Source of the DNA: Prosthecobacter sp.
GTDB taxonomy: Bacteria > Verrucomicrobiota > Verrucomicrobiia > Verrucomicrobiales > Verrucomicrobiaceae
Direction: 5' to 3'
Length of the DNA: 64,000 nucleotides
Assembly (NCBI RefSeq): GCF_014879935.1
Contig: NZ_JACSRD010000198.1
Location: 62,001-126,000, forward strand
The position numbers and the translations under genes were made by a program. The notes below the pieces were generated by a model. The model did no database searches and was not told the DNA's origin. It worked only from the letters and a program-made list of their open reading frames with translations. Positions 1 through 64,000 of this stretch are shown here, in pieces (positions within the stretch are counted from its first letter, which is position 1; every line of letters begins with the position of its first letter).

Positions 1-751
1 AGAGCCGGCCTTTGGGATCAAAACTGATCTTCCACGGATTGCGAAAGCCGAAGGCGTAGATCTCCGGGCGTGCGTTGGGCGTCGCGAGAAACGGATTGTC
101 CTTCGGGATGGCATACGCCTTGCCGTTTTCCTCGTGATCCACGTCGATGCGCAGGATGGAGGAAAGAAAGTCGCTCAAATCCTGCCCGGTCTTCAGCGAA
201 TCAGGCGGCGAAGGTGCGGTCGCATCGCCCGTGGTGCAGTAAAGCATGCCATCTGGGCCAAATTGCAGATGTGCGCCATTGTGACCGCCGCTCAACCAGG
301 TGAGCAGCACCGTCTCCGACTTCGGATCGAGCACCGGTGGGTCCTGCTGCGTTAGTTTGAAGCGCGAGAGCTTGCTGCCATCCGGATTCTTGTCGCCCTC
401 GACGTAGGTGATGAAGACGAAGCCGTTCTCACGCCACTGCGGATGAAACGCGATGCCATAGCCGTAGCTGAGCGCCGGATGATCCGGCTTGAGGTCAATC
501 AACAGGTCCTTCTTTGTGGTGTCGGGCGAGTCTTTGAAGGTCCAGATCTTGCCGTTCTTCTCGACCGCCGCGAATCGGCCGGCTCCGGGCACCATCTGCA
601 TCTCCAGGCCGTCATTCAGCGCGATCTGTGTGAACACCTGCTCGGGCACATAGGGCTTGGGAGCCTCCGGTGATCCCTGAATGTGCGAGGTGGTCCATTG
701 AGCCTGCGCGGCCAGGGAGAGTGCGGTGAGGTATGCAAAAACGCGGAGCAT
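1..751 (-). CDS. Exported PQQ-dependent sugar dehydrogenase (GSDH family), 3' part beyond left edge
   Basis: This frame is open to the left edge, so only about the first 250 residues are present. The start at 751 gives a short Sec signal peptide (MLRVFAYLTALSLAAQAQ). The stretches GGHNGAHLQFGPDG, TTGD and RPEIYAFGFRNPW are typical of the glucose/sorbosone dehydrogenase beta-propeller, which oxidises sugars outside the cytoplasm with PQQ and calcium. Family assignment is firm; the substrate is unknown. In this phylum such proteins often carry extra cytochrome or carbohydrate-binding domains at the C-terminus, which cannot be seen here. It is divergent from the next gene, with 76 bases between the two starts. 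Confidence 0.88.
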   Translation of the reverse strand, partial: MLRVFAYLTALSLAAQAQWTTSHIQGSPEAPKPYVPEQVFTQIALNDGLEMQMVPGAGRFAAVEKNGKIWTFKDSPDTTKKDLLIDLKPDHPALSYGYGIAFHPQWRENGFVFITYVEGDKNPDGSKLSRFKLTQQDPPVLDPKSETVLLTWLSGGHNGAHLQFGPDGMLYCTTGDATAPSPPDSLKTGQDLSDFLSSILRIDVDHEENGKAYAIPKDNPFLATPNARPEIYAFGFRNPWKISFDPKGRL

Positions 752-827
752 GCGGCATCATGGAATGAGCGGCCGCAGTTCGCCAAGCCTGAAAATCCAG
801 GATTGTGCCGATGATGGAAATTCGGGT

Positions 828-1718
828 ATGACTTCGATCATGAAGCTCCTGCATTCCTTTGCTTTCTGTGTGCCCCTGGCCTGCGCGAGTGTCCTGTTCG
901 CGGCAGACAGCACCCAGCGACCGATGGTTCTCAGCAAAACGCAGCTACTGCGTTTCAACACCGTCATTCGCGAGAACCGTGAGATCCGCGTGGAGAACGG
1001 CCGCTCGAAGCAGGTGAATGCCAAAGAGACCGCCGATGTGACCACCCGCTATGTGCAGCGACTCAATCTTCTCCGGCGTGTCGCGGGCGCAGGAGCGGAG
1101 GAAGTGCGAGTCAGCGAGTTCATGGGCGAGCTGTCGCATTTTAGAGCCAGGCCCGGGCAGAATCCGCCGCCGAATGAGCAGCCGTCCACACTCATGGGCA
1201 GAACCTTGCGTGTGCGAAAGAACAACGCGGGCTGGGTGTACGAGATCGCCGAAGGCAAGCCGACACCGGAGGAACGGCAGACGCTCGACCACCTCGCCTT
1301 CACTGCGGGCCTTCTCGACCTGCTTTCAGTCTGCATCGGCAACGAGCCGCGGAAACTGGGGGAGACCTGGAGGGCGGACATTCCCTCTCCTCGCGGCAAG
1401 GCGGCCGGACAGGCGGTGCTGAAAGAGGTTTCCTGTGTCTTTGCGAAGCTCGATGCCCAGCCCGACGCCAGCCTTGCCACCATCGTGATCTCCGGCGTCC
1501 TCAGCCTGGAGCGCCCGATGGGCTACAATTCGCATGTGGAAATCACCTTCGACGCCACGCTCGTCCGCCGGCTCTCCGACATGCTCGACGTGGATATGAA
1601 GATCAAGGGCACCTACGTGCTGAAGGGAGAGGCAAACATCGCCGGCGTGGGCAAAACCGAGCTCGACTTCAATTATCCCTACACCCTCACCCGCACCCTG
1701 AAGATCGAAGACAAATAG
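828..1718 (+). CDS. Exported protein of unknown function
   Basis: I do not recognise the family. The protein has about 296 residues if it starts at 828; an ATG at 840 (MKLLHSFAF) is an equally good start and fits better as the beginning of the signal peptide, which ends near SVLFAAD. The mature part is a mix of charged and beta-prone sequence with no catalytic motif I can name. The C-terminal half (LERPMGYNSHVEITFDATL, KIKGTYVLKGEANIAG) resembles beta-rich envelope proteins that are called hypothetical. It lies upstream of, and co-directional with, a sugar isomerase gene, with a degenerate heptamer repeat between them. Confidence 0.75.
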   Translation: MTSIMKLLHSFAFCVPLACASVLFAADSTQRPMVLSKTQLLRFNTVIRENREIRVENGRSKQVNAKETADVTTRYVQRLNLLRRVAGAGAEEVRVSEFMGELSHFRARPGQNPPPNEQPSTLMGRTLRVRKNNAGWVYEIAEGKPTPEERQTLDHLAFTAGLLDLLSVCIGNEPRKLGETWRADIPSPRGKAAGQAVLKEVSCVFAKLDAQPDASLATIVISGVLSLERPMGYNSHVEITFDATLVRRLSDMLDVDMKIKGTYVLKGEANIAGVGKTELDFNYPYTLTRTLKIEDK

Positions 1719-1735
1719 CCGCCGCCCGCGCAAAA

Positions 1736-1770
1736 ATTCGTCATTCCACATTCGACATTCGCCATTCTTT
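1736..1770 (+). repeat. Degenerate ATTCGTC heptamer array (5 units)
   Basis: Five consecutive 7-base units share ATTC: attcgtc, attccac, attcgac, attcgcc, attcttt. They lie in the short gap between two co-directional genes, 38 bases before the ATG at 1809. The sense-strand unit is the same as in the perfect arrays upstream of dtd, pyk and the TatD gene. Confidence 0.6.
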
Positions 1771-1808
1771 CTCCTTCTTCCCGCCCTCCATTCAACCTGA
1801 CACACACC

Positions 1809-2810
1809 ATGCCACGCCCCGTCACTCTCTTCACCGGCCAGTGGGCCGATCTTTCCTGCGACACCATGATCCAGAAGGCCAAGTCCTTCGGTTACGACGG
1901 CGTCGAGCTCGCCTGCTGGGGCGACCACTTCGAAGTGGACAAGGCCGACCAGGCTTACTGCGATGCCAAACGTGCGAAGCTGAAGGCCGCTGGCATGCAG
2001 TGCCACGCCATTTCCACCCACCTCGTCGGCCAGGCCGTGTGCGACAACATCGACGCCCGTCACGCGCAGATCCTCTCGCCCGCGATCTATGGCGACGGCA
2101 ATCCTGAAGGCGTGCGTCAACGTGCCGCCGAGGAGCTCATCAAGACCGCGCATGCGGCGAAGCGTTTCGGCGTCAGCGTCGTCAACGGCTTTACCGGCAG
2201 CAGCATCTGGCACCTCGTGTATTCCTTCCCGCCGAACCTCCCCGGCCAGATCGATGCCGGCTACGCCGACTTCGCCAAGCGCTTCAAGCCCATCCTCGAC
2301 GAATATCAGAAGCTCGGTATCCGCTACGCGCTCGAAGTGCATCCCACCGAGATCGCGTTCGACATCGCCAGCGCTGAGCGTGCCCTGCAGGCCATCGACT
2401 ACCATCCCGCCTTCGGCTTCAACTACGACCCCAGCCACTTCGGCTACCAGGGCGTCGATTACGTGAAGTTCCTCTACAAGTTCAGCGACCGCATCTTCCA
2501 CGTGCACATGAAGGACGTTTCCTGGGGCATCGGCGACGGCACCGTCGGCGTCTTCGGCGGCCATGTCGATTTCCACAAGCCTTCCCGCTACTGGGACTTC
2601 AAGTCCGTCGGCCGCGGCAAGATCAACTTCGAGCTCATCATCCGCGCCCTCAACGACATCGAGTACGGCGGCCCGCTGAGCGTCGAGTGGGAAGACGGCG
2701 CCATGGACCGTGAATTCGGTGCCACCGAATCCGCCGCCTTCTGCAAGAAGATCGACTTCCCGCCTTCGAAGATTATCTTCGACGCCCAGTTTGCTGAGGC
2801 GAGCAAGTAA
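1809..2810 (+). CDS. Sugar phosphate isomerase/epimerase (xylose isomerase-like TIM barrel)
   Basis: A 333-residue cytoplasmic protein of the AP-endonuclease-2/xylose isomerase-like TIM-barrel family. These enzymes isomerise or epimerise sugars with divalent metal bound by Glu, Asp and His residues. Recognisable blocks are [15 protein letters not shown] near the N-terminus, [13 protein letters not shown] in the middle, [24 protein letters not shown] and the C-terminal [13 protein letters not shown]; the E/D/H residues in these blocks are the expected metal ligands. There is no signal peptide, unlike the second isomerase-type gene at 19237. The leader CTGACACACACC has no Shine-Dalgarno. The substrate cannot be read from the sequence. 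Confidence 0.9.
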
Positions 2811-2851
2811 AGTGGTTCGCGCAGTCCCCTGTGCGGCGCCTGAAACTCTCC

Positions 2852-2885
2852 AACGGCCCGGAATGACCTTCCGGGCCGTTTTTTT
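2852..2885 (+). terminator. Rho-independent terminator after the sugar isomerase
   Basis: A 12-bp perfect stem (AACGGCCCGGAA / TTCCGGGCCGTT) with loop TGACC is followed directly by five T. It lies 41 bases after the isomerase stop and before the Uma2 gene. Confidence 0.93.
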
Positions 2886-2925
2886 GACTGGCTCAACTCT
2901 GCGGGAGGCGTAGCCTCCCAACATC

Positions 2926-3516
2926 ATGGCCATCGTCAAAAGCGTTCGCAAACACACCGTCGAGGAATACTACGAGCTCGAAGAGAAAGAGGTGTACAAG
3001 AGCGAGTTCTATGATGGCGAGATCTTTGCCATGGCCGGCGGGTCGCCAGAACACAGCCTGATCGTCGCCAGTCTGCTTCGTGAACTGGGCATCAGGCTCA
3101 AAGGCAAGACCTGCACGCCTTACGACAGCAACCTGCGCATCAAAATTCCCGCCACCGGCCTCGTCACCTATCCCGACGCCTCGGTCTTCTGCAAAAAACT
3201 CGAGTTTGATCCAAAGGACAAGCGCCAGCAGACGGCCATCAATCCCACCATCGTCTTCGAGGTGCTGTCCAATTCAACCGAGAGCTATGATCGTGGCAAA
3301 AAGGCGGAGAACTACCGCCAGCTCGACTCTCTCAAAGCCTACGTCCTCGTCTCCCAGACCAGCCCCCACATCGAGATCTACGAACGCCACGGCGACGGTT
3401 TTTGGTTCCTCACCGAGGCCAAAGGCCTCGATCAAGAGCTTTCCATCAAGAGCCTCGGCCTCAAGCTTCCGCTCGCCGAGGTCTATGACCGCATGAAGTT
3501 CGGGAAGCAGAAGTGA
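2926..3516 (+). CDS. Uma2 family protein (DUF820, putative restriction-type nuclease)
   Basis: A 196-residue protein with the layout of the Uma2/DUF820 family, which has a PD-(D/E)XK nuclease-like fold. N-terminal VEEYYELEEKEVYKSEFYDG and GSPEHSLIVASLL match the family's opening, followed by YPDASVFC, PTIVFEVLSNSTESYDRG KK and YVLVSQTSPHIEIYER. The D in YPDA, the E in VFEVLS and the lysine in KKAENY are the likely PD-(D/E)XK residues. These genes occur in many copies in Verrucomicrobiota and cyanobacteria; the biological role is not settled. It stands alone between a strong terminator and a small membrane protein. Confidence 0.9.
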   Translation: MAIVKSVRKHTVEEYYELEEKEVYKSEFYDGEIFAMAGGSPEHSLIVASLLRELGIRLKGKTCTPYDSNLRIKIPATGLVTYPDASVFCKKLEFDPKDKRQQTAINPTIVFEVLSNSTESYDRGKKAENYRQLDSLKAYVLVSQTSPHIEIYERHGDGFWFLTEAKGLDQELSIKSLGLKLPLAEVYDRMKFGKQK

Positions 3517-3571
3517 ATCAAAGACCGCTTTTTGCAGTTCTTTGGATGCCATCAAACAGCCAATAGTCACA

Positions 3572-4009
3572 ATGAGTGAAGCGCCTGTCCATACGGAATC
3601 ACCGAGTGCATCAAAGCATTCACGGGCCTGTTCACACGAGGTCCGGTTTCGTTGGAGGCTGATTGTCTATCTTTCAGTTTGGCTCCTAGCGGCAGCCGCA
3701 TTTCAGATTTTTCTCCGGCCGATGGGACTGACCGAAACGACTCTTACTCCCTTGCAGCAACGCGTTCAATGGCCAATGTATGCGCCGATCATGGCTGTGG
3801 CGGGACTGGCGCAGGCGGCGACATGGCCTGCTTCGGCCGGAACCAGCAACGCCGTTGCTGCAGTCACAGCCTTCGCGATTCACGCAGCCCTGATGCTCCG
3901 TTGTGATGGGCGTCGTCACTTGCTCATGTTGACGACCGCGCAAGCACTGCTGCTTGCCATCGCGGTCACCTACTATGTCCGCTGGTCTGAGCTTCCCACA
4001 GGAGCATAG
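3572..4009 (+). CDS. Hypothetical membrane protein, 3-4 TM segments
   Basis: A 145-residue protein if it starts at 3572 (MSEAPVHT); an in-frame ATG at 3542 would add ten residues, and neither has a clear ribosome binding site. After a hydrophilic N-terminus come hydrophobic stretches LIVYLSVWLLAAAAFQIFL, APIMAVAGLAQAATW, AVAAVTAFAIHAALML and LMLTTAQALLLAIAVTYYV. No family is recognised. Base composition looks less G+C-rich than in the flanking genes, so it may be a recent or poorly conserved gene. It converges on the ceramidase-like gene with 22 bases between stops. Confidence 0.6.
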   Translation: MSEAPVHTESPSASKHSRACSHEVRFRWRLIVYLSVWLLAAAAFQIFLRPMGLTETTLTPLQQRVQWPMYAPIMAVAGLAQAATWPASAGTSNAVAAVTAFAIHAALMLRCDGRRHLLMLTTAQALLLAIAVTYYVRWSELPTGA

Positions 4010-4031
4010 GCGCGGCTCAGGTTGGGGTGGT

Positions 4032-5399
4032 TTAGTTCCGGGGCGTGTCGTTCAAATCTGTCCGCAACTCCATCACCGTGCCGACGATGTGCTCCTCGGC
4101 CTTGTCACTCCAGCGAGTTGGGTGTGTGCCATAAATCATCGCCCCGCCGCCCTCGTATCCGCCTTCCTGCCAGATGCGCAGGCTCGGGATGTAGGCCATC
4201 ACGTCGTTGGTGTAGCCGCTGACCCACACGATCGGGTCCTTGATGTCCTTTTTCAGTCGAAGAGAGTAATCCACGACGACCTCGCCTCCGAGTGTGACCC
4301 AGGTGAGTTCGCTGCCGAGGCGCAGTACCTGCACGGGATACGGATAAGTGGGCGACAGCGGCCCTTCATCGGCGATGCGCTTCAACACACGCGTCGCATG
4401 CGTGGCCTTCCACTTGTCGGTCGATTTCTGCTCCTCCAGAAGCTGCTCTTTTGTCGGCAGCGTGTCGTAGGCCAGCGGGACCTCACGATACGCGGCGCGT
4501 ATCGGCCCAGTGAGGCGCTGCATGTGCGTTTCGAGCGCGGCCTGCACAGATGTCGCCAGTGATTGGCCGTGCTTCTGCGCCAGTTCCATCGTGCGCCGTG
4601 GATATGGATTCTGATCGCCGCTGCAGCCGTTCGCAAACATCGCCACAGCACCCGGATGCGCATGCTCGATCTCCTGCTGCGCGTAACCCGCATAGTCACC
4701 GCTGAACTTCTGATGTCCGAGCGTCGTGCAGTGACATGCGTAGCCGAACACAATGGCGATCTCCTTGCCCTCGGCACTCGCCGCCTTCAAGACAGGCACG
4801 GTTTGATCCACCGGGCCGTTTGGATTCGGGAAATTGTTCCAGCCGCCTTTGCCATCCGGCGTGCGGCGGTTCATCGAAACACCGCAGCGCGCCGTGCTGT
4901 AGTCGAGATGCGCGGGCACGGACTTCTGAATCGACTCACCCACCAGCCGGACCAGTGTGTCTTCCAGCTTCGAGGTGTATTCCGCCGCTTCCTTTTCACG
5001 CAATGCGACATCATCAGCCCCATGAATGCGGCTCGTGCGCAGTTCCGGACCGCTGTGCGTGTGCGAGGCGTTGATCGCGAGGTTTGCCGGCTCGATGCCG
5101 TGCTCCTTCTTCACGCGTTCGGCCACCGCGAGCCGCAGATTTCTCGGCACGCCGATCAAATCCATCGTGATGAGAGCGAACTTGGCCCCGGCCTGGTCCG
5201 TGATCACCAAAGCCTTCGCGAACAGGTCGAGTTCCACACCTTCCGATGGCTTTGTGCGTGCCGCGTAGCCCGCCATCCACATCGACTTCTCCGGAGTGAT
5301 CTTTGCCGAGGCGGCTCCGGCTTTCCATGCCGGTGTTTCAGCCACCGGTGCGGCGGCGATGACGAAAACGGCGAGGAGGAGAGGCAGCCAAAGTTTCAT
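4032..5399 (-). CDS. Exported neutral/alkaline ceramidase-like hydrolase
   Basis: A 455-residue protein starting at 5399 with a signal peptide (MKLWLPLLLAVFVIAAAPVAE). It resembles the N-terminal domain of neutral/alkaline non-lysosomal ceramidases: GAASAKITPEKSMWMAGYAAR at the mature N-terminus, NASHTHSGPE (metal-binding histidines), ACHCTTLG and NGCSGDQNPYPRR. True ceramidases of about 650-700 residues hydrolyse the ceramide amide bond in a zinc-dependent way. This protein has only the catalytic domain, as is common in Planctomycetes and Verrucomicrobia, so the substrate may be another amide or ester. It is divergent from the archaemetzincin gene. Confidence 0.87.
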   Translation of the reverse strand: MKLWLPLLLAVFVIAAAPVAETPAWKAGAASAKITPEKSMWMAGYAARTKPSEGVELDLFAKALVITDQAGAKFALITMDLIGVPRNLRLAVAERVKKEHGIEPANLAINASHTHSGPELRTSRIHGADDVALREKEAAEYTSKLEDTLVRLVGESIQKSVPAHLDYSTARCGVSMNRRTPDGKGGWNNFPNPNGPVDQTVPVLKAASAEGKEIAIVFGYACHCTTLGHQKFSGDYAGYAQQEIEHAHPGAVAMFANGCSGDQNPYPRRTMELAQKHGQSLATSVQAALETHMQRLTGPIRAAYREVPLAYDTLPTKEQLLEEQKSTDKWKATHATRVLKRIADEGPLSPTYPYPVQVLRLGSELTWVTLGGEVVVDYSLRLKKDIKDPIVWVSGYTNDVMAYIPSLRIWQEGGYEGGGAMIYGTHPTRWSDKAEEHIVGTVMELRTDLNDTPRN

Positions 5400-5470
5400 G
5401 CACACGGGTAAGCAGTGGCTGCCCTGCTTCTTTCCTTGCCTCGCTGATTCAAAACCGGAACAATCCGCGC

Positions 5471-6451
5471 ATGAAAACAAGAACGCGGCTTTCAGCATGG
5501 GTTTACCTGGCGGTACTCGTGGGCATCTTCACCCTTCAGAAGACATGGGGTGGCATCGTCCGCAGCGGACCGATTCCCACACCTGACCAAGCCATCGGTG
5601 ACCTGACGCGGGCGACGTCGCTCGAACGCTCGACCTTCGCGAATGACAAGGCGTTCTTCACCCCCATTCGCAAGCCTCAGCCGGGCGACTGGCTGGCTGA
5701 GCACGATGAACCCGGCCAGACCGTCCTCGAGTATCGTCTGGGCTTGTCGGCATTGAAACCGACACCGGAACAGAAGGCTCTCTACATGTTGCCGCTCGGG
5801 CAATTCGAGCCCGGCAGCCCTTCTCTCGCCAAGCTCCGTGAGTTCGGCGCTGCCTTTTTTGGCATGGAGACACGGCTGTTGAGAGTGACGGCTGTGGAGA
5901 AGGTGCCCGCCAAACGCCGCATATTCGGGCGGCCCCCGAAACGGCAGCTTCTCTCCACGGACATCCTCGAGTGGCTGCCTGGCGTCAAACCGCGCGACGC
6001 TTACTCGATCATCGCCGTGACGATGGAGGACTTGTATCCCGACGAGGCCTGGAATTTCGTGTTCGGCCAGGCGACCTTGCAAGGCGGGGCGGGCGTGTTC
6101 AGTTTTGCACGCTACGACCCGGCATTTTATGGCATCAAACGAGATGAGCAGACGCAGGCGCTCATTCTCAAACGAAGCTGCAAGGTGCTGGCCCACGAAA
6201 CCGGCCACATGTTCGGCCTGATGCATTGTGTGTTCTTCGAGTGTCTCATGAACGGCTCAAATCACCTCGACGAGACAGACACGAGGCCGATGCATCTTTG
6301 CCCCGTGTGTCTGCGCAAGCTGCAACTCAGCTCAGGTTTTGATCTCCTGAAACGCGAGGAGGCGCTGCTGAAGTTTTTCGAGGCCAATTCGATTACAGAC
6401 GAGGCAGCTTGGTCGCGCCGCTGGCTGGAAAAGCTCCGCTCGGCCAAATGA
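5471..6451 (+). CDS. Archaemetzincin-like zinc metalloprotease (M54), exported or membrane-anchored
   Basis: A 326-residue protein with a hydrophobic N-terminal segment (VYLAVLVGIFTLQ), so probably exported or anchored. The zinc site is clear: H242-E-x-x-H246-x-x-G-x-x-H252, followed by C253, C258 and Met260, then C277-P-V-C280, which is the archaemetzincin pattern of an HExxHxxGxxH motif plus four structural cysteines. Residues around YSIIAVTMEDLYPDEAWNF and FGQATLQGGAGVFSFARYDP also match that family. Archaeal and animal archaemetzincins are mostly shorter; the N-terminal 100 residues here are extra. The natural substrate is unknown. Confidence 0.9.
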   Translation: MKTRTRLSAWVYLAVLVGIFTLQKTWGGIVRSGPIPTPDQAIGDLTRATSLERSTFANDKAFFTPIRKPQPGDWLAEHDEPGQTVLEYRLGLSALKPTPEQKALYMLPLGQFEPGSPSLAKLREFGAAFFGMETRLLRVTAVEKVPAKRRIFGRPPKRQLLSTDILEWLPGVKPRDAYSIIAVTMEDLYPDEAWNFVFGQATLQGGAGVFSFARYDPAFYGIKRDEQTQALILKRSCKVLAHETGHMFGLMHCVFFECLMNGSNHLDETDTRPMHLCPVCLRKLQLSSGFDLLKREEALLKFFEANSITDEAAWSRRWLEKLRSAK

Positions 6452-6454
6452 GGC

Positions 6455-7672
6455 TCACCACAACTTCCACGCGACAAGTTGTTTGTCATCGCGTGCGAAC
6501 AGACGGCTTCCTGCGAAAGCCGGATGCGCCCAAGTTTTGCCGATGATCTGCCAGCGAGTCAGTTCTTCGCGTTTTTCGGGCGTGAGTGCCACATAGACGA
6601 GTTCGCCGTCGGCATTGAGCAGCGCGGCGAGATTCTTCGACTCGTCCATCCATACGAGGCTCATCTGGGGATTGCGATCCTTTGGTGTGAGCGTGTTGTC
6701 ATCGCTCCAGAGGATTTTGCCGGTCTTGAGCTCGAAGGCCGGTAATCCGCGATTTTTGTCGAGCATGTAAACAACGCCGTCTCTGAACAATGGAGCCGAC
6801 ATCAGCCCGCAGATGTCGGTTTCATTCTCCCATAGCAATTCGACGCCTGTTCCGAGCCGGAAGGTTTTCGCGCCGTGCCAGTAGCCGGAAACCATCAGCA
6901 CGCCGTCATGAAACAGCGGCTGGGCGATGCTCACGCCATACGTGATCTTGTAGGGATGCACCCAGTTCACCGCACCCGTGTCCGGATTGAGGCTCTGCAC
7001 ATGTTCCGGCCCCCAGGCGATGAGTTGTCGTGCCCCGGCATGAGAAATGATCTCCGGTGTGCAGTAGCCCGCTTTGTCAGGCCCTCCGCGCCACACTTCT
7101 TTGCCGGTGTTCTTGTCCAAAGCGATGACTGATCCGTCCTTCGCTCCGACGTGCAGCAGCACACGATCTCCATCGAGGACTGGTGAAGCGGCAAAACCCC
7201 ACGTGGGCACCTTTGCTCCGCAGGTTTCGACGGTGTTCACCTCCCAGATCGCTTTCCCTGTCGTTGCGTCCAGGCAAACCGCCACACCCGTGGCTCCCAG
7301 CGCATACGCCCGTCCTTCACGGATGTTCACGGAGGTGCGAGGCCCGGTGGCGTAATCCATGCTGCCGTAGCTCACTTCCCATTCGTGCTTCCACAGTTCC
7401 TTGCCGCTCTCGGCATCGAAGCACAGCATGCGTTCGACTTCTTTCGGCGTTTTCAGGCGATCCATCACATAGACGCGGCCTTGGCTCACGGTCACGCCGC
7501 CGAATCCAGCGCCGATGTTCGTTTTCCACATCTGTTGTGGCTCTTTGTTCGCAAAATCAGCGGGAAGGCCTTCGGGATTCCAGCGTCCATCGCCGTTCAC
7601 GCCACGCCAGCGCGGCCAGTCCTGGGCGTGGAGTGTTGTGGTGAGCGCAAGCAGGCAAAAAACTTTTTTCAT
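6455..7672 (-). CDS. Exported PQQ-like beta-propeller protein
   Basis: A 405-residue exported protein (signal MKKVFCLLALTTTLHAQ). It consists of repeated blades such as LCFDAESGKELWKHEW, VCLDATTGKAIWEVN, IALDKNTGKEVWRGG and FELKTGKILWSDD, the tryptophan-docking pattern of PQQ-like (quinoprotein or BamB-like) propellers. The opening DWPRWRGVNGDGRW is typical of Verrucomicrobia and Planctomycetes members. I see no dehydrogenase catalytic loop, so it may be a non-enzymatic scaffold or a sugar-oxidising enzyme. It converges on the archaemetzincin gene with three bases between stops and is paralogous to the gene at 47713. Confidence 0.9.
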   Translation of the reverse strand: MKKVFCLLALTTTLHAQDWPRWRGVNGDGRWNPEGLPADFANKEPQQMWKTNIGAGFGGVTVSQGRVYVMDRLKTPKEVERMLCFDAESGKELWKHEWEVSYGSMDYATGPRTSVNIREGRAYALGATGVAVCLDATTGKAIWEVNTVETCGAKVPTWGFAASPVLDGDRVLLHVGAKDGSVIALDKNTGKEVWRGGPDKAGYCTPEIISHAGARQLIAWGPEHVQSLNPDTGAVNWVHPYKITYGVSIAQPLFHDGVLMVSGYWHGAKTFRLGTGVELLWENETDICGLMSAPLFRDGVVYMLDKNRGLPAFELKTGKILWSDDNTLTPKDRNPQMSLVWMDESKNLAALLNADGELVYVALTPEKREELTRWQIIGKTWAHPAFAGSRLFARDDKQLVAWKLW

Positions 7673-7810
7673 GCGTGCTCAATACGCATGAAGGCGTGTC
7701 AAGCATCGCGCTGGACAAAAGTTTTTCACACGTGGTGTTCCTCTCTTGCCGTGCCTCATGCATGCGCTACCTCGAACGTCCCAACCCCACCCCTTTCGAT
7801 TTTCCCAACC

Positions 7811-10180
7811 ATGTCTTCTGCTGCAGAACTGAACATCAACGTCGCCCATGTCGAACGCATCGCTGGCGAGCTGAAATTGAAGCCGATCCAGGTCGGCGCG
7901 ACGGCCAAACTGCTCGCCGATGGCGCGACGGTGCCGTTCATCTCGCGTTACCGCAAAGAAGCGACCGGATTGCTCGATGAAGTGCAGATCCAGAACATCC
8001 AGGAGCGTCTCGGCCAACTCGTCGCGCTCGATGATCGCCGCACGGCCATCGTGAAGTCGCTCGAAGAGCGCAAGCTGATGACCGACGTGCTGCGCGCGAA
8101 GATTGAGAAGGCGGACACGATGAACGCGCTGGAGGACATCTTTGCGCCCTTCCGTCCGAAACGACGCACCAAGGCCACCATCGCAAAAGAGAAGGGTCTG
8201 GAGCCGCTGGCGGACTTCATCGAGCAAAACGTGCTCACCGCCGGAGTCGATCTCGATGCCGAGGCAGGCAAGTTTGTGAAGCTGGAGGCCGAAACGGATG
8301 AATTGAAGGTCAAAGACGCCGCCGAGGCGCTGGCCGGAGCCCGCGACATCATCGCCGAGCGCATCAGTGACACGGCAGAGGTGCGTGCGTCGCTGCGCAA
8401 GCTCTTCGCCGAGAGCGGCACGGTCACTTCCAAGGTGATGTTTGGCAAAGAAGAGGATCCAGAAGCGCAGAAGTTCCGCGATTACTTCGACTGGACGGAA
8501 CCGCTCAAGTCCATCCCATCTCATCGCATGCTCGCGATCCGTCGCGGAGAAAAAGAAGGCTTCCTGCTCATGCGCATCCAGCCGTTGGAGGCCGATGCGG
8601 TGTCCTTGGTCGAGCGTCTGGCGGTGAAAGGCAACAACGCCTGCTCGGCGCAGGTGAAACAAGCCGCACAGGATGCCTACAAGCGTCTGCTCAGCTCCAG
8701 CATGGAGACTGAGGCACGCCTTGAATCGAAGAAGAAGGCCGATGCGGAGGCGGTGAAGGTCTTCGCTGACAATCTGCGCGAACTGCTGATGGCCGCGCCG
8801 CTCGGACAAAAGCGCACGCTGGGCATCGACCCAGGCTTCCGCACGGGTTGCAAGGTCGTCGTGCTGGATGCGCAGGGACAGCTTCTCTACAACGATGTTA
8901 TTTACCTGCTTGGGGATGGCAACAGCCTCGTGCACGCGAAGAACCTGCTGCTCAATCTCATCGAACGTCACAAGATCGAAGCCATCGCCATCGGCAACGG
9001 CACCGCCAGCCGTGAGACGGAGATGTTTGTGAAGAAGATCGGCGTTCCGGCCTCGATTCCGGTCATCATGGTGAATGAAAGCGGCGCGTCGATCTACAGC
9101 GCCAGTGAAGTCGCCCGCGAGGAGTTCCCAAATCACGACGTCACCGTTCGTGGCTCCGTGTCCATCGCCCGCCGTTTGATGGACCCGCTGGCGGAGTTGG
9201 TGAAGCTCGATCCCAAATCCATCGGCGTGGGTCAGTATCAGCACGATGTCGATCAGACCATGCTGCAGGGCAGCCTCGACAACGTGGTGATCAGCACGGT
9301 GAACGCCGTGGGCGTGGAGTTGAACACGGCCTCGAAGCAGCTTCTCAGCTACGTCTCCGGCCTCAACAGCGCCCATGCGGCGAACATCGTGGCCTTCCGC
9401 AATGAGAACGGCGCGTTCAAGAGCCGCAAGGATCTGCTCAAGGTGCCGCGGCTCGGTGAAAAGGCCTTCGAGCAGGCGGCTGGCTTCTTGCGCATTCGCA
9501 GCGCGCCCAATCCGCTCGACTCGAGCGCCGTGCATCCCGAGCGTTACGCACTGGTGGAGAAGATGGCGGCCGATCTCGGCTGTGGCGTGGCCGATTTGAT
9601 GCAGAAGCCGGATCTGCGCGCGAAAATCGACCTCAAGAAGTATGTGAGCGCCGACGTGGGCCTGCCGACGCTGCAGGACATCATGAACGAACTCGCGAAG
9701 CCGGGACGTGACCCGCGCAAGCAGTTCGAGGTCTTCAATTTCGCCGAAGGCGTGAACGAGATGAAGGATCTCACCGTCGGCATGAAGCTGCCGGGCATCG
9801 TGACGAACGTGACGGCGTTTGGCGCCTTCGTGGACATCGGCGTGCATCAGGATGGCCTCGTGCACGTCAGCCAGCTCGCCGATCATTTCATTCGCGACGC
9901 CGCAGAGGTCGTCAAAGTGGCCCAGCGTGTGACCGTGACGGTCACGGAAGTCGATATTCCGCGCAAACGTATCGCCCTGAGCATGAAGTCGAAGCCTGAC
10001 TTCGAGAAGAAGCAGGGCGGCGGCGGCCCACGGCCCGCTGGTGGCGGTCAGGGCGGCGGCCAGCGCAGTTTCGGCGGCGGTGGCAATCGCAGTTCCGGTG
10101 GAGGCATGGGCAATCCATTTGGCGGCGGCGGAGGCGGTGTGGACTGGTTCACAGCCGCGGCGCAGAAAGGAAAGAAGTAA
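7811..10180 (+). CDS. tex: Tex family S1 RNA-binding transcription accessory protein
   Basis: A 789-residue protein. The start at 7811 (MSSAAELNINVAHVERIA) fits Tex N-termini; an upstream open extension is not conserved-looking. Order: helical N-terminal region with VPFISRYRKEATGLLDE (about residues 40-60), a YqgF/RuvC-like fold starting near residue 335 (LGIDPGFRTGCKVVVLD), helix-hairpin-helix motifs around 514-575, and an S1 domain near 656-725 (MKLPGIVTNVTAFGAFVDIG). The tail from about 735 is glycine-rich with runs of GGG and ends in VDWFTAAAQKGKK. Tex binds nucleic acid and affects transcription and RNA turnover. The glycine-rich tail is an unusual addition that may strengthen RNA binding. 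Confidence 0.95.
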   Translation: MSSAAELNINVAHVERIAGELKLKPIQVGATAKLLADGATVPFISRYRKEATGLLDEVQIQNIQERLGQLVALDDRRTAIVKSLEERKLMTDVLRAKIEKADTMNALEDIFAPFRPKRRTKATIAKEKGLEPLADFIEQNVLTAGVDLDAEAGKFVKLEAETDELKVKDAAEALAGARDIIAERISDTAEVRASLRKLFAESGTVTSKVMFGKEEDPEAQKFRDYFDWTEPLKSIPSHRMLAIRRGEKEGFLLMRIQPLEADAVSLVERLAVKGNNACSAQVKQAAQDAYKRLLSSSMETEARLESKKKADAEAVKVFADNLRELLMAAPLGQKRTLGIDPGFRTGCKVVVLDAQGQLLYNDVIYLLGDGNSLVHAKNLLLNLIERHKIEAIAIGNGTASRETEMFVKKIGVPASIPVIMVNESGASIYSASEVAREEFPNHDVTVRGSVSIARRLMDPLAELVKLDPKSIGVGQYQHDVDQTMLQGSLDNVVISTVNAVGVELNTASKQLLSYVSGLNSAHAANIVAFRNENGAFKSRKDLLKVPRLGEKAFEQAAGFLRIRSAPNPLDSSAVHPERYALVEKMAADLGCGVADLMQKPDLRAKIDLKKYVSADVGLPTLQDIMNELAKPGRDPRKQFEVFNFAEGVNEMKDLTVGMKLPGIVTNVTAFGAFVDIGVHQDGLVHVSQLADHFIRDAAEVVKVAQRVTVTVTEVDIPRKRIALSMKSKPDFEKKQGGGGPRPAGGGQGGGQRSFGGGGNRSSGGGMGNPFGGGGGGVDWFTAAAQKGKK

Positions 10181-10201
10181 CACAACGAACGCCCACGGCT
10201 C

Positions 10202-11143
10202 ATGAGCGACATTGAATCCACAACTCCAGCACCGGACGAAGCAACCGACATCGCCACGCAGATCGTGAGGGCGATTCTTGCCGCGCCCGCGCACGTGAAG
10301 CCTTTGGAGGTGCTGAAACTCGTGTCGGAGCATCGGGAGGCCATGATCCCGGAGTTTCAAGGGGCCATTGATGACGCGCTGCAACTGTCGCGTCAGGGGC
10401 TGTTGCAGGAGCTGGGAGACTGGGTGCTGCCCGGCTACGCCACGGCTTTTCTCGCCGAATGGAAAGTGTCCGGCACGCATCAGAGGCTGCTGGACATCCT
10501 CAAGATGAAGGATGCGGACCGGGAGTGGCTGATCTCCGACGCGCTCACCGAAGACTGGCCGCAATTGCTTGCCGCCACTTTCGAAGGTGATCTGGCCCCC
10601 ACGACCGAGGTGGTGCTGAACAAGCGTCTGGACGAGTTCGCGAGAGCGATGCCAGTGCACGCTGTGGGAAATCTCGTCCATGCAGGCATTGTGTCACGGG
10701 AGGCTGGCGAAGCGTGGTTCGGGATGCTCTTTGACAAGCTGGAACGAAAGGAAAGTTACTGCTGGGCGAAGCTGGCGCTCGTCGTCGCTGATCTGAAGAT
10801 GGTCGAACTGCTGCCGAAGGTGAAAAAGGCCTTTGAGCGCGGTTTCTGCGACGAATATGTCGGCGGACCCTACGCTGACATCGAACTCGCGGCCCAAGGC
10901 GGCAACCCATGGGAAGAACAAGGCATGGTGTGGCGGGACGAATTCCAAAAGCCCGAGGTGGATGCCACCAAGATGATCTGCCGGTGGCCCTACTACTCCG
11001 CAAAGCGGCCCGATTTCGGGAATCACAAGGTCGGTGAGAAAAAGAGCCCCACAGTGACTCCGACGAAAGTCGGCCGGAACGAGCCGTGCCCCTGTGGCAG
11101 CGGAAAGAAGTACAAGAAGTGCTGTGGCGGTGCGGGTGGCTGA
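10202..11143 (+). CDS. DUF1186-like protein with C-terminal SEC-C zinc motif
   Basis: A 313-residue cytoplasmic protein. The last 20 residues hold a SEC-C motif ([19 protein letters not shown]), the same zinc-binding module as at the SecA C-terminus. The preceding helical region (residues about 20-230) resembles the HEAT-like DUF1186 family, with [16 protein letters not shown] and [22 protein letters not shown] modules bind zinc and often act as protein-contact elements; the partner here is unknown. It follows tex by 21 bases on the same strand and may be co-transcribed with it. Confidence 0.85.
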
Positions 11144-11232
11144 GTGCCGGTGCTTTGTGAAGGAATTGCGGTCTTGGGTCACTCCGATCTTGCCACTGGC
11201 GAGATGCCTTTTACGCTCCGCCACTTCCTTCC

Positions 11233-11814
11233 ATGAAGCTTTCCCTGGTTCCAGCTGTTGTTCTGCCGTTGTTGCTCACTCAATGCGTCGATCCCTATTA
11301 TGGACCACCAGGTCCGGGCGGCTATGGTCCCCAGGGTGGGCCCTATCCCGGCTCTTACAGGCAGGACCTGCGGGAGCAGGGCAATCAGGTGAACCGGCTG
11401 GCCTACGAGCGGGGTTTGCAGGAGGGCCAGAATGATGCACAGGCACGGCAAAGCCAGAACTACAACCGGCATCGCTCCAGTTTTGATCACAACACGGAGA
11501 TGGCCTTCCGCGATGGCTACAATCAAGGCTACAGCCAGGCGAGCAGCCGCCTGGGTGGTGCTTATCCTCCGAACAGCGGCACGTATGTTCCGGTGCCGCC
11601 ATCACAGCCACAGGCAAATGATCCCACCTACAACCAGGGCTACGACTACGGCCTGCGGGATCTGACAGGCGGCCGGCAGCCCGATCCAGCAGCGCATGTG
11701 GGGCGCTACGATCCGCGTCATCGCTCCAGCTTTGAGCGTGGCTACTACGATGGCTACAATTCACGGTCGAACCAGGGAGCACCGGGTGGCTCTGGTGGTC
11801 TTTGGTTCCGTTGA
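11233..11814 (+). CDS. Lipoprotein with Tyr/Gly-rich internal repeats
   Basis: A 193-residue predicted lipoprotein: MKLSLVPAVVLPLLLTQC has a lipobox-like LLTQC with Cys18. The mature part is rich in Gly, Tyr, Gln and Pro. It contains repeated segments of the form R-H-R-S-S-F-(D/E)-x-x-x-x-x-(A/G)-(F/Y)-x-D-G-Y-N (around RHRSSFDHNTEMAFRDGYN and RHRSSFERGYYDGYN) and YERGLQEGQNDA / YNQGYDYGLRDL. These look like duplicated units of an envelope structural protein. No enzyme signature is visible. It converges on the small basic protein gene across a shared terminator. Confidence 0.75.
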   Translation: MKLSLVPAVVLPLLLTQCVDPYYGPPGPGGYGPQGGPYPGSYRQDLREQGNQVNRLAYERGLQEGQNDAQARQSQNYNRHRSSFDHNTEMAFRDGYNQGYSQASSRLGGAYPPNSGTYVPVPPSQPQANDPTYNQGYDYGLRDLTGGRQPDPAAHVGRYDPRHRSSFERGYYDGYNSRSNQGAPGGSGGLWFR

Positions 11815-11835
11815 CCCGCCGTTGTCGCATGGGCC

Positions 11836-11873
11836 AAAAAAAACACCGCCGGGACGACCAGCGGTGTTTTTTT
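11836..11873. terminator. Bidirectional Rho-independent terminator
   Basis: The inverted repeat AACACCGC / GCGGTGTT is flanked by an A run on the left and a T run on the right, so it can end transcription from both the lipoprotein gene (plus) and the small basic protein gene (minus), whose stops face each other here. Confidence 0.9.
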
Positions 11874-11899
11874 CAAATGAGTCTGACAGAGAGTGTGGC

Positions 11900-12130
11900 T
11901 TACTCCTGGGCGGCAGCTTCGGGAGCGGCGGTCTCAGCGACCACTTCGGCCCTCGGCTTCGCAGGGGCCTTCTTGGCGGCCGGCTTCTTCGCGGGTGCCT
12001 TCTTGGCGCCTTTGTCGGCCTTGGCGCTGCGGGCCTTGCGGGAGATGCCTGCCTTGGCGAGTGCCTTCTTGCGTGCGAGGTACTTCTTACGGCGGCTGCG
12101 TTTGATGACTTTGTTGAGTTGCTGACCCAT
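11900..12130 (-). CDS. Small basic Lys/Ala/Pro-rich protein with histone H1-like tail
   Basis: A 76-residue protein starting at 12130. The N-terminal 30 residues (MGQQLNKVIKRSRRKKYLAR and on) are a strongly basic helix-like stretch. The middle is a low-complexity KKAPAKKPAAKKAPAK segment like the AKP-repeat tails of histone H1 and bacterial H1-like proteins, and the C-terminus turns acidic (AEVVAETAAPEAAAQE). Binding to DNA or rRNA is inferred from composition only. The leader is G-poor and without Shine-Dalgarno. It shares a terminator with the lipoprotein gene opposite. Confidence 0.8.
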   Translation of the reverse strand: MGQQLNKVIKRSRRKKYLARKKALAKAGISRKARSAKADKGAKKAPAKKPAAKKAPAKPRAEVVAETAAPEAAAQE

Positions 12131-12206
12131 GATGGATAGTGATCGGTTGTCGTTTGCGGTTTTGAGGGCGGCAAGAGTTCCACCGATCAAGGTTGAATCA
12201 AGACCA

Positions 12207-12240
12207 AAAGCAACCGCAGGCCGGTTTCCCGGGCTGCGGT
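12207..12240 (-). terminator. Probable terminator after the lipoprotein gene at 12274
   Basis: On the minus strand ACCGCAG-C-CCGG-GAAA-CCGG-C-CTGCGGT forms an 11-bp stem with one mismatch and a GAAA loop, followed after three bases by TTTT. It lies just downstream of the lipoprotein stop and upstream of the small basic protein gene. Confidence 0.6.
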
Positions 12241-12273
12241 GCTGGAGAGAGAAGGGGCTGCTGGAAACGGGGC

Positions 12274-13002
12274 TTACTGCTCTGATTTGGGGCTTTCGGT
12301 CCTGGGTTCCAGTTTCGATTCCGCGTTGTTGGCTGCCTGCTGGGTCGGCGGGACTTTGAAAAGCTTGCCGGTGTAGGGGCATTTCACCGTCTGACCAGGA
12401 CCCATGCCGGAGACGTCCACGAGCTGCGTTTTCCCCGCATAGGGACTGTTCACCATGTTGGCGCGGCCGGGAACGGGGGCACCGTAGGGCAGGTCGGCCA
12501 CTGCTTTTGGGGCTGCGGGGGCTGGAGCATCGCTCCTCGGCGTGGTGGCGGGACCAGGCGTGGGCGGATCGTTCCTGACGACTTTCGGCGCAGGCTCTTC
12601 CAAGGGAATGCTCACCCGAGGGGTCGGTTCGCTGACACGCGGACGCGGGGCCGGACGGCTGCTCTTGTAAGGAGGAGTGGCGCTGTAGTAGCGGCTCGGC
12701 GTCGATGTGGAGGTGGATGGGGCGTAGTGGATCCGGTTGGGCATGCCGGAGCTCCAGTTTGAATACCACGTGTTCGATGGACGCGAGTAACTGCGCGTCG
12801 CATAACGCTGGCGATAGGACGAGCCGGTGTGGAATGGCAGGCTGGAGTGGCCGGTGGAGTAGTTCAGGTAGGTCAGCAGTCCGTTGGACTGGATGTACCG
12901 CCAGGCCTGACGCGGCGGCATCGAGCATTGGCACAGCAGCAGTGCCGCCATCAACGCGACGAACGCGCCGGAAACGCGCTGGAAGTCGGGGTGCGTTTTC
13001 AT
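12274..13002 (-). CDS. Pro/Ser-rich lipoprotein with C-terminal SPYAGK-type domain
   Basis: A 242-residue predicted lipoprotein: the hydrophobic segment FVALMAALLLCQC ends in a lipobox-like LCQC. The middle is a long low-complexity linker rich in Ser, Tyr, Pro and Arg. The C-terminal 60 residues form a compact segment (YGAPVPGRANMVNSPYAGK, then MGPGQTVKCPYTGKLFKVPP) of a type I associate with Verrucomicrobia lipoproteins. No catalytic function is evident; an envelope or peptidoglycan-associated role is a guess. The leader (cctcttaaaccaatccgatc) lacks a Shine-Dalgarno. Confidence 0.75.
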   Translation of the reverse strand: MKTHPDFQRVSGAFVALMAALLLCQCSMPPRQAWRYIQSNGLLTYLNYSTGHSSLPFHTGSSYRQRYATRSYSRPSNTWYSNWSSGMPNRIHYAPSTSTSTPSRYYSATPPYKSSRPAPRPRVSEPTPRVSIPLEEPAPKVVRNDPPTPGPATTPRSDAPAPAAPKAVADLPYGAPVPGRANMVNSPYAGKTQLVDVSGMGPGQTVKCPYTGKLFKVPPTQQAANNAESKLEPRTESPKSEQ

Positions 13003-13214
13003 GATCGGATTGGTTTAAGAGGTGAGGAACGAAGAACCTGCGAGCACAGTGCTGGCAGCCCTTAATTCAAAACCATTCTGACAGGACGCCGTGTGGCAGG
13101 CAAGGAATCTGAGCTGTGGCGGACAGTGAAATCAGTCATGGTCATCTGAGTTTTCATAACCACCAGCCTGACTATTCGAAAACGCGGAGATGGCCCGACG
13201 CACGCGTCGATTTT

Positions 13215-14681
13215 TCAGGCCTGCTCGGTGGTCTGGAAGTCGGGGTAGGCGTTCGCGGCGTGTTCGGAGAAGTCCAGGCCATCAATCTGTTCCGTGTCGG
13301 AAGCCCGCAGCCCGACCAGCAGGTGCACCGTCTTGAAGATCGCGAAGCAGATGATGAACGACGTGAGCGTGACAGCAAATGTGCCCAGTGCCTGCACGCC
13401 CAGTTTCTGCACGTCAAAGCCGCCTTGATCGAACAAGGCCACGCTGAGGGTGCCCCACCAGCCGTTTGCAAGATGAACGGGCACGGCACCGACCGCATCG
13501 TCGATCCTCAGGCGTTCCAAGGCGATGGTGGCCACCGTGGTGACGATGCCCGCGATCAAACCGACCACCAAGGCGGAGGCGGGGGAGATGTTCGCGCAAC
13601 AGGCGGTGATGCCGACCAGACCGCCGAGCGATCCATTGAGCGTGATGCCCACATCCGGCCGGCCTTGCACGAACCACATCGAGATCATCGCCGCGAGCGC
13701 CCCTGCGGCCGGTGCGATGGTGGTGTTCACGGCGATGCGGCCGATCGTGCCATTGCCGATGAGCGTGGAGCCGGCATTGAAACCAAACCAGCCAAACCAC
13801 AGGATGAAAACACCCAGCGCGGCCAGCGGAACATTGTGCCCTGCGATCAACCGAGGCGTGCCGTCCTTCGCAAAACGCCCGTGTCTTGCCCCCACGACCA
13901 GGATGCCGGCCAGCGCACAAGCTCCGCCGCAGCCGTGCACCACCGTGGACCCCGCGAAATCGACGAAGCCCATGGCTTCCAGCCAGCCCTTCTCACCACC
14001 GACGCCAAACGCTCCGCCGAAGCTCCCCCAGGCCCAATGTCCGCCGAGCGGATACACCAGTCCCGCCAGCAAGCCGGCATAGACGAGGTAGCCGACGAAC
14101 TTCGTGCGTTCTGCCATGGCACCGGAGACGATGGTGCAGGCGGTGCCGGCAAACACGACCTGGAAGAACCAGAAGGCCCACAACTGGTCGTCCGCGCCAT
14201 GATTGGACAGCCAGAAGCCGTCGGAACCGATCCAGCCTCCGGCCGAGGTGCCGAACATCAGCCCGAATCCCAGGAACATGAAGACGATCGCGCTGATGCA
14301 GAAGTCGAGGAAGTTCTTCATGATGATGTTGATGCTGTTCTTCGCGCGGGCGAACCCCAGCTCGACCATGGCAAAACCCGCCTGCATCATGAAAACCAGC
14401 GCACCGGCAAGGACCATCCAAAGCGAGTTCAGATTCACCTGCACAGTGTCCACATCTGCCATCGTCGCAGCGCTCGCCGGTGCCGCCGGGGCAGGTTCGG
14501 CGGCGGTTTGAGGAGCACCGCTTTTCACCGCCTTCGCCACTTCATTAAGTGTGCCCTGGCTGGCGTCGAGCTTCTGAATGATGGTGTCGAGCCTGGCTTC
14601 GATCCGGTCGCTCTTTTCCTGGGCTGACAGTGGTGAGAGCAGGGCAAAAGCGGCCAGCAGGCTGAGTGGGAGATGCTTCAT
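13215..14681 (-). CDS. amt: Ammonium transporter (Amt family) with signal peptide and coiled N-terminal extension
   Basis: A 488-residue inner-membrane ammonium channel. The start at 14681 gives a signal peptide (MKHLPLSLLAAFALLSPLSA), then a helical stretch (RIEARLDTIIQKLDASQG) and an Ala/Pro linker before the first channel helix (LNSLWMVLAGALVFMMQAGF). Family blocks are present: FARAKNSINIIMKN, DFAGSTVVHGCGGACAL, FILWFGWFGFNAGS and the late EQIDGLDFSEHAANAYP. The conserved pore histidines are expected in VVHGCGG and in the later helix. No glnK/PII gene adjoins it; instead it follows two roadblock-type genes at 14 bases, probably one operon. Confidence 0.93.
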   Translation of the reverse strand: MKHLPLSLLAAFALLSPLSAQEKSDRIEARLDTIIQKLDASQGTLNEVAKAVKSGAPQTAAEPAPAAPASAATMADVDTVQVNLNSLWMVLAGALVFMMQAGFAMVELGFARAKNSINIIMKNFLDFCISAIVFMFLGFGLMFGTSAGGWIGSDGFWLSNHGADDQLWAFWFFQVVFAGTACTIVSGAMAERTKFVGYLVYAGLLAGLVYPLGGHWAWGSFGGAFGVGGEKGWLEAMGFVDFAGSTVVHGCGGACALAGILVVGARHGRFAKDGTPRLIAGHNVPLAALGVFILWFGWFGFNAGSTLIGNGTIGRIAVNTTIAPAAGALAAMISMWFVQGRPDVGITLNGSLGGLVGITACCANISPASALVVGLIAGIVTTVATIALERLRIDDAVGAVPVHLANGWWGTLSVALFDQGGFDVQKLGVQALGTFAVTLTSFIICFAIFKTVHLLVGLRASDTEQIDGLDFSEHAANAYPDFQTTEQA

Positions 14682-14695
14682 GAGGCGGGAGGTCT

Positions 14696-15397
14696 TCAAA
14701 TGTTCAGGTGTTCGATCGCCGCATCGAGTTCGACGAGGAGCTGGCGGCGTTTCGAGGTGTTCGGCACGTGTTCGATGACGCTGACCGCCAGTTTGCGCAC
14801 GGCGGCGGCATTGAGGCGATAGGGGTCGGGAATCTGCGCCTCGGTGATGGTGCGCTGGATCAGATTGATGGCCTGCGCACGTCCCATGACCTTGCCCAGG
14901 ACGCTTTCCACGCACTGACGGACAGCGCCCCATTGATTCACCGTGGTCTCGGCTTTTTCCGTGATCTGGGCCAGTGCTCGCGGGCTGGTGACGACCAGTT
15001 CCTCGATGCCATCGGCCGAGGATGGAGCGGCGGGCTGCAATTCAGACGACGCGGCAGCCAGAGGGCCGGCGTGGTCATTCAACATCACAGAGGCAGCACT
15101 CGCGGCGAGATCGGGATCGGCCCTCGCGGTCAGGAAGAAGAGCATCACCGCCTCTCCGTGGGCCACGATCAGCAGTCCGCCGCCATCGAACTCCATGTAG
15201 ATCTGCCGGATGTTCCGGCGCACCTGGCGGTAACCGTCGAGCATCTGCACGATGATCTCGCGCAGATTGTCCGCCCGCGTCTCGGAGAAGGGCATCTGGC
15301 GGTGGATGGTGTTGCGACCTTTGAAAAGCATCACGCCTGCGACGCCATCGAGACGTTGCAACGCGGCTGCGGCGGTGATCACGGGACTCAAGCTCAT
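14696..15397 (-). CDS. Roadblock/LC7-like domain protein
   Basis: A 233-residue cytoplasmic protein. Residues 1-110 (ALQRLDGVAGVMLFKGRNTI, then GGGLLIVAHGEAVMLFFLT) match the alternating helix-sheet pattern of roadblock/LC7 domains, which dimerise and usually regulate Ras-like GTPases. The rest is a helical region ending in RRQLLVELDAAIEHLNI without a known domain. No GTPase gene is nearby. It sits 14 bases before the amt start and 22 after a smaller gene, so the three probably form an operon. The family call is moderate because it rests on pattern. Confidence 0.7.
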   Translation of the reverse strand: MSLSPVITAAAALQRLDGVAGVMLFKGRNTIHRQMPFSETRADNLREIIVQMLDGYRQVRRNIRQIYMEFDGGGLLIVAHGEAVMLFFLTARADPDLAASAASVMLNDHAGPLAAASSELQPAAPSSADGIEELVVTSPRALAQITEKAETTVNQWGAVRQCVESVLGKVMGRAQAINLIQRTITEAQIPDPYRLNAAAVRKLAVSVIEHVPNTSKRRQLLVELDAAIEHLNI

Positions 15398-15419
15398 GAA
15401 ATGACGGGAGAGGGCGGGA

Positions 15420-15800
15420 TCAGCGTGCCAGGGCTTCGCGCACCTGCTTGATGGAACGGCGATGACTGCTCACCGAACCGTGCCACCTCCCCGGCTGGGT
15501 GGCGCTGATGGAGGTCTGTCCGTCACGATCCTCGACGATCGCCAGTTCCAGCCGGCGCATGCCGAGCGTCTCGGCCAGTTTGTCGGTGAAGTAGCCGACG
15601 TATTTGACCTCGCCCGCAAAACGCTGGGCAGACTCCGCGTCGCCGCCCGTGAGCGTTTCGCGTCCCTGGTGGGACTCCATCTTGATGAGACCAGGATCGG
15701 GTTCCATGGGGACGATGTTGGCGGGTTGCAGGCCGGCATGCCGGCTGCTGGAAATCGGAATGATGCGTGTTGGTTCCATCCGGGTGATCCCGGAAAGCAT
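15420..15800 (-). CDS. Hypothetical protein upstream of roadblock-amt
   Basis: A protein of 126 residues; an ATG at 15779 (MEPTRIIPISSSRHAG) could be the true start, giving 119. The C-terminal 70 residues (FAGEVKYVGYFTDKLAETLG, then RRLELAIVEDRDGQTSI) have the strand-helix pattern of a roadblock-like or PII-like small fold, but no motif is decisive. Its tight spacing to the roadblock gene argues for shared function. I do not assign a role. Confidence 0.6.
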   Translation of the reverse strand: MLSGITRMEPTRIIPISSSRHAGLQPANIVPMEPDPGLIKMESHQGRETLTGGDAESAQRFAGEVKYVGYFTDKLAETLGMRRLELAIVEDRDGQTSISATQPGRWHGSVSSHRRSIKQVREALAR

Positions 15801-15907
15801 TACACGTGCCAGCTTGCTGATCCTGCTGTCAGCGTTCTGTAAGAGTCTGCCGCAAAGGAGGCTTGTACCGCACCTTGGAAGACGTCGTCAGTTGCGCAGG
15901 CCGCCCG

Positions 15908-17170
15908 TCACGGAATCGGCTTTGCCTCGGGCGTGAGCATGGCTGCCTTGTTCTCCGGCTTCTTGCGGTTGGCGACCTTTTCACTCGCTGGCACGCCGTC
16001 GATCACCGGATTCACCCGCGCACCGTCCGCAGGGAAGGGGATCGGCGTCAGGCACAGCACGTCGCCTTCCTTTGGGGCCTTGGCGGACTTTGCGGAGACG
16101 ACAATTTGTTTTTCCGTGCCGAAGACAGGCTCCACATTCATGCGCTTGAGCGTGTTTTGCGCGGTGATGAGGATGATCTCGTCACCGGCTCTCACGGCGG
16201 CGCGAGGAATGATGAACACATCATCCAGCGGCTCGCCCTCAATCTCTGCTTCGACGAACTGGCCGATTTTCAGCGGTGGGGCGCCATCGGCCCGCTTGGA
16301 GAAGGGATTGTCGATTTGCGCGACGGCCGTGGTTTGACGCGTCTCGGCATCCAGGGCGCTCTCGACACGCACCAGGCGGCCCTCCCAGACCACTGGCTTT
16401 CCTGCGGCCGTCGTGCGCAGGCGGACCTTGGCGGCGACCGTGGGCTGTTGCGCATCACGGTAGTGCTCTGGCAACTGGAGATGCTGGCTTTCCCGTTCTG
16501 GCAGTGGCAGCCGGATTTCGACGAAGTCCGTCGCGAAAATGCGCCCCAAGGTGCTGCCGGGCGTCACATACTGGCCCACATCGGCCGCCTGCTCCAGCAC
16601 CTGGCCGGCGTAAGGGGCGCGGATGACCGTGCGCTGCACATCGCGCTCGGCTTTGACCACCCGGGCCTCAGCAGCTGCCAGATCCGCCTTCGCACGGGCT
16701 ACCTGAGGGCTGCGGGTGACCAGTTCGCTCGGCGCTCCCTGGCGTCCCAGTGTTTTCCAGTTTTCCAGGGACTGCTCGGCCTTCGCCTCCTCCTCCGCCA
16801 CCGTCACCTTCGCCAGCGCCACCGAGGCTTTCGCCACGGTCACGGCCGTTTCGTAATCCACGGGGTCCAGTTTCACCAAAACCTCCCCCTTCTCGAAGAA
16901 ACCGCCTGGCCTGAACGACGGGCTGACCTCCACGATCATTCCCGCCACCTCGGGAAGCAGTGTGCTGCGCGTGCGCGGCTGCACCGCTCCCTGGGAGGCC
17001 ACCCGCACAGGGTAACTCGTCTTCTTCAGCGTGATGCCCTCCACCGTCACCAGCACGGAGCGCGTCTCCATCGTCGGCATCTCCGGCCTGTGCGTCAGCA
17101 GCCACCAACCATACCAGCCGCAGACAGCCAGGATGATCAGAGGGAGAAGTGCGCGGATGATTTTAACCAT
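15908..17170 (-). CDS. RND efflux periplasmic adaptor (HlyD/MFP family)
   Basis: A 420-residue membrane fusion protein with an N-terminal anchor (IIRALLPLIILAVCGWYGWWLL). Order: beta-barrel strand and lipoyl half (GAVQPRTRSTLLPEVAGMI), a helical hairpin with Ala/Glu-rich heptads (VAKASVALAKVTVAEEEAKA), second lipoyl half (TVIRAPYAGQVLEQAADVGQ) and barrel region to FIIPRAAVRAGDEI. Such adaptors bridge an inner-membrane RND pump and an outer-membrane channel. No pump or TolC gene lies in this window; genes on both sides are unrelated and the gene reads as a single unit. The Lys/Pro-rich C-terminus (KPENKAAMLTPEAKPIP) is an extra tail. Confidence 0.92.
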   Translation of the reverse strand: MVKIIRALLPLIILAVCGWYGWWLLTHRPEMPTMETRSVLVTVEGITLKKTSYPVRVASQGAVQPRTRSTLLPEVAGMIVEVSPSFRPGGFFEKGEVLVKLDPVDYETAVTVAKASVALAKVTVAEEEAKAEQSLENWKTLGRQGAPSELVTRSPQVARAKADLAAAEARVVKAERDVQRTVIRAPYAGQVLEQAADVGQYVTPGSTLGRIFATDFVEIRLPLPERESQHLQLPEHYRDAQQPTVAAKVRLRTTAAGKPVVWEGRLVRVESALDAETRQTTAVAQIDNPFSKRADGAPPLKIGQFVEAEIEGEPLDDVFIIPRAAVRAGDEIILITAQNTLKRMNVEPVFGTEKQIVVSAKSAKAPKEGDVLCLTPIPFPADGARVNPVIDGVPASEKVANRKKPENKAAMLTPEAKPIP

Positions 17171-17242
17171 GCGAAAGGTAGAACGCCTGAAAATGCGCCT
17201 GGATTCAACCCGCGCACGAATTAGTCCGCGAAACCGCGTGAA

Positions 17243-18322
17243 TCACAGCTTCGCGAGGCTGTCGTCCAGCGCGGCGATGACCGTGCTGATGCTCGCCTCG
17301 GTCTCGTCGCCCATGTTCGAGACGCGGAAGGTCTTGCCCTTCAGCTTCCCGTAACCGCCGTCGATGATCATGCTGTGGTTCTTCTTCAGCAGGGCGATGA
17401 AGGCCGCCACGTCGATGCCCTTGTTGTTGGCGACGCAGGTCAGCGACTTGGAGCGATAACCTTCCGGCGCGAAGAACTCGAAGCCGTTGCGGCGCACCCA
17501 TTCGTGAACCATGCCGTTGAGCTTGGCGTGACGCGCGTAGCGGTTGTCCACGCCCTCGGCGAAGATCTTGTTGAGCTGATGACGCAGGCCGTAGATCAGC
17601 GAAATGCACGGCGTGCTCGGCGTCATGCTCTTCTCGCCGTTCGCCTTGAACTCCAGGAAGTCGAAGTAGTAGCCGCGGTCATTGATCGTCGCCGCACGCG
17701 CCATGGCGGCCTCGCTGGCGGTGAAGAGCGCGAGGCCCGGAGGCAGCGCGAAGGCCTTCTGGCTGCCCGTGAGCAGCACGTCCAGGCCGAGTTCGTCGAA
17801 GTTCACCGGCACCGTCGTGAAACCGGACACCGAATCCGTGATGAACATCACCTCGGGATACTTCTTCTTCAGCGCCGCGATCTCCGCGATGGGGCTGAGC
17901 ACGCCGGTGGAGGTTTCGTTGTGGATGAAGGTCACCGCGTCGAACCCGCCCGTGGCGAGACGCTTGTCGATCTCCGCCGCCAGGATCGGCTGGCCCCATT
18001 CGACCTGATAGGCCTCGGCTTCCTTGCCGCAGCGCTTGGAAACGTCCAGCCACTTGTCGGAGAAGGCCCCGTTGCAGCAGTTCAGCACCTTTTTCTTCAC
18101 CAGATTGCGGATCGAGCCCTCCATCACGCCCCAGGCCGAGGACGTGCTCAGAAACACCTGCTGCTTCGTGCCAAACAGCGTCTGCAGCATCGGCTGGATC
18201 TCGGCATACAGGTCCTGGAATCCCTTGCCGCGATGCCCGATCATCGGCTGCGCCATCGCAGCGTAGGTGTCAGGGCTGACTTCAACGGGTCCAGGGATGT
18301 AAAGTTTGACGTGGGTGCTCAT
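17243..18322 (-). CDS. Class V PLP aminotransferase (alanine-glyoxylate/serine type)
   Basis: A 359-residue enzyme starting at 18322 (MSTHVKLYIPGPVEVSP). The opening IPGPVEVSPDTYAAMAQPMI and the substrate loop HRGKGFQDLY are typical of class V aminotransferases. The PLP lysine is K189 in TGSQKAFALPPG and the PLP-ring aspartate is D163 in ITDSVSGF. Likely reactions are alanine:glyoxylate or serine:pyruvate transamination; a SerC-like phosphoserine role is an alternative that sequence alone does not exclude. An upstream in-frame extension exists but is not family-like. Confidence 0.9.
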   Translation of the reverse strand: MSTHVKLYIPGPVEVSPDTYAAMAQPMIGHRGKGFQDLYAEIQPMLQTLFGTKQQVFLSTSSAWGVMEGSIRNLVKKKVLNCCNGAFSDKWLDVSKRCGKEAEAYQVEWGQPILAAEIDKRLATGGFDAVTFIHNETSTGVLSPIAEIAALKKKYPEVMFITDSVSGFTTVPVNFDELGLDVLLTGSQKAFALPPGLALFTASEAAMARAATINDRGYYFDFLEFKANGEKSMTPSTPCISLIYGLRHQLNKIFAEGVDNRYARHAKLNGMVHEWVRRNGFEFFAPEGYRSKSLTCVANNKGIDVAAFIALLKKNHSMIIDGGYGKLKGKTFRVSNMGDETEASISTVIAALDDSLAKL

Positions 18323-18458
18323 GCTTTGGGGGGAAGGGAGCGCCGAGTGTAGGGCGCTCAGGCACCCGCGCAAGAGCGAGAAAACCCTGATTCGGGGCTC
18401 AAAACCGCGTTGAATTGTGTGACTTGACGCGTGTTGGCCCATTTCATAGAACCAGAGG

Positions 18459-19232
18459 ATGAGACTCTTCACAATTTGTCTTGGTGCCGCCTACGTTCTC
18501 GGGTGCGCCTATGGAAGTATTCAGGGCGGGGATTCCAAAATCATCGACTTCACGAAATCCTCCAAAGAGGACCCAAGATTCACCTTTGAGCCAGCAGAGA
18601 AGCTCGATCTTACGACTCAAGGTCTCGGGAGGAGCGGTGCTCCGACCTCATTGGTTGATGGCTCATTTACCACGACGCCGATTGCTGTCGGTCTCGCCTG
18701 GCGACCACTGAGGCAGCTCACTCTCAGAGCCATCATTTCCCCACCACCGCAACCCTATGAGTATGGCGATGGCCAGAAGGGAAAACCATGGCGTGGACAG
18801 CTTTTCGTTCGTTACAGCCCCGACAAGAAACATTGGTCCACCTGGCAGGCACTTGAAATTGTCGCCGCGCCGAAAGAGGGCGACAAAGGAACTCAATTTC
18901 GTGTCAGTTTGTGGATTCCTGAGATCGAGAGGAGAACGTATGACGCCTTCTATGACGAGTATCGAAAACTCGATGTGGCTTGGGCTAGCGATGAAGAGGC
19001 GATGGTGAAATGGATTCTGGAAAAGCAGCCTGATTTTTTCTCAAAGCACCTGCCGTTTATCGGCTACGTCCAGTTTCATTTTGAAGCGCCATTTCACGGC
19101 GGGCAGCGTCTCAAATCCTTCGAGTACAGCAGCACTTGGGGGATGTCTGGCCTGGCGACGATTCCCAAAGACCCAATTGCGAGAAAGCATAGCGAAGGCC
19201 CATGGCGCTTTGATGCCACGAAGGAGAAGTAA
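18459..19232 (+). CDS. Hypothetical exported or lipoprotein
   Basis: A 257-residue protein with signal-like MRLFTICLGAAYVLGC; VLGC can serve as a lipobox. The mature part has beta-rich sequence (LTLRAIISPPPQPYEY, GQLFVRYSPDKKHWSTWQAL) that resembles carbohydrate-binding or jelly-roll sandwiches, but I cannot name a family. Base composition is clearly less G+C-rich than the neighbours, which suggests an accessory gene. A TTGACG at 18424 could be a -35 element with a poor -10. It converges with the isomerase-like gene at 19237 with four bases between stops. Confidence 0.72.
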   Translation: MRLFTICLGAAYVLGCAYGSIQGGDSKIIDFTKSSKEDPRFTFEPAEKLDLTTQGLGRSGAPTSLVDGSFTTTPIAVGLAWRPLRQLTLRAIISPPPQPYEYGDGQKGKPWRGQLFVRYSPDKKHWSTWQALEIVAAPKEGDKGTQFRVSLWIPEIERRTYDAFYDEYRKLDVAWASDEEAMVKWILEKQPDFFSKHLPFIGYVQFHFEAPFHGGQRLKSFEYSSTWGMSGLATIPKDPIARKHSEGPWRFDATKEK

Positions 19233-19236
19233 GGCT

Positions 19237-20136
19237 TCACGCCCACCCAAGCCACTCCTTCAGCGTCTTCATATCCCGCAGATGCGCCTCGCGGAATCCC
19301 TTGAGCACCGCCGCGTCCTTCGGATCGCCTCCGAGATACTCGACATGCAGCGAGATCGGGCCGCTGTAGCCGGTCTTCATGAGCATCTTGCCGTACGCCG
19401 GGTCCACCTGGCCTTCGCCGAGCGGCACGGTGACGAGCTTGCGCCCCTCCCACTTGTAGTCTTTGAAATAAGCCGCGCCGATGTGGTCTTTGACGAGGTT
19501 GAACTCCAGCGGCCAGGACTTCCCGCCCTCGCAGGTGGCGTGCAGGATGTCGAAGGCGAAGCTGAACTCCGCCGCCGGATACTCCCGCATGATGGAGAAG
19601 ATGTCCCACACCGGCGCGCCAAAGTAATCCTGCCCGCTGTGATTCTGAAACATCGGCTGGATGCCGATCTCTTTGCACAGGGCCACGAGGTCTTTGATCT
19701 TCGGCCGTATGGCCTGGAGCTGCTCCCAGATCGGCTGCTTCAGGTCGTATTTGAAGTAGTTCATGCGGAAGCGCTTCACGCCCAGCTTCGCCGCCGTGCT
19801 CAGCACCTCCTCCGTGCGCTGCTCCGCGCTCACCTCGTTGATGCCGGAGGTCATGATCATCATCTCGAGGTTTTGCTTTTTCAGCGCTTCGACAAATTTC
19901 GGCAGCTCATCCACCACTTGCTCCGGCGTGATGTGCCCTGCCTTCGGACGAATCGGCGCCTCGATGCCATTCACGCCCATCTCCGCGCCCAGACTGGCGA
20001 TGTCGTCATAGCTCAGGCCGATGAGATGCTTCGTGAAGAAGCAGATCTTGTTTTTCACTTTCGGCGTTTCCGCCAACAACGGAGCGGTAAAAGCCAAAGC
20101 GGAGAGGTTGCCAAGAAAAGCGCGACGTGTGTTCAT
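19237..20136 (-). CDS. Exported sugar phosphate isomerase/epimerase-like TIM barrel
   Basis: A 299-residue protein starting at 20136 (MNTRRAFLGNLSALAFTAPLLA), a Tat-like or Sec export signal with NTRRAFLG. The mature part is a xylose isomerase-like TIM barrel: MGVNGIEAPIRPKAGHIT, MIMTSGIN, MFQNHSGQDYFG, FAFDILHATCEGG, DHIGAAYFKDYKWEG and LHVEYLGGD. The E/D/H/E metal ligands are placed as in the family. Exported members are common in Verrucomicrobia and Planctomycetes and are thought to act on free sugars in the periplasm. It is divergent from the SDR gene with 46 bases between starts. Confidence 0.9.
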   Translation of the reverse strand: MNTRRAFLGNLSALAFTAPLLAETPKVKNKICFFTKHLIGLSYDDIASLGAEMGVNGIEAPIRPKAGHITPEQVVDELPKFVEALKKQNLEMMIMTSGINEVSAEQRTEEVLSTAAKLGVKRFRMNYFKYDLKQPIWEQLQAIRPKIKDLVALCKEIGIQPMFQNHSGQDYFGAPVWDIFSIMREYPAAEFSFAFDILHATCEGGKSWPLEFNLVKDHIGAAYFKDYKWEGRKLVTVPLGEGQVDPAYGKMLMKTGYSGPISLHVEYLGGDPKDAAVLKGFREAHLRDMKTLKEWLGWA

Positions 20137-20182
20137 GAGAGGCAGCTTGAACGCCACCGTGCGCTCGACTCCTTCACTCATC

Positions 20183-20965
20183 ATGCATTCCATTTCCGGT
20201 CAGAACATCGTCATCATGGGCGGCACGACGGGTCTAGGCCTTTCCGCCGCGAAAAAACTCGTCGCCGCCGGCGCGAACATCGTCGTCACTAGCCGCACGC
20301 AGGCCAAAGTCGATGCCGCGCTGGCCGAACTCGGCCCGCAGGCCCGCGGCTTCGCCGCCGATGCCGCCACGCCGGAGGCTGCCGAGCGTGCCGTGGCGAT
20401 GTTTGACCGGCTCGACGTGCTCTACCACGTCGCGGGCGGCAGCGGACGCTCGAAAGGCGACGGCCCGCTCCACGAACTCACCGATGAAGGCCTCGACTAC
20501 ACCCTCGACCTCAATTTGAAGTCCGTCGTGCTCTCGAATCGCGCCGCGATCCGTCAATTCATCCAGCAAGGCACCGGCGGCGTCATCCTGAACATGGCCA
20601 GCGTGCTCGGTTACTCGCCCTCGCCGAAGTTTTTCGCCTCCCACGCCTACGCGGCGGCAAAAGCGGGCATCATTGGCTTCAGCAAATCCATCGCCGCTTA
20701 CTACGCCCCGCAAAACATCCGCGTGAACGTCATCGCTCCTGCACTCGTCGAGACACCGATGTCTAAACGCGCCGCGACGAATGACGACATCATGACCTTC
20801 ATCAAAACCAAGCAACCCCTCGACGGCGGCCGAATCGGGCATCCCGACGACTGCGATGCCGCCGCACTCATGCTGCTCAGCCCCGATTCCAAATTCATCA
20901 CCGGCCAGGTCCTCGCCGTCGATGGCGGATGGAGCGTCAGCGAAGGTCAGATCCATGCTTCTTAA
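20183..20965 (+). CDS. Short-chain dehydrogenase/reductase (SDR)
   Basis: A 260-residue NAD(P)-dependent oxidoreductase starting at 20183. The Rossmann motif is GGTTGLGLS near residue 13, NNAG is replaced by VAGG (YHVAGGSGRS), the catalytic Ser lies in NMASVLGYS and the Tyr/Lys pair in HAYAAAKAG. It ends with GQVLAVDGGWSVSEG, the usual SDR C-terminus. The arginine in TSRTQAKVD after strand 2 suggests NADP(H). It is the first of three co-directional genes (SDR, ROK, SIS), which suggests sugar or amino-sugar use. Its TAA stop overlaps the first bases of a hairpin repeat. Confidence 0.93.
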   Translation: MHSISGQNIVIMGGTTGLGLSAAKKLVAAGANIVVTSRTQAKVDAALAELGPQARGFAADAATPEAAERAVAMFDRLDVLYHVAGGSGRSKGDGPLHELTDEGLDYTLDLNLKSVVLSNRAAIRQFIQQGTGGVILNMASVLGYSPSPKFFASHAYAAAKAGIIGFSKSIAAYYAPQNIRVNVIAPALVETPMSKRAATNDDIMTFIKTKQPLDGGRIGHPDDCDAAALMLLSPDSKFITGQVLAVDGGWSVSEGQIHAS

Positions 20966-21036
20966 CCGCTGATAAGACGCTCATTTGACGCTGATGGATC
21001 GGATATTAGCGTCATGTCAGCGTCACATTAGCGGTT
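20964..21036 (+). repeat. 73-bp hairpin element made of GACGCT units, copy 1
   Basis: Left arm begins AACCGCTGATAAGACGCT and the right arm ends CACATTAGCGGTT. The reverse complement of the right arm aligns with the left arm over about 33 bases with few mismatches. Each arm holds three copies of a unit like GACGCTRAT. The stop codon of the SDR gene (TAA, 20963-20965) is formed with the element's first two bases. There is no T tract, so it is not a standard terminator. Copy 2 is at 21967. Confidence 0.85.
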
Positions 21037-21063
21037 TCCAATTCTCCACATCCAACCTGAAAC

Positions 21064-21975
21064 TTGAAACCTGAAACGTTGAACTTGGCCATCGGCATCG
21101 ACCTCGGCGGCACGAACATCAAAGCCGCGCTCGTGGGCACGCAGTCCGCGAAAACGCTCGCCACGCTCTCGAAACCCACGCGTGATGGCGAATTCGACGG
21201 CGATACGCCACGTTTCGCCCTCACCGTGCGCGAGATCGTGAGTGAATTCGAAGCGCAGGCAGGCCGAAAGCTCGCCGTCGGCCTCTCCGCACCCGGTTTG
21301 GCGAATCCGAACGGCCAATGCATCGACTGGATGCCTGGACGCATGCACGGACTCGAAAAGTTCAATTGGTCCGCCTTCCTCGAACGCGACTGCCGCGTGC
21401 TCAACGACGCCCACGCCGCCCTCCTCGGCGAAGTCTGGGCCGGAGCCGCGAAGAACTGCCAGGATACCTTCATGCTCACTCTCGGCACCGGCGTCGGTGG
21501 TGCGATTTACAGTGGCGGACGCCTCCTCAGCGGCAAGATCGGTCGCGCCGGTCATCTCGGCCACATCAGCATCGACTCGAACGCCCCGCGCGACGACTTC
21601 AACACGCCCGGCAGCCTTGAAGACGCCATCGGCAATCAAACCATCGCCCAACGCGGCGGAGGTCGCTACGCCACCACGCATGCGCTGCTCGATGCCTATG
21701 CCGCGGGCGATGAACATGCCAAAAAAGTCTGGCTCACCTCCGTCCGCCATCTCGCCGCCGCCATCGCCTCGCTCATCAACGTCCTCGATCCCGAACTCAT
21801 CATCCTCGGCGGCGGCATCGCCACTGGTGCGAAGGAACTTCTTTTCAAGCCGCTCCAACAAGCTCTCGACACCTTCGAATGGCGTCCCGGTGGCAGCCAA
21901 GCCCGCATCGTGCCTGCGGAGCTAGGTGACAGCGCCGGGTGCCTCGGTTCTGTTTTCAATCTACTTAACCGCTAA
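21064..21975 (+). CDS. ROK family sugar kinase, zinc-ligand cysteines absent
   Basis: A ROK-family protein of about 303 residues. Only TTG codons are available as starts (21064, 21079 or 21085); the last two put the start just before AIGIDLGGTNIKAAL, the ATP-binding loop. Other blocks are VGLSAPGLANPNG, NDAHAALLGE, LTLGTGVGGAIYSGG and GHLGHISID. Most ROK kinases then have a CxCGxxGCxE zinc motif; here the region reads NAPRDDFNTPGSLEDAIGN, without cysteines. ROK members phosphorylate glucose, fructose or N-acetylhexosamines. With the SIS gene next to it, an amino-sugar kinase is plausible. The stop codon lies inside hairpin copy 2. Confidence 0.88.
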   Translation: MKPETLNLAIGIDLGGTNIKAALVGTQSAKTLATLSKPTRDGEFDGDTPRFALTVREIVSEFEAQAGRKLAVGLSAPGLANPNGQCIDWMPGRMHGLEKFNWSAFLERDCRVLNDAHAALLGEVWAGAAKNCQDTFMLTLGTGVGGAIYSGGRLLSGKIGRAGHLGHISIDSNAPRDDFNTPGSLEDAIGNQTIAQRGGGRYATTHALLDAYAAGDEHAKKVWLTSVRHLAAAIASLINVLDPELIILGGGIATGAKELLFKPLQQALDTFEWRPGGSQARIVPAELGDSAGCLGSVFNLLNR

Positions 21976-22043
21976 TTGGACGCTGATTTAACGCTAATAT
22001 CAGAATCCCATATCAGCGTCCTGTTAGCGTCTTATCAGCGGTT
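21967..22043 (+). repeat. 77-bp hairpin element made of GACGCT units, copy 2
   Basis: The left arm begins AACCGCTAATTGGACGCT and the right arm ends CTTATCAGCGGTT. It matches copy 1 (20964) in both arms, with the central loop differing. The ROK stop TAA (21973-21975) is within the left arm, in AACCGCTAA. It ends 18 bases before the SIS-domain start. Confidence 0.85.
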
Positions 22044-22061
22044 CAAAAATCTCATTTCTCC

Positions 22062-22841
22062 ATGACTCCAGCACTCCAATACCTCGAAGCCTCTGAACGC
22101 CTCCTAAACCGCGTCCGTGACCAACTCCCCCTCATCCAGCAGACCGCCGACCTCTTCGCGAAGACCATCCTCGCCGGCCAAATGGTCCACGTCTTCGGCT
22201 CCGGGCACAGTCGCATCCTCGTTGAGGAAATGTGGCCGCGATACGGCTCCTTTCCGGGCTTCAATCCCATCGTCGAGCTCTCACTGACCTTCCACAACCT
22301 CGTCGTCGGCGCGAACGGCCAGCGCCAGGCCATGTTCCTCGAAAACGTCAGCGGTCTCGCCAACCGCATCCTGCGCAACTTCGACCTCCAGCCCGGCGAC
22401 AGCGCGCTCGTCATCTCCAGCAGCGGCTGCAACGTTGTCCCCGTCGAGATGGCCGAGGAGTTTCAGAAACGCGGCGTCAAGGTGGCCGCCATCATCAGCA
22501 CCACCCACAGCGTAGCCAGCACCAGCCGCCACCGCGACGGAAAGAAGCTCCAGGACTTCTCCGACATTGTCCTCGACACCGGCGCCCCCGTCGGTGACGC
22601 CATGGTGAAAATCGAAGGCCTCGACACACCCGTGGCCCCCGGAAGCACCGTCGGCGGCTGCCTTCTCGTGAACGCCATCAAAGCCGAGGTGGCAGATCGT
22701 CTCACCAAAGCCGGCCAACCACCGAAGGTGCTGACCGCTGGAGCCGTTGTCGGAGCCGCGAAGGCCACCGAGCTGTTTGAAGCCGCTTATGATGAGCACG
22801 CGCGACGCATTGCGAGGTATTATGCGAAGCTGGGGGTATGA
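22062..22841 (+). CDS. SIS domain sugar isomerase-like protein (UPF0309 type)
   Basis: A 259-residue cytoplasmic protein with one SIS domain. FAKTILAGQMVHVFGSGHSRIL near the N-terminus and LVISSSGCNVVPVEMAEEF are the sugar-phosphate binding strands, with the Ser-rich SSSG loop. The layout resembles the UPF0309 family rather than the two-domain GlmS isomerase. SIS domains bind phosphorylated sugars, usually amino sugars, for isomerisation or as a sensor. It follows the ROK gene across hairpin copy 2 and probably belongs to the same unit. Confidence 0.87.
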   Translation: MTPALQYLEASERLLNRVRDQLPLIQQTADLFAKTILAGQMVHVFGSGHSRILVEEMWPRYGSFPGFNPIVELSLTFHNLVVGANGQRQAMFLENVSGLANRILRNFDLQPGDSALVISSSGCNVVPVEMAEEFQKRGVKVAAIISTTHSVASTSRHRDGKKLQDFSDIVLDTGAPVGDAMVKIEGLDTPVAPGSTVGGCLLVNAIKAEVADRLTKAGQPPKVLTAGAVVGAAKATELFEAAYDEHARRIARYYAKLGV

Positions 22842-22853
22842 ATTAACCATGCC

Positions 22854-23675
22854 ATGCGCCTTCACTACTATTGCATGAGCCATCTCGGATTGCCCCTTGA
22901 GTCGTTCATGGGCGTTCATCCCCTTCTGAAGGGAGATTCTTGGGTGACGGAAGACCTTTCGATTGGCGATGTGGGACTCCGTCCTCCCAAACACACTATG
23001 GAAGACCGCCTCTCATCCTTGGATTGGATGACACCTGATCTCGAAAGCGAATGGGGTATTGATAACCTTCGACAATACGAAGATCTCGCCAGCCTGTTCG
23101 AGGTTGCGGGTGATGGCGATGGGCATCGTTATTACCTTTCGACGGTTTCGCGGCAATTCTACGTCTGGTGGCGCTTCGGGCCTCAGCGCGTCACCCCCTG
23201 CAATCTTGGGAGCGATAATTTTATCGATTGGCTGGTTGAGCAGTATCCAGAACAGCCAAAGGGGCGTTCCTGGACAACATTTGCCGCCTTAGGGGAGCCT
23301 GAATCTGTGAAGTTGCCGAATGGAGAAGAGACGAGGATTCGACTGGGGAATACTTCGGGATTCAGTTGCGCGCATAACACCTGCTTTCCGCTTGCTGAGA
23401 TAGAGGCGCTCGCCTCCGAGGTCTTGTCCGATCCAGTTGTTTATCGCAACGAAGAATCGTATTCGGCCCTTGATCCCGCCAGACCGTTGCTGATTGAGGC
23501 GTTCCACAATCACAGAGGTTTTTACACCCATATGCATCTCTCAGCGAACAACCGAGCCATAGCGGACAAAGATTTTGTAGCCCGAGTTGTATCGTTTCAA
23601 AAGTCGTTGTTGGCTGCTGGTTTTTGCCACCCAGACAGTCGTGAACTGTCGCGAATACCCAGCGACTTTCTGTAA
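22854..23675 (+). CDS. Hypothetical protein of lower G+C
   Basis: A 273-residue protein; an in-frame ATG at 22875 (MSHLGLPLESF) is an alternative start. No signal peptide, membrane segment or known motif is seen. It is rich in Trp, Phe and His (DWMTPDLESEWGIDNLRQYE, YYLSTVSRQFYVWWRFGP). The base composition is visibly lower in G+C than in the flanking SIS and MetE-like genes, so it may be acquired. It starts 12 bases after the SIS stop, which suggests read-through expression from that cluster. Confidence 0.7.
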   Translation: MRLHYYCMSHLGLPLESFMGVHPLLKGDSWVTEDLSIGDVGLRPPKHTMEDRLSSLDWMTPDLESEWGIDNLRQYEDLASLFEVAGDGDGHRYYLSTVSRQFYVWWRFGPQRVTPCNLGSDNFIDWLVEQYPEQPKGRSWTTFAALGEPESVKLPNGEETRIRLGNTSGFSCAHNTCFPLAEIEALASEVLSDPVVYRNEESYSALDPARPLLIEAFHNHRGFYTHMHLSANNRAIADKDFVARVVSFQKSLLAAGFCHPDSRELSRIPSDFL

Positions 23676-23750
23676 CTTACCGCCCGAGCGGTTGTTCTTT
23701 GCGGCTCGCTTCTCGCAAAGCCTCAATGCATGGCGTTTCATGCGCACACC

Positions 23751-24788
23751 ATGAAATCCCAACCGCTTCGCACCTCTGTCATCGGCAGTTATCCTTTTCC
23801 GGGCTGGCTTGAATTTTCCGCGCAGCACCTCGGTAGCTTCGGGACGGCTGACATCGCTGAAATGCAGGACGATGCGGCGCAGGTGGCGATTCAGGATCAA
23901 ATCGCCTCCGGGCTGGATGTCGTCACGGATGGCGAACAGACGCGTTTTGATTTCAACTTGTCGTTCTACGGCTTCATCGAAGGCATCGCGCTTGAACCGG
24001 TCAGTCCGCGACGCTTTGGGCCGCCCGCACACGATCAGCGTGGCAAACACGAGATCGTCGGCGAACTGCGTGCGCCGCGTGGACTCGGCGCGGTGGAGGA
24101 ATTTCAGCGTTTGAAGCGTCTCGCGGCCCACACGGGCAAACGTCTCAAAGTCTCCGTCCCCGGCCCCTACACACTCAGCGGTCGTCTTTCGCCAAATGCG
24201 CAATACAAAGACCGCTACGCGATCACCGAGGCGCTTCTGCCCATCGTGAACAAGGAGATCGCCGACCTCGTTGCCGCAGGTGCGGAGGAAATCTGCGTCG
24301 ATGAACCCAGCATGAGCTGCTACGGCTACCGCGAGGACACGAAACGCTTCGTGGACATCTTCAACCGCACCGTCGCCAGCGGTTACGGCAAGGCCCGCAT
24401 CTGCACGCACCTGTGCTTTGGCAATTTCAAAGGCCATCCTGTCGGCTGGCGCAAATACGCGCCGCTTTTCCCCGCCTTCCTCGATCTGCACTGCGACGAA
24501 GTCCACGTCGAGATGGCGAACCGCGAATACGCCGAGCTGGATGTCATCAGGCCGATGTCCGAACGCTACGACGTCGCCGTCGGCATCATTGATGTGAAGA
24601 GCTACCACATCGAGACGCCGGAGCAGATCGCCGATGCCGTGCGTGCGTGTTTGAAACATGCGCCAGCCGACAAACTCGTCTTTGCACCGGATTGCGGACT
24701 CAGTCAGACCGCACGCTGGGCGGCGAAGAAGAAACTGGCCAGCATGTGTGCAGGTGTGGAGATAGTGAAGAAGGAACTCGGTCTGTAG
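23751..24788 (+). CDS. Cobalamin-independent methionine synthase C-terminal domain-like protein
   Basis: A 345-residue protein from ATG 23751 (MKSQPLRTSVIGSYPFPGW). The family is the MetE C-terminal catalytic barrel: TSVIGSYPFP at the start, SVPGPYTLSGRL, AGAEEICVDEPSM and LVFAPDCGLSQTARW near the end. The zinc ligands appear as H220-x-C222 (THLC) and C315 (DCGL). Full MetE has about 750 residues with an extra N-terminal barrel, which is absent here. Such short forms in bacteria and archaea may use other methyl donors. No methionine genes adjoin it. Confidence 0.87.
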   Translation: MKSQPLRTSVIGSYPFPGWLEFSAQHLGSFGTADIAEMQDDAAQVAIQDQIASGLDVVTDGEQTRFDFNLSFYGFIEGIALEPVSPRRFGPPAHDQRGKHEIVGELRAPRGLGAVEEFQRLKRLAAHTGKRLKVSVPGPYTLSGRLSPNAQYKDRYAITEALLPIVNKEIADLVAAGAEEICVDEPSMSCYGYREDTKRFVDIFNRTVASGYGKARICTHLCFGNFKGHPVGWRKYAPLFPAFLDLHCDEVHVEMANREYAELDVIRPMSERYDVAVGIIDVKSYHIETPEQIADAVRACLKHAPADKLVFAPDCGLSQTARWAAKKKLASMCAGVEIVKKELGL

Positions 24789-24830
24789 GCCGCAAAATAA
24801 CCGGATGGCATTCAAGAGCGCTTGTCGTTT

Positions 24831-24904
24831 TGGAGTGCTCCAGCCCCTGGAGCTTTTCGCATGCCCTGGGACGCTCTAAAGCGCCAGAGGGCTGGCGCAC
24901 TCCA
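24831..24904. repeat. 74-bp palindromic element
   Basis: The element starts TGGAGTGCTCCAGCCCC and ends GGGCTGGCGCACTCCA; the arms pair over about 26 bases with mismatches, and each arm contains its own small hairpin (CTCCAGCCCCTGGAG; GCGCCAGAGGGCTGGCGC). No T tract follows. It fills most of the 175-base gap between the MetE-like gene and the PP2C gene, whose stops face each other. It looks like a dispersed REP- or MITE-type repeat. Confidence 0.7.
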
Positions 24905-24963
24905 GGACGCTGCCGCGACTCACGTGAATGTCATGGTTAACGCGGTTCAGACAGGCACGAATC

Positions 24964-25794
24964 TCACGCGATCTTCACCACACCGACCGTCGTGTTGTCC
25001 TGTCGGTCGTTGTTGATGCGGCGGATGGCGAAGATGATGGCGTCGGCGATTTTGTCCGCCGTCGTGTGCTTGCCGAAGCTGAGCAGCTCTTCCAGCGCCT
25101 TGTGTGTGAGGGTGAAGATGCCGTCGCTGGCGGCGATGACGATGTCGCCTTTCTTCAGCGCCATCGGCTCCGGTGGCGCGTCGATCATGGCCAGCGGATG
25201 GCCCAGCAGCGCGGCCTGAAGCGTGTGACGGTCGGGATGATTCGCGGCTTCTTCGGCGGTGATCTCTCCGCGTTCAGCACGGGCGTCGATGAGCGGAGAA
25301 AGGCTGTGGTCGGCGTTGATGCGCTTCAACTCGCCTTCGCGGAAGAGAAACAACGGAGAATCACCCACGCTGATCCACTGCATGGTCTGCGGCGTCACGA
25401 GGACGCCGAGCATCGTGGTGCCCATCGGCGGCGCCACGGCTGGCATGCGGCTGGTGATGATGCCGAGGGTTTCATTCGCGGTCTCGACTGCATGCTTGAG
25501 CTTCCAGCTCGGCGGGCCGTCCTGCTCGTGATAGGCACGCACAAAGGCATTCACGCCGATGTAGCTGGCCACGCTGCCACCGGCATGGGCTCCGAGGCCA
25601 TCGCCCACGACGAGCAGAAGACGCTCCAGGCTGCGCTCCTCGGGTTCAGCGGCATCGGCGAAGGCGTAATAGTCCTCCTGATTGTCACGACGGCCGCGAT
25701 ACTGCCGCGCGGCAAAGTCCTGCTCCTGCACGAACGCAGGCGGCTGGGTTTCAAACAGGGGAACTCGGTCGGTTAATACGGTGGTGGCGCTCAC
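24964..25794 (-). CDS. PP2C family Ser/Thr phosphatase
   Basis: A 276-residue cytoplasmic phosphatase. The PP2C metal motifs are RGRRDNQEDYY (first Asp), LLVVGDGLGAHAGG (GDG), WISVGDSPLF and the late IIFAIRRINNDRQDNTTVGV (DN). The start is a GTG at 25794 that overlaps the epimerase stop in a GTGA tetramer, so translation is coupled. Such enzymes remove phosphate from Ser/Thr proteins, and the large receptor kinase is divergent just beyond the epimerase gene. It is a plausible antagonist, but no direct link is shown. Confidence 0.93.
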   Translation of the reverse strand: MSATTVLTDRVPLFETQPPAFVQEQDFAARQYRGRRDNQEDYYAFADAAEPEERSLERLLLVVGDGLGAHAGGSVASYIGVNAFVRAYHEQDGPPSWKLKHAVETANETLGIITSRMPAVAPPMGTTMLGVLVTPQTMQWISVGDSPLFLFREGELKRINADHSLSPLIDARAERGEITAEEAANHPDRHTLQAALLGHPLAMIDAPPEPMALKKGDIVIAASDGIFTLTHKALEELLSFGKHTTADKIADAIIFAIRRINNDRQDNTTVGVVKIA

Positions 25795-26900
25795 TCGGCT
25801 GAAAACTGGTAAATCGTGGTGCTTTGAAAAGTATCGCCCGGGCGCAGAATCACGCTGGGGAAGCTGGGCTTGTTCGGGCTGTCGGGATAATGCTGGGTTT
25901 CCAGGCAGAAACCGTGACGGGCTTTGTAAACATGCCCGCTCTTGCCGTTCACCTCCTTGAGATGGTTTCCGGTGTAAAGCTGCACACCGGGCTCTGTGGT
26001 GCGCACCATCATTGCACGCCCGCTGGCGGGATCTTTGGCCGTGGCGGCCAGCTTCATGCCGCTGCCGGCAAGAACGTAGTTGTGGTCGTAACCAATGCCC
26101 TGGATCAGCGGGCGGAAGTCCGCACTGATGCGTTCGCCGATCTTATGGGGCGTGGCGAAATCGAGCGGCGTGCCTTTGATGCTGACGATCTCGCCCGTGG
26201 TGATGAGATCATCATCTGTTGCTGTGATCTTCTCAGATGGAATCGTCAGTTCGTGACCCAGGATGTCGCCACTGCCTTCGCCAGCGAGATTGAAATACGC
26301 GTGGTTGGTCAGGTTCACGACCGTTGGCTTGCTGGTGGTGGCCCGGTAGTCGATCTGCAGGCCATTGTCCTTCGTGAGCGTGTAGGTGACCGTGCATTTC
26401 AGCTCCCCGGGAAAGCCTTCCTCGCCATCGGCGCTCGTGTAGGTGAGTTCCACGCCATCCGTGACCTCCTTCGCACTCCACAGCTTCTTGTCGAAGCCGA
26501 TCTTGCCGCCGTGGATGTGGTTCTTGCCGGAATTGGCGGTCACTTTATGCTCCACACCGTCGATGGTGAACTTCGCCCCGCCAATGCGGTTGGCGTAACG
26601 ACCGGTGATGCAGCCGAAAAACGGGTTCTTGGCGAGATAACCATCCAGAGAGTCAAATCCGAGCACCACATCGGCGAGCTGGCCCTTTTTGTCCGCCACC
26701 TTCAGGGAGACGATGTAGCCGCCCCAGTTCGTGATCTTCGCCTCCATGCCACTGGCATTGCGCAGCGTAAAGAGCCGCACTTCCTCGCCGGAGGCGGTTT
26801 TTCCCCACACGGCGGATTCCACAGAAGCGCTGGCGGCAGAGGACAAACCGGTGATCGACATGAAGGAGAAAAGAAGGGCTGGGAGCGCGGAAAAGCGCAT
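25791..26900 (-). CDS. galM: Exported aldose 1-epimerase (galactose mutarotase)
   Basis: A 369-residue protein from ATG 26900 with signal peptide (MRFSALPALLFSFMSITGLSSA). GalM blocks are NWGGYIVSLKVADKKGQ, DVVLGFDSLDGYLAKNPFFG, GRYANRIGGAKF, NHIHGGKIGFDKKLW (catalytic His), VVNLTNHAYFNLAGEG and FCLETQHYPDSPN (catalytic Glu in LETQ). It interconverts alpha and beta aldose anomers, here outside the cytoplasm. A longer upstream reading frame is not signal-like. The gene overlaps the PP2C start by four bases. Confidence 0.93.
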   Translation of the reverse strand: MRFSALPALLFSFMSITGLSSAASASVESAVWGKTASGEEVRLFTLRNASGMEAKITNWGGYIVSLKVADKKGQLADVVLGFDSLDGYLAKNPFFGCITGRYANRIGGAKFTIDGVEHKVTANSGKNHIHGGKIGFDKKLWSAKEVTDGVELTYTSADGEEGFPGELKCTVTYTLTKDNGLQIDYRATTSKPTVVNLTNHAYFNLAGEGSGDILGHELTIPSEKITATDDDLITTGEIVSIKGTPLDFATPHKIGERISADFRPLIQGIGYDHNYVLAGSGMKLAATAKDPASGRAMMVRTTEPGVQLYTGNHLKEVNGKSGHVYKARHGFCLETQHYPDSPNKPSFPSVILRPGDTFQSTTIYQFSAE

Positions 26901-27116
26901 GGCTGGTCGGGGGTGGTGCAAGGCTGATTCTGGCCGGGGAGCCGGAGCTTCGCAAGGGGGGAAAGCGGGCTGCCGAAGTTGCCCACTTCCTGCGGACGAG
27001 GCGGGGTGAAATCCTGTTCCGCAGGAACAAGACAACTTTTTCTGTAACCTCCGCCGCCACGCTCCTCAACCACTGGTCAACACTCGCTCTTGCGAGCAAA
27101 ACTCACCCTGAAACTC

Positions 27117-27392
27117 ATGAAACACTGGAAAACCAAACTCTTTGGCGACAACGCCTTCAACTTCTACAGTTGGATTCTGGCCGCCGTGCTCGTCTTCGTC
27201 AGCTCCACCCGCTATATGCTTGCCGGCGCTCGGGCTGAATCGGCCCAGGTGATGCAGCGAGACATGCTACTTGGCATTTACATCGTGCTCCTCGGCTGCT
27301 TTGGGCTGCTGCTGCAAAACTACCTTGCCCGGCTGGCGGTGAAGCTGGAAAAGACCACGGACTCCAAACCTGCCGCCCCCACCCATGAGTGA
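27117..27392 (+). CDS. Small two-TM membrane protein before the receptor kinase
   Basis: A 91-residue protein from ATG 27117. Two hydrophobic segments (FYSWILAAVLVFVSSTRYML and LLGIYIVLLGCFGLLLQNYL) flank a short loop with RAESAQVMQRD; the C-terminus is charged and cytoplasmic-looking. No family is recognised. It overlaps the kinase start by eight bases, which argues strongly for a shared operon and possibly a physical partnership in the membrane. Confidence 0.8.
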   Translation: MKHWKTKLFGDNAFNFYSWILAAVLVFVSSTRYMLAGARAESAQVMQRDMLLGIYIVLLGCFGLLLQNYLARLAVKLEKTTDSKPAAPTHE

Positions 27393-30300
27393 TCCCTTCC
27401 ACGGTCTCGATCCCGCCGGTCTCATGGCCGCCGCCGCGATGCCGACCGATGGCGACGCGGACACACTTCCGCTTCAGCGGGCGGATCTGCCTTCGCTGGA
27501 AGAAATCGCCGCCGCGTTTCCCGATCTGGAGATCCTCTCCCTCATCGGCCACGGCGGCATGAGCGCCGTCTTCAAGGCACGCCAGCCGAAGCTCGACCGC
27601 ATCGTCGCTCTCAAAGTGCTGCCGAAGTCCCTCGCGGCCACGCCGGGCTTCGCGGAGCGATTCAATCGCGAAGGCCGCGTGCTCGCCCGTCTCAGCCATC
27701 CGAGCATCGTCGCGGTGCATGATTTCGGCGAGAGCGGTGGCTTCGCATATCTCATCATGGAGTTCGTCGATGGCGTGAACCTCCGCCAGGCCATGCGGGC
27801 GGGCCGTTTCACGCCGGAACAAGCACTGCGCATCATCCCGGCCATCTGCGACGCACTTCAATTCGCGCACACGCAGGGCGTTTTGCATCGCGACATCAAA
27901 CCGGAGAACATCCTGCTCGACACCAGTGGTCGCGTGAAGATCGCCGACTTCGGCATCGCGAAGATCCTCGATGAAAAAGGCGGCGACACGCTGCTCACGC
28001 AAAGCGGCGCCAAGCTCGGCACCGCACCCTACATGGCTCCAGAGCAGATCGAGCAACCGAGCAGCGTCGATCATCGTGCGGACATCTACAGCCTCGGCGT
28101 CGTCTTTTACGAGATGCTCACGGGCGAGCTGCCTCTCGGCCGCTTCGCCGCGCCGTCGGAGCTGTCCAGCGTCGGCGGAAACATCGACGAGATTGTGTTT
28201 CGAGCGCTGGAGAAGGAACGCACACGCCGTCAGCAGAGCGTGGGCGAGTTCAAAACGCAGGTCGAGGGTGCTGGAGTCTCTAGACCAAGCCGAAGATGGA
28301 ATCCCGGCGAACCCTTTGAGTACAAGTCGAAGCGCAAGCTCTGTGGGCTGCCGGTGCTTCACATCGTGCATGGACGCCATCCAGCGACAGGCAAGGCGCG
28401 TGAGGCGCGCGGCTTCTTTGCTTTTGGAGATCGGGCCTACGGCGTTTTTGCCTTTGGCGGCATCGCACGCGGCATCGTGGCTTTCGGCGGTTTTGCGTGT
28501 GGTATTTTCGCCATCGGAGGTGGTGCGGTCGGCCTCATGGCCTTTGGCGGCGGCGCTCTCGGGTTGCTGTTTGCCCTGGGTGGACTCGCTGTAGGTACCT
28601 TTTCAGCTGGCGGACTCGCCATCGGCATCTGGGCCTTCGGCGGGCAGGTGTTGGCCTATCAGGGCTTTGGTGGCGTGGTGAACGCTGTGCATGAAATCAA
28701 GAGCCTCCAGGCGATGCCACGGCCCATAAGTGAGATCGCGTCCATTCTTTCGCATTGGGGTATCTTCACCGTGGTGACTCAGATGACATGGCCGGTATCG
28801 CTGGCACTTTATTGGATCGTCGCCCGCTGGGCGCACACGCAGGCCGCCATCGAAGCGGGTGAAAACCCGCCCAACAAGGATGCGCCAAGTGTCTTCTGGC
28901 TGCTGCCGGCTTTGATGACTGCCAGTCTGGTTTTTACATGGGTGTGCTTCCAATGTTTTGGCGGCGGCGCTGCGGGCGTCAGCCAGCTATTGATTCCGAC
29001 CACTATCTCGTGCAGCGGCCTGCTGCTTTTCCTGATCGCGCTGCCCCTGTGGCTGCGCCTCGTGCCGATGAACTCCTTTTACGGCGTGCGCCTGCCGTCC
29101 ACCTTTGCCTCCGATCAGCGCTGGTATGAGGTGAATGCCGTTTTCGGCAAGCACCTCTTCATCTGGTCGCTGCTGGTCATCGGCGCGGGCATCGCAGGCT
29201 TTTATCAACTGCCACGGCATCAGGATGCGTATGCGTGGGCATCAATCACGCTCACGCTGGTGGCGGTCGCAGCGTCGATAGTGGCAACGCTGTGGTGGAT
29301 GCATCAGCATCCCGTCAATGCACCAGCGCGGAAGAAAAGCCGGCTGATGTCGTGGAGCGGCCAGGCCGTCAGTGCCGTGGTGATTGCCATGTTCATCAAG
29401 TCCTTCATCGCCGCAGCCTACCGGTGTCCAAACGGCAGCGAGCCCGGCGTCATCAAAAACAGCCACTGGATCGCGTCGCATCTCGACACCGGCTTCACCG
29501 GCGGCGATCTGATCCTTTTTCAGCACGAGAGCGGCCAAATCTGGATCGCCCGTGTCGTGGCACGCGAAGACAAAGGCCTGCTGCTGAAACGCGGCGGCGT
29601 GGCAGAGGAGTTCTTCATGCCGTGGGACAAGATCGTGGGGAAGATGCTGTTTTCGCACTTTTCACCGGATGTGATCAAGGACACAGGCAGCTCAATGTCC
29701 GTGCCGCGACAGACGGTGACGGAAGGCACCTCCAAAGCTTTGGACAAGGCTCCTGTTCTTCGATTCACACGCATCAAACGCAACGGCACCGACTGGCAAT
29801 GGCCGGTGTATTCAGCCGATGGCAAGCCGCTGGACGATGAGGAGTCCAAGCGTCTGATCCGCGCATCGGTCGGTAATGGCGTGGAGTCGCAGAACGCGGA
29901 GGATTGCTGGCTTGAGCTCTGGTTTGAGCATCCTGACTTTGATCGCCACAGCCAGTTGCGTATCGATGTGGCCGGCCCAGACGGCCAACCGCTGAATGAT
30001 CGAGACACCAGCACAGCGACTCCAGGATGGGTCTCGACACGTCCCTACCCCGCGCTGTCCAGTTGCGTCATCAGCCCGGGGCGGGCCGGCAAACTCCCTT
30101 CTTCGGTGCAGATCACGCTGCGTTATAGCATCGGCCTGTGGCGGAAGGGCAGCGTGCTGCCCTCCGACTACAACGGCTCCATGTCGTTTGGCGACGGCTG
30201 CCTGCTCGCGGCCTTCGGCGATGATTCAAACCATCGTGCATTCGTTTCGTGGTCGAAGGGGCAAGACGACTGGATGTATGATGCGGCTGTCAGATTGAAA

Positions 30301-30474
30301 GATGGTAGCCAGATCGGCTCCTCCGGCTGGTCGCGCTCCGGTCATCCTGGCAAAAACATCGTTGAGAGTGTCTCCTTCCCGGTGCTGCTGCGTGAGGTGG
30401 AGTCTTTCCGCATTCGCAGCCGCCGAGTGGCCACCATCACGTTTCCCCAGGTGGTGATTCCACCGCTTCCATGA
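27385..30474 (+). CDS. Receptor-type Ser/Thr kinase with AFGG repeats, SdpI-like and signal-peptidase-like segments
   Basis: A 1029-residue membrane kinase. Residues about 48-300 are a Hanks-type kinase: G-loop IGHGGMSAVF, K77 in VALK, H168-R-D-x-K-x-x-x-N and D188-F-G. About 343-432 is a Gly-rich series of AFGG-type units (VFAFGGIARGIVAFGGF and on). Next come several TM helices with an SdpI-like block (FYGVRLPSTFASDQRWYEVN). Around 650-760, VIAMFIKSFIAAAYR, GGDLILFQHESG and WIARVV look like a degenerate S26 signal peptidase without a clear SM catalytic Ser. The last 270 residues are beta-rich, with no domain I know, perhaps a sensor. It overlaps both neighbours, the small membrane protein and the sigma factor. 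Confidence 0.87.
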   Translation: MSDPFHGLDPAGLMAAAAMPTDGDADTLPLQRADLPSLEEIAAAFPDLEILSLIGHGGMSAVFKARQPKLDRIVALKVLPKSLAATPGFAERFNREGRVLARLSHPSIVAVHDFGESGGFAYLIMEFVDGVNLRQAMRAGRFTPEQALRIIPAICDALQFAHTQGVLHRDIKPENILLDTSGRVKIADFGIAKILDEKGGDTLLTQSGAKLGTAPYMAPEQIEQPSSVDHRADIYSLGVVFYEMLTGELPLGRFAAPSELSSVGGNIDEIVFRALEKERTRRQQSVGEFKTQVEGAGVSRPSRRWNPGEPFEYKSKRKLCGLPVLHIVHGRHPATGKAREARGFFAFGDRAYGVFAFGGIARGIVAFGGFACGIFAIGGGAVGLMAFGGGALGLLFALGGLAVGTFSAGGLAIGIWAFGGQVLAYQGFGGVVNAVHEIKSLQAMPRPISEIASILSHWGIFTVVTQMTWPVSLALYWIVARWAHTQAAIEAGENPPNKDAPSVFWLLPALMTASLVFTWVCFQCFGGGAAGVSQLLIPTTISCSGLLLFLIALPLWLRLVPMNSFYGVRLPSTFASDQRWYEVNAVFGKHLFIWSLLVIGAGIAGFYQLPRHQDAYAWASITLTLVAVAASIVATLWWMHQHPVNAPARKKSRLMSWSGQAVSAVVIAMFIKSFIAAAYRCPNGSEPGVIKNSHWIASHLDTGFTGGDLILFQHESGQIWIARVVAREDKGLLLKRGGVAEEFFMPWDKIVGKMLFSHFSPDVIKDTGSSMSVPRQTVTEGTSKALDKAPVLRFTRIKRNGTDWQWPVYSADGKPLDDEESKRLIRASVGNGVESQNAEDCWLELWFEHPDFDRHSQLRIDVAGPDGQPLNDRDTSTATPGWVSTRPYPALSSCVISPGRAGKLPSSVQITLRYSIGLWRKGSVLPSDYNGSMSFGDGCLLAAFGDDSNHRAFVSWSKGQDDWMYDAAVRLKDGSQIGSSGWSRSGHPGKNIVESVSFPVLLREVESFRIRSRRVATITFPQVVIPPLP

Positions 30475-31166
30475 CTTCCTCCTTCCACGACACCCGCTGG
30501 ACGCTCGTGTCACGCTCGCGTGGCAGTGACACGCAGGCTGCGGCGGCGCTGAACGAGTTGTGTGAGGCCTACTATGCGCCGGTGGTGGCGTTTTTGAGGC
30601 GGAGCGGTCGCGAGGACGATGCGGCGCGGGAGCTGGCGCATGATTTTTTTGCCAAACTGCTCGCCGGTGGCGCGATGGATGGCGCGAGGCCGGAGCGCGG
30701 GAAATTTCGCAGCTACTTGCTCGGGGCCTTGAAGCACTTTGCGGCCGATCAGCGGGACAAGAAGCGTGCGGAAAAGCGTGGTGGAGGTGTGGAGCATGCT
30801 GAGATCGACGCAGAGCATGAAATGGCCGATTTGGCCGCTGAATCGCCGGATTGGGCCTTTGACCGGCAGTGGGCGCTGACGGTGCTGGCCAGAAGTTTGA
30901 GCCGTTTGGAGGCTGAAATGACCGCCGAGGGCAAAGATGCGCATTTTGAGGCCTTGAAGCCGTGGTTGACCACAGACTCGGATTCGACGCCGCAGGCCAC
31001 CGCAGCCGAAAAACTCGGCATGAGCATCGAGGCGGTCAAAGTGGCCATCCACCGGCTGCGGAAGCGCTTCCGCGACAGCGTGAAGGCCGAGATCGGGCAA
31101 ACGGTCAGCGAAGCCGGCAGCGTTCGCGAGGAACTCGATGCGTTGATGAGCGCCTTGCGAAAGTAG
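30471..31166 (+). CDS. ECF-like sigma-70 family sigma factor
   Basis: A 231-residue sigma factor. Region 2 is AALNELCEAYYAPVVAFLRR, EDDAARELAHDFFAKLL and RGKFRSYLLGALKHFAADQR. Region 4 is AAEKLGMSIEAVKVAIHRLRKRFRDSVK, a helix-turn-helix for -35 recognition. Its opening (SFHDTRWTLVSRSRG) is typical of PVC-phylum sigma factors found beside Ser/Thr kinases. The ATGA overlap with the kinase gene means translational coupling, so the kinase probably controls this factor. The stop codon (AAG TAG) coincides with the GTAG of the first REP palindrome. Confidence 0.9.
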   Translation: MTSSFHDTRWTLVSRSRGSDTQAAAALNELCEAYYAPVVAFLRRSGREDDAARELAHDFFAKLLAGGAMDGARPERGKFRSYLLGALKHFAADQRDKKRAEKRGGGVEHAEIDAEHEMADLAAESPDWAFDRQWALTVLARSLSRLEAEMTAEGKDAHFEALKPWLTTDSDSTPQATAAEKLGMSIEAVKVAIHRLRKRFRDSVKAEIGQTVSEAGSVREELDALMSALRK

Positions 31167-31219
31167 GTCTGTTGCGCCGCAACAAACTGGTTCGGGGTTC
31201 CCGGTTGCGGCGCAACTGG
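31163..31219. repeat. REP pair upstream of the RAYT gene
   Basis: GTAG (31163-31166), then GTTGCGCCGCAAC (31171-31183) is a REP hairpin on the plus strand. CCGGTTGCGGCGCAACTGG (31201-31219) is a second, inverted copy with a decayed tag (CTTGC instead of CTAC). They lie between the sigma factor stop and the transposase start. The same core GTTGCGnCGCAAC recurs downstream of the transposase. Confidence 0.85.
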
Positions 31220-31237
31220 CTTGCTTTACGCTCGCGC

Positions 31238-31885
31238 ATGGAGTTTCGATTTTTCGATCCATCGGCGAAGACAGAGGTCACACACGGGCATCTGCCGCAT
31301 TGGGAGCAGATGAATGCGTTTTACTTCATCACCTGGCGGACGGCGGATTCGATTCCGGCTGATGCGCTCGAGAAGTGGCAAGCCGGGCGTGAGGCATGGT
31401 TGTGGTCTCATGGAATCGATTCAGCGCTGGAAGACTGGCAGCGGGAGCTGGAGTGTCTGCCAGAAGCGGAGCATCAGGAGTTTTATCGTCTTGTCACCAC
31501 GAAGTGGCATTCAATGCTGGACGAATGTCATGGCGATTGCGTGCTGCGGAGGCCGGAGTTGAGCGAGATCGTCGCTGAGAACATGCTGCATCAAGATGGC
31601 ATCAAGTATTCCATGGAGGCATTTGTGGTCATGCCGAACCATGTACATGTGCTGGCGGGTGTTGCCGGACGCGGTGAGATGAAACGGTTGTGCCGGAATT
31701 GGAAGCGCTATACGGCAGGACGCATCAACGCAGTGCTGAATCGCGAAGGGCAGTTCTGGCAATGGGAGATCTTTGATCACGTCGTGCGCAGCGAGGCGAG
31801 CTTGAGGAGGTTCAGGGAGTATGTCGTGAACAATCCTGTGAAGGCTCGCTTGAAGGCCGATGAGTATCGAGTGTGGACAAAGTAG
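31238..31885 (+). CDS. REP-associated tyrosine transposase (RAYT, TnpA-REP)
   Basis: A 215-residue Y1-transposase from ATG 31238. The HUH motif is H135-V-H137 in MPNHVHVL and the nucleophile is probably Y195 in FREYVVNNPVKA; both belong to the RAYT/IS200-related family. RAYTs cut and join single-stranded REP hairpins next to a GTAG tag and are usually domesticated single-copy genes. Here REP hairpins with GTAG flank both sides. The RAYT is inserted between the sigma factor and aspS, which converge. Its own stop (AAG TAG) overlaps the downstream GTAG. Confidence 0.92.
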   Translation: MEFRFFDPSAKTEVTHGHLPHWEQMNAFYFITWRTADSIPADALEKWQAGREAWLWSHGIDSALEDWQRELECLPEAEHQEFYRLVTTKWHSMLDECHGDCVLRRPELSEIVAENMLHQDGIKYSMEAFVVMPNHVHVLAGVAGRGEMKRLCRNWKRYTAGRINAVLNREGQFWQWEIFDHVVRSEASLRRFREYVVNNPVKARLKADEYRVWTK

Positions 31886-31944
31886 GCCAGTTGCGCTGCA
31901 ACTGGCAGTTCGGTAAGACTCAGTTGTGGCGCAAAATGAGCTAC
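31882..31944. repeat. REP pair downstream of the RAYT gene
   Basis: GTAG-GCCAGTTGCGCTGCAACTGGC (31882-31906) has a 9-bp stem with GCT loop. A degenerate inverted copy follows, read on the minus strand as GTAG-CTCATTTTGCGCCACAACTGAG (31944-31920). The GTAG of the first is shared with the RAYT stop codon; the GTAG of the second supplies the aspS stop codon TAG (31943-31941). Confidence 0.85.
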
Positions 31945-33776
31945 TTTGCTTCCGGTTGCGGCGCAACCGGACTACTTTTTTCCTTCCAGGTGCTCTGGAT
32001 GTAGATCTCGCGGAGCGTCTTGAAGTCGATCTGCGTCGGGCTGTCAGTCATCAGGTCGCTGCCCTTGTTGTTCTTCGGGAAGGCGATGACTTCACGGATG
32101 CTGTCCTCGCCGCTGACGAGCATGGCGATGCGGTCGAGACCGAGCGCCAGACCACCGTGCGGAGGTGCGCCGAAGCGGAAGGCGTCGAGGATGTGGCCGA
32201 ATTTGTGAGCTTGTTCTTCTTCATTCACGCCGAGGACGCTGAAGAGCTTCGCTTGCAGATCCTTTTCGTGGATTCGGATGGATCCGCCGCCGAGTTCATA
32301 GCCGTTCAAGACGACGTCGTAGGCTTCAGCGCGGACTTTGGCGTATTCACCGGCTTCCATGAGCGGGATGTCTTCCGTTTTCGGACGCGTGAAGGGATGA
32401 TGCACGGCCACCCAGCTCTGCGATTCGGCATCGTGGGCAAGCAGCGGGAAATCGACGACCCACAGGAAGTTCAGCGCGGTGCTGCCTTTGGTGAGTTCGG
32501 TCATGTTGGCGATCTCGACACGCACGCGGCCGAGGATGTCACAGGCCTCCTGCCAGGTGCCGGCGTAGAAGAAGACGATGTCGTTTTCCTCGACGCCGAG
32601 CTTGGCGATGAGCGCCTTCTGCTCGTCCTCGCTGAAGAACTTCCAAAGCGGAGATTTGTATTCGAGCACGCCGTTCGCATCGCGCTCCACCTTGATGAAG
32701 GCGAGCTGCTTCACCTTCATGCCGGCCTGCGTGGCGATCTCGTTGAGACGGATCATCTGGCCGGTGGTGATGCCCGCGAAGCCCTTCGCGTTGATGGCGC
32801 GGACGACACCGCCATTCTCGATGGTGCTGCGGAAGATTTTGAAGCCGCTGTTCGCGAAGACATCGGCCATATCGACGATCTCGTTGCCGTAGCGCGTGTC
32901 CGGCTTGTCGGAGCCGTAGCGGTCCATGGCTTCTTGATACGTCATGCGCGGAAAGGGCGACGGGATGTCGCGTCCGGTGCCCGCTTTGAACATGCTGACG
33001 AGCAGGCCTTCGACGAGGTTCACGATGTCATCACGCTGGATGAAGCTAGCCTCGATATCGATCTGCGTGAACTCCGGCTGGCGGTCGGCGCGAAGGTCTT
33101 CATCGCGGAAGCAGCGTGCAATTTGGAAGTAGCGCTCCAAACCGGCCACCATCATGAGCTGCTTGTATTGCTGCGGGGCCTGCGGCAGCGCGTAGAACTT
33201 GCCGGGGTTCAAGCGGGCGGGCACGAGGAAGTCGCGGGCGCCTTCCGGTGTCGGATTGCTGAGGATCGGCGTTTCGACTTCGATGAAGCCGGCGGCGTCG
33301 AGATGATTGCGGGCGGCGTTGGTGATCTTGTGGCGCGTGCGGATGTTCTTGTTCATGCGCTCGCGGCGCAGGTCGAGGTAGCGGTATTTCATCCGCATGT
33401 CCTCGTTCGAGAGCTCGCGATCGAGCTGGAAGGGCAGCACATCGGCCTTGTTAAGCACTTTGCACTCGGTGGCGACGATTTCGACATCGCCGGTGCCGAG
33501 TTTGGCGTTTTCGGTGCCGGTGAGACGCGCGGCGACCTTGCCGGTGATCTGCAAAACGTCCTCGTCACGCAGCGTGTGGCTCATCGCGGCGAGTTCGGCG
33601 TTTTCCTCCGGGCGGAAGACGACCTGCGTGAGGCCCTCGCGGTCGCGCAGGTCGATGAAGATGACGCCGCCATGGTCGCGGGCCGAATTCACCCAGCCAC
33701 AGAGCGTGACGTTCTGGCCGATGTGCTCTTTGCGGACGGCGTTGCAGTGGAGGGTGCGGTAGGCGTTTGGGATCAT
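31941..33776 (-). CDS. aspS: Aspartyl-tRNA synthetase
   Basis: A 611-residue class II aminoacyl-tRNA synthetase of the bacterial type. Order: OB anticodon-binding domain (CGWVNSARDHGGVIFIDLRD), motif 1 to motif 2 (KYRYLDLRRERM, FRDEDLRADRQPEFTQIDIE), a GAD insertion domain in the middle and motif 3 (GAPPHGGLALGLDRIAML). It charges tRNA-Asp; whether it also charges tRNA-Asn is not visible. No gatCAB genes are in the window. The conserved protein seems to end near LREIYIQSTWKEK; the last 11 residues are encoded by a REP palindrome. Confidence 0.97.
   Translation of the reverse strand: MIPNAYRTLHCNAVRKEHIGQNVTLCGWVNSARDHGGVIFIDLRDREGLTQVVFRPEENAELAAMSHTLRDEDVLQITGKVAARLTGTENAKLGTGDVEIVATECKVLNKADVLPFQLDRELSNEDMRMKYRYLDLRRERMNKNIRTRHKITNAARNHLDAAGFIEVETPILSNPTPEGARDFLVPARLNPGKFYALPQAPQQYKQLMMVAGLERYFQIARCFRDEDLRADRQPEFTQIDIEASFIQRDDIVNLVEGLLVSMFKAGTGRDIPSPFPRMTYQEAMDRYGSDKPDTRYGNEIVDMADVFANSGFKIFRSTIENGGVVRAINAKGFAGITTGQMIRLNEIATQAGMKVKQLAFIKVERDANGVLEYKSPLWKFFSEDEQKALIAKLGVEENDIVFFYAGTWQEACDILGRVRVEIANMTELTKGSTALNFLWVVDFPLLAHDAESQSWVAVHHPFTRPKTEDIPLMEAGEYAKVRAEAYDVVLNGYELGGGSIRIHEKDLQAKLFSVLGVNEEEQAHKFGHILDAFRFGAPPHGGLALGLDRIAMLVSGEDSIREVIAFPKNNKGSDLMTDSPTQIDFKTLREIYIQSTWKEKSSPVAPQPEAK
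31952..31975 (-). repeat. REP element inside the 3' end of aspS
   Basis: On the minus strand it reads GTAG-TCCGGTTGCGCCGCAACCGG, a perfect REP hairpin with its tag. It lies in the aspS reading frame and encodes part of the C-terminal tail SSPVAPQPEAK. Confidence 0.88.
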
Positions 33777-33890
33777 GGCGGAAAAAGGGCGCGTAGAGTC
33801 GGCATTTTCGGCCTGGGCGCAAGGGGGAAGGCGGGTGCAAAACGAGGCTTCGGGGCAAGGTCGGCAGCAGGCAGTTCGTTCCCTCTGGCC

Positions 33891-35387
33891 ATGTTTTGGA
33901 AGTCACTTTTGTTCCTGGGTTGCCTGTCGGTCGCGGTGAGTGCCGCGGAGAAGCCGAATGTGGTGTTTTTCCTCGTCGATGACCTCGGCCAGCGCGATCT
34001 GGGCTGCTACGGCAGCACTTTTTATGAGACGCCGAATGTGGACCGCCTGGCGAAGGAGGGCGCGTTGTTCACGAACGGCTACGCGGCTTGTCCGGTGTGC
34101 TCGCCATCGCGCGCGGCGGTGCAGACGGGCCGCTGGCCGCAGCGCACGGGCGTCACGGACTACATTGGCTCGCCTTTGAAACCTGAAGGCTGGAAGCGGA
34201 ACACGATCCTGCTGCCCGCGCCGTATTCGGATCGGCTCGCGCATGAGGAAGTGACGTTGGGTGAGATGATGAAGGACGCGGGCTATGCGACCTTCTTCGC
34301 GGGCAAATGGCACCTCGGGCCCGAAGGCTGGTTCCCGGAGAATCAGGGCTACGACATCAACAAGGGCGGCATTGACCGCGGCGGTCCGTATGGTCCGGGG
34401 AAATACTTCGTGCCGTATGGCAATCCGCGCCTGCCCGATGGCCCGCAGGGTGAGCATCTGCCGGATCGTCTGGCGACCGAGGCATGCCAATTCATCGACG
34501 CGAACAAGGCGAAGCCGTTTTTCGCCTTCTTCTCGTTCTATTCGGTGCACACGCCGTTGCAGTCGCGCTCTGATTTGCAGGCGAAGTATGAGGCGAAACG
34601 GCAGAAACTCGGCCTGGAGGCCAAGTGGGGTCGTGAGGAGCCGCGTGATGTCCGTCTCGTTCAGGAGCATGCCGTCTATGCTGGCATGGTGGAGGCGATG
34701 GATCTCGCCGTGGGCAAGGTGCTGGCCAAACTGGACGAACTCGGCCTCGACAAAAACACGCTGGTCATCTTCACCTCCGACAATGGCGGTCTGAGCACGA
34801 GCGAGGGCTGGCCCACATCGAATCTGCCGCTGCGGGGTGGCAAAGGCTGGCTCTACGAAGGCGGCATCCGCGAACCGCTGGTCATGCGCTGGCCGGCGGT
34901 GTTGAAATCCGGCCAGACGATCGAGACGCCGGTGTGCGGGCCGGACTACTTCGCGACGTTGATGGATGTGGCCGGTGGCAAAACGTCTGCGAAGATCGAT
35001 GGCATGAGCCTGCGCCCGGTGCTCGAAGGCAAAGGCGATCTCCCGGAGCGTGCGTTGTGCTGGCACTATCCCCATTACGGCAATCAAGGCGGAGCTCCAG
35101 GTGCGGCGATTCGTCGTGGCGACTGGAAGCTCGTGCTTTGGTATGAAAAGCCGGACGCGCCGGAGCTTTACAACCTGCGCGATGACATCGGCGAGAAGAA
35201 TGATCTCGCTGCAAAGGAGCCGGGACGCGTGAAAACCTTGCACGCCGAGCTGCAAGCCTGGCTGAAGGACGTGGGTGCCGTGATGCCGGGCAGGAACGCG
35301 GCGTTCGACCCTGCCAAACCCGACGGCCGCGAGGCCAAGCGGCCGGACGGCAAAGCCAAGGCGAAAAGGCCCGGGAAAAAGCAGTGA
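33891..35387 (+). CDS. Exported sulfatase (FGly type)
   Basis: A 498-residue exported protein from ATG 33891 (signal MFWKSLLFLGCLSVAVSA). The sulfatase signature is C70-S-P-S-R, in which C70 becomes formylglycine. VVFFLVDDLGQRDLGCYG and FTSDNGGLS hold metal-binding Asp/Asn residues, and FAGKWHLG is the second signature. The Lys/Pro-rich C-terminus (KRPDGKAKAKRPGKKQ) is an unusual basic tail. It removes sulfate from polysaccharides or other esters in the periplasm or outside. No anaerobic or aerobic maturase gene is in the window. It is divergent from aspS. Confidence 0.95.
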   Translation: MFWKSLLFLGCLSVAVSAAEKPNVVFFLVDDLGQRDLGCYGSTFYETPNVDRLAKEGALFTNGYAACPVCSPSRAAVQTGRWPQRTGVTDYIGSPLKPEGWKRNTILLPAPYSDRLAHEEVTLGEMMKDAGYATFFAGKWHLGPEGWFPENQGYDINKGGIDRGGPYGPGKYFVPYGNPRLPDGPQGEHLPDRLATEACQFIDANKAKPFFAFFSFYSVHTPLQSRSDLQAKYEAKRQKLGLEAKWGREEPRDVRLVQEHAVYAGMVEAMDLAVGKVLAKLDELGLDKNTLVIFTSDNGGLSTSEGWPTSNLPLRGGKGWLYEGGIREPLVMRWPAVLKSGQTIETPVCGPDYFATLMDVAGGKTSAKIDGMSLRPVLEGKGDLPERALCWHYPHYGNQGGAPGAAIRRGDWKLVLWYEKPDAPELYNLRDDIGEKNDLAAKEPGRVKTLHAELQAWLKDVGAVMPGRNAAFDPAKPDGREAKRPDGKAKAKRPGKKQ

Positions 35388-35461
35388 CCCGAAGCGGTCG
35401 CGTGAGGGCCGGTCCTCCACGGGTGCAAGCAGGGCTTTGTGCCGTGGCTCAGGCATCGGCC

Positions 35462-35482
35462 GTGCCGCGGCCGGCACTTTTT
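35462..35482 (+). terminator. Rho-independent terminator after the sulfatase
   Basis: GTGCCG-CGGC-CGGCAC is a 6-bp stem with 4-base loop and is followed by TTTTT. It lies 75 bases after the sulfatase stop. Confidence 0.75.
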
Positions 35483-35592
35483 GCCCTCGCGGGCTCCGCC
35501 GCACCGTCGTCCTGCCGGGGTGGAACAACCCGCAGGGTGTCATCGCGTGATTTTTCGCAGGGCTTTTTGCCCGGCGACCTGCGATTGGATGG

Positions 35593-35680
35593 TTGGACAA
35601 AACAACCGCAGAGAGTCTATGAAATTAGACAAAACGGGCCACAAAATTCGACAAATGGAAACAAAACTTTGACGAATGGC
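35593..35680 (+). promoter_or_regulatory. Four spaced TTnGACRAA sites before the ECF sigma gene
   Basis: TTGGACAAAAC (GACAAA at 35596), TTAGACAAAAC (35628), TTCGACAAATG (35650) and TTTGACGAATG (35671). The last three are 22 and 21 bases apart, about two helical turns each. The fourth site overlaps the predicted -35 element, so they could be binding sites of a regulator, or of the sigma factor acting on its own promoter. Confidence 0.45.
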
Positions 35681-35697
35681 CGGTTTGTCGCAACAAT
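35669..35697 (+). promoter_or_regulatory. Predicted promoter of the ECF sigma gene
   Basis: TTGACG at 35669-35674, a 17-base spacer, then AACAAT at 35692-35697, 30 bases before the ATG. It is a sigma-70-like match in the expected place; no transcription start is known. Confidence 0.5.
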
Positions 35698-35726
35698 CTG
35701 CCCATTAACCTCACTTCTTACCTGCC

Positions 35727-36323
35727 ATGATTGCGATCGAACACCCCACTGAAGTAGATCCCACCGTCGAAGAAGACATCCGCCTGCTGAAGCGCATCGC
35801 GGAGCGCGACGCCGCCAGCTTCCAGGCCTTCTACAAGAAGTACAGCGGCCTCATCTTCGCCTCGATCTCCAACGTTTTGAACGATCACCACGACACCGAG
35901 GACGTGATGCAGGAAGTGCTCGTCCAGGTCTGGAACAAGGCCCACCTCTACGAACCCCGCAAAGGCAAGCCGCTGACCTGGCTCACCACGCTGGCCCGCA
36001 ACCGCGCCATCGACCGCATCCGCTCCAAACAGCGCCGTTCCAGGCTCAACGATGACTTCGAGACCGAGAACAAGAAGGACCAGTTCGAGTTCGAGCCGTC
36101 CGGCCACGAGAACCTCGTGTACAAGGAGCGTGACACCATCCTGCACCACGCCGTATCAAGGCTGACGCCCGACCAGCGTGAGGCCATCGAGCTGACCTAT
36201 TTCAGCGGACTTACCCAGGCGGAGGTGGCGGAGCGCCTGCACGAGCCTCTCGGCACGATCAAAGCTCGCATCCGTCGCGGCGTGAACCGCCTCGAGACTT
36301 TGGTGAAGCCGCGTCTGTCCTGA
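35727..36323 (+). CDS. ECF sigma factor, SigK-like
   Basis: A 198-residue sigma factor. Region 2 is AFYKKYSGLIFASISNVLND, TEDVMQEVLVQVWNKAHLY and GKPLTWLTTLARNRAIDRIR. Region 4 is HHAVSRLTPDQREAIELTYFSGLTQAEV and GTIKARIRRGVNRLETLV. The arrangement with QEV-W and LTW-TLARNRAIDR is like the SigK/ECF19-type group. No anti-sigma gene follows; a strong terminator comes right after it, so it is monocistronic. It may be regulated by the TTnGACRAA sites upstream or by an unlinked anti-sigma factor. Confidence 0.93.
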   Translation: MIAIEHPTEVDPTVEEDIRLLKRIAERDAASFQAFYKKYSGLIFASISNVLNDHHDTEDVMQEVLVQVWNKAHLYEPRKGKPLTWLTTLARNRAIDRIRSKQRRSRLNDDFETENKKDQFEFEPSGHENLVYKERDTILHHAVSRLTPDQREAIELTYFSGLTQAEVAERLHEPLGTIKARIRRGVNRLETLVKPRLS

Positions 36324-36345
36324 TTTCATCCCCCAGAACCATGCG

Positions 36346-36376
36346 AGAGGCGGACTTCGGTCCGCCTCTTTCTTTT
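36346..36376 (+). terminator. Rho-independent terminator after the ECF sigma gene
   Basis: AGAGGCGGAC-TTCG-GTCCGCCTCT is a 10-bp perfect stem with a UUCG tetraloop, followed by TTTCTTTTT. It lies 22 bases after the sigma stop and touches the dtd stop from the other side. Confidence 0.95.
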
Positions 36377-36828
36377 TACTCTCTTGCCCGCGAGTCGATG
36401 CAGATCGTCACCGGACCGTCGTTGACGAGCGCCACCTTCATGTCCGCGCCGAAGACGCCGCGCTCGACTTTTTTGCCCAACTCGGTCTCCAGCATCGTCA
36501 AAAACTGCTCGTAGAGCGGGATCGCGATTTCGGGACGTGCGGCGCGGATGAAACTCGGGCGGTTTCCTTTCTTCGTGCTCGCATGCAGTGTGAACTGGCT
36601 CACGACGAGCAGTCCGCCGCCGATGTCCTTCACGCAGAGGTTCATCTTTCCTTCCGCATCGCCAAAGATGCGCATCTGCGTGACCTTCTGCACCAGCCAT
36701 GCCGCATCATCGACCGTGTCGTCACCTTCGATACCTGCGAGAATCATCAACCCCGCGCCGATCTGGCCGGTGATCTGACCTTCGATGGTGACAGAGGCTT
36801 CGGAGACGCGTTGGATGACGAGGCGCAT
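36376..36828 (-). CDS. dtd: D-aminoacyl-tRNA deacylase
   Basis: A 150-residue enzyme that hydrolyses D-aminoacyl-tRNAs, including D-Tyr, and helps remove misloaded glycine, protecting translation. Characteristic motifs are SQFTLHA at residues 77-83 and NDGPVT near residue 136, which form the trans dimer active site (the gly-cisPro motif is in GPVT). [18 protein letters not shown] and [13 protein letters not shown] also match. It lies downstream of the amidohydrolase gene with the heptamer repeat between them. Confidence 0.96.
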
Positions 36829-36835
36829 GATGCGA

Positions 36836-36859
36836 ATGACGAATGACGAATGACGAATG
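36836..36859 (-). repeat. ATGACGA heptamer array, 3 units
   Basis: Three perfect units plus ATG, located eight bases upstream of the dtd ATG. In the dtd direction it reads CATTCGTCATTCGTCATTCG. It is the same unit as at 43842 and 44666. Confidence 0.85.
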
Positions 36860-36867
36860 GGGGCGGG

Positions 36868-37791
36868 CTATTGGCGTTCGATCCAGCGGTAGGCGGTGAG
36901 GGAGTTTTTCCAGAAGTACTTTTCGCAGGCTTCGGTGCCTTTGGAGCGGAAGAAGTCGTCCACGATCTTGAAGACGACGTCGTAGGGCGCGCCTTTGTCG
37001 GAGACGGGCCAGTTGCTGCCGTAGATGAGGCGGTCAGGGCCGAAGGTTTCCCAGAGATGGTCGAGGACGGGCAGGTAGTAGGCGGTGTCGCGGGGGGCCT
37101 GGCCGGGTTCGCACTTCACCTGCTCGACGAGCGCGGAGACCTTCATGAACACGTTTGGCTGTTTGGTGATGGAGCGGATGTTCTCCTTCCATTCCGGACG
37201 CAAGGCCTTTGGATCGCCGGAAGCACCGAGGTGGTTGATGAGCACGCGCAGATCCGGCACATCGGCCGCGAGCTTGGCGGCGTGCGGCAGATAGTTCGGG
37301 CCGCCGTTCAAGTCGAGTTCGAGGCCGTGTTGCGCGAGCAGTTTGGCTCCGGCGAGCACGGAGTCATGCTTCGCCTCATCGAGCAGGAAATTGCCGCTCC
37401 AGCGAATGCCGCGGAAGATCGGATTGGCAGCGAAGCGCTTCAGGTTGGCGGCGAACTCGTCCCCGGGATCGAGATGGCCGACGAAGCCGACGATGGATTT
37501 CTCCTTGGCCGCGAGATCGAGAATGCACTGGTTGTCCTCCACCAGCGGACTGGCCTCGACCACGACGGTTTCCTTCACGCCATGCGGTGAGGCGACGGCG
37601 AGCCAGTCCGCAGGCAGCACGGTGCGATAGAGCTTTGTGCCTTTGCCTGGCCACGGCACACCGCCCGGACGCGTGGGGTCGTAGAAATGCGTGTGGGTGT
37701 CGATGATGCGCGTGGCTGGCGCTGCCGCCTGTGTGACTTCGGGAAGAAGGGCGGTTGCGGCGGCGGTTTGAAGGAAACGACGGCGGTTCAT
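36868..37791 (-). CDS. Exported amidohydrolase (amidohydrolase-2 family)
   Basis: A 307-residue protein from ATG 37791 with a Tat signal (MNRRRFLQTAAATALLP). The mature part opens with IIDTHTHFYDP (HxH metal ligands), continues with FRGIRWSGNFLLDE and VLINHLGASGD (His), and ends with RLIYGSNWPVSDKG (catalytic Asp region). It resembles L-fuconolactonase/2-pyrone-4,6-dicarboxylate lactonase-type hydrolases; a lactone from sugar breakdown is a plausible substrate. The gene follows thymidine phosphorylase by 12 bases on the same strand. Confidence 0.91.
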   Translation of the reverse strand: MNRRRFLQTAAATALLPEVTQAAAPATRIIDTHTHFYDPTRPGGVPWPGKGTKLYRTVLPADWLAVASPHGVKETVVVEASPLVEDNQCILDLAAKEKSIVGFVGHLDPGDEFAANLKRFAANPIFRGIRWSGNFLLDEAKHDSVLAGAKLLAQHGLELDLNGGPNYLPHAAKLAADVPDLRVLINHLGASGDPKALRPEWKENIRSITKQPNVFMKVSALVEQVKCEPGQAPRDTAYYLPVLDHLWETFGPDRLIYGSNWPVSDKGAPYDVVFKIVDDFFRSKGTEACEKYFWKNSLTAYRWIERQ

Positions 37792-37803
37792 GGCAAACAA
37801 ACG

Positions 37804-39036
37804 TCAGACGATCTCGATGTGCTGCGGCAAAACGTCGAGCGCGATGGTCAGCGCCTTCTTCGTGCGGGCATGGACGCGCAGCAGCACATCGCCCGACTGA
37901 ACTTGAGTGCCTGTCTTGGCGATTTGATCGCAGCCGACGGCGAAATCGACGGGATCGGCGGCTTTCGAGCGGCCAGCGCCGAGTTCGAGGACGACGTGGC
38001 CGATGCCGCCGGCGTCCATGCGTGTGAGCACGCCGCTGGAAGTGGCTTTAAGTTCGCCGATGATCGGGGCGCGATGCACGGAGGTGATTTTTTCGAGGGA
38101 ATCGACGCTGCCGTCCTGCAAGGCGACCATCTGCTGGAATTTCGTCCACGCATCGCCGCGATGAAGCATCTGCTGAAGGTCGGAGCGTGATGAAACGGCG
38201 ACGGCGGAAGCGAGATCGAGCACAATGTTCTCCAAATCCTCCGGGCCTTCGCCTTTGAGGCAGCGCACACATTCGGCGACCTCAAGAGCGTTACCCGCGG
38301 ACTCGCCGGTGGGTTCGTTCATGGCGCTCAAACGCACGCTGGAACGCACGCCGAGTGCATTGCCGACGCGAACCATGCTTTGCGCGAGTTGGTGCGCCTG
38401 TTCCTCCGTCTTCATGAAGGCCCCGCTGCCGTATTTCACATCGAGCACCAGGCGGTTGAGGCCCTCGGCGAGTTTTTTGCTCATGATGCTCGCGGTGATG
38501 AGCGGGATGCTCGGCACGGTGCCGGTGACATCGCGCAAGGCGTAGAGTTTTTTGTCCGCCGGACAGATGCCGGCGGTCTGGCCGACCATGGCGCAGCCGA
38601 CCTGGTCGATGACCTGGTGGATTTCCACTTCCGTGAGCTGCGTGCGGAATCCGGGGATGCTTTCCAGTTTGTCGAGCGTGCCGCCGGTGATGCCGAGGCC
38701 GCGACCGGAGATCATCGGCACCCAGACTCCGTCACAAGCGAGCAGCGGTGCGAGCACGAGCGAGGTTTTGTCGCCAATGCCGCCGGTGCTGTGCTTGTCC
38801 ACGCGCATGGGATCGTGCTCGTTCCAGGCGAGCATCGTACCGCTGTGCAGCATCGCGTCGGTGAGCGCGGCGGTTTCCTCCGGCGTCATGCCGCGGAAGT
38901 AGATCGCCATCGCGAGCGAGCTCATCTGATACTCCGGCATGTCCCCACGTGTGAAGGCGGCAATGACGGCGTGGATTTCCTCGTCGGTGAGGACACCGCC
39001 GTCGCGCTTGCGCTCGATGAGGGTCGGGATGTGCAT
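37804..39036 (-). CDS. deoA: Thymidine/pyrimidine-nucleoside phosphorylase
   Basis: A 410-residue enzyme that splits thymidine (or uridine) with phosphate to give the base and deoxyribose-1-phosphate. Start at 39036 (MHIPTLIERKRDGGVLTDEE). The family signature is around GRGLGITGGTLDKLESIPGF; DKHSTGGIGDKTSLVLAPLL is the phosphate-binding loop, and DVKYGSGAFMK follows. The C-terminal GDVLLRVHA region is the usual alpha/beta domain. The length is between bacterial DeoA (440) and Pdp (433), slightly short but complete. It precedes the amidohydrolase gene in the same direction. Confidence 0.94.
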   Translation of the reverse strand: MHIPTLIERKRDGGVLTDEEIHAVIAAFTRGDMPEYQMSSLAMAIYFRGMTPEETAALTDAMLHSGTMLAWNEHDPMRVDKHSTGGIGDKTSLVLAPLLACDGVWVPMISGRGLGITGGTLDKLESIPGFRTQLTEVEIHQVIDQVGCAMVGQTAGICPADKKLYALRDVTGTVPSIPLITASIMSKKLAEGLNRLVLDVKYGSGAFMKTEEQAHQLAQSMVRVGNALGVRSSVRLSAMNEPTGESAGNALEVAECVRCLKGEGPEDLENIVLDLASAVAVSSRSDLQQMLHRGDAWTKFQQMVALQDGSVDSLEKITSVHRAPIIGELKATSSGVLTRMDAGGIGHVVLELGAGRSKAADPVDFAVGCDQIAKTGTQVQSGDVLLRVHARTKKALTIALDVLPQHIEIV

Positions 39037-39105
39037 GGGGCATGCTAGGTTCGGCCATGGCTTGCTGGCAACAGCGAACCGCAACGGATCGTATGATGCA
39101 GGCCC

Positions 39106-41535
39106 ATGTTTCGTGCCGCTTTTTCCCTCCTTTGCCTGACTTCTGCGCTTCTAGCGGCGGAAATCGACTTTTCGCGCGACATCCAGCCGATCCTCTCGGA
39201 GAACTGCTACCACTGCCATGGTCAGGATGCGAACGAGCGCAAAGGGGACCTGCGGCTTGATGTGGAAAAGGAGGCGAAGGCCGCCAGGGCGGTCGTGGCG
39301 GGCAAAAGCCACGAGAGCACGCTCATCGAGCGCATTTTGAGCACCAATCCCGATGAGGTGATGCCGACGCCGAAGAGCAATCGCAAGCTGACCGAGGCGC
39401 AAAAGCAGTTGTTGAGGCAATGGATCGACCAAGGTGCGAAATGGGGCAAGCACTGGGCGTTTGAGCGGATTGAGAGGCCAGAAGTGCCGGCAAATGGCGC
39501 GAAGAACCCGATTGATGCGTTTGTACGGGCCAAGCTGGCGGAGAAGGGGATGAAGCCGTCGCCGAAAGCAGCGCCGGAAACCCTGCTGAGGCGTGTGGCG
39601 CTCGATTTGACCGGTTTGCCGCCGACATTGGAGGAATCGAAGGAGCCGTATGACAAGGCGGTGGAACGACTGCTGAGTTCACCGCGGTTCGGGGAACGTT
39701 GGGCGTGGGACTGGCTGGATGCGGCGCGGTATGCGGACACGAACGGCTACCAAGGTGATCCCGAACGCACGATGTGGCCGTGGCGTGACTGGGTGGTGAA
39801 GGCGATCAACGAGAACATGCGCTATGACCAGTTCACGATCTGGCAGCTCGCGGGTGATCTGCTGCCGAATGCGACGAAGGAGCAGAAGCTGGCGACCGGT
39901 TTCAATCGCAACCATATGATCAACGGCGAGGGCGGCCGCATTGCGGAGGAAACACGCGTCGAAAACGTGATGGATCGAGTCGAAACGACCAGCACGGTGT
40001 GGCTTGGCCTCACGATGGGCTGCTCGAAGTGCCACGATCACAAATTCGATCCGCTGACGATGCGTGATTACTATGCGCTCTACGATGTCTTCAACCAGAC
40101 GAGCGAGGACGGCAAAGGACGCAGCGGCCAGGCCGCACCGGCGATGGACATCTCGACGCCAGCCGAACTCGAACGTGCGAAGAAGGCGGGCGAGAGAGTG
40201 AATGCCATCGCAGCCGAGGTAGAGGCGTTTGAGTTGAAGAAGTTTCCTCGTGCCGCGGGCAAACCGCTGACTGAATCGGATGCGATCAAGCTGCCGGGCA
40301 ATCTGCCGGCCTACATCGCCAAAACGGAACCGAAGAAACGTGGTGTGGACCCGCTGCTGGAGGCGGTGAGTTATTTCAAGGACAAGGACGCAGACTACTC
40401 AAAGCTGCTGCAAAAGCTGCTCGCCGCGGTGCGGGAGAAGGTTTTAGCCACGAACAACGTCACGAAGGTCATGGTGATGGACACGCTGGCCCAGCCGCGC
40501 GAGACCTTCATGCTGGAGAAGGGCGCGTATGACAAGCCAACGATCGCGAAGGCGAGTTTCAGCGTTCCTGCGAGCCTGCCACCGATGCCAGAGGGTGCAC
40601 CGAGCAATCGTCTCGGTCTCGCAGAATGGATTGTGAGCCGCGACAACCCGCTGACGGCCCGCGTGACGGTGAATCGCTTCTGGCAGGCGTTCTTCGGCGT
40701 CGGGCTGGTCAAGACGGCAGAGGATTTCGGCGTGCAGGGTGAATCGCCTCTCCATCGCGAACTGCTCGACTGGCTGGCGGCGGAATTCATCGAGAGCGGC
40801 TGGGATGTGAAGGCGCTGATGCGCTTGATCGTGACGAGTGAAACCTATCAGCAGTCATCGAAGGTGACGGATGCACAGCTTGATCCAGAAAATCGCCTGC
40901 TGAGTCGCGGGCCGCGTTTTCGCATGCCTTCGTGGATGATTCGCGACCAGGCGTTGTTTGTGTCCGGTTTGATGAAGGAGCAAATCGGTGGTCCGTCGGT
41001 GAAGCCTTATCAGCCGGAGGGCATCTGGGAGGAGGCGACGTTTGGAAAGAAGAGCTACGTGCAGGACCACGGGGAGGCACTGTATCGGCGCACGCTTTAC
41101 ACCTTCTGGAGGCGGATCGTGGGCCCGACGATGCTGTTCGACAACTCGGCACGTCAGGTCTGCACCGTGAAGGCCACCCGCACGAACACGCCGCTGCATG
41201 CGCTGGTGACGATGAACGACACGACGTATGTCGAGGCGGCCCGTGCGCTGGCGCAACGGGTGCTGCTGGCAAGTCGTGGTGATGAAGCGGCCGCATTGAA
41301 CCATGCGTTCCGCCTGGTGACGTGCCGGGTGCCTTCGCCCGAAGAAACGAAACTGATGAGCTCACGTCTTGAGCAGTTGCGAAGGCAGCAGGCGGCGGAT
41401 CGTGCCTCTGCGTTGAAGCTGCTGGCCGTGGGTGAGTCGAAACGTGATGAATCCATCGATCCGGTGGAACACGCCGCATGGACCGGTCTGGCGCTGATGC
41501 TGCTGAACCTGGATGAAGCAGTGACGAAGGAGTGA
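39106..41535 (+). CDS. PSD1 and planctomycete cytochrome C domain protein
   Basis: An 809-residue exported protein (signal MFRAAFSLLCLTSALLA). Domain order: PSCyt1 with C34-x-x-C37-H38 haem motif in ENCYHCHG, PSCyt2/DUF1549 (LLRRVALDLTGLPPTLEES, FGERWAWDWLDAARYADTNG) and PSD1/DUF1553 (NPLTARVTVNRFWQAFFGVG, SPLHRELLDWLAAEFIES, ARQVCTVKATRTNTPLHALV). Many members have about 1000 residues with an inserted carbohydrate-binding domain; that insert is missing here. The function is unproven. Typically a DUF1501 gene follows it; here it does not, as the next gene is on the other strand. Confidence 0.95.
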   Translation: MFRAAFSLLCLTSALLAAEIDFSRDIQPILSENCYHCHGQDANERKGDLRLDVEKEAKAARAVVAGKSHESTLIERILSTNPDEVMPTPKSNRKLTEAQKQLLRQWIDQGAKWGKHWAFERIERPEVPANGAKNPIDAFVRAKLAEKGMKPSPKAAPETLLRRVALDLTGLPPTLEESKEPYDKAVERLLSSPRFGERWAWDWLDAARYADTNGYQGDPERTMWPWRDWVVKAINENMRYDQFTIWQLAGDLLPNATKEQKLATGFNRNHMINGEGGRIAEETRVENVMDRVETTSTVWLGLTMGCSKCHDHKFDPLTMRDYYALYDVFNQTSEDGKGRSGQAAPAMDISTPAELERAKKAGERVNAIAAEVEAFELKKFPRAAGKPLTESDAIKLPGNLPAYIAKTEPKKRGVDPLLEAVSYFKDKDADYSKLLQKLLAAVREKVLATNNVTKVMVMDTLAQPRETFMLEKGAYDKPTIAKASFSVPASLPPMPEGAPSNRLGLAEWIVSRDNPLTARVTVNRFWQAFFGVGLVKTAEDFGVQGESPLHRELLDWLAAEFIESGWDVKALMRLIVTSETYQQSSKVTDAQLDPENRLLSRGPRFRMPSWMIRDQALFVSGLMKEQIGGPSVKPYQPEGIWEEATFGKKSYVQDHGEALYRRTLYTFWRRIVGPTMLFDNSARQVCTVKATRTNTPLHALVTMNDTTYVEAARALAQRVLLASRGDEAAALNHAFRLVTCRVPSPEETKLMSSRLEQLRRQQAADRASALKLLAVGESKRDESIDPVEHAAWTGLALMLLNLDEAVTKE

Positions 41536-41545
41536 GGCCGGCCGG

Positions 41546-42328
41546 TCAGAAGCTGATGTAGCCTGTCGGCACGGAAGCATTCGGCTTCAATTTGAAGTCG
41601 CGATCCACGATGCAGGGAACCTCCGTGATGGCCATGATCTCCTTGGTGAACTTGCCATAGGTGTCGGGGCTGGCTTCGGTGAAGAGGATGTTTCCGGCAG
41701 CGTCGTGGATGATCAGCACGTAGCCCACGCCTTTCACGCCGAAGGCCGAGGCGGCGCCCACGCTGTAGCTGAGGCGGACGGGCGTGGTGGACTGGACGAT
41801 CTTGGACTGGGCGCGGATGTTCACTTCAAAGGCTTCCTTTTGCAGGATGATCAAATCGCTCCCGGGGAGTGAGCTGTCCCGGCCGAGGGTCACGACCACG
41901 CCGCGGGCATCTGTGAGGTCGCGGCTCACCTCGCGGTTGTTCAGATTGAAGTTGTAGGACAGTTCGATGACCCGCATGCCGAGGTCGGAGCCACGGCTGC
42001 GTTTGGAAGGCAGTGTCTGGCAGGTGATGCTGAACTTCTGAGGCGGGGCTGCCGGTGACGGTACTGCCGCCATGGGCTTTTCTCCGCCATTCTGTTCCTG
42101 CCAGCTCTGGATGTAGGCGTTGTCTTCCTTGCAGAGCGTCTTGCGATTCACCACGAGGGGCTGTTCGTCATTCAGGCGCTTCAAGGTCACGTCCTCACCT
42201 TTGACGGCGGTGATCTCAGCTTCCAGCAAGGTGCCCGCGAGGCTGACGAAAACGCGCGATTCCGCCTGTGCCACGAGAGCGAGGGCAAGAATGAGGATGA
42301 TGAGAGGAAGTCTGCGCACGGCTGTCAA
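41546..42328 (-). CDS. Exported SHD1-domain protein
   Basis: A 260-residue exported protein (signal MTAVRRLPLIILILALALVAQA). The mature N-terminus RVFVSLAGTLLEAEITAVKG, with LKRLNDEQPLVVNRKTLCKED, is the SHD1-like beta-barrel that in this phylum precedes many exported enzymes. The remaining 170 residues (LGMRVIELSYNFNLNNREVS, ILQKEAFEVNIRAQSKIV) are an unassigned beta-sandwich-like region. The role is unknown. It converges on the PSD1 gene with ten bases between stops. Confidence 0.82.
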   Translation of the reverse strand: MTAVRRLPLIILILALALVAQAESRVFVSLAGTLLEAEITAVKGEDVTLKRLNDEQPLVVNRKTLCKEDNAYIQSWQEQNGGEKPMAAVPSPAAPPQKFSITCQTLPSKRSRGSDLGMRVIELSYNFNLNNREVSRDLTDARGVVVTLGRDSSLPGSDLIILQKEAFEVNIRAQSKIVQSTTPVRLSYSVGAASAFGVKGVGYVLIIHDAAGNILFTEASPDTYGKFTKEIMAITEVPCIVDRDFKLKPNASVPTGYISF

Positions 42329-42379
42329 AAACGGTTACGACGGGCGGCGGGTGAAATTGCAGCGCGTTCGTGACGTGGA

Positions 42380-43789
42380 TCAAGCTTCGCGCAGCAGAAT
42401 GGCATCGACGTTGACGCCGTCATAGAGGGCATCGCTCAGGATGACGAGCGGGTCACCGGCCTTGATGAGGCCCTCGTGACGCAGGTGATCGAGCGCCTCG
42501 CGGATGCTGGTCTCCGGCTGTCCTTCGGTGAATTGGAGCACGAACGGGTGGACGCCACGCGCCGTTACCAGCGTGCGGGAGACATGGAGATTCGGCGTGA
42601 AGGCGAAAATGGGGGCGTATTCCGGCCGCTGGTGCGCGAGGAGATGCGCCATGACGCCACGGATGGTGAAGACGAGCAGCTTTGAGCCTGGAATGCTGTT
42701 GGCGAGCAGGATGGCCGCCTTGACGGTCTTGTGCTTGTTCGTTTTGAGCGGGGCGTCGCTGGCAAACCGGCCGGAAGGGTATTTCTGCTCGATGCGGCTG
42801 ATGACGGTGTCGAGCACCTCGACGCATTTCTCCGGATAGCGGCCAACGCTGGTCTCGCCGCTGAGCATGACGCAATCGACCTGCTCGATGACGGCGTTGA
42901 AGATGTCCGTGACCTCGGCACGGGTCGGGACCGGGTTTTCGATCATGCTTTCGAGCATCTGCGTGGCCACGATGACCTTGCGGCCGTGGTATGAGCAGCG
43001 CTCGACAATCTGGCGCTGGATGAGGGGCAGATCCTCGATGGGGCACTCGCTGCCGAGGTCGCCACGGGCGATCATGATGCCGCCGCTGGCCTCCACGAGG
43101 GCATCGATGTTGGTGAGAGCCTGCTGGTTCTCGATCTTGGCGATGACGCGGGCCTTGCTGCGTTTCTGCTCGAGCAAAAGCTGCAGGTGCTGGATGTGGC
43201 CGGGTTCGCGAGCGAAGCTGAGGGCGAAGAAATCGACGCCCAACTCGACGCCGAGATCGAGATCCGCGTAATCCTTCTGTGTGAGCGGCGGCAGGCGGAC
43301 GGGAATGCCGGGGAGATTGATGTGCCGGCGTGATTTCATCTCGCCCTTGGTCATGACATTGCCGATCACGCGGGTCATCGAGACCTCGGTGGCCTTGATC
43401 TGGATCATGCCGCCATCGACCATGATGGTGTCGCCCGCTTTGAGGTCCTTCCCGAGGTCGGGGTAGTTCACGCTGACGGAATAATGCGTGCTGGGCGTGA
43501 TCTCCGGCTTGCAGCGGAACTCGACGACGTCGCCTACCTGAAGCTGCCATGGCTGCTCGACATCGCCGGTGCGGATGCTGGGGCCGGTGAGGTCCATGAG
43601 CACGGCGATCTCACGTTTGGAAGCCGTGGCGGCCTCACGGACCCGTGCGAAGACGGTGCGCACCCAGTCGTGGGAGGCGTGGCTCATGTTCAGGCGGATG
43701 ACATCGGCACCTTTGGCGATCAGCGAGGAAATGACTTCAGGACTCTCCGTGGCGGGCCCGAGAGTGCAGAGGATTTTGGTTTTGCGCAT
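42380..43789 (-). CDS. pyk: Pyruvate kinase
   Basis: A 469-residue glycolytic enzyme converting phosphoenolpyruvate and ADP to pyruvate and ATP. Start at 43789 (MRKTKILCTLGPATES). The signature IAKIENQQALTNIDAL holds the catalytic lysine and IARGDLGSE the metal-binding residues; VIRLNMSHASHDW and ATQMLESMIENPVPTRAEVTD also match. DLTGPSIRTG replaces the more common GPKIR/GPEIR, a small oddity. The C-terminal domain (VFTIRGVMAHLLAHQRPEYA, GVHPFVLQF) is complete. It lies downstream of the TatD gene with the heptamer array between them. Confidence 0.96.
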   Translation of the reverse strand: MRKTKILCTLGPATESPEVISSLIAKGADVIRLNMSHASHDWVRTVFARVREAATASKREIAVLMDLTGPSIRTGDVEQPWQLQVGDVVEFRCKPEITPSTHYSVSVNYPDLGKDLKAGDTIMVDGGMIQIKATEVSMTRVIGNVMTKGEMKSRRHINLPGIPVRLPPLTQKDYADLDLGVELGVDFFALSFAREPGHIQHLQLLLEQKRSKARVIAKIENQQALTNIDALVEASGGIMIARGDLGSECPIEDLPLIQRQIVERCSYHGRKVIVATQMLESMIENPVPTRAEVTDIFNAVIEQVDCVMLSGETSVGRYPEKCVEVLDTVISRIEQKYPSGRFASDAPLKTNKHKTVKAAILLANSIPGSKLLVFTIRGVMAHLLAHQRPEYAPIFAFTPNLHVSRTLVTARGVHPFVLQFTEGQPETSIREALDHLRHEGLIKAGDPLVILSDALYDGVNVDAILLREA

Positions 43790-43841
43790 GGACGGCATGG
43801 GGGAGAGCAATTGGCGGGCCAGAGAAGGGGTGCAAGGTTGA

Positions 43842-43862
43842 ATGACGAATGACGAATGACGA
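43842..43862 (-). repeat. ATGACGA heptamer array, 3 units
   Basis: Three perfect 7-base units between the TatD-like gene stop and the pyk start, 52 bases before the pyk ATG. In the pyk direction it reads TCGTCATTCGTCATTCGTCAT. Confidence 0.85.
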
Positions 43863-43872
43863 GCGGGGCCGG

Positions 43873-44667
43873 TCAGGGGCCGAAGAGGGTGTGGTAGTTG
43901 GTGGCGAGTGTGGCTTCAAGCTGTTCAAGGGGCATGTCGCGCGTTCTGGCGAGCAGTTCGTAGCTCACGCGAAGGTTTGCCGGGTGGTTGAGAGAGGCAC
44001 CATCGGCGGTTTTGAGCGGGTGCGGGTTCAATTCGTCCGGCGGCCACATGTCTGGGGCGTCGGTCTCGGCCAGCAGGCGGTCGAGGGGCACATGGTTGAA
44101 GACTGCGAGCTGCGCGGTTTTGCGTGGATGGCCGAAGTAGGGGGAAAGGGAGAAACGGGCGCCCATTTTGACGAAGGTCGGAATCATCTCGGCGGGGCCG
44201 CCATACGAGTGCAGGAGAAATCCCCGACGAGGCAGCTCTGCGGCTCGAAGCGTCTCCTCCAGCAGCCCCGAGGCACGCAGGCAGTGAATCGTGGCCGGGC
44301 GGTCGAGTTCGACGGCAAGGGCGATTTGGGCGCGAAAACACTCGAGTTGGGCGTCGATGTCCGGGTTTTCAATCCACCGATCAAGGCCGATCTCACCGAC
44401 AACGGCTGTGGGATGGTCTTCGAGCTGTTTGCGCAGGTTCTGGAGCCAGTGTGGGCCGCGTTCTTTCACATACCAAGGGTGGAGGCCGAAGGCGGGCCGG
44501 ATCCACGGGTGATTCCGCGTCAACTCGGCGACTTGCGGCCAGTCTTCCTCGCATGAGCCGTTCACGACCATCTCCGCGATCCCGCTTTGCGAGATGGAGG
44601 CGGTGATTTCATCCCGCCAAGGGTCGAGGCGCTCGTCCTGGAGGTGATTGTGGGCGTCGTAGAGCAT
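43873..44667 (-). CDS. TatD family metal-dependent hydrolase
   Basis: A 264-residue protein starting at 44667 (MLYDAHNHLQDERLDP). The HxH motif is AHNHLQD, the next ligands are VVGEIGLDRWIENP (Glu), TIHCLRASG (His) and LLHSYGG (His), and DAPDM holds the catalytic Asp. TatD enzymes are magnesium-dependent 3'-5' exonucleases of DNA repair and degradation. The heptamer array ends exactly at its start codon; starting farther upstream would translate the array and is unlikely. Confidence 0.93.
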   Translation of the reverse strand: MLYDAHNHLQDERLDPWRDEITASISQSGIAEMVVNGSCEEDWPQVAELTRNHPWIRPAFGLHPWYVKERGPHWLQNLRKQLEDHPTAVVGEIGLDRWIENPDIDAQLECFRAQIALAVELDRPATIHCLRASGLLEETLRAAELPRRGFLLHSYGGPAEMIPTFVKMGARFSLSPYFGHPRKTAQLAVFNHVPLDRLLAETDAPDMWPPDELNPHPLKTADGASLNHPANLRVSYELLARTRDMPLEQLEATLATNYHTLFGP

Positions 44668-44728
44668 GACGAATGACGAATGACGAATGACGAATGACGA
44701 ATGACGAATGACGAATGACGAATGACGA
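44666..44728 (-). repeat. ATGACGA heptamer array, 9 perfect units
   Basis: Nine identical 7-base units (63 bases) followed by AT. It covers the leader of the TatD-like gene and its last unit contains the start codon (CAT on the plus strand, 44665-44667). A perfect short-unit array of this length is prone to slippage. Confidence 0.92.
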
Positions 44729-44756
44729 ATTGGGGCGATGGCGGTTGTTTTGGGCA

Positions 44757-44793
44757 AGAAAAAGCCCGCGCACGCTGGATGAGCATGCGCGGG
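44757..44793 (-). terminator. Rho-independent terminator after the HtrA-like gene
   Basis: On the minus strand CCCGCGCA, a 13-base loop region with GCTCATCCAGC, TGCGCGGG, then CTTTTTCTT. It lies 22 bases after the stop of the protease gene. Confidence 0.85.
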
Positions 44794-44815
44794 TGGGAAG
44801 GGGAGGGGAATGAGA

Positions 44816-46498
44816 TCAGTTGTTGCTGATCATGAGGAGCATGGCGTCCCCTTTGCGCCAGACACGCAGAAGGACGGTGCTGTCACCGCTTTTCGCGAGG
44901 GTGCGGGCTTCCGTGGCGCTGGTGACGGGCTGGCCGTTCACCTGGGAGATCACGTCTCCTTCCTCCACACCGGTGGCCGCGGCACGGCTGTCGGGATCGA
45001 CTTTGGTGACGATGATGCCATCCACCTTGTCGGGAATGTCATGGCGCTCCCGCAGGGCCTTGGTGAGGTTTTGAACGGTGACACCGCTGACGAGTTCGGA
45101 CGTGTTCTCCTGCTGGCGTGGTGTGGCACGCGGGATGCCACGGGAACCAGGTCCGACTTCCGCCAGTGCTTCTTCCGGCAGGGCTTCAAGCGTCGCAGTG
45201 ACGGTCATGGGCCTGCCGTTGCGGAGCAACTCGACCGGAACGGACGTGCCGGGCTTTGTGCCGCTGACGATGAGACGCAGGCGGCTGCTGCTTTCCACCT
45301 TCTGGCCGTTGATGGAGGTGATCACGTCCTGAAGCTGGATGCCGGCCTTTTCCGCCGGTGATTCCGCTCCGACCATCATGACGACCGCGCCGCCCTGCTC
45401 CTTCATCTTGAGACGTCCGGCCATGGCAGAGTCGAGATCGGCGATCGACACCCCGAGGAAGCCGCGTTGCACAGCGCCGTCGTCGAGCAAATCCTCGACG
45501 ATGTGGAGGGCCATGTTGATGGGAATGGCGAAACCGATGCCCGCATTCATGCCGGAGCGGGAAAGGATCGCGGTGCTGATGCCGACGACGCGTCCCATGG
45601 CATCGACGAGCGGGCCGCCGGAGTTGCCCGGATTGATCGAGGCGTCGGTCTGGATGAAGTCCTCATAGCCACGCATGCGGCCTTTGGCGACGATGCCCTC
45701 ATCGCTGCGACCGAGGGCGCTGACGATGCCCTGGGTGACCGAGCGGCTCAGCTCCATAGGCGCACCGGCGGCGAGAACGACATCACCCACGCGGATCTTC
45801 GAGCTGTCGCCGAGCGTGGCAGGCTTCAGGCCCGTGGCTTCGATCTTGATGAGGGCCACATCGGTGAGCGGATCGGTGCCGATGACCGTGGCGGTGTAGT
45901 TCTGCTTGCCGTTGCCATCGGATTCGACCGCCACCTCGATCTTCTTCGCATCGGCGACGACGTGGTTGTTCGTCATGATGTAACCGTCGGTGGTGATGAT
46001 CACACCGGAGCCCACGCCGCGTTGCTGGCTTGATTCATCGTCAGGATCCGGCTGCTGCGGGCGCTGCGGCTGGCCGCGACGGCCGCGAGGGTTGGGAGCA
46101 GGTTCCTCGTCATCGCCAAAGCCTTCCGGCATGCCGAAGAAGCGATAGAAGAATGGCCGGAGCTGTGGAGGGATCTCGTCCACATCGGGTGTTTTGACCG
46201 GCGTGGAGGAATAGATGGTGACGACGCTGGGCAGGATCTTGTCCACCACGGAGGCGTAGCTCATCTGAAGCTGGCCGTTGTTCGGAAGCGGACTGACATC
46301 CTTCGAGATCTTCGCCTCAAACCCAGGCGCGGGCTTCTGGGACGCGGAAGGCAGCAGCGGTGGCGGTGTGGCCGGCGCGGCGGGAGCTTGCGCGGGCTGC
46401 GCTGATGGCGCGGCTTGTTGCGCACGAACATGAGGCAGGACGGCGGCCAGCATGGTGGCACAGACGGAGACGGTGCGGATGCGGGGGAGAGTTTTCAT
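44816..46498 (-). CDS. HtrA/DegP-like periplasmic serine protease with two PDZ domains
   Basis: A 560-residue exported protease from ATG 46498 (MKTLPRIRTVSVCATMLAAV). After a Pro/Ala-rich linker comes the trypsin-like domain with H179 (TNNHVVAD), D213 (TDVALIKI) and S293 (GNSGGPL). There are two PDZ domains: about 355-450 (FLGVSIADLDSAMAGRLKMK, VITSINGQKV) and 475-555 (DVISQVNGQPVTSATEA). It degrades or refolds misfolded envelope proteins. The leader is G-free (ccaaccaacccaac). Compared with E. coli DegP it has a long insert with RGRRGQPQRPQQPDPDDE in the LA-loop region. Confidence 0.95.
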   Translation of the reverse strand: MKTLPRIRTVSVCATMLAAVLPHVRAQQAAPSAQPAQAPAAPATPPPLLPSASQKPAPGFEAKISKDVSPLPNNGQLQMSYASVVDKILPSVVTIYSSTPVKTPDVDEIPPQLRPFFYRFFGMPEGFGDDEEPAPNPRGRRGQPQRPQQPDPDDESSQQRGVGSGVIITTDGYIMTNNHVVADAKKIEVAVESDGNGKQNYTATVIGTDPLTDVALIKIEATGLKPATLGDSSKIRVGDVVLAAGAPMELSRSVTQGIVSALGRSDEGIVAKGRMRGYEDFIQTDASINPGNSGGPLVDAMGRVVGISTAILSRSGMNAGIGFAIPINMALHIVEDLLDDGAVQRGFLGVSIADLDSAMAGRLKMKEQGGAVVMMVGAESPAEKAGIQLQDVITSINGQKVESSSRLRLIVSGTKPGTSVPVELLRNGRPMTVTATLEALPEEALAEVGPGSRGIPRATPRQQENTSELVSGVTVQNLTKALRERHDIPDKVDGIIVTKVDPDSRAAATGVEEGDVISQVNGQPVTSATEARTLAKSGDSTVLLRVWRKGDAMLLMISNN

Positions 46499-46693
46499 GT
46501 TGGGTTGGTTGGTTTTTGGAGTGCTTCGCACGAAGGCTGGGCACGCCATAGAGACGGATCGGCAGAGGGAATGTTGAAACAATTTCGAGGGAAAGAAAGG
46601 CCGGCTTTCCTTCGAAACACGGGCATACAAAGACCTGCTTCCAGGTCGTTTACGCGTGTCACCTGCCACAGGGACGTCTGATTCCCACCCCGG

Positions 46694-47674
46694 CTATTTG
46701 CGGGCTTCGGCGACGGCCTTTTCCATGACCTCCTTGAGCGTCACGTCCGCGCCGTTGCGGCGTTTGCTCTCATCAGCCGCCTCCATGAAGGCATAGATCT
46801 CGAGTGTTTCCTCAGGCGACACCGGAGTGATGCCGGTGCGGAAGAAATGCACGACGGAGAACAGCAGCGGGTCGTAGCCCTCGTATTTGCCGACGGTGTC
46901 ATCCGCGCCCTTGTCGCCCGTGGCTTTGCCGCCGTAGCCCTTGGCCTCCGTGTAGGTGCCGGTGCGTGCGCCTTCCCAGGTGCCGGTGACGGTGATCTTG
47001 CCATCGGCCGTGGTGCCGCGCTTCACACCCTGGCAGCCGGTCCCCATGATGGTGAAGAGTGATTCGACGCCGTGGATGCCATACCAGAACAAATCGGGGT
47101 GGCTCGGCTCAAGACTCGCGGGGCTGGAGGTCTCCGCGCTGCTGACGCGGCCGATGCTGCCCTTGCGCACGGCCTGGGTGCTCTTGCCAAAGCGCAGTGA
47201 TGACGATGAGAAGACCGGGATGCCGGTCTTTTTCGACGCGTCGTAGATTCTGATCGCATCGACGAGGGTTCCAGCGACGGGTTTGTCGATGAAGACTGGC
47301 TTGTGCGCTTCGAGGCAGGGAAGGACCTGCTCCAGATGCACGCGGCCGTCGTTGGATTCGAGAAACACCACGTCCACTTTGTCGAGAAGGGCGTCGATGC
47401 TCGGGACGATCTCGACGCCGAGTGCTTTCACTTTCTCCGTGTATTCCGGCACGCGTTTGGTGCTGGATTCGATGTCCTTCGAGCCCTGCGGATAGGCCGC
47501 CACGACACGCACGCCCATCACCTCCGGAATCTGCGGCGTCGTGTTCAGCGTCTTCGTGAAGGCCAGCACGTGGGAGGTGTCGAGGCCGATGATGCCGGCG
47601 CGGATGTGCTGGGCGGAGGCGGTCAGGGAGAGCAGCGCCAGGGCGCCGATGACGAGAAACAGTTGGCGAATCAT
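46694..47674 (-). CDS. Exported Gfo/Idh/MocA-family oxidoreductase-like protein
   Basis: A 326-residue exported protein (signal MIRQLFLVIGALALLSLTASA). The Rossmann start is RAGIIGLDTSHVLAF and the EKP-type motif appears as AHKPVFIDKPVAG, in which Lys-Pro contacts the cofactor and substrate. The N-terminal glycine motif is G-I-I-G-L-D instead of GxGxxG, and the catalytic part is short. Exported members of the family use a tightly bound nicotinamide cofactor on sugars. It probably starts at 47674. A propeller gene lies upstream on the same strand. Confidence 0.88.
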   Translation of the reverse strand: MIRQLFLVIGALALLSLTASAQHIRAGIIGLDTSHVLAFTKTLNTTPQIPEVMGVRVVAAYPQGSKDIESSTKRVPEYTEKVKALGVEIVPSIDALLDKVDVVFLESNDGRVHLEQVLPCLEAHKPVFIDKPVAGTLVDAIRIYDASKKTGIPVFSSSSLRFGKSTQAVRKGSIGRVSSAETSSPASLEPSHPDLFWYGIHGVESLFTIMGTGCQGVKRGTTADGKITVTGTWEGARTGTYTEAKGYGGKATGDKGADDTVGKYEGYDPLLFSVVHFFRTGITPVSPEETLEIYAFMEAADESKRRNGADVTLKEVMEKAVAEARK

Positions 47675-47712
47675 GGGCGATGACTACGCGCCCGGCGCGG
47701 CCGCCTTTCGGC

Positions 47713-49011
47713 TCACTTGGAGCCGATGCAATACACCGCCTTGTCGCTGCGCAGGATCAATTGGTCGCCGCTGATGGCGGGCGTGCCGTTGAACTGCGAA
47801 CCGTCGAGCGAAAGCACGTTGTGTCCGACGATCTGGAATTTCGGCTGCGCTGCGAGGATGTAGGCGCCGTTTTTGCGTGAGATGCAGACCAGTTTGTCGC
47901 CAATGAGGACGGGCGAGGCATAGAAGGGCTTCCCGCCGCCACGACGGCCGCCACCTGAGCTGCTGTTCTCCATGACGCGTTCGCGGAACACTTCCTCGCC
48001 GGTCTTTGCATTCATGCAGAGGGCGAAGCCCTGGTCGTTCACCACGTAAAGATGGCCGTCCTTGAGGATGGGTGTCGGCACATAGGAACTGCTGGCACTG
48101 TTCCAAAGGATCGCGTTGGCGGTGATGTCGCCTTTGCCGCCGAGCTTGATCGCGGCGCTGCGTGTGGCGGGATAGCCGCCGAAGACGTAGGCCGTGCCGC
48201 CGCCGGGAATCACGCTGGGGGAGACGTTGCCGCTGAGTCCGTGCACCGCATACCAGCGCAGTTTGCCGGTCTCGGGGTTCAGGCCCCACAACTCCTGCGG
48301 CACGGCGATGACGAGGTCCGTCACGCCATCACGTTCGATGAAATTCGGCGTGCCGTAGGCCATGCCGAACTCGCCTTCGGACTTCCACAGGATCTTGCCG
48401 GTCTTTTTGTCGATGCCGATGATCGCCTGGGCCTCATCGCTGGCATTGATGACGAGAAGATCGCCATGGAGCACGGGACTGGCCGCGGAACCCCAGCGTG
48501 TGCGGCCGGAGCTCGTGCCGCAGGAGGTCTGCCACAGTTGTTTGCCGTCCATGTCGAAGGCGAGGGCGCCACTCTTGCCAAAGAACACATACACGTGCTC
48601 GCCATCGGTCACGGGTGTGTGTGTGGCGTAGCCGTGCTCCGTGATGAATCCCTGCCAGGGGTCTTCCTGGGCTGCGGTGGGCACTTTGGCGTCCCAGATG
48701 AGCTTTCCATCGGCACGATTGAGGCAGACCAGATGCCGGGTGAGCTGGCTCATATCGTTGGCCCCCTCCTTGTCGCCATATCCGGTCCAGCAGGTGACGA
48801 AAACCTTGTCACCATGCACGATCGGGCTGGAGGAGCCAGGGCCGGGCATTTCCGCCTTCCACACGATGTTCTCCGAGTCGCTCCATTTCAGCGGCACGGC
48901 GGATTCAGCCACAACCGCAGCTCCAGTCGGGCCGAGGAATCGCGGCCAGTCGGTGGAGGTGGCGGCGTGAAGCGAAACGGAGGCGAAAAGGAGTGCGGTC
49001 AGCGATTTCAT
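47713..49011 (-). CDS. Exported PQQ-like beta-propeller protein
   Basis: A 432-residue exported protein (signal MKSLTALLFASVSLHAA). The blade pattern is clear (LVCLNRADGKLIWDAKVP, GIDKKTGKILWKSEG, LNPETGKLRWYAVHG, MNAKTGEEVFRERVM). DWPRFLGPTG opens the mature protein, as in Planctomycetes propellers. It is a paralog of the gene at 6455, and the function is equally open (scaffold or PQQ-dependent oxidation). It is co-directional with and upstream of the exported Gfo/Idh gene with 38 bases between, so the two could be coexpressed. Confidence 0.9.
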   Translation of the reverse strand: MKSLTALLFASVSLHAATSTDWPRFLGPTGAAVVAESAVPLKWSDSENIVWKAEMPGPGSSSPIVHGDKVFVTCWTGYGDKEGANDMSQLTRHLVCLNRADGKLIWDAKVPTAAQEDPWQGFITEHGYATHTPVTDGEHVYVFFGKSGALAFDMDGKQLWQTSCGTSSGRTRWGSAASPVLHGDLLVINASDEAQAIIGIDKKTGKILWKSEGEFGMAYGTPNFIERDGVTDLVIAVPQELWGLNPETGKLRWYAVHGLSGNVSPSVIPGGGTAYVFGGYPATRSAAIKLGGKGDITANAILWNSASSSYVPTPILKDGHLYVVNDQGFALCMNAKTGEEVFRERVMENSSSGGGRRGGGKPFYASPVLIGDKLVCISRKNGAYILAAQPKFQIVGHNVLSLDGSQFNGTPAISGDQLILRSDKAVYCIGSK

Positions 49012-49127
49012 GGGGGCGGGGAACCCCGGCCGCTGAAAAAAGTTACGCCTGAGTCCATCTCACGCCTTTGCTGTGCCTGTGCACCACAGAGGTTGTTCGT
49101 GGGGCGAAGAGGGTGTTTGATCCGCTC

Positions 49128-49859
49128 ATGTCGCATCCCACCGCGTTCATCAGTGACATCCACGCGAATCTTCCCGCCTTGCAGGCGGTACTGGCGGACA
49201 TTGCCTCGCAGGGCGTCACGGACATCATCTGTCTGGGAGACGTCGTCGGCTATGGCGGCCAGCCCGGCGAATGCATCGAACTGCTGCGGGAGCGGGCCAT
49301 CCCGTGTCTGAAAGGCAATCACGACGCCATGGCCGCAGGAGATGACAGCCTGCTGGCAGGTTCGAGTGCAGCCGCCCGCCAGGCGATTGAGTGGACACGG
49401 GGCGTTCTCAGCTTCGATCAGCGTTGCTGGCTGGCGGAACTGCCGATGACGTCGCTGCATGCTGGCTTCGAGACCGTGCATGCGTCGCTGGATGAGCCGC
49501 AGGAATGGAACTACGTGATGAACGTGGCGGACGCCGGCCTGCATTTCCGCCACCAGCGGCTGCCGCTGTGCTTCATCGGGCACACCCATCGTCCGGCATT
49601 TTGGGTCGAAGGCGAGAGCATCACACGCGACATCACCAGCATCGAGGCGGTGAGTTCGTCACGCCGCCAGGTGATCAACGTGGGGTCGGTGGGGCAGCCG
49701 CGGGATTACGACGAACGTGCCTGTTATCTGCTTTACCGACCCGGACAGCAGGACGTGTGGTGGCGGCGGGTGTCGTATGACATTCCGGCGGCCCAGGCGG
49801 CGATCAGATCGGCCGGTTTGCCTTCAAAGCTCGCGTTCCGCCTCCAGATGGGGCAGTGA
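49128..49859 (+). CDS. Metallophosphoesterase (calcineurin-like)
   Basis: A 243-residue cytoplasmic phosphoesterase from ATG 49128. The family motifs are DIHAN (D10-x-H12), GDVVGYGG, GNHDAMA and a later GHTHRP, which together bind two metal ions. The C-terminal SVGQPRDYDERACYLLY matches the bacterial YfcE/DUF2436-like group, in which enzymes act on phosphodiesters. The substrate is unknown. It converges on the GT2 gene with seven bases between stops. Confidence 0.9.
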   Translation: MSHPTAFISDIHANLPALQAVLADIASQGVTDIICLGDVVGYGGQPGECIELLRERAIPCLKGNHDAMAAGDDSLLAGSSAAARQAIEWTRGVLSFDQRCWLAELPMTSLHAGFETVHASLDEPQEWNYVMNVADAGLHFRHQRLPLCFIGHTHRPAFWVEGESITRDITSIEAVSSSRRQVINVGSVGQPRDYDERACYLLYRPGQQDVWWRRVSYDIPAAQAAIRSAGLPSKLAFRLQMGQ

Positions 49860-49866
49860 AACCGGC

Positions 49867-51471
49867 TCAGGCCGTCACCGGAGCCGCCTGGAAGCGTTCC
49901 ATCGAAAAACGCTTCATGAGTGATCCCATCGCCACGAAACCGAAGCCGAAGAAGAACAGCAGCAGGAAGGGAATGGAGCCCCACTGGCCGCGCTGGCCTG
50001 CGAGGGCGATCATCCAGCCGAAATAGCCGGTCAGGACCACCTCAATCCACAGCGCGATCGATTTGCCTGCCTTGTAGCGGGCTTTCTTCACCGCAGCCTG
50101 CGCCTTGTTTTCAACTCCGTATTTCGGTGTGCGGACAAAGTCGGAGGACTTGTTCAGCAGCGCCTCCAGCACGGCCTTGCCGTTGTTGATGCTCATGCCG
50201 ATGCCGAGCGCGAGCAGCAGCGGCACATAGGGCAGCGTCTTGATCCAGCCGTAGCGCGTCTGCGCTCCCTGGGCGGTCATGTAAAACACCACGACGGAGA
50301 AGGAGGCGAAGAAGAACACCGGAACATCGACAAACACCGCCTTGTGCCAGGAGCTGCCCATCACGAAATTCGCCGGATACATGAGCACCAGCGTGCACAG
50401 GGTGAGCAGGTAGGCGAAGTTCGAGGTGAGATGCGCGGTGGCTTCGAGCTTCAGCGGCAGCGGGATGTCGCTGCGCCAGATGTCGAGCAGGATCTTTTTG
50501 CACACCTGGATCGAGCCCTTCGTCCAGCGGTGCTGCTGGCTCTTGAAGCCGTCCATGTCTGGCGGCAGTTCGGCCGGGACGACGACATCTTTGAGATAAA
50601 TGAACTTCCAGCCTTTCAACTGGGCGCGATAGCTGAGGTCGAGGTCCTCCGTCAGCGTGTCGTGCTGCCAGCCGCCGCCATCCACGATGGCCTGCTTGCG
50701 CCAGATGCCGGCGGTGCCGTTGAAATTGAGGAATTCGCCATGGCGGCTGCGGGCGGTCTGCTCCAGCACCAGGTGGCCGTCCAGAAACAGGGCCTGAAGG
50801 CGGGTGAGCAGGGAGAAATCCTTGTTCGCGTGGCCCCAGCGAGCCTGCACCATGCCGACTTTCTCGTTCGTGAAGTGATGGATGACCTGTTTCAGGTAAT
50901 CGGGCTGCGGCTGGAAGTCGGCGTCAAAGATGCAGATGAAATCACCCTTCACGAAGGGCATCGCCTCATCCAGGGCGCCCGCTTTGAAGCCGTTGCGGTT
51001 GGTGCGGTGGCGGTACTCGATGTCCAGGCCCCGTGCGGCATGCTCAGCACTGAGTTTTTCGGCCAGGGCGGCGGTTTCGTCGGTGGAATCGTCCAGGACC
51101 TGGATCTGCAGGCGGTCACGCGGGTAATCCAGGCCTGCGACGCAACGGAGCAGGTTCTCGACCACGTCGTATTCGTTGAAAATCGGGAGCTGGATCGTGA
51201 CGACAGGCAGTTCGGTGAATTCCGACTTCGGCTGCGGGGCGTTCTTGCGATGTTTCCAGAATTGATACAGCACCTTGATTCTGTGCGCGCCAAAGGCGGA
51301 CAGGGCGGTGAAAACGAGGATGTAGCTGGTGAGCCAGAAGGGATTATCCCACACAATCATATCGGGGAGGGCGGCGGGCGACGGGGGCGCATCAATCTCC
51401 ACCGTTGTCACCGGGTCAAGCAGCAAATCGGGTGCCAGCAGAGCGCTGATTTTCAGGGATTTGTAAGCCAT
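49867..51471 (-). CDS. Membrane GT2 glycosyltransferase (cellulose synthase/glucomannan synthase-like)
   Basis: A 534-residue integral membrane glycosyltransferase from ATG 51471. An N-terminal TM segment (FWLTSYILVFTALSAFGAH) is followed by the GT-A domain: VVTIQLPIFNEYDVVENLLR, DDSTDET, FDADFQPQPDY, TEDLDLSYR and the QQHRW (Q-x-x-R-W) motif of processive enzymes. Five or so TM segments follow (LTLCTLVLMYPANFVMG, VFFFASFSVVVFYM, ALGIGMSINNG). It probably makes and exports a beta-linked glucan or mannan, or glycosylates a lipid. No cyclic-di-GMP (PilZ) domain or bcs partner is visible. It is divergent from the methyltransferase gene. Confidence 0.92.
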   Translation of the reverse strand: MAYKSLKISALLAPDLLLDPVTTVEIDAPPSPAALPDMIVWDNPFWLTSYILVFTALSAFGAHRIKVLYQFWKHRKNAPQPKSEFTELPVVTIQLPIFNEYDVVENLLRCVAGLDYPRDRLQIQVLDDSTDETAALAEKLSAEHAARGLDIEYRHRTNRNGFKAGALDEAMPFVKGDFICIFDADFQPQPDYLKQVIHHFTNEKVGMVQARWGHANKDFSLLTRLQALFLDGHLVLEQTARSRHGEFLNFNGTAGIWRKQAIVDGGGWQHDTLTEDLDLSYRAQLKGWKFIYLKDVVVPAELPPDMDGFKSQQHRWTKGSIQVCKKILLDIWRSDIPLPLKLEATAHLTSNFAYLLTLCTLVLMYPANFVMGSSWHKAVFVDVPVFFFASFSVVVFYMTAQGAQTRYGWIKTLPYVPLLLALGIGMSINNGKAVLEALLNKSSDFVRTPKYGVENKAQAAVKKARYKAGKSIALWIEVVLTGYFGWMIALAGQRGQWGSIPFLLLFFFGFGFVAMGSLMKRFSMERFQAAPVTA

Positions 51472-51518
51472 GGCCGCTCCGTTCTGGCGCGGCCGCACCG
51501 GCTCGCCATGATGGCCGG

Positions 51519-52313
51519 ATGCCCACCGAAAACCGCGACTGGTATGACACGCCGCTCTATTACGACATCGTCTTTGATGACGGCACTGTGAAGGAGGCCG
51601 CGTTCCTCGAGGCGGCTTTCCAGAAACATGCGGTGCCGGCCAAAGGCCGCCGGCTGTTCGAGCCGGCCTGTGGCAGCGGCCGGCTGGCGCTGGAAATGGC
51701 CCGCCGGGGCTGGGAGGTCAGCGGTTTCGACGGGAATGCCCACATGATCGACTTCGCCCGGGAGCGGCTGGCCGCCTCTGGATTGAAAGCACGGCTGTGG
51801 GAGGACTGGATGCAGAGTTTTGAGCTGCCGAAGGGCGTGAAAGGCGGATTCGACCTCGCCCACTGCCTGGTGAGCACCTTCAAATACCTGCACTCGGAAA
51901 AAGATGCCGCCGAATGCCTGCGCCGTGTGGCCGCATCGTTGAGGAAGGGCGGATTGTTCGTGCTGGGCGTTCATTTGACCGACTATGACCGCCAGACCGC
52001 CGAACATGAGCGCTGGGTGGCGAAACGCGGGAAGGTCGAGGTGGTCTGCAACACGCACACGTGGCCCGCCGACCGCAAAACGCGCCTGGAAAAGCTGCGG
52101 ACCCGTCTGCAAATCACCGATGGCAGCCGGAAACACATGCAGGAAACGCACTGGCAGTTCCGCACCTACAGCGCCGCCCAGTTGAAGGCGCTGCTGCGCA
52201 AGGTTCCGGAGCTGGAGCTGGTGGAATGCTACGACTTCACCTACGACATCGATGATCCGCGTCGTTTTGACGACAGCTACGCCGATGTGCTTTTGGTGTT
52301 GCGCCAGCGGTGA
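51519..52313 (+). CDS. Class I SAM-dependent methyltransferase
   Basis: A 264-residue cytoplasmic methyltransferase. Motif I is RRLFEPACGSGRLALEMAR, motif II is VSGFDGNAHMIDFAR and the motif IV region is FDLAHCLVSTFKYLHSE, followed by LRKGGLFVLGVHL. The C-terminal part (FRTYSAAQLKALLRKVPELE) is the usual beta-sheet cap. The substrate is not determined. It starts 47 bases from the GT2 start on the other strand. Confidence 0.92.
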   Translation: MPTENRDWYDTPLYYDIVFDDGTVKEAAFLEAAFQKHAVPAKGRRLFEPACGSGRLALEMARRGWEVSGFDGNAHMIDFARERLAASGLKARLWEDWMQSFELPKGVKGGFDLAHCLVSTFKYLHSEKDAAECLRRVAASLRKGGLFVLGVHLTDYDRQTAEHERWVAKRGKVEVVCNTHTWPADRKTRLEKLRTRLQITDGSRKHMQETHWQFRTYSAAQLKALLRKVPELELVECYDFTYDIDDPRRFDDSYADVLLVLRQR

Positions 52314-52328
52314 CCTCCAGCAGCAGGC

Positions 52329-52358
52329 TTGACTGAAATTCGGCCGTTCTGATAGGAT
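52329..52358 (+). promoter_or_regulatory. Possible promoter of the giant gene
   Basis: TTGACT at 52329-52334, an 18-base spacer, then TAGGAT at 52353-52358, 81 bases before the ATG at 52440. The -10 matches TATAAT at 4 of 6 positions. Confidence 0.4.
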
Positions 52359-52402
52359 TTCGCGCAAATGGCGGGTGTCGCTGAACAAGGCCTCTAAGGA
52401 GC

Positions 52403-52504
52403 ATGTCTGCGCACTCGTTGTCCCGACCCCAACCCCATCATGCGCAACCGACTCCTGCTGTCTGCCGCCACGGCGCTTCTGCTAGGCCTTGGCCTTTATT
52501 TTAG
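52403..52504 (+). CDS. Possible 33-codon leader reading frame overlapping the giant gene start
   Basis: An ATG at 52403 is preceded by AAGGAG three bases upstream, an unusually good Shine-Dalgarno for this window. The frame runs 33 codons (MSAHSLSRPQPHHAQ and on) to TAG at 52502-52504, crossing the start of the giant gene at 52440 in another frame. The peptide has no recognisable features. It may be a leader that couples translation, or a chance frame. Confidence 0.3.
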   Translation: MSAHSLSRPQPHHAQPTPAVCRHGASARPWPLF

Positions 52505-55500
52505 ATCGGGCGGAGAGGAAAAAACACAAGGCAGACAGCCAGCGCAGGCCGGTTCGCGTTCCAAACCGGCTGAACTGGCGAGGGTGGAGGTGCCTGCGGC
52601 TGTCGCTGGGCCAAACAAGCTCAAGATCGATGTCGCGGGCACTCCTGCCGCAGGGGAGGCCGATATTTTGGCGGCGTTTGATGCCTGGACGGCGGAGTTC
52701 ATGAAGGCTGATGCGGCGGGAAGGGCGGGATTGATCGCCAGAGGCGTGGAACTGGCCGCCGCGCGTCGTCCAGTGTTCAAGCAGCTCATCATGGATGATC
52801 CGCGCAATGCGCTCGCCCGTGCGGTGCCGATGGTGGTGCGGCAGAATCTGCCCGCCGCCGTGCTGGCGCTGCTGGAGACGCGGGTGAACCAGCGTGCGGC
52901 CGTTTTTACTTACCAGGGAGTGCCTGCGGAGGGTGAGCCGCTGCCCGCGCCGGGGCGGACTTTGACGCATCGCATCGCACAGACTCAAAACGACGGAGCC
53001 TTCAACCTGCACGTGTATGGCCGCCGTGCGGAGATCTTCACCACTGTGCCGAACGCGGCGATCAACGGCGTTGGCATCGACCGCGAAATCGCCGCCAGCG
53101 AGAGCCCGGTGCGTGCGCTTGAGGTCGGGGAGCTCCCCGACCAGTCCAAGGAACAGGTGTCGGTGTGCCCGGTCAGCGGATTGAAAACGGCCAGCGAGGA
53201 GGAGATTGCCGATCCCATCACCGCCGAGCAGGCCGAGACGGTGGTGGAGACGCCCGAGGAGGTGATACACCTCTGCGGCGGGTATCACAAACCGATCGTC
53301 GAGGAGATGTACATCCAGGCGGAGGGCACCACGGGCGGCCCGGTGCTGCTCACGGGCGTGCTGCCGGCCCCGCCTACGCCCGCTGTCGGCCAGTTGAAGG
53401 TTTTGTACATCCCGATGACCTTCCAGGATCAAAACGACCGCCTGCCGACGGAATCGAAGAGCTACGAGATCATGCGCAACGTGGCGGACTACTACTCGAA
53501 GTCCTCCTTTGGCAAGCTTACCACCCAGACCACGGTCACCCCGCACGTGAAGCTGCCCAAAAACGAGGCGTGGTATGTGCAGCGCGACACCTCCAACGGC
53601 GGTGACATCGACGGACTCGGCCTCGAAATGGCCCATGCCCGTGAGGAGGCGAGGAAACTCGGCTTCGATTACAACGATTACGATGTGACGGTGCTGCGGC
53701 TGATCGGCGGGGCTCGTGCGACCGGCGGTTGGGGCGGTGGCGGCAATGTGTGGGTCTATGGCGACAGCGTGGGCGTCACGGCGCACGAGATCGGCCACAC
53801 CTTCGGCCTGTCGCATGCGAATTTCTGGGACACGGCCGGCACCAGCGCCATCGGGCCCGGTGCGAATGCTGAATATGGCGACAGCTACGACGTGATGGGC
53901 GGCGGCGGCGTGCCGACGGATCACTACAACGCTGCGGCCAAGGTGCAGGTGAAGTGGCTGCCGCAGAACTACGTGCAGAATGTCACCACCAGCGGGCTGT
54001 ATCGCATCCACGCCTTCGACCAGCCGGTGCTCGATCCGCGCAATCGTTACGCCATCACGATCACGAAGGACTCCCAGCGCACCTATTGGGGCGAAGTGCG
54101 GCAGCTTTACAATGGCAACGCTTCACGTCCCTGGGCGGACAAGGGTCTGATCCTCGGCTGGAAGTATCCCAATGGGAGCGGCAGCAACATCCAGCTCATC
54201 GACACCACGCCCGGCTCCCCCTACAACAAGGATGACGCCGCCATCGCCCTGGGGCAGACGTTTGGAGACACCGAGGCGGGCATCTTCATGACCACGCTCG
54301 GCGTGAGCAGCACGACGCCGAAGTATGTCGATGTGCTGGTCAACATCGGCGACTTCAGCGGCAACACCGCGCCCACGCTCGCCCTGGCGGCCTCGGCCAA
54401 TGTGGTGCCGAAGAACGCGACGGTGACTTTCACCGCCACCGCGGCCGATCCTGACGGCGACACGCTGGCCTATCAATGGCAGCACTGGGGCGACACGGCG
54501 GTGAAGATCGTCTCGCCAAACTCCCCCGTCATCACGCGGACTTTTTCGACCGAAGGCAGCTACGTCGTGAGCTGCACGGTCAGTGACATGAAGGGCGGCA
54601 GCATCACCCGCACCACCCTGATCACCGTGGGCAACGGCGGTGGCAAGTACACCATCAGCGGCCGTGTCACCGCAGGCGGTGCCGGTTTGCCGGGCGTCTT
54701 GCTCACGGCGAACGGCACGAATCCGACCATCACCGACTCGGACGGCTGGTACACCATCGCCAATCTGGCGGCGAACACCTACAGCGTGACGCCGCTGCTT
54801 TACGGCTACACGTTCGGGGAGTTGTTCAACAACAGCATCACCGTGGCGCCGAACTTCAGCGGGGCGGACTTCGAGGCGGAAGGACTGCCGCTGGTTTCGC
54901 TCACGGCCACGGACACCAGTGCGACCGAGGATTCGGCCGGCGAGACGGCCGCTTTCCGGCTCACGCGCACGGGAGACACGGCGGTGCCGTTGACCGTCAG
55001 CATCAATCCGGCCGTTGGCACGGCGGCGGCGGGCGATTACACGCTCAGTCCGGCATTGACCACTGGCACGGGTGGATTCAGCACCTTCCTGATCCCGGCA
55101 GACGCCAGCATGCTCGACATCGTGCTCACTCCGACCACCGACACGACGGCGGAAGGGCCGGAGACGGTCAGATTCGCCCTCGCAGCGGGCAGCGGCTATC
55201 TCATCGCACCGAACGCAGGCAGCGCGCAGGCGGTGATCGAGGACAATGACACGGTGCTGCCAAAGATCAGCGTCGTGGCCACGACTGACACGGCCGATGA
55301 AGGCAGCGGGACGCCGGGTGTCTTCACCGTGAGCCGCAGCGGCAGCACGGCGGCCGATGTCACGGTGAATTACAGCCTTGGGGGCACGGCGGCCGCCGGG
55401 ACGGATTACGCCACGCTTGGCGGAAGCGTTTTGATTCCTGCGGGAAGCAGTTCGGCGGCGGTCAACATCACGCCATTGCAGGACACGCAGGTGGAGCCGA

Positions 55501-58500
55501 TGGAGACAGCCACGCTGACGCTCAGCACCAATGCCGCCTACGTGCTGGAGCCGTCCGCGACGACGGCCACGGTCAGCTTGTTCGACGATGACACGAATGT
55601 GGTCACACTGGCCGTCACTGATGCGACCGCGCAGGAGGTGGATCTCAGCGTTCCGGGAAATGTGGCCGACACCGCCACCTTTCTGATCACCCGGTCAGGT
55701 GATCTCGGCTCCTCCCTCACCGTTTATTATTCGGTGGCCGGCAGTCCCAGCAGCGGCGTGCCGGCGATTCATGGCGTGGACTATGAGGCGCTGCCGGGGG
55801 CCGTGCAGATCCCCGCAGGCTCGAAATCGGCCGCCATCACGATCGTTCCGCGCTGGGATGGCTTTGGTGAGACGGCGGAGCAGATCCTGCTGCAGCTCGG
55901 CGCGGGTCCCACGGACTACCGGCTCGGCGACACGACCTCCGGCACGGTGACGATCAATGACAGCGCCACTTCCAACGCGCCTTATGTCGAGGTGGCGGCG
56001 CAGACCAGCGCGGTGGAAGGCGGAAGCTCCGGCGTGATCCGCTTTTCCATCAAAGGCAGCGTGACGGGCACCGTGAGCGTGCCATTCAGCCTCGGCGGCA
56101 CGGCTGTCCGGACCACGGATTACACCGTCACGCTCCCTTCATCACCTGCGGGCAGCACCTATGACGCGGCCACCGGGACGGGCGTCATCGTGATGAACAG
56201 CAGCGGCAGCGTGGCATCCACCGTCGATCTGACATTCGTGCCGGTGAATGACACCGCGCTGGAGAACATCGAAAGCATCACCTGCACGATCACGCCGAGC
56301 TCCGCGGTGTCGCTTTATGCGCCGACGAGCAGTGCCAGCATCTGGCTGCGTGACAACGACCAGCCGACCGTGTGGGTGGATTCGCAGGTGGGAACCAGCG
56401 CGCTCACCATCAACCGCATCGTTGAAGGAGCGACCACGTCGCCCTTCAAGTTCTACGCCTCCCGCACTGGCTCCACCACGTCGCCGCTGACGGTCAATTT
56501 CTCGCTGCAAGGCACCGCCACACCGGGAACGGACTTCACCGTCACCACCAGCGGCACGCTCACCTTTGACAACGGCACGCGCACCGGGACGCTCACGATT
56601 CCGGCCGCTGCCTCGGGTGCGGATCTCACACTGAGCCTGACGGGCACGAACGACACGGAAGTCGAAGGCACGGAGACCCTCGTCCTGCATCTGGAGGCCG
56701 GGAGTTACTCCCAAACGCCGGATGCGATCATTTACCTCGACGACAATGACACCACGGCGCAGACGGTGGCCTTTGAGAGCAACGGTGCCTCCGGAGCGGA
56801 GAGTGTCGGCACGGTGAATGTGCCGGTCACGCTGGCATCACCGTCTGCCGGCACGACCACGGTGGATTATTATGTCGATTCCGGGACACGGGCCTCGGTC
56901 ACCGGCACGAGCACCGTGCCGTCCCTGCCGTATTGGACGCGGGTGGTGCGTGAGGCGAATGTGCTGACGAGTTATGTCTCCACAGACGGCGTCAACTGGC
57001 AGACGGTGAGCACGCCGCAGACGATCAACCTCGTCGCGAGTGGCTACACGGTCGGTTTGGTGGCCATGTCCTCAACTTCGGCCGTCAGTTGCACCGCCAC
57101 GCTGGACAATTTCAGCATCACCGGCCTGGACGCGGGTGGCGCGGCCAGTGCGGCGACGTTCGGCAGCATCGGGACGACCAATCCGGCCAGCACCAGCAGT
57201 GTCAGCAGCGGTGTTTACACGCTGAACGCCGGCGGTGCCGGATTGAGCACGAGCGGCACCTCCGACACATCCTGTTATGTGTCCCATGTGATCACAAACT
57301 CGGTCAACTGCACCGTCACCGCACGCGTGGTGGGCATCACAAATGGCAACAACACCTCGCGCGCCGGCGTCATGATCCGCGACAGCACCGCGACCACCGC
57401 ACGGCACATGTCCATGCTGGGTGAGAAGGCGGGGACGGCACGCAGCATCCGGCGTCTGACCTCGAATGGGAGTTCCGCCACCACGACGGTTGTGCGGCCC
57501 TACTGGGTGCGGCTGCGCCGTGTGGGCTCGATCTTCAGCGCCTGGGCGTCTCCTGATGGCAGTACTTGGGCGCAGACGGGCGCGAACCAGGTCATTCCGA
57601 TGGGAATCGATGTGCAGGCCGGTCTGGCGGTCAGCTCCCGCTCGGATGGCGCCCTGTCGGCGGCCGTCTTTGACAACGTCACCATCGATGGCGTGGCTGC
57701 GAGCGGCCTCACCGGCCGGACCATCGGTTTTGTGAACTCGCAAGGAGCGGACAGCCTCGACTCGGGCACTTACACGGTGACCGGATCGGGCGCTGCCATC
57801 GGCGGCACCGGGGATGAATGCCACTTCGTCGCCGCCACGTTGACGGGGAACTTCGAACTGGTCGCGCGTGTGGTCTCCCAGACGGGTGGAGCCGCGAACG
57901 CGCAGGCGGGCGTCATGGCGCGGGACACGCACAGCCATCGTGCCATGTCCGCCTACATCGGCGTGGTGGCCAACGCGCGGACGGAATTCATCTCCCGCAA
58001 CTCCACGGTGACGAACGCCTTCGGCACGGGCGTGGATTTCTCGCTCGCCAACGGCACGCTCAGCTTTGCCGACGGGGAGCAGACGAAAAACATCGTGCTC
58101 GCCATCAGCGATGACACGACTCCCGAGCCGAATGAGGCCGTGACGGTCTTCCTGCGCAATCCGACTGCCGCGATGCTCGGCACGCAGACTTCCTTCGCCT
58201 ATGTGATCGAGGATGACGACACTCCGCCGGCCCTTCCGCTGGTGGGTTTCGCGCAGGCGGCCGGCAGCGCCGCGGAAAGCACCGCCGGCACCCAGGAGAT
58301 CACCGTGAGCCTGAGCGCGCCGGTGGACTCTCCGGTCAGCGTGGACTTCACATTGGGCGGCACGGCCAGCAGCGGCGGTGATTTCACGCTTGAGGCCGGC
58401 ACGGTGACCTTTGCGCCGGGCGAGACGGCGCGGGTGATCCCGCTCGTGATCAATGACGATGCCACCATCGAGCCGGACGAGACGGTGGTGCTGACATTGG

Positions 58501-61340
58501 TCAATCCGGTGGGCGCGGCGCTCGAAACGCAGACGACTCACACTTTCACCATCACGGATGATGACCTGCCAGTCGTCAGCATCGCCGCCACGGATGCCAG
58601 CGCCTCTGAAACCGGCCCCGATCCGGGCGTCTTCACCCTCAGCCGCACCGGGGCCACCACCTCGGCGCTCACGGTTTCGCTCACACGCTCCGGCACTGCG
58701 GGCAACAGCACGGACTACGCGTCGATCAGCCCGGCCAGCACCTTCAGTTTCTCGATTCCCGCCGGACAGGCCTCTGCCACGATCACGATCACTCCGGTGA
58801 ATGATTCGACGAATGAAGTGGCGGAGACGGTCATCCTCACCGTGAACGCCTCCGCGGGCGTGTACACCGTCGCAGCGCCCGCCGCGGCCACGGTGACGAT
58901 CCTGGACAATGATCGCAGCACGGTCACGATCACCGCCACGGATGGCAGCGCGTCAGAGACCCCCGGCAACACGGGCACCTTCACCATCACCCGCAGCGCT
59001 CCGACCACGGGGACCTTGAGCGTGGCATTCACCGTGTCCGGCACGGCAGCCAGCGGTTCGGATTACACCGCCTTCACCTCGCCCTTCACGTTCGCCGCGA
59101 ACGAGGTCAGCCGCACCTTCACCGTGACACCGGTGGACGATCTCATCACGGAAGGCGCGGAAACAGTGCTGCTCCAGCTTTCCACCGGCAGTTACGACAT
59201 CGGCGGCACCGGCTACGATGAGGTGGTGATCCTGGACAACGACTTCCCGCCGGTGGTCTCCATCGTCAGCCCGACCAGCGATGGCAATCTGGTCGCCAGC
59301 GGGCAGGGGATCATGGTTTCAGCCACCGCCAGTGATGATGGCTCTCCCGCCGCGCTCAGCACCGCGTGGAGCCAGGTCAGCGGGCCTGGCGCGGCCACCT
59401 TTGAAGCGCCTTCCGCGCTCAGCAGCGCGGTGACCTTCAGCGCGGACGGTGTTTATGTGCTGCGTTTCTCCGCCACGGACACGCAATTCACCGTTGGCAC
59501 CCAGGTGACTGTGGTGGTGGGCTCGGCCATCGCCGCGGACGACTGGATCGCGCAGGACATGGGGCCCACGACGCAGCAGCGCGGCCAGACGGCACGGGTG
59601 GGGCTCAGTCACATCCTCACCGGCATGGGCGCGGGTTACACCGGCACCACGACCGATGCCGCGCACGTCCTGACGCGGCAGATCACGGGTGATGGCAGCA
59701 TCACCGCCCGCATCACCTCGCTTTCCGGGCCGGCGGCCGCTCCGCTGGCAGGGGTGACGATCCGCGACAGCCTGAATCGCAGCGTGCGCCGTGCGGTTCT
59801 GGGCTATTCGAACGGCACGCTGCAGTTCCGCACCCGCACAGCCGTCAGCACGAACGACACGGCCGTCACACAGTCGGGCATCAGCCTGCCGGTCTGGGTC
59901 AAGCTGGAGCGCAGCAGCGCCACGCAGCAGATCACCGCCTCCTACGCCTCTGATTCCAGCGGCACGCCCGGAGCGTGGACGGTGCTCGGCAGCCCCACCG
60001 TGCTGTCGATGCTGAATGACACCACCATGATGGGACTCACGGCCACGGGGAACAGCGCCACCGCAGGGCAGGTGTGCACGGCGGTGTTTGACAACGTCTC
60101 CCTCACACCCGCGCCTTCCGGTCCCGCCTTGGTCACGGAGAATTTCGGCACCGCGCCCACGACTCAGGCCACCTTCGCCTTTGACGGCACCACCTACACC
60201 ATCGGCGCCGCGGACAGCATGGATGGAAACGGCGCCTTCTACGGCTGGCAGTATCAGGGGGATCTGATGGTCACCGCGAAGCTCGTGGATGCGAACAGCG
60301 GTGCCCTCAACGCGAAGTCAGGCATCATGATCCGCGAAAGCATGGACAACGGCGGCTACGCGCATGTGGGCCGCATCCCCACCGGCTCCTTCAGCGGCTA
60401 CATCTGGCGCAGCGTGGCCGCGGGCGGCACGGGCGGCGTACCCAGCTTCACCGGCAAAGTCCGCTGGATGCGCCTCATGCGTGAAGGGAACCGCATCACG
60501 GCCTTCCATGCGGCGGATTCCGCCGGTGCTCCCGGCACCTGGACGCAGCTCGGGTCGCCGCGCACCATCATCATGACGCCGCAGGTGCTCGTGGGCTTCG
60601 CTGTGGACAATGCGGGCGGCACGGCAGGCGTTTTGAACGTCGCGAAGTTCTCCAACCTCACCATTGTGCCGCTCAACCGCGCCCCCGGCATCGCCTTCGC
60701 CAGTGTGGGCGATCTTTCGCCCGTCTCGCTCGATGCCACGGTCACGGACGACAGCTTTCCAGTGCCGGTCAGCCTCACACCGCACTGGAGCCAGCTTTCC
60801 GGGCCTGCCGCCCTCGTTTTTGGCACTCCCAACGCGATCGACACCACCGCCGCGCTCAGTTTGAACGGTGCTTACACAGTCCGGCTCGTGGCGGACGACA
60901 GCGCCGTCAGCAGCTTCCGCGATCTGAGTTTCTCCGCCTACACCAGCCCCTTCGCGAAATGGCTCGTCACCACCAGCACAGGCGATGGGGACGCCAGTGC
61001 CATGGAGGCCTCCGCCGACGCCGACGGCGATGGACTGCTGAACCTCCTCGAATACGCCGTGGGCACCAACGGCACCGTGCAAAACAGCAACCCGCAGGTC
61101 ATCAGCCTCGCCCCTGTGAACACGGAGCAGTACCTCCGCATCTCCGTGCCGAGGAATCCCGCCGCCACGGATGTGACGCTCATCGTCGAGGCCACCAGCG
61201 ACCTGAGCAATCCCGCGAGCTGGAGCAGCGACGGACTCATCATCGAGACCAACACCGCCACACAGCTCGTCGTGCGTGACCACGTGCCCGCCGGCCCTGG
61301 CGTGCGGCGTTTCATGCGTGTGCGGGTGGATCGGCCGTGA
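52440..61340 (+). CDS. Giant exported metzincin-like protease with Calx-beta domains (2966 aa)
   Basis: A 2966-residue exported protein with signal (MRNRLLLSAATALLLGLGLYF). Residues about 320-640 are a zinc protease with H449-E-x-x-H453-x-x-G-x-x-H459 and M486 as Met-turn, resembling M6/gametolysin-type enzymes. Then come a PKD-like domain (642-733), a carboxypeptidase-regulatory-like domain (737-796) and Calx-beta domains near 818, 942, 1053, 1181, 1310, 1441 (split by an insert), 1930, 2043 and 2160. Two REJ-like stretches (2271, 2745) flank two DUF1349-like units (2362-2740). Near 2860 is a calcium-loop-like DADGDGLLNLLEYAVGTN, then a final beta region, perhaps for surface attachment. Role inferred: extracellular protease/adhesin. 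Confidence 0.88.
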   Translation: MRNRLLLSAATALLLGLGLYFRSGGEEKTQGRQPAQAGSRSKPAELARVEVPAAVAGPNKLKIDVAGTPAAGEADILAAFDAWTAEFMKADAAGRAGLIARGVELAAARRPVFKQLIMDDPRNALARAVPMVVRQNLPAAVLALLETRVNQRAAVFTYQGVPAEGEPLPAPGRTLTHRIAQTQNDGAFNLHVYGRRAEIFTTVPNAAINGVGIDREIAASESPVRALEVGELPDQSKEQVSVCPVSGLKTASEEEIADPITAEQAETVVETPEEVIHLCGGYHKPIVEEMYIQAEGTTGGPVLLTGVLPAPPTPAVGQLKVLYIPMTFQDQNDRLPTESKSYEIMRNVADYYSKSSFGKLTTQTTVTPHVKLPKNEAWYVQRDTSNGGDIDGLGLEMAHAREEARKLGFDYNDYDVTVLRLIGGARATGGWGGGGNVWVYGDSVGVTAHEIGHTFGLSHANFWDTAGTSAIGPGANAEYGDSYDVMGGGGVPTDHYNAAAKVQVKWLPQNYVQNVTTSGLYRIHAFDQPVLDPRNRYAITITKDSQRTYWGEVRQLYNGNASRPWADKGLILGWKYPNGSGSNIQLIDTTPGSPYNKDDAAIALGQTFGDTEAGIFMTTLGVSSTTPKYVDVLVNIGDFSGNTAPTLALAASANVVPKNATVTFTATAADPDGDTLAYQWQHWGDTAVKIVSPNSPVITRTFSTEGSYVVSCTVSDMKGGSITRTTLITVGNGGGKYTISGRVTAGGAGLPGVLLTANGTNPTITDSDGWYTIANLAANTYSVTPLLYGYTFGELFNNSITVAPNFSGADFEAEGLPLVSLTATDTSATEDSAGETAAFRLTRTGDTAVPLTVSINPAVGTAAAGDYTLSPALTTGTGGFSTFLIPADASMLDIVLTPTTDTTAEGPETVRFALAAGSGYLIAPNAGSAQAVIEDNDTVLPKISVVATTDTADEGSGTPGVFTVSRSGSTAADVTVNYSLGGTAAAGTDYATLGGSVLIPAGSSSAAVNITPLQDTQVEPMETATLTLSTNAAYVLEPSATTATVSLFDDDTNVVTLAVTDATAQEVDLSVPGNVADTATFLITRSGDLGSSLTVYYSVAGSPSSGVPAIHGVDYEALPGAVQIPAGSKSAAITIVPRWDGFGETAEQILLQLGAGPTDYRLGDTTSGTVTINDSATSNAPYVEVAAQTSAVEGGSSGVIRFSIKGSVTGTVSVPFSLGGTAVRTTDYTVTLPSSPAGSTYDAATGTGVIVMNSSGSVASTVDLTFVPVNDTALENIESITCTITPSSAVSLYAPTSSASIWLRDNDQPTVWVDSQVGTSALTINRIVEGATTSPFKFYASRTGSTTSPLTVNFSLQGTATPGTDFTVTTSGTLTFDNGTRTGTLTIPAAASGADLTLSLTGTNDTEVEGTETLVLHLEAGSYSQTPDAIIYLDDNDTTAQTVAFESNGASGAESVGTVNVPVTLASPSAGTTTVDYYVDSGTRASVTGTSTVPSLPYWTRVVREANVLTSYVSTDGVNWQTVSTPQTINLVASGYTVGLVAMSSTSAVSCTATLDNFSITGLDAGGAASAATFGSIGTTNPASTSSVSSGVYTLNAGGAGLSTSGTSDTSCYVSHVITNSVNCTVTARVVGITNGNNTSRAGVMIRDSTATTARHMSMLGEKAGTARSIRRLTSNGSSATTTVVRPYWVRLRRVGSIFSAWASPDGSTWAQTGANQVIPMGIDVQAGLAVSSRSDGALSAAVFDNVTIDGVAASGLTGRTIGFVNSQGADSLDSGTYTVTGSGAAIGGTGDECHFVAATLTGNFELVARVVSQTGGAANAQAGVMARDTHSHRAMSAYIGVVANARTEFISRNSTVTNAFGTGVDFSLANGTLSFADGEQTKNIVLAISDDTTPEPNEAVTVFLRNPTAAMLGTQTSFAYVIEDDDTPPALPLVGFAQAAGSAAESTAGTQEITVSLSAPVDSPVSVDFTLGGTASSGGDFTLEAGTVTFAPGETARVIPLVINDDATIEPDETVVLTLVNPVGAALETQTTHTFTITDDDLPVVSIAATDASASETGPDPGVFTLSRTGATTSALTVSLTRSGTAGNSTDYASISPASTFSFSIPAGQASATITITPVNDSTNEVAETVILTVNASAGVYTVAAPAAATVTILDNDRSTVTITATDGSASETPGNTGTFTITRSAPTTGTLSVAFTVSGTAASGSDYTAFTSPFTFAANEVSRTFTVTPVDDLITEGAETVLLQLSTGSYDIGGTGYDEVVILDNDFPPVVSIVSPTSDGNLVASGQGIMVSATASDDGSPAALSTAWSQVSGPGAATFEAPSALSSAVTFSADGVYVLRFSATDTQFTVGTQVTVVVGSAIAADDWIAQDMGPTTQQRGQTARVGLSHILTGMGAGYTGTTTDAAHVLTRQITGDGSITARITSLSGPAAAPLAGVTIRDSLNRSVRRAVLGYSNGTLQFRTRTAVSTNDTAVTQSGISLPVWVKLERSSATQQITASYASDSSGTPGAWTVLGSPTVLSMLNDTTMMGLTATGNSATAGQVCTAVFDNVSLTPAPSGPALVTENFGTAPTTQATFAFDGTTYTIGAADSMDGNGAFYGWQYQGDLMVTAKLVDANSGALNAKSGIMIRESMDNGGYAHVGRIPTGSFSGYIWRSVAAGGTGGVPSFTGKVRWMRLMREGNRITAFHAADSAGAPGTWTQLGSPRTIIMTPQVLVGFAVDNAGGTAGVLNVAKFSNLTIVPLNRAPGIAFASVGDLSPVSLDATVTDDSFPVPVSLTPHWSQLSGPAALVFGTPNAIDTTAALSLNGAYTVRLVADDSAVSSFRDLSFSAYTSPFAKWLVTTSTGDGDASAMEASADADGDGLLNLLEYAVGTNGTVQNSNPQVISLAPVNTEQYLRISVPRNPAATDVTLIVEATSDLSNPASWSSDGLIIETNTATQLVVRDHVPAGPGVRRFMRVRVDRP
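56896..58013 (+). other. In-frame insert of two permuted DUF1349-like units within a Calx-beta domain
   Basis: Junctions are at CGGTCACC (56896-56903) and CGGTGACG (58006-58013), exactly 1,110 bases (370 codons) apart. The flanks are the N-half (TVDYYVDSGTRASV) and C-half (TNAFGTGVDFSLANGTLSF) of one Calx-beta domain. The insert reads C-half of unit X, complete unit Y, N-half of unit X. If X is rejoined, NAR to YW spans 25 residues, against 24 in unit Y. Confidence 0.65.
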
Positions 61341-61396
61341 GAAGTCCTGCATGGCCGCTGGACAATGCCCGCGCCATCCGCTCCAATATCGCCCGC

Positions 61397-62371
61397 ATGA
61401 ATTTCAGAATCCTTGCCGGCCTCGTGGCGCTTCTGGGCGCCTCCCACGCATCCGCCCAAACTCCGGAGGCGGCGCCCGCGCCTTCCGCGCCGCCGCAGCC
61501 CGCGACTTTTGAGTTCAAGGACGGTGACCGCCTCGTGCTGCTGGGCAACACCGTGCTGGAGCGGGAGCAGCGCTACGGCTCCTTCGAGCCGCGGCTCAGC
61601 CTGGCGCTCGGCGAGACGAAAGTGACCGTGCGCAATCTCGCCTGGAGCGGCGACACCGTCTTTGGCCATGCCCGTTCGTATTTCGGACCGCCGGAGGAGG
61701 GCTTGCAGCGTCTTTCCGCCCATCTGGAGATGCTCAAGCCCACCGTGGTGCTGCTTTGCTACGGTTCGGAGCTCGCATTTGAGCGTCTCGGCGGCCTGCC
61801 GGACTTTCTCACCGGTTACCGCAGCCTCATCGAGCTCATCCGCGCGAAATCCCCCGGCGTTCGCGTCGTCATCGCCACACCGCCGCCGTTGGAGACCCTG
61901 CCGCCGCCGCTGCCGGATCTCAGCGGCGAAAACAAGAACCTCTCCAGCCTGCGCGATGCGTTGCGGAAGTTCGCCCTGATGCAGAACGCGTTCTTCATCG
62001 ACTGGTTTGAGCTGATGGGCGGCCTGCCCAAGCCGGGCATGACCGCGAAGCCCCTCACCGAAAACGGCGTGCACTACACCCGCGAAGGTTATGACAAGCT
62101 GGCGACAAAGCTCATCCAGGGGCTCGGCCTCAAGATGCCGGACGCGCCCTCCACCGCGCTGGAAAACCTGCGCCAGGCCGTGATCGCGAAGGACACGCTG
62201 TTCTTCAACCGCTGGCGTCCGCAGAACGAGACCTACCTCTTCGGCTTCCGCAAACACGAGCAGGGCCAGAACGCGAAGGAGATCCCCATGTTCGACCCGC
62301 TCATCGCCCAGGGGGACGAGGCGATCCAGAAGCTCAAGAACGAGGCGCTGGCTCAATCACGCCGGCCGTGA
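61397..62371 (+). CDS. Exported SGNH-like hydrolase, catalytic Ser motif altered
   Basis: A 324-residue exported protein from ATG 61397 (signal MNFRILAGLVALLGASHASA). The fold is SGNH-like: RNLAWSGDTVFGHARSYFGP (block II), LLCYGSELAFE (block III) and NGVHYTREGY (block V, with His). Block I reads LVLLGNTVLEREQ, so the GDS serine is not there. Related PVC proteins with this layout exist. It may be a pseudo-enzyme or use another residue. It lies 56 bases after the giant gene and may be co-transcribed with it. Confidence 0.82.
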   Translation: MNFRILAGLVALLGASHASAQTPEAAPAPSAPPQPATFEFKDGDRLVLLGNTVLEREQRYGSFEPRLSLALGETKVTVRNLAWSGDTVFGHARSYFGPPEEGLQRLSAHLEMLKPTVVLLCYGSELAFERLGGLPDFLTGYRSLIELIRAKSPGVRVVIATPPPLETLPPPLPDLSGENKNLSSLRDALRKFALMQNAFFIDWFELMGGLPKPGMTAKPLTENGVHYTREGYDKLATKLIQGLGLKMPDAPSTALENLRQAVIAKDTLFFNRWRPQNETYLFGFRKHEQGQNAKEIPMFDPLIAQGDEAIQKLKNEALAQSRRP

Positions 62372-62501
62372 CCGCATCGCACGCAGCGCTCCCTTTTTTA
62401 CAATCCCGTCCGCAGAATTGCACTCGCCAAGGAAAAGGCGGCTCTCTACACTCGCCGCCGTTTGCGACCAAACTCACCCTTAACCTCAACGACACACGAC
62501 C

Positions 62502-63569
62502 ATGGGCCTGATGGATTACCTCAAAGGACAGTTTCTGGAAATCATCCAGTGGACCGACGACTCACGTGACACGCTTTCCTGGCGCTTCCCCGACGAGGAC
62601 AAGGAAATCAAGCGCGGCGCCCAGCTCATCGTGCGCGAGTCCCAGATCGCCCAGTTCGTCTATCTCGGCCAGTTCGGCGACACCTTCGGCCCCGGCAAGC
62701 ACGACCTCGTCACCGACAACATTCCCATCCTCTCCACGCTGAAAGGCTGGAAATACGGCTTCGAGAGTCCCTTCAAGGCGGACATCTACTACGTCACCAC
62801 CCGCCTCTTCACCGGCAACAAATGGGGCACCAGCAACCCCATCATGATGCGCGATCAGGACTTCGGCATCGTGCGCGTTCGTGCCTTCGGCACCTTTGAC
62901 TTCAAGATCACCGATCCGAAGGTCTTCCTCAAGGAGGTGGCCGGCTCCGACCATCACTTCCGCCTCGATGAATTCGCCGACACCATGCGCAGCCGCATCG
63001 TCAGCGTCTTCACCGATGCCCTCGCCACCGCCAAGGTGCCTGTGCTTGATCTCGCCACCCGTTACGGCGAGCTCGGTGACGCCCTGCTGCCGATCATCAA
63101 TCCGATCACGACCACCAAATACGGCATCGAGATCGCCAGCTTCATCCTGGAAAACGCCAGCGTGCCGCCGGAAGTCGAGCAGGCCATCGACAAGCGCAGC
63201 AGCATGAGCGCCATCGGCAACCTGAACGACTACGTGAAGTTCCAGATGGCTGAAGGCATGGCCAAAGGCGGCCCGAACGCCGCCGGTTCCGCCGCCGAGA
63301 TCGCGATGGGCTTCGGCATGGCGCAGCAGATGATGGCGCAGGGTGCCTTCAACATGAATCCAGGAGCCCCAGCGGCCACACCACCTCCGCTTCCAGGTGC
63401 CGCGGCACCGTCGGCCGACATTCTGACTCCCGCGCAGGTCGCCCAGACCCTCGGCGTCACGGAAGCCGATGTCATCGCCACCATCGAGGCCGGTGACCTC
63501 AAAGGGAAAAAGATCGGCACCCAGTTCCGCATCACCAAGGCGGCCCTCGACGAGTTCCTGGCGAAGTAA
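62502..63569 (+). CDS. SPFH (virion core-like) domain protein with C-terminal HTH
   Basis: A 355-residue protein. Residues 1-230 are an SPFH/Band-7-type domain (LIVRESQIAQFVYLGQFGDT, FRLDEFADTMRSRIVSVFTD) as in YdjI-like proteins. A Met/Gly-rich region follows (EIAMGFGMAQQMMAQGAFNM), then a Pro/Ala linker. The last 50 residues form an excisionase/MerR-like helix-turn-helix (LTPAQVAQTLGVTEADVIAT, GKKIGTQFRITKAALDEFL). The role is unknown; membrane-domain organisation is known for SPFH proteins, while the HTH suggests nucleic-acid or protein contacts. A terminator follows. Confidence 0.9.
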   Translation: MGLMDYLKGQFLEIIQWTDDSRDTLSWRFPDEDKEIKRGAQLIVRESQIAQFVYLGQFGDTFGPGKHDLVTDNIPILSTLKGWKYGFESPFKADIYYVTTRLFTGNKWGTSNPIMMRDQDFGIVRVRAFGTFDFKITDPKVFLKEVAGSDHHFRLDEFADTMRSRIVSVFTDALATAKVPVLDLATRYGELGDALLPIINPITTTKYGIEIASFILENASVPPEVEQAIDKRSSMSAIGNLNDYVKFQMAEGMAKGGPNAAGSAAEIAMGFGMAQQMMAQGAFNMNPGAPAATPPPLPGAAAPSADILTPAQVAQTLGVTEADVIATIEAGDLKGKKIGTQFRITKAALDEFLAK

Positions 63570-63589
63570 CCGCCAGCACAGTCAATTTG

Positions 63590-63625
63590 AATGGCGGGAG
63601 GGGGCACTCCCCTTCCGCCATTTTT
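63590..63625 (+). terminator. Rho-independent terminator after the SPFH gene
   Basis: AATGGCGG-G-AGGGG, a short loop around GCACT, CCCCTT-CCGCCATT and then TTTTT. The stem of 13-14 bp has one bulge, and the T run begins at the end of the stem. It starts 20 bases after the SPFH stop. Confidence 0.85.
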
Positions 63626-63719
63626 GTGTTCAGGAAGGCAGAAGACGTCGGGTGTTGACCGAAGTGTGTATCCGTCAATCGGGGTGCCATAGCCCTGCTG
63701 CTTGGCTTTGGGCGGCGGG

Positions 63720-64000
63720 TTACGCGGTGGTGAGGTTGCGGGCGGTCTTTTCGGAGACGGCGCTTTGAACTGCGGCACGGCGTTTGGCCGCCATCGCTCG
63801 GGGCGTGAGTTCGTTCACCGTTTTGGTGGTGGCGCATGGCAGCCGTTCGAAGAGTTCCGTCAGGTACGACTCGGCGTTGAGGCCGACGCGATGGCAGTTG
63901 CCGATCAAGGTGTAGAACGTGGCGGCGCGTTCGCCCGTCTGCGGATCGCCCATGAACAGCCAGTTCTTTTTGCCGATGGCGCTGGGGCGGATGCTGTTCT
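63720..64000 (-). mobile_element. IS66-type transposase, C-terminal end, cut by right edge
   Basis: The frame is open from the right edge to a stop at 63720-63722. The visible 93 residues (NSIRPSAIGKKNWLF, MGDPQTGERAATFYTLIGNC, YLTELFERLP) are the end of an IS66-family DDE transposase, including the IS66 C-terminal segment. The stop is followed by about 90 bases with no gene, in which the IS end and its inverted repeat should lie, but the left partner of the repeat is not visible. Whether the element is intact is unknown. Confidence 0.88.

Follow-up and report, generated by a model that had tools for sequence, protein, structure and literature searches.

The SDR, ROK and SIS-domain genes of this Prosthecobacter genome lie within the 64,000-nucleotide stretch of DNA that was analyzed (the window), and an imperfect palindrome is found at each of the two junctions between them (Table 1). 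Both palindromes follow the arm pattern AACCGCTNATNN GACGCTNATNN GACGCTNAT with a unit period of 11 bp, and both have the ends AACC...GGTT. In an earlier note, made from the DNA letters alone, the elements of 73 and 77 bases had been regarded as one type with three GACGCT units per arm, each overlapping the stop codon of the gene upstream. The coordinates and arms proved correct, and so did the overlap: the SDR stop codon TAA (20963-20965) extends over bases 1 and 2 of hairpin 1, and hairpin 2 contains the TAA stop codon of ROK (21973-21975). As to the likeness of the arms, the unit pattern is indeed shared, but the arms are not exact copies and differ systematically at the positions denoted R and NN.

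Table 1. Genes and palindromes of the SDR-ROK-SIS cluster, in window positions.
Feature	Position	Strand	Description
SDR gene	20183..20965	+	260 aa; stop codon overlaps hairpin 1; host gene, outside the element
Hairpin 1	20964-21036		73 nt; arms 32+32, loop 9
Hairpin 1, 5' arm	20964..20995	+	AACCGCTGATAA GACGCTCATTT GACGCTGAT, three 11-bp units
Hairpin 1, loop	20996-21004
Hairpin 1, 3' arm	21005..21036	-	reverse complement AACCGCTAATGT GACGCTGACAT GACGCTAAT
ROK gene	21064..21975	+	stop codon inside hairpin 2; host gene
Hairpin 2	21967-22043		77 nt; arms 32+32, loop 13
Hairpin 2, 5' arm	21967..21998	+	AACCGCTAATTG GACGCTGATTT AACGCTAAT
Hairpin 2, loop	21999-22011		contains CAGAATCCCAT
Hairpin 2, 3' arm	22012..22043	-	reverse complement AACCGCTGATAA GACGCTAACAG GACGCTGAT
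SIS-domain gene	22062..22841	+	downstream of hairpin 2; host gene

Folding of the RNA, which had been proposed as a check, yielded -40.1 kcal/mol for hairpin 1 (z -8.0) and -32.5 kcal/mol for hairpin 2 (z -6.7), and 0 of 200 shuffled sequences were equally good. As previously noted, neither hairpin is followed by a T tract; the downstream sequences are TCCAATT and CAAAAATC. A search of the window against Rfam gave no match, and the remaining strong intergenic folds of the window are terminators or unrelated palindromes. One of the latter is a strong palindrome in the convergent gap at 24789-24963 (TGGAGTGCTCCAGCCCC...GCTGGCGCACTCCA, z -4.4), unrelated to GACGCT. Directly 3' of hairpin 1, at 21048-21090, (T)GAAACYT words (CCTGAAACTTGAAACCTGAAACGTTGAAC) are found that also flank four-helix-bundle genes at three other loci (L244, L250 and L251); they overlap the called start of the ROK gene and may be a half copy of a different element. 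Further downstream the window holds a Y1/RAYT-type gene (31238-31885, PF01797 match at 31601-31834), one of 27 Y1 matches in the genome, whose flanks (31160-31227 and 31885-31980) carry GTAG-tagged GTTGCGGCGCAAC palindromes and represent an ordinary REPtron.

Distribution, anatomy and placement of the palindromes

The genome (7.74 Mb in 286 contigs) contains 23 matches to the arm pattern at up to 3 mismatches, and as the reversed pattern gave 0 matches the GACGCT arms are not a product of chance. Nine of the copies are full palindromes, the two window hairpins among them, and six more are clear half copies, so that the search for further copies that the earlier note had called for was successful. 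Its statement that the window holds only these two was borne out as well, as the genome-wide list of arms has no other place in their contig. Arms are present in 30 of 35 genomes of the genus, the present one included, and in none of 21 genomes from elsewhere in the order, with a single match of the reversed control across all 56. In 387 genomes sampled evenly across the phylum, matches were confined to the genome studied here and two places with 3 mismatches in other families; three further members of the genus in that sample gave no arm matches. The hairpins are thus real, repeated and spread throughout the genus. Neither of the outcomes that the earlier note had named as counting against it, a lack of other copies and arms not conserved in relatives, was encountered.

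Among the matches listed for named genomes, full arms occur in Prosthecobacter, Brevifollis gellanilyticus and MAGs of the Verrucomicrobiaceae, and those labelled as other groups (e.g. Bacteroidales, Herbidospora or Mycobacterium) are single-strand, arm-like sequences with no partner arm. A GACGCT palindrome was also seen in a MAG labelled Akkermansia muciniphila (L159), a label that may be wrong. As far as searched, the element is restricted to the Prosthecobacter/Brevifollis genus. Note that half copies also occur in composite repeats: at four loci on two contigs of the own genome (L010, L011, L015 and L016; C163 and C243), GACGCT half arms stand beside hairpins built from GGTAGGATNATT units, another iterated-word family. 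In UBA7681 (L170/L118), GACGCT palindromes are arranged in tandem with a period of approximately 168 bp (L170, 3191-3728).

The anatomy of the family was derived from 79 distinct full palindromes in the fetched loci, of which 70 were retained after a filter on mismatches and loop, with 9 dropped. The element is 73-78 bp long with three iterated words per arm, and its commonest loop length is 14 nt (20/70 palindromes). When left and right arms were re-paired at random, the true partners matched less well than expected at R positions 8 and 19 (z -3.2 and -3.8) and at NN positions 22-23 (z -2.0 and -3.1), and no significant departure was found at R position 30 and NN positions 11-12 (-0.5, -0.7 and -1.7). 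A single oriented ancestor was considered as the cause of this arm asymmetry and rejected, since with respect to the orientation of the loop motif AGA versus GAG is found both ways round. In 16 pairs of copies matched by their flanks, 4 of them within one contig array, differences fell on 23 of 800 sites in the words, 17 of 96 R sites and 29 of 128 sites in the NN spacers. Taken together with the under-pairing of the arms, this means that words are kept, spacers drift and perfect pairing is avoided.

Placement could be assigned for 52 of the 70 elements, the others being too far from genes (12) or at locus edges (6); as the crude gene caller used overlooked the SDR gene and predicted its antisense instead, the class counts of 35 co-directional, 12 convergent and 5 divergent copies, with none inside a gene, are approximate. 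A stop codon lies within 14 bp in 28 of 59 cases. Outside the arms, the flanks of the copies tend to be T-rich on the 5' side and A-rich on the 3' side (TTTT-AACC...GGTT-AAAA), the reverse of the arrangement at a terminator. This wrong polarity and the missing T tract make an intrinsic terminator unlikely, and for the same reasons the attenuator suggested in the earlier note is not supported.

A further explanation would be that the hosts have selected an intercistronic RNA hairpin, either as a shield for the 3' end of the preceding message or as a means of uncoupling translation, with its origin by transposition being secondary. The exclusively intergenic and largely co-directional placement, the short distances to stop codons, the strong folds and the conservation of words across flank-matched copies are all in line with this. 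However, the arms pair worse than permuted ones at the positions given above, 12 of the 52 classed copies are convergent and 5 divergent, and mispairs on the transcript strand of the 35 co-directional elements show no significant preference for G-U over A-C (36 vs 25, p = 0.20), so that there is no clear sign of selection for RNA pairing. The junctions themselves cut both ways: from species to species, unrelated palindromes have come to occupy the same two, as such a role would allow, but close relatives do without the element at the same junction. On balance we consider RNA selection unlikely as the principal cause. The mRNA stabilizer proposed in the earlier note may still apply, with copies at gene ends in its favor but mispairs that show no significant strand preference.

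The state of the junctions was surveyed in 30 ROK orthologs read from 39 genomes of the genus. Between ROK and SIS, a GACGCT palindrome is present in the own genome, G015, G057 (with one unit lost) and G058, and in G001, G008 and G032 its place is taken by a palindrome of CACAGAG words that likewise has AACC...GGTT ends. The two genes overlap tightly without any palindrome in G002, G004, G012, G020, G022, G026, G027 and G030, and in G056 a four-helix-bundle gene flanked by GGATGAA words occupies the gap. Between SDR and ROK, the GACGCT hairpin is found exclusively in the own genome, with other species having either none or palindromes of other words. As evidenced by a tree of SDR and ROK for 26 taxa, the junction states are scattered, and each junction has therefore been filled more than once. 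No target duplication is visible at either junction, where the sequences of the empty sites have diverged. Of the possibilities raised in the earlier note, a mobile repeat is the one supported, by the dispersed copies, by orthologous junctions without a hairpin and by the gene-bearing relatives described below.

Direct-repeat arrays are bound by regulators of the OmpR/PhoB type, and the three 11-bp direct repeats per arm might likewise be an array of sites bound by such a regulator or by an architectural protein, unconnected with mobility. The 11-bp period, the conserved 9-bp words with their drifting 2-bp spacers and the avoidance of perfect pairing between arms would all suit such an array. 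Nevertheless, we regard it as highly improbable: copies lie behind genes and not in promoters, their presence differs between close relatives, half copies and tandem arrays exist, and GxxExxY genes are found inside the same arms.

Genes found between iterated-word arms

In B. gellanilyticus (L173/L372/L088; L173 3103-3749), a GACGCT arm, a GxxExxY ORF and a full hairpin follow one another, and the ORF (4179-4649 in L088) scores 124.5 bits against PF13366 (cut-off 22) and 123.9 bits against TIGR04256 (cut-off 35). In the MAG G007 (L397/L168, CANNQP010000015.1), the ORF at 6351-6849 lies exactly between full GACGCT hairpins at 6259-6349 and 6863-6951. An ORF of PF13366/TIGR04256 between inverted arms of the same word is found in G005 and G007, and the window copies are devoid of an ORF. 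Among 48 genomes of the genus, close copies of the GACGCT-type gene occur exclusively in G007 (99%, the genome of the query) and G005 (82%). A degenerate form with CGCTAAT words occupies a second host locus in G003, G023 and G058. As the copies in G007 and G005 share one host locus, the direct pairing of gene and word comes down to a single orthologous insertion and the degenerate locus. No GxxExxY gene of the GACGCT type was found in the own genome, where the nearest is a GACACT-type gene with 62% identity. Genomes without the gene carry 27 (G027), 22 (G028) and 20 (G015) arms and G007, which has it, carries 21, so that arm number does not follow the presence of the gene.

The arrangement extends to other words. 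Inverted arms scoring above 25 surround 46 of 70 GxxExxY loci of the genus (30 taken by rank and 40 picked from a list) but none of the 70 reversed-flank controls, and the other 24 loci have no arms above control. Of 20 loci fetched from other genera of the Verrucomicrobiota, 4 have a GxxExxY ORF between CACAGAG arms; these arms have the AACC...GGTT ends and the ROK-SIS slot in common with the GACGCT family. A GACACT-type element in five species (L373, L375, L376, L390 and L400) represents one orthologous insertion, in some cases with full hairpins, between a gene ending in ..CVVKR and one starting with ..RRTLLNRFGMGLGG that is presumably DUF1501-like.

The residues of the PD-(D/E)XK motif are mostly kept in the GxxExxY proteins (D in 63/63, E or D in 54/63, K in 54/63), and judging from these residues the proteins look like active nucleases. 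A structure prediction was uninformative (pLDDT 35.5). A sequence search of the PDB gave no natural relative up to an E value of 1, the one match (E 0.48) being a designed protein, and no relative was found in viral contigs.

A second family of small proteins shows the same arrangement. In the own genome, each of the six PF05635 four-helix-bundle genes lies between inverted repeats of an iterated word, and the word differs from gene to gene. Of 94 such loci assessed in the genus, from 95 fetched, 77 score above the 95th percentile of a control with reversed flanks. Four-helix-bundle genes inside GACGCT arms were also sought and found in 0 of 95 loci, with ten keyword matches being chance matches in coding sequence.

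In both families, word and protein agree. A tree of 63 GxxExxY proteins, 38 of them with a called word, requires 8 changes of word label, the minimum possible, where shuffled labels need 23.4 on average and 0 of 200 shuffles were as low; the GACGCT and GACACT types, one base apart in their word, form one clade of 9 rows (99*). For the four-helix-bundle proteins, 49 rows in 11 word groups require 10 changes, again the minimum possible, vs 32.7. Linkage by descent can explain much of this agreement, since many rows are orthologous insertions: the GxxExxY rows amount to 5 at 1 host locus for GACACT, 10 at 2 for CAGGATT, 11 at 4 for ACGGAA, 3 at 2 for GACGCT and 3 at 3 for ACGGAT, and the largest four-helix word group has 14 rows at 1 host locus.

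A candidate mobile element and its known counterparts

We favor, with a probability of about 0.6, the reading that the window hairpins belong, as copies without an ORF, to an interspersed palindromic element that in its long form contains a GxxExxY nuclease gene, arranged as hairpin, small gene and hairpin or as arm, gene and hairpin. These long relatives point to a little-studied kind of mobile DNA. From co-occurrence and the agreement of the trees we infer that the GxxExxY protein may recognize the iterated word, with its units presented on one face of the helix or in a folded hairpin, and might cut or process the palindrome and thereby promote copying or insertion. It could further act in trans on ORF-less copies, as RAYT is thought to do on REPs. 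Such mobilization in trans is suggested by analogy with RAYT/REP (PMC3733652) and the 23S IVS (PMC4990558); the gene is rare and at one locus, arm numbers do not follow its presence and no duplication, excision product or moving copy was seen. Insertions would persist chiefly in operons, directly after stop codons, with the element supplying a stop codon and an intercistronic hairpin, and an RNA role of this hairpin in addition to mobility is possible. As the cognate gene is missing from the own genome, the window copies are probably relics or domesticated sequence.

More tentatively, and with rather less than even confidence, this reading may be extended to the iterated-word palindromes of the Verrucomicrobiota as a class of minimal mobile elements. 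Each of these would pair a single small protein, be it a PD-(D/E)XK nuclease of the GxxExxY family or a four-helix-bundle protein of the S23 type, with its own word of 7-11 bp, of which an arm has two to three; divergence of the protein would give rise to new word specificities, and ORF-less hairpins would be moved in trans to places behind stop codons. Proteins of both families are common, small and of unassigned function, and with most of their sampled genes lying between inverted repeats of family-specific words, two unknowns become one question, namely whether the protein is an enzyme or a partner recognizing the word. If true, the extended reading would add a second and a third REP/RAYT-like solution for spreading gene-end hairpins, built on unrelated enzymes, would assign a function to two abundant families and provide a natural series in which each protein has its short DNA word, and would account for something pervasive in these genomes that has so far had no explanation.

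By exact-word matching in the open-licence PMC literature, we found no link of GxxExxY to palindromic repeats and no report of Prosthecobacter palindromes; the repeat words themselves returned only primer-like noise, and longer words nothing. The TIGR04256/PF13366 family, both of whose curated cut-offs the long-form gene passes, is named solely by its motif.

MITEs and ERIC-like sequences are non-autonomous, intergenic, imperfect palindromes, and so are the GACGCT copies, which are non-coding and share their terminal inverted repeats with the gene-bearing loci L173/L088 and L397/L168 of other species. MITEs are also treated in PMC3733652. No target duplication was seen for the GACGCT copies, at junctions whose empty-site sequences have diverged, and the related gene is no known transposase.

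There is also a likeness to REP/REPIN sequences and their RAYT genes, as described in PMC3733652: short interspersed palindromes lie behind genes, a single-gene form is flanked by two hairpins as in REPtrons, and several families per genome each have their own gene. Given this layout and the 27 Y1_Tnp matches in the genome, the hairpins might simply be a classic REP/REPIN family moved by a genomic Y1 transposase of the RAYT type. REP/REPIN sequences, however, measure 20-40 bp with a GTAG or CGTC end tag and belong to a Y1 HUH transposase, whereas the GACGCT elements of 73-78 bp have no GTAG tag at their foot and a GxxExxY PD-(D/E)XK protein as the gene of their family. The flanks of 25 of the 27 Y1 matches were read, with GACGCT units at none and a different palindrome of their own at many. 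A classic REP family is thus a very remote prospect.

ORF-less forms are common to the elements described here and to the intervening sequences (IVS) of 23S rRNA, of which short forms without an ORF are known in Salmonella. Like the GACGCT long form, the IVS with the S23p four-helix-bundle ORF, as presented in PMC4990558, places a small ORF between terminal inverted repeats, which pair into a long stem within a transcribed region. The IVS lies in an rRNA gene and is excised by RNase III, while the window hairpins with their iterated-word stems lie between protein genes, and its ORF is S23p (PF05635), while the GACGCT form carries PF13366; S23p-type ORFs do occur in the four-helix-bundle relatives of the same genomes. 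Although it has the defining features of neither, this kind of element resembles both REP/RAYT and the IVS.

Follow-up and report, generated by a model that had tools for sequence, protein, structure and literature searches.

A conserved, circularly permuted DUF1349-like insert within a single Calx-beta domain of a giant verrucomicrobial protein

Our analysis of 64,000 nucleotides of Prosthecobacter DNA (the window) documents a Calx-beta domain, the sixth of its protein, whose two flanks are separated by an insert that is circularly permuted relative to its own DUF1349/ConA-like jelly-roll unit. The arrangement is old and inherited, with no fresh DNA insertion. The computations yield one split Calx-beta domain, the permuted order and its age, a single gain, a series of relatives with zero, one and two units, and the identity of the repeat that was lost. 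The explanation that we favor, and hold with good confidence, is an ancient, out-of-register insertion of DUF1349 repeats, followed by contraction of the resulting tandem repeat.

The host genome has 7.7 Mb, and its relatives of the same genus are named Prosthecobacter or Verrucomicrobiaceae. A signal-peptide-like start and the metzincin-type motif HEIGHTFGLSH are found in the host protein, which reads, from Pfam matches and by direct reading, as a secreted, metzincin-like protease. Its Pfam content comprises PKD, carboxypeptidase-regulatory-like, Calx-beta and DUF1349 matches, with a DUF1349 (PF07081) score of 38.5 bits for the whole protein. The domain map has nine Calx-beta domains, of which the sixth is the split one, and two canonical DUF1349-like units with PKD near the C-terminus. 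On the minus strand of 52440-61340 the gene is overlapped by a number of long antisense ORFs, the longest of 509 aa; they are typical for GC-rich coding DNA and probably are not genes.

52440..61340, + strand: host gene, one ORF of 2966 aa (from the ORF, Pfam and the domain map)
59532..60671, + strand: canonical tandem DUF1349-like units Da and Db (matched at unit profile 5-191 and 20-190), an array of the kind that could be a source

The split domain and its insert are laid out as follows.

56760..56897, + strand: Calx-beta 6 N-terminal flank (residues 1441-1486; PF03160 profile 7-49/119)
56898..57125, + strand: linker and C-half C1 of a DUF1349-like unit (DUF1349 profile 117-177/179 at 56919-57125)
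57129..57692, + strand: whole DUF1349-like unit N1+C2 (unit profile 1-190/191), predicted to be nested in the permuted unit
57693..58007, + strand: N-half N2 of a DUF1349-like unit (unit profile 3-117/191)
58014..58232, + strand: Calx-beta 6 C-terminal flank (PF03160 profile 52-118/119; invariant acidic positions 426, 452, 456 and 487)

A sequence-only reading of this DNA had placed 1,110 bases, in frame, between two halves of one Calx-beta domain, and both parts of that claim hold. The step from 56896 to 58006 lies inside a single ORF, and the joined flanks match Calx-beta (PF03160) with 41.1 bits over profile positions 7-117/119, so that the whole domain passes the curated cut-off of 27 bits, in agreement with the predicted fold. 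E14, D426, D452, E456 and D487 (region numbering), spread over both flanks, do not vary among 30 homologues. E14, D426 and the D/E segment of the region align with acidic residues of NCX1 that we take to be calcium ligands, and the split domain may bind calcium at these positions.

The insert had been described as half unit, whole unit, half unit, an order that profiles and AlphaFold bear out and specify as C-half, whole unit, N-half. When N2 is placed before C1, the pair scores 32.8 bits against DUF1349 (profile 37-177/179), for which the curated cut-off is 32.4 bits. C1 alone, with a PYW core that begins at 56928, scores 26.4 bits and falls below this cut-off, as does the inner whole unit N1+C2 (19.0 bits), and N2 alone has no match to the DUF1349 profile. 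The rejoined outer halves were also said to keep the spacing of the intact unit, and direct reading gives 25 versus 24 residues (NARTEFISRNSTVTGTSTVPSLPYW against TARSIRRLTSNGSSATTTVVRPYW). Profile joining and structural alignment agree with the earlier proposal of a circular permutation of the insert relative to its unit.

Structure prediction had been suggested as a check on the split domain. In an AlphaFold2 model of the two-unit region (503 residues, 37 sequences; mean pLDDT 89.2, pTM 0.77), the VIA-align match to NCX1 CBD1 (3gin_B; Z 16.0, rmsd 1.9, 112/116 residues) extends over model residues 11..500, and because the alignment spans this range both flanks are predicted to form one Calx-beta fold. 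The circularly permuted glucanase 1ajo_A aligns over 58..428 (Z 11.8, 165/212 aligned), and VIA-align matches to legume lectins span residues 56 to 406. Since the whole unit N1+C2 occupies about 136 to 323 of the model, inside these ranges, the matches must combine both outer halves. The aligned ranges thereby predict that C1 pairs with N2 in a ConA-like jelly roll, and the predicted architecture is one in which Calx-beta holds a permuted jelly roll (C1+N2) that in turn holds a normal one. Foldseek alone gave only weak E-values on the two-unit model. For L081, a relative with a single unit, the model (pLDDT 79) has a Calx-beta fold across both flanks (Z 14.4, 1..297) and a single permuted jelly roll at 52..224; between the two models, the matches of the outer unit to legume lectins and 1AJO have Z values of 8-12.

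The 491-residue arrangement is conserved end to end in dozens of homologues (more than 35), which come from the same genus and from other genera, families, orders and classes of Verrucomicrobiota. Identity across the full-length homologues runs from 82% down to about 36-40%, and over this long conservation both flanks and both halves retain invariant residues and show no decay. The insertion had been thought to be cleanly visible today, and homologues with an ancient, stable order had been named beforehand as evidence against the recombination reading. Such homologues were found, and the same order in so many proteins across families and orders contradicts the claim. A recent insertion or an assembly artefact was also considered, and is ruled out by full-length homologues in independently sequenced genomes.

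Several of the homologous loci have peculiarities of their own. In a Verrucomicrobia MAG (L080:7623-7804) a break interrupts the gene within its whole DUF1349-like unit, and two overlapping frames of 2001 and 412 aa continue each other, which points to a frameshift or to an error in the assembly. Two genomes each encode a pair of paralogues of the giant protein, both with this split Calx-beta domain and about 14 kb from one another, on the contig of L069 and L072 and on that of L065 and L073. The two-unit homologue at L055:2657-14323 has 3889 aa, some 900 residues above its relatives, possibly owing to a C-terminal fusion.

A search for homologues with an uninterrupted Calx-beta domain, as had been proposed, was successful. 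Zero-unit proteins, located by a search with the protease part and by domain mapping, have an intact sixth Calx-beta domain (L157-L163, L169-L171, L173, L040 and L164). The joined-flank profile fits the sixth domain best in L040, L170, L171, L164 and L159-L163 (58-85 bits), and in the first four of these the sixth domain scores 75-85 bits versus at most 40 for their other Calx domains. The seventh domain scores slightly above the sixth in L157, L158 and L169, and the fifth counted domain of L173 scores 102. None of these zero-unit homologues is a very close orthologue, all being sisters or paralogues, and an intermediate is therefore missing. In the sister family L157-L163, Calx-beta 6 and 7 are separated by some 160 residues of unassigned type (in L157, for example, residues 1500-1659).

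One-unit homologues have the order Calx-N, C-half, N-half, Calx-C (L081, L090, L092, L093 and L095); L085 and L089, which end at contig ends, were left out of these cases, and the unit states of L060, L069 and the broken L080 were assigned by hand from full-length alignments. In a tree of the region from the protease to the fifth Calx domain, from which the insert is excluded, a branch with support of 100 separates all insert-bearing proteins from the others. A second tree, built from more of the protein after the insert had been cut out, recovers the same single group. The L092 row of this second tree is partly over-trimmed, and L092 is placed alike in the first tree, which was built without this trimming. 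Because the insert-bearing proteins form one clade, the insert was gained once. One-unit proteins appear twice on the tree, L081 within a two-unit group and the Opitutae together with L090, to which the two-unit L086 is sister (support 99-100). Their C-half is 46% identical to C2 and 36% to C1, their N-half is 40% identical to N2 and 30% to N1, and a grouping of N1 with N2 that omits the one-unit N-halves is rejected (AU p 0.003). The tree positions, the similarity to C2 and N2 and the AU rejection together indicate that the two-unit state predates the one-unit forms, which originated on at least two occasions when one permuted repeat, C1 and N1, was lost. In L081, the join left by this loss lies near the PYWVR start of the C-half.

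The two junctions of the insert had been noted to share a short sequence.

56896..56902, + strand: CGGTCAC at the first junction, not conserved, coincidental
58006..58012, + strand: CGGTGAC at the second junction, conserved only in part, coincidental

The 7-mer is really there, but the motif is frequent and relatives do not retain it at the two junctions together. The window has 55 copies of CGGTSAC where 26 are expected, with 13 on the + strand of the host gene, and among 12 sequences checked this genome alone has CGGTsAC at both junctions. The first junction of the nearest relative (82% identical) reads TCTGTCAC, without the motif, which is also absent there from all other relatives checked; the shared 7-mer is thus a chance match that arose by drift. 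As a candidate recombination footprint it is ruled out by its frequency in the window and its absence from the first junction of relatives. A search for direct DNA repeats around the insert returned only low-identity families, typical of diverged repeats. These results call for caution, as seven matching bases at two junctions in GC-rich coding DNA are poor evidence of recombination.

The mechanism first proposed was integration of an excised two-unit DNA circle, or an equivalent recombination, at the short homology, with the result still cleanly visible. Two units read in cyclic rotation do give the order of the insert, and this genome has the 7-mer at each junction, yet the insert and its permuted order are common to homologues across orders, the junction homology is shared with none of the relatives checked and is common by chance, and forms with one and no unit exist. 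The conserved order and the unshared 7-mer refute such an integration as a recent event, and we consider this explanation very unlikely. An ancient circle would yield the same order and may have been involved, but none is needed and nothing points to one. A two-unit circle is not required, because the zero-, one- and two-unit forms share one position, the one-unit forms retain exactly one permuted repeat, and a piece taken out of register from a tandem DUF1349 array would yield the same product. It is similarly hard to believe that each flank is the remnant of a different Calx-beta domain, with the half-units being unpaired leftovers of deletion. Two deletions in a Calx-DUF-DUF-DUF-Calx chain would leave the same linear order, but both joined pairs are complete domains in sequence and predicted structure, their long conservation shows no decay of flanks or halves, and homologues have a single intact Calx-beta domain at the same place.

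Other alternatives concern the order in which the forms arose. The one-unit forms (Opitutae, L090 and L081) could be ancestral, with the two-unit forms duplicated later and more than once, and Opitutae and L090 are indeed early branches in the N2 group. However, a two-unit protein, L086, is their sister, L081 lies within a group of two-unit proteins, and the rejected grouping of N1 with N2 also argues against this order, which we regard as improbable. More plausible, though we lean somewhat against it, is that one unit, permuted before its insertion, was duplicated in tandem, in place, before the known lineages split, the one-unit forms being later losses. This would be a variant of the first step of our favored explanation and is compatible with the remainder. 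The two-unit form does read [C N][C N], and AU tests do not reject a single clade of insert halves (p 0.57 for N, p 0.66 for C), but C1 and C2 (36% identical) and N1 and N2 (28%) resemble each other no more than units from unrelated proteins do. The half-unit trees are short and poorly resolved, and a single clade of all insert halves is neither rejected nor shown by them.

In the explanation that we favor, out-of-register insertion followed by contraction, an ancestral verrucomicrobial secreted protease would have gained a stretch of DUF1349/ConA-like repeats once, in a loop of Calx-beta 6 directly before its conserved Gly-x-Asp-Tyr/Phe segment. The stretch would have been out of register with the unit boundaries, C-half first and N-half last, the unit being cut at a loop whose two sides adjoin in space. 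Since these sides are spatial neighbors, the outer halves could fold as a permuted jelly roll that fits the Calx-beta loop, while the whole unit would form an extra nested domain at the original termini of the permuted unit, and Calx-beta would still fold. The insert would then have behaved as a tandem repeat, [C1 N1][C2 N2], from which one repeat was lost at least twice. We infer that the copying route was permutation by duplication from a tandem array. The canonical units Da and Db resemble C1, C2, N1 and N2 no more than units elsewhere do, and these comparisons therefore do not single out a source array; a search of the host's own genome, outside the host gene, found only weak paralogous matches (28-36%). 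Giant proteins of Verrucomicrobiota and Acidobacteria (L094, L101 and L117) contain three to five DUF1349-like units in normal order, and arrays of this kind could have served as a source. The inserted units probably act as lectin-like modules carried sideways off the Calx-beta stalk. We see about an even chance that the insert works like a concertina, in which the permuted repeats within one Calx-beta domain contract, and perhaps expand, by whole repeats, and half-domains swap partners after each loss (N2 with C1 in two-unit forms, N2 with C2 in one-unit forms) as the host domain stays intact.

Permutation and domain insertion have mostly been studied separately, and intermediates are rare. 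Here a single position in one family is represented by an empty host, one permuted unit and two units, and the tree orders these states, so that permutation by duplication and the exchange of half-domain partners after repeat loss become testable. Our literature search for Calx-beta domains with inserted domains, or with DUF1349 in Verrucomicrobia, returned no matching report. Nested insertions and permuted inserted domains are already known; in the literature searched we found no report of their combination in a Calx-beta host with extant zero-, one- and two-unit forms, and this combination appears to be new.

Among known systems, CBD1 and CBD2 of NCX1 and Calx resemble the host domain in fold and in the acidic calcium-site positions, but their structures lack an inserted jelly roll in this loop. 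Concanavalin A, favin and the glucanase 1AJO resemble the permuted unit in fold class and chain order; concanavalin A is permuted post-translationally and 1AJO by design, and neither sits inside another domain. Nested insertions of the form A1-B1-C-B2-A2, as in NdhH, have been described in a study that keeps circular permutation distinct from insertion and does not mention Calx-beta (PMC13114784). The predicted architecture likewise has a domain in a domain in a domain, but with B circularly permuted, C-half first, and with B and C from one family. A mechanistic parallel is swaposin, the plant-specific insert of plant aspartic proteinases, whose permutation has been attributed to a tandem-array fragment taken out of register, that is, permutation by duplication (PMC3320104). 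There too a permuted copy of a tandemly occurring domain was placed in a protease, and in our predicted folds the C-half likewise precedes the N-half in one domain within a host domain. In contrast to swaposin, our case involves a beta jelly roll hosted by a Calx-beta and not a catalytic domain, a second unit is nested in the permuted one, and relatives with zero, one and two units exist.
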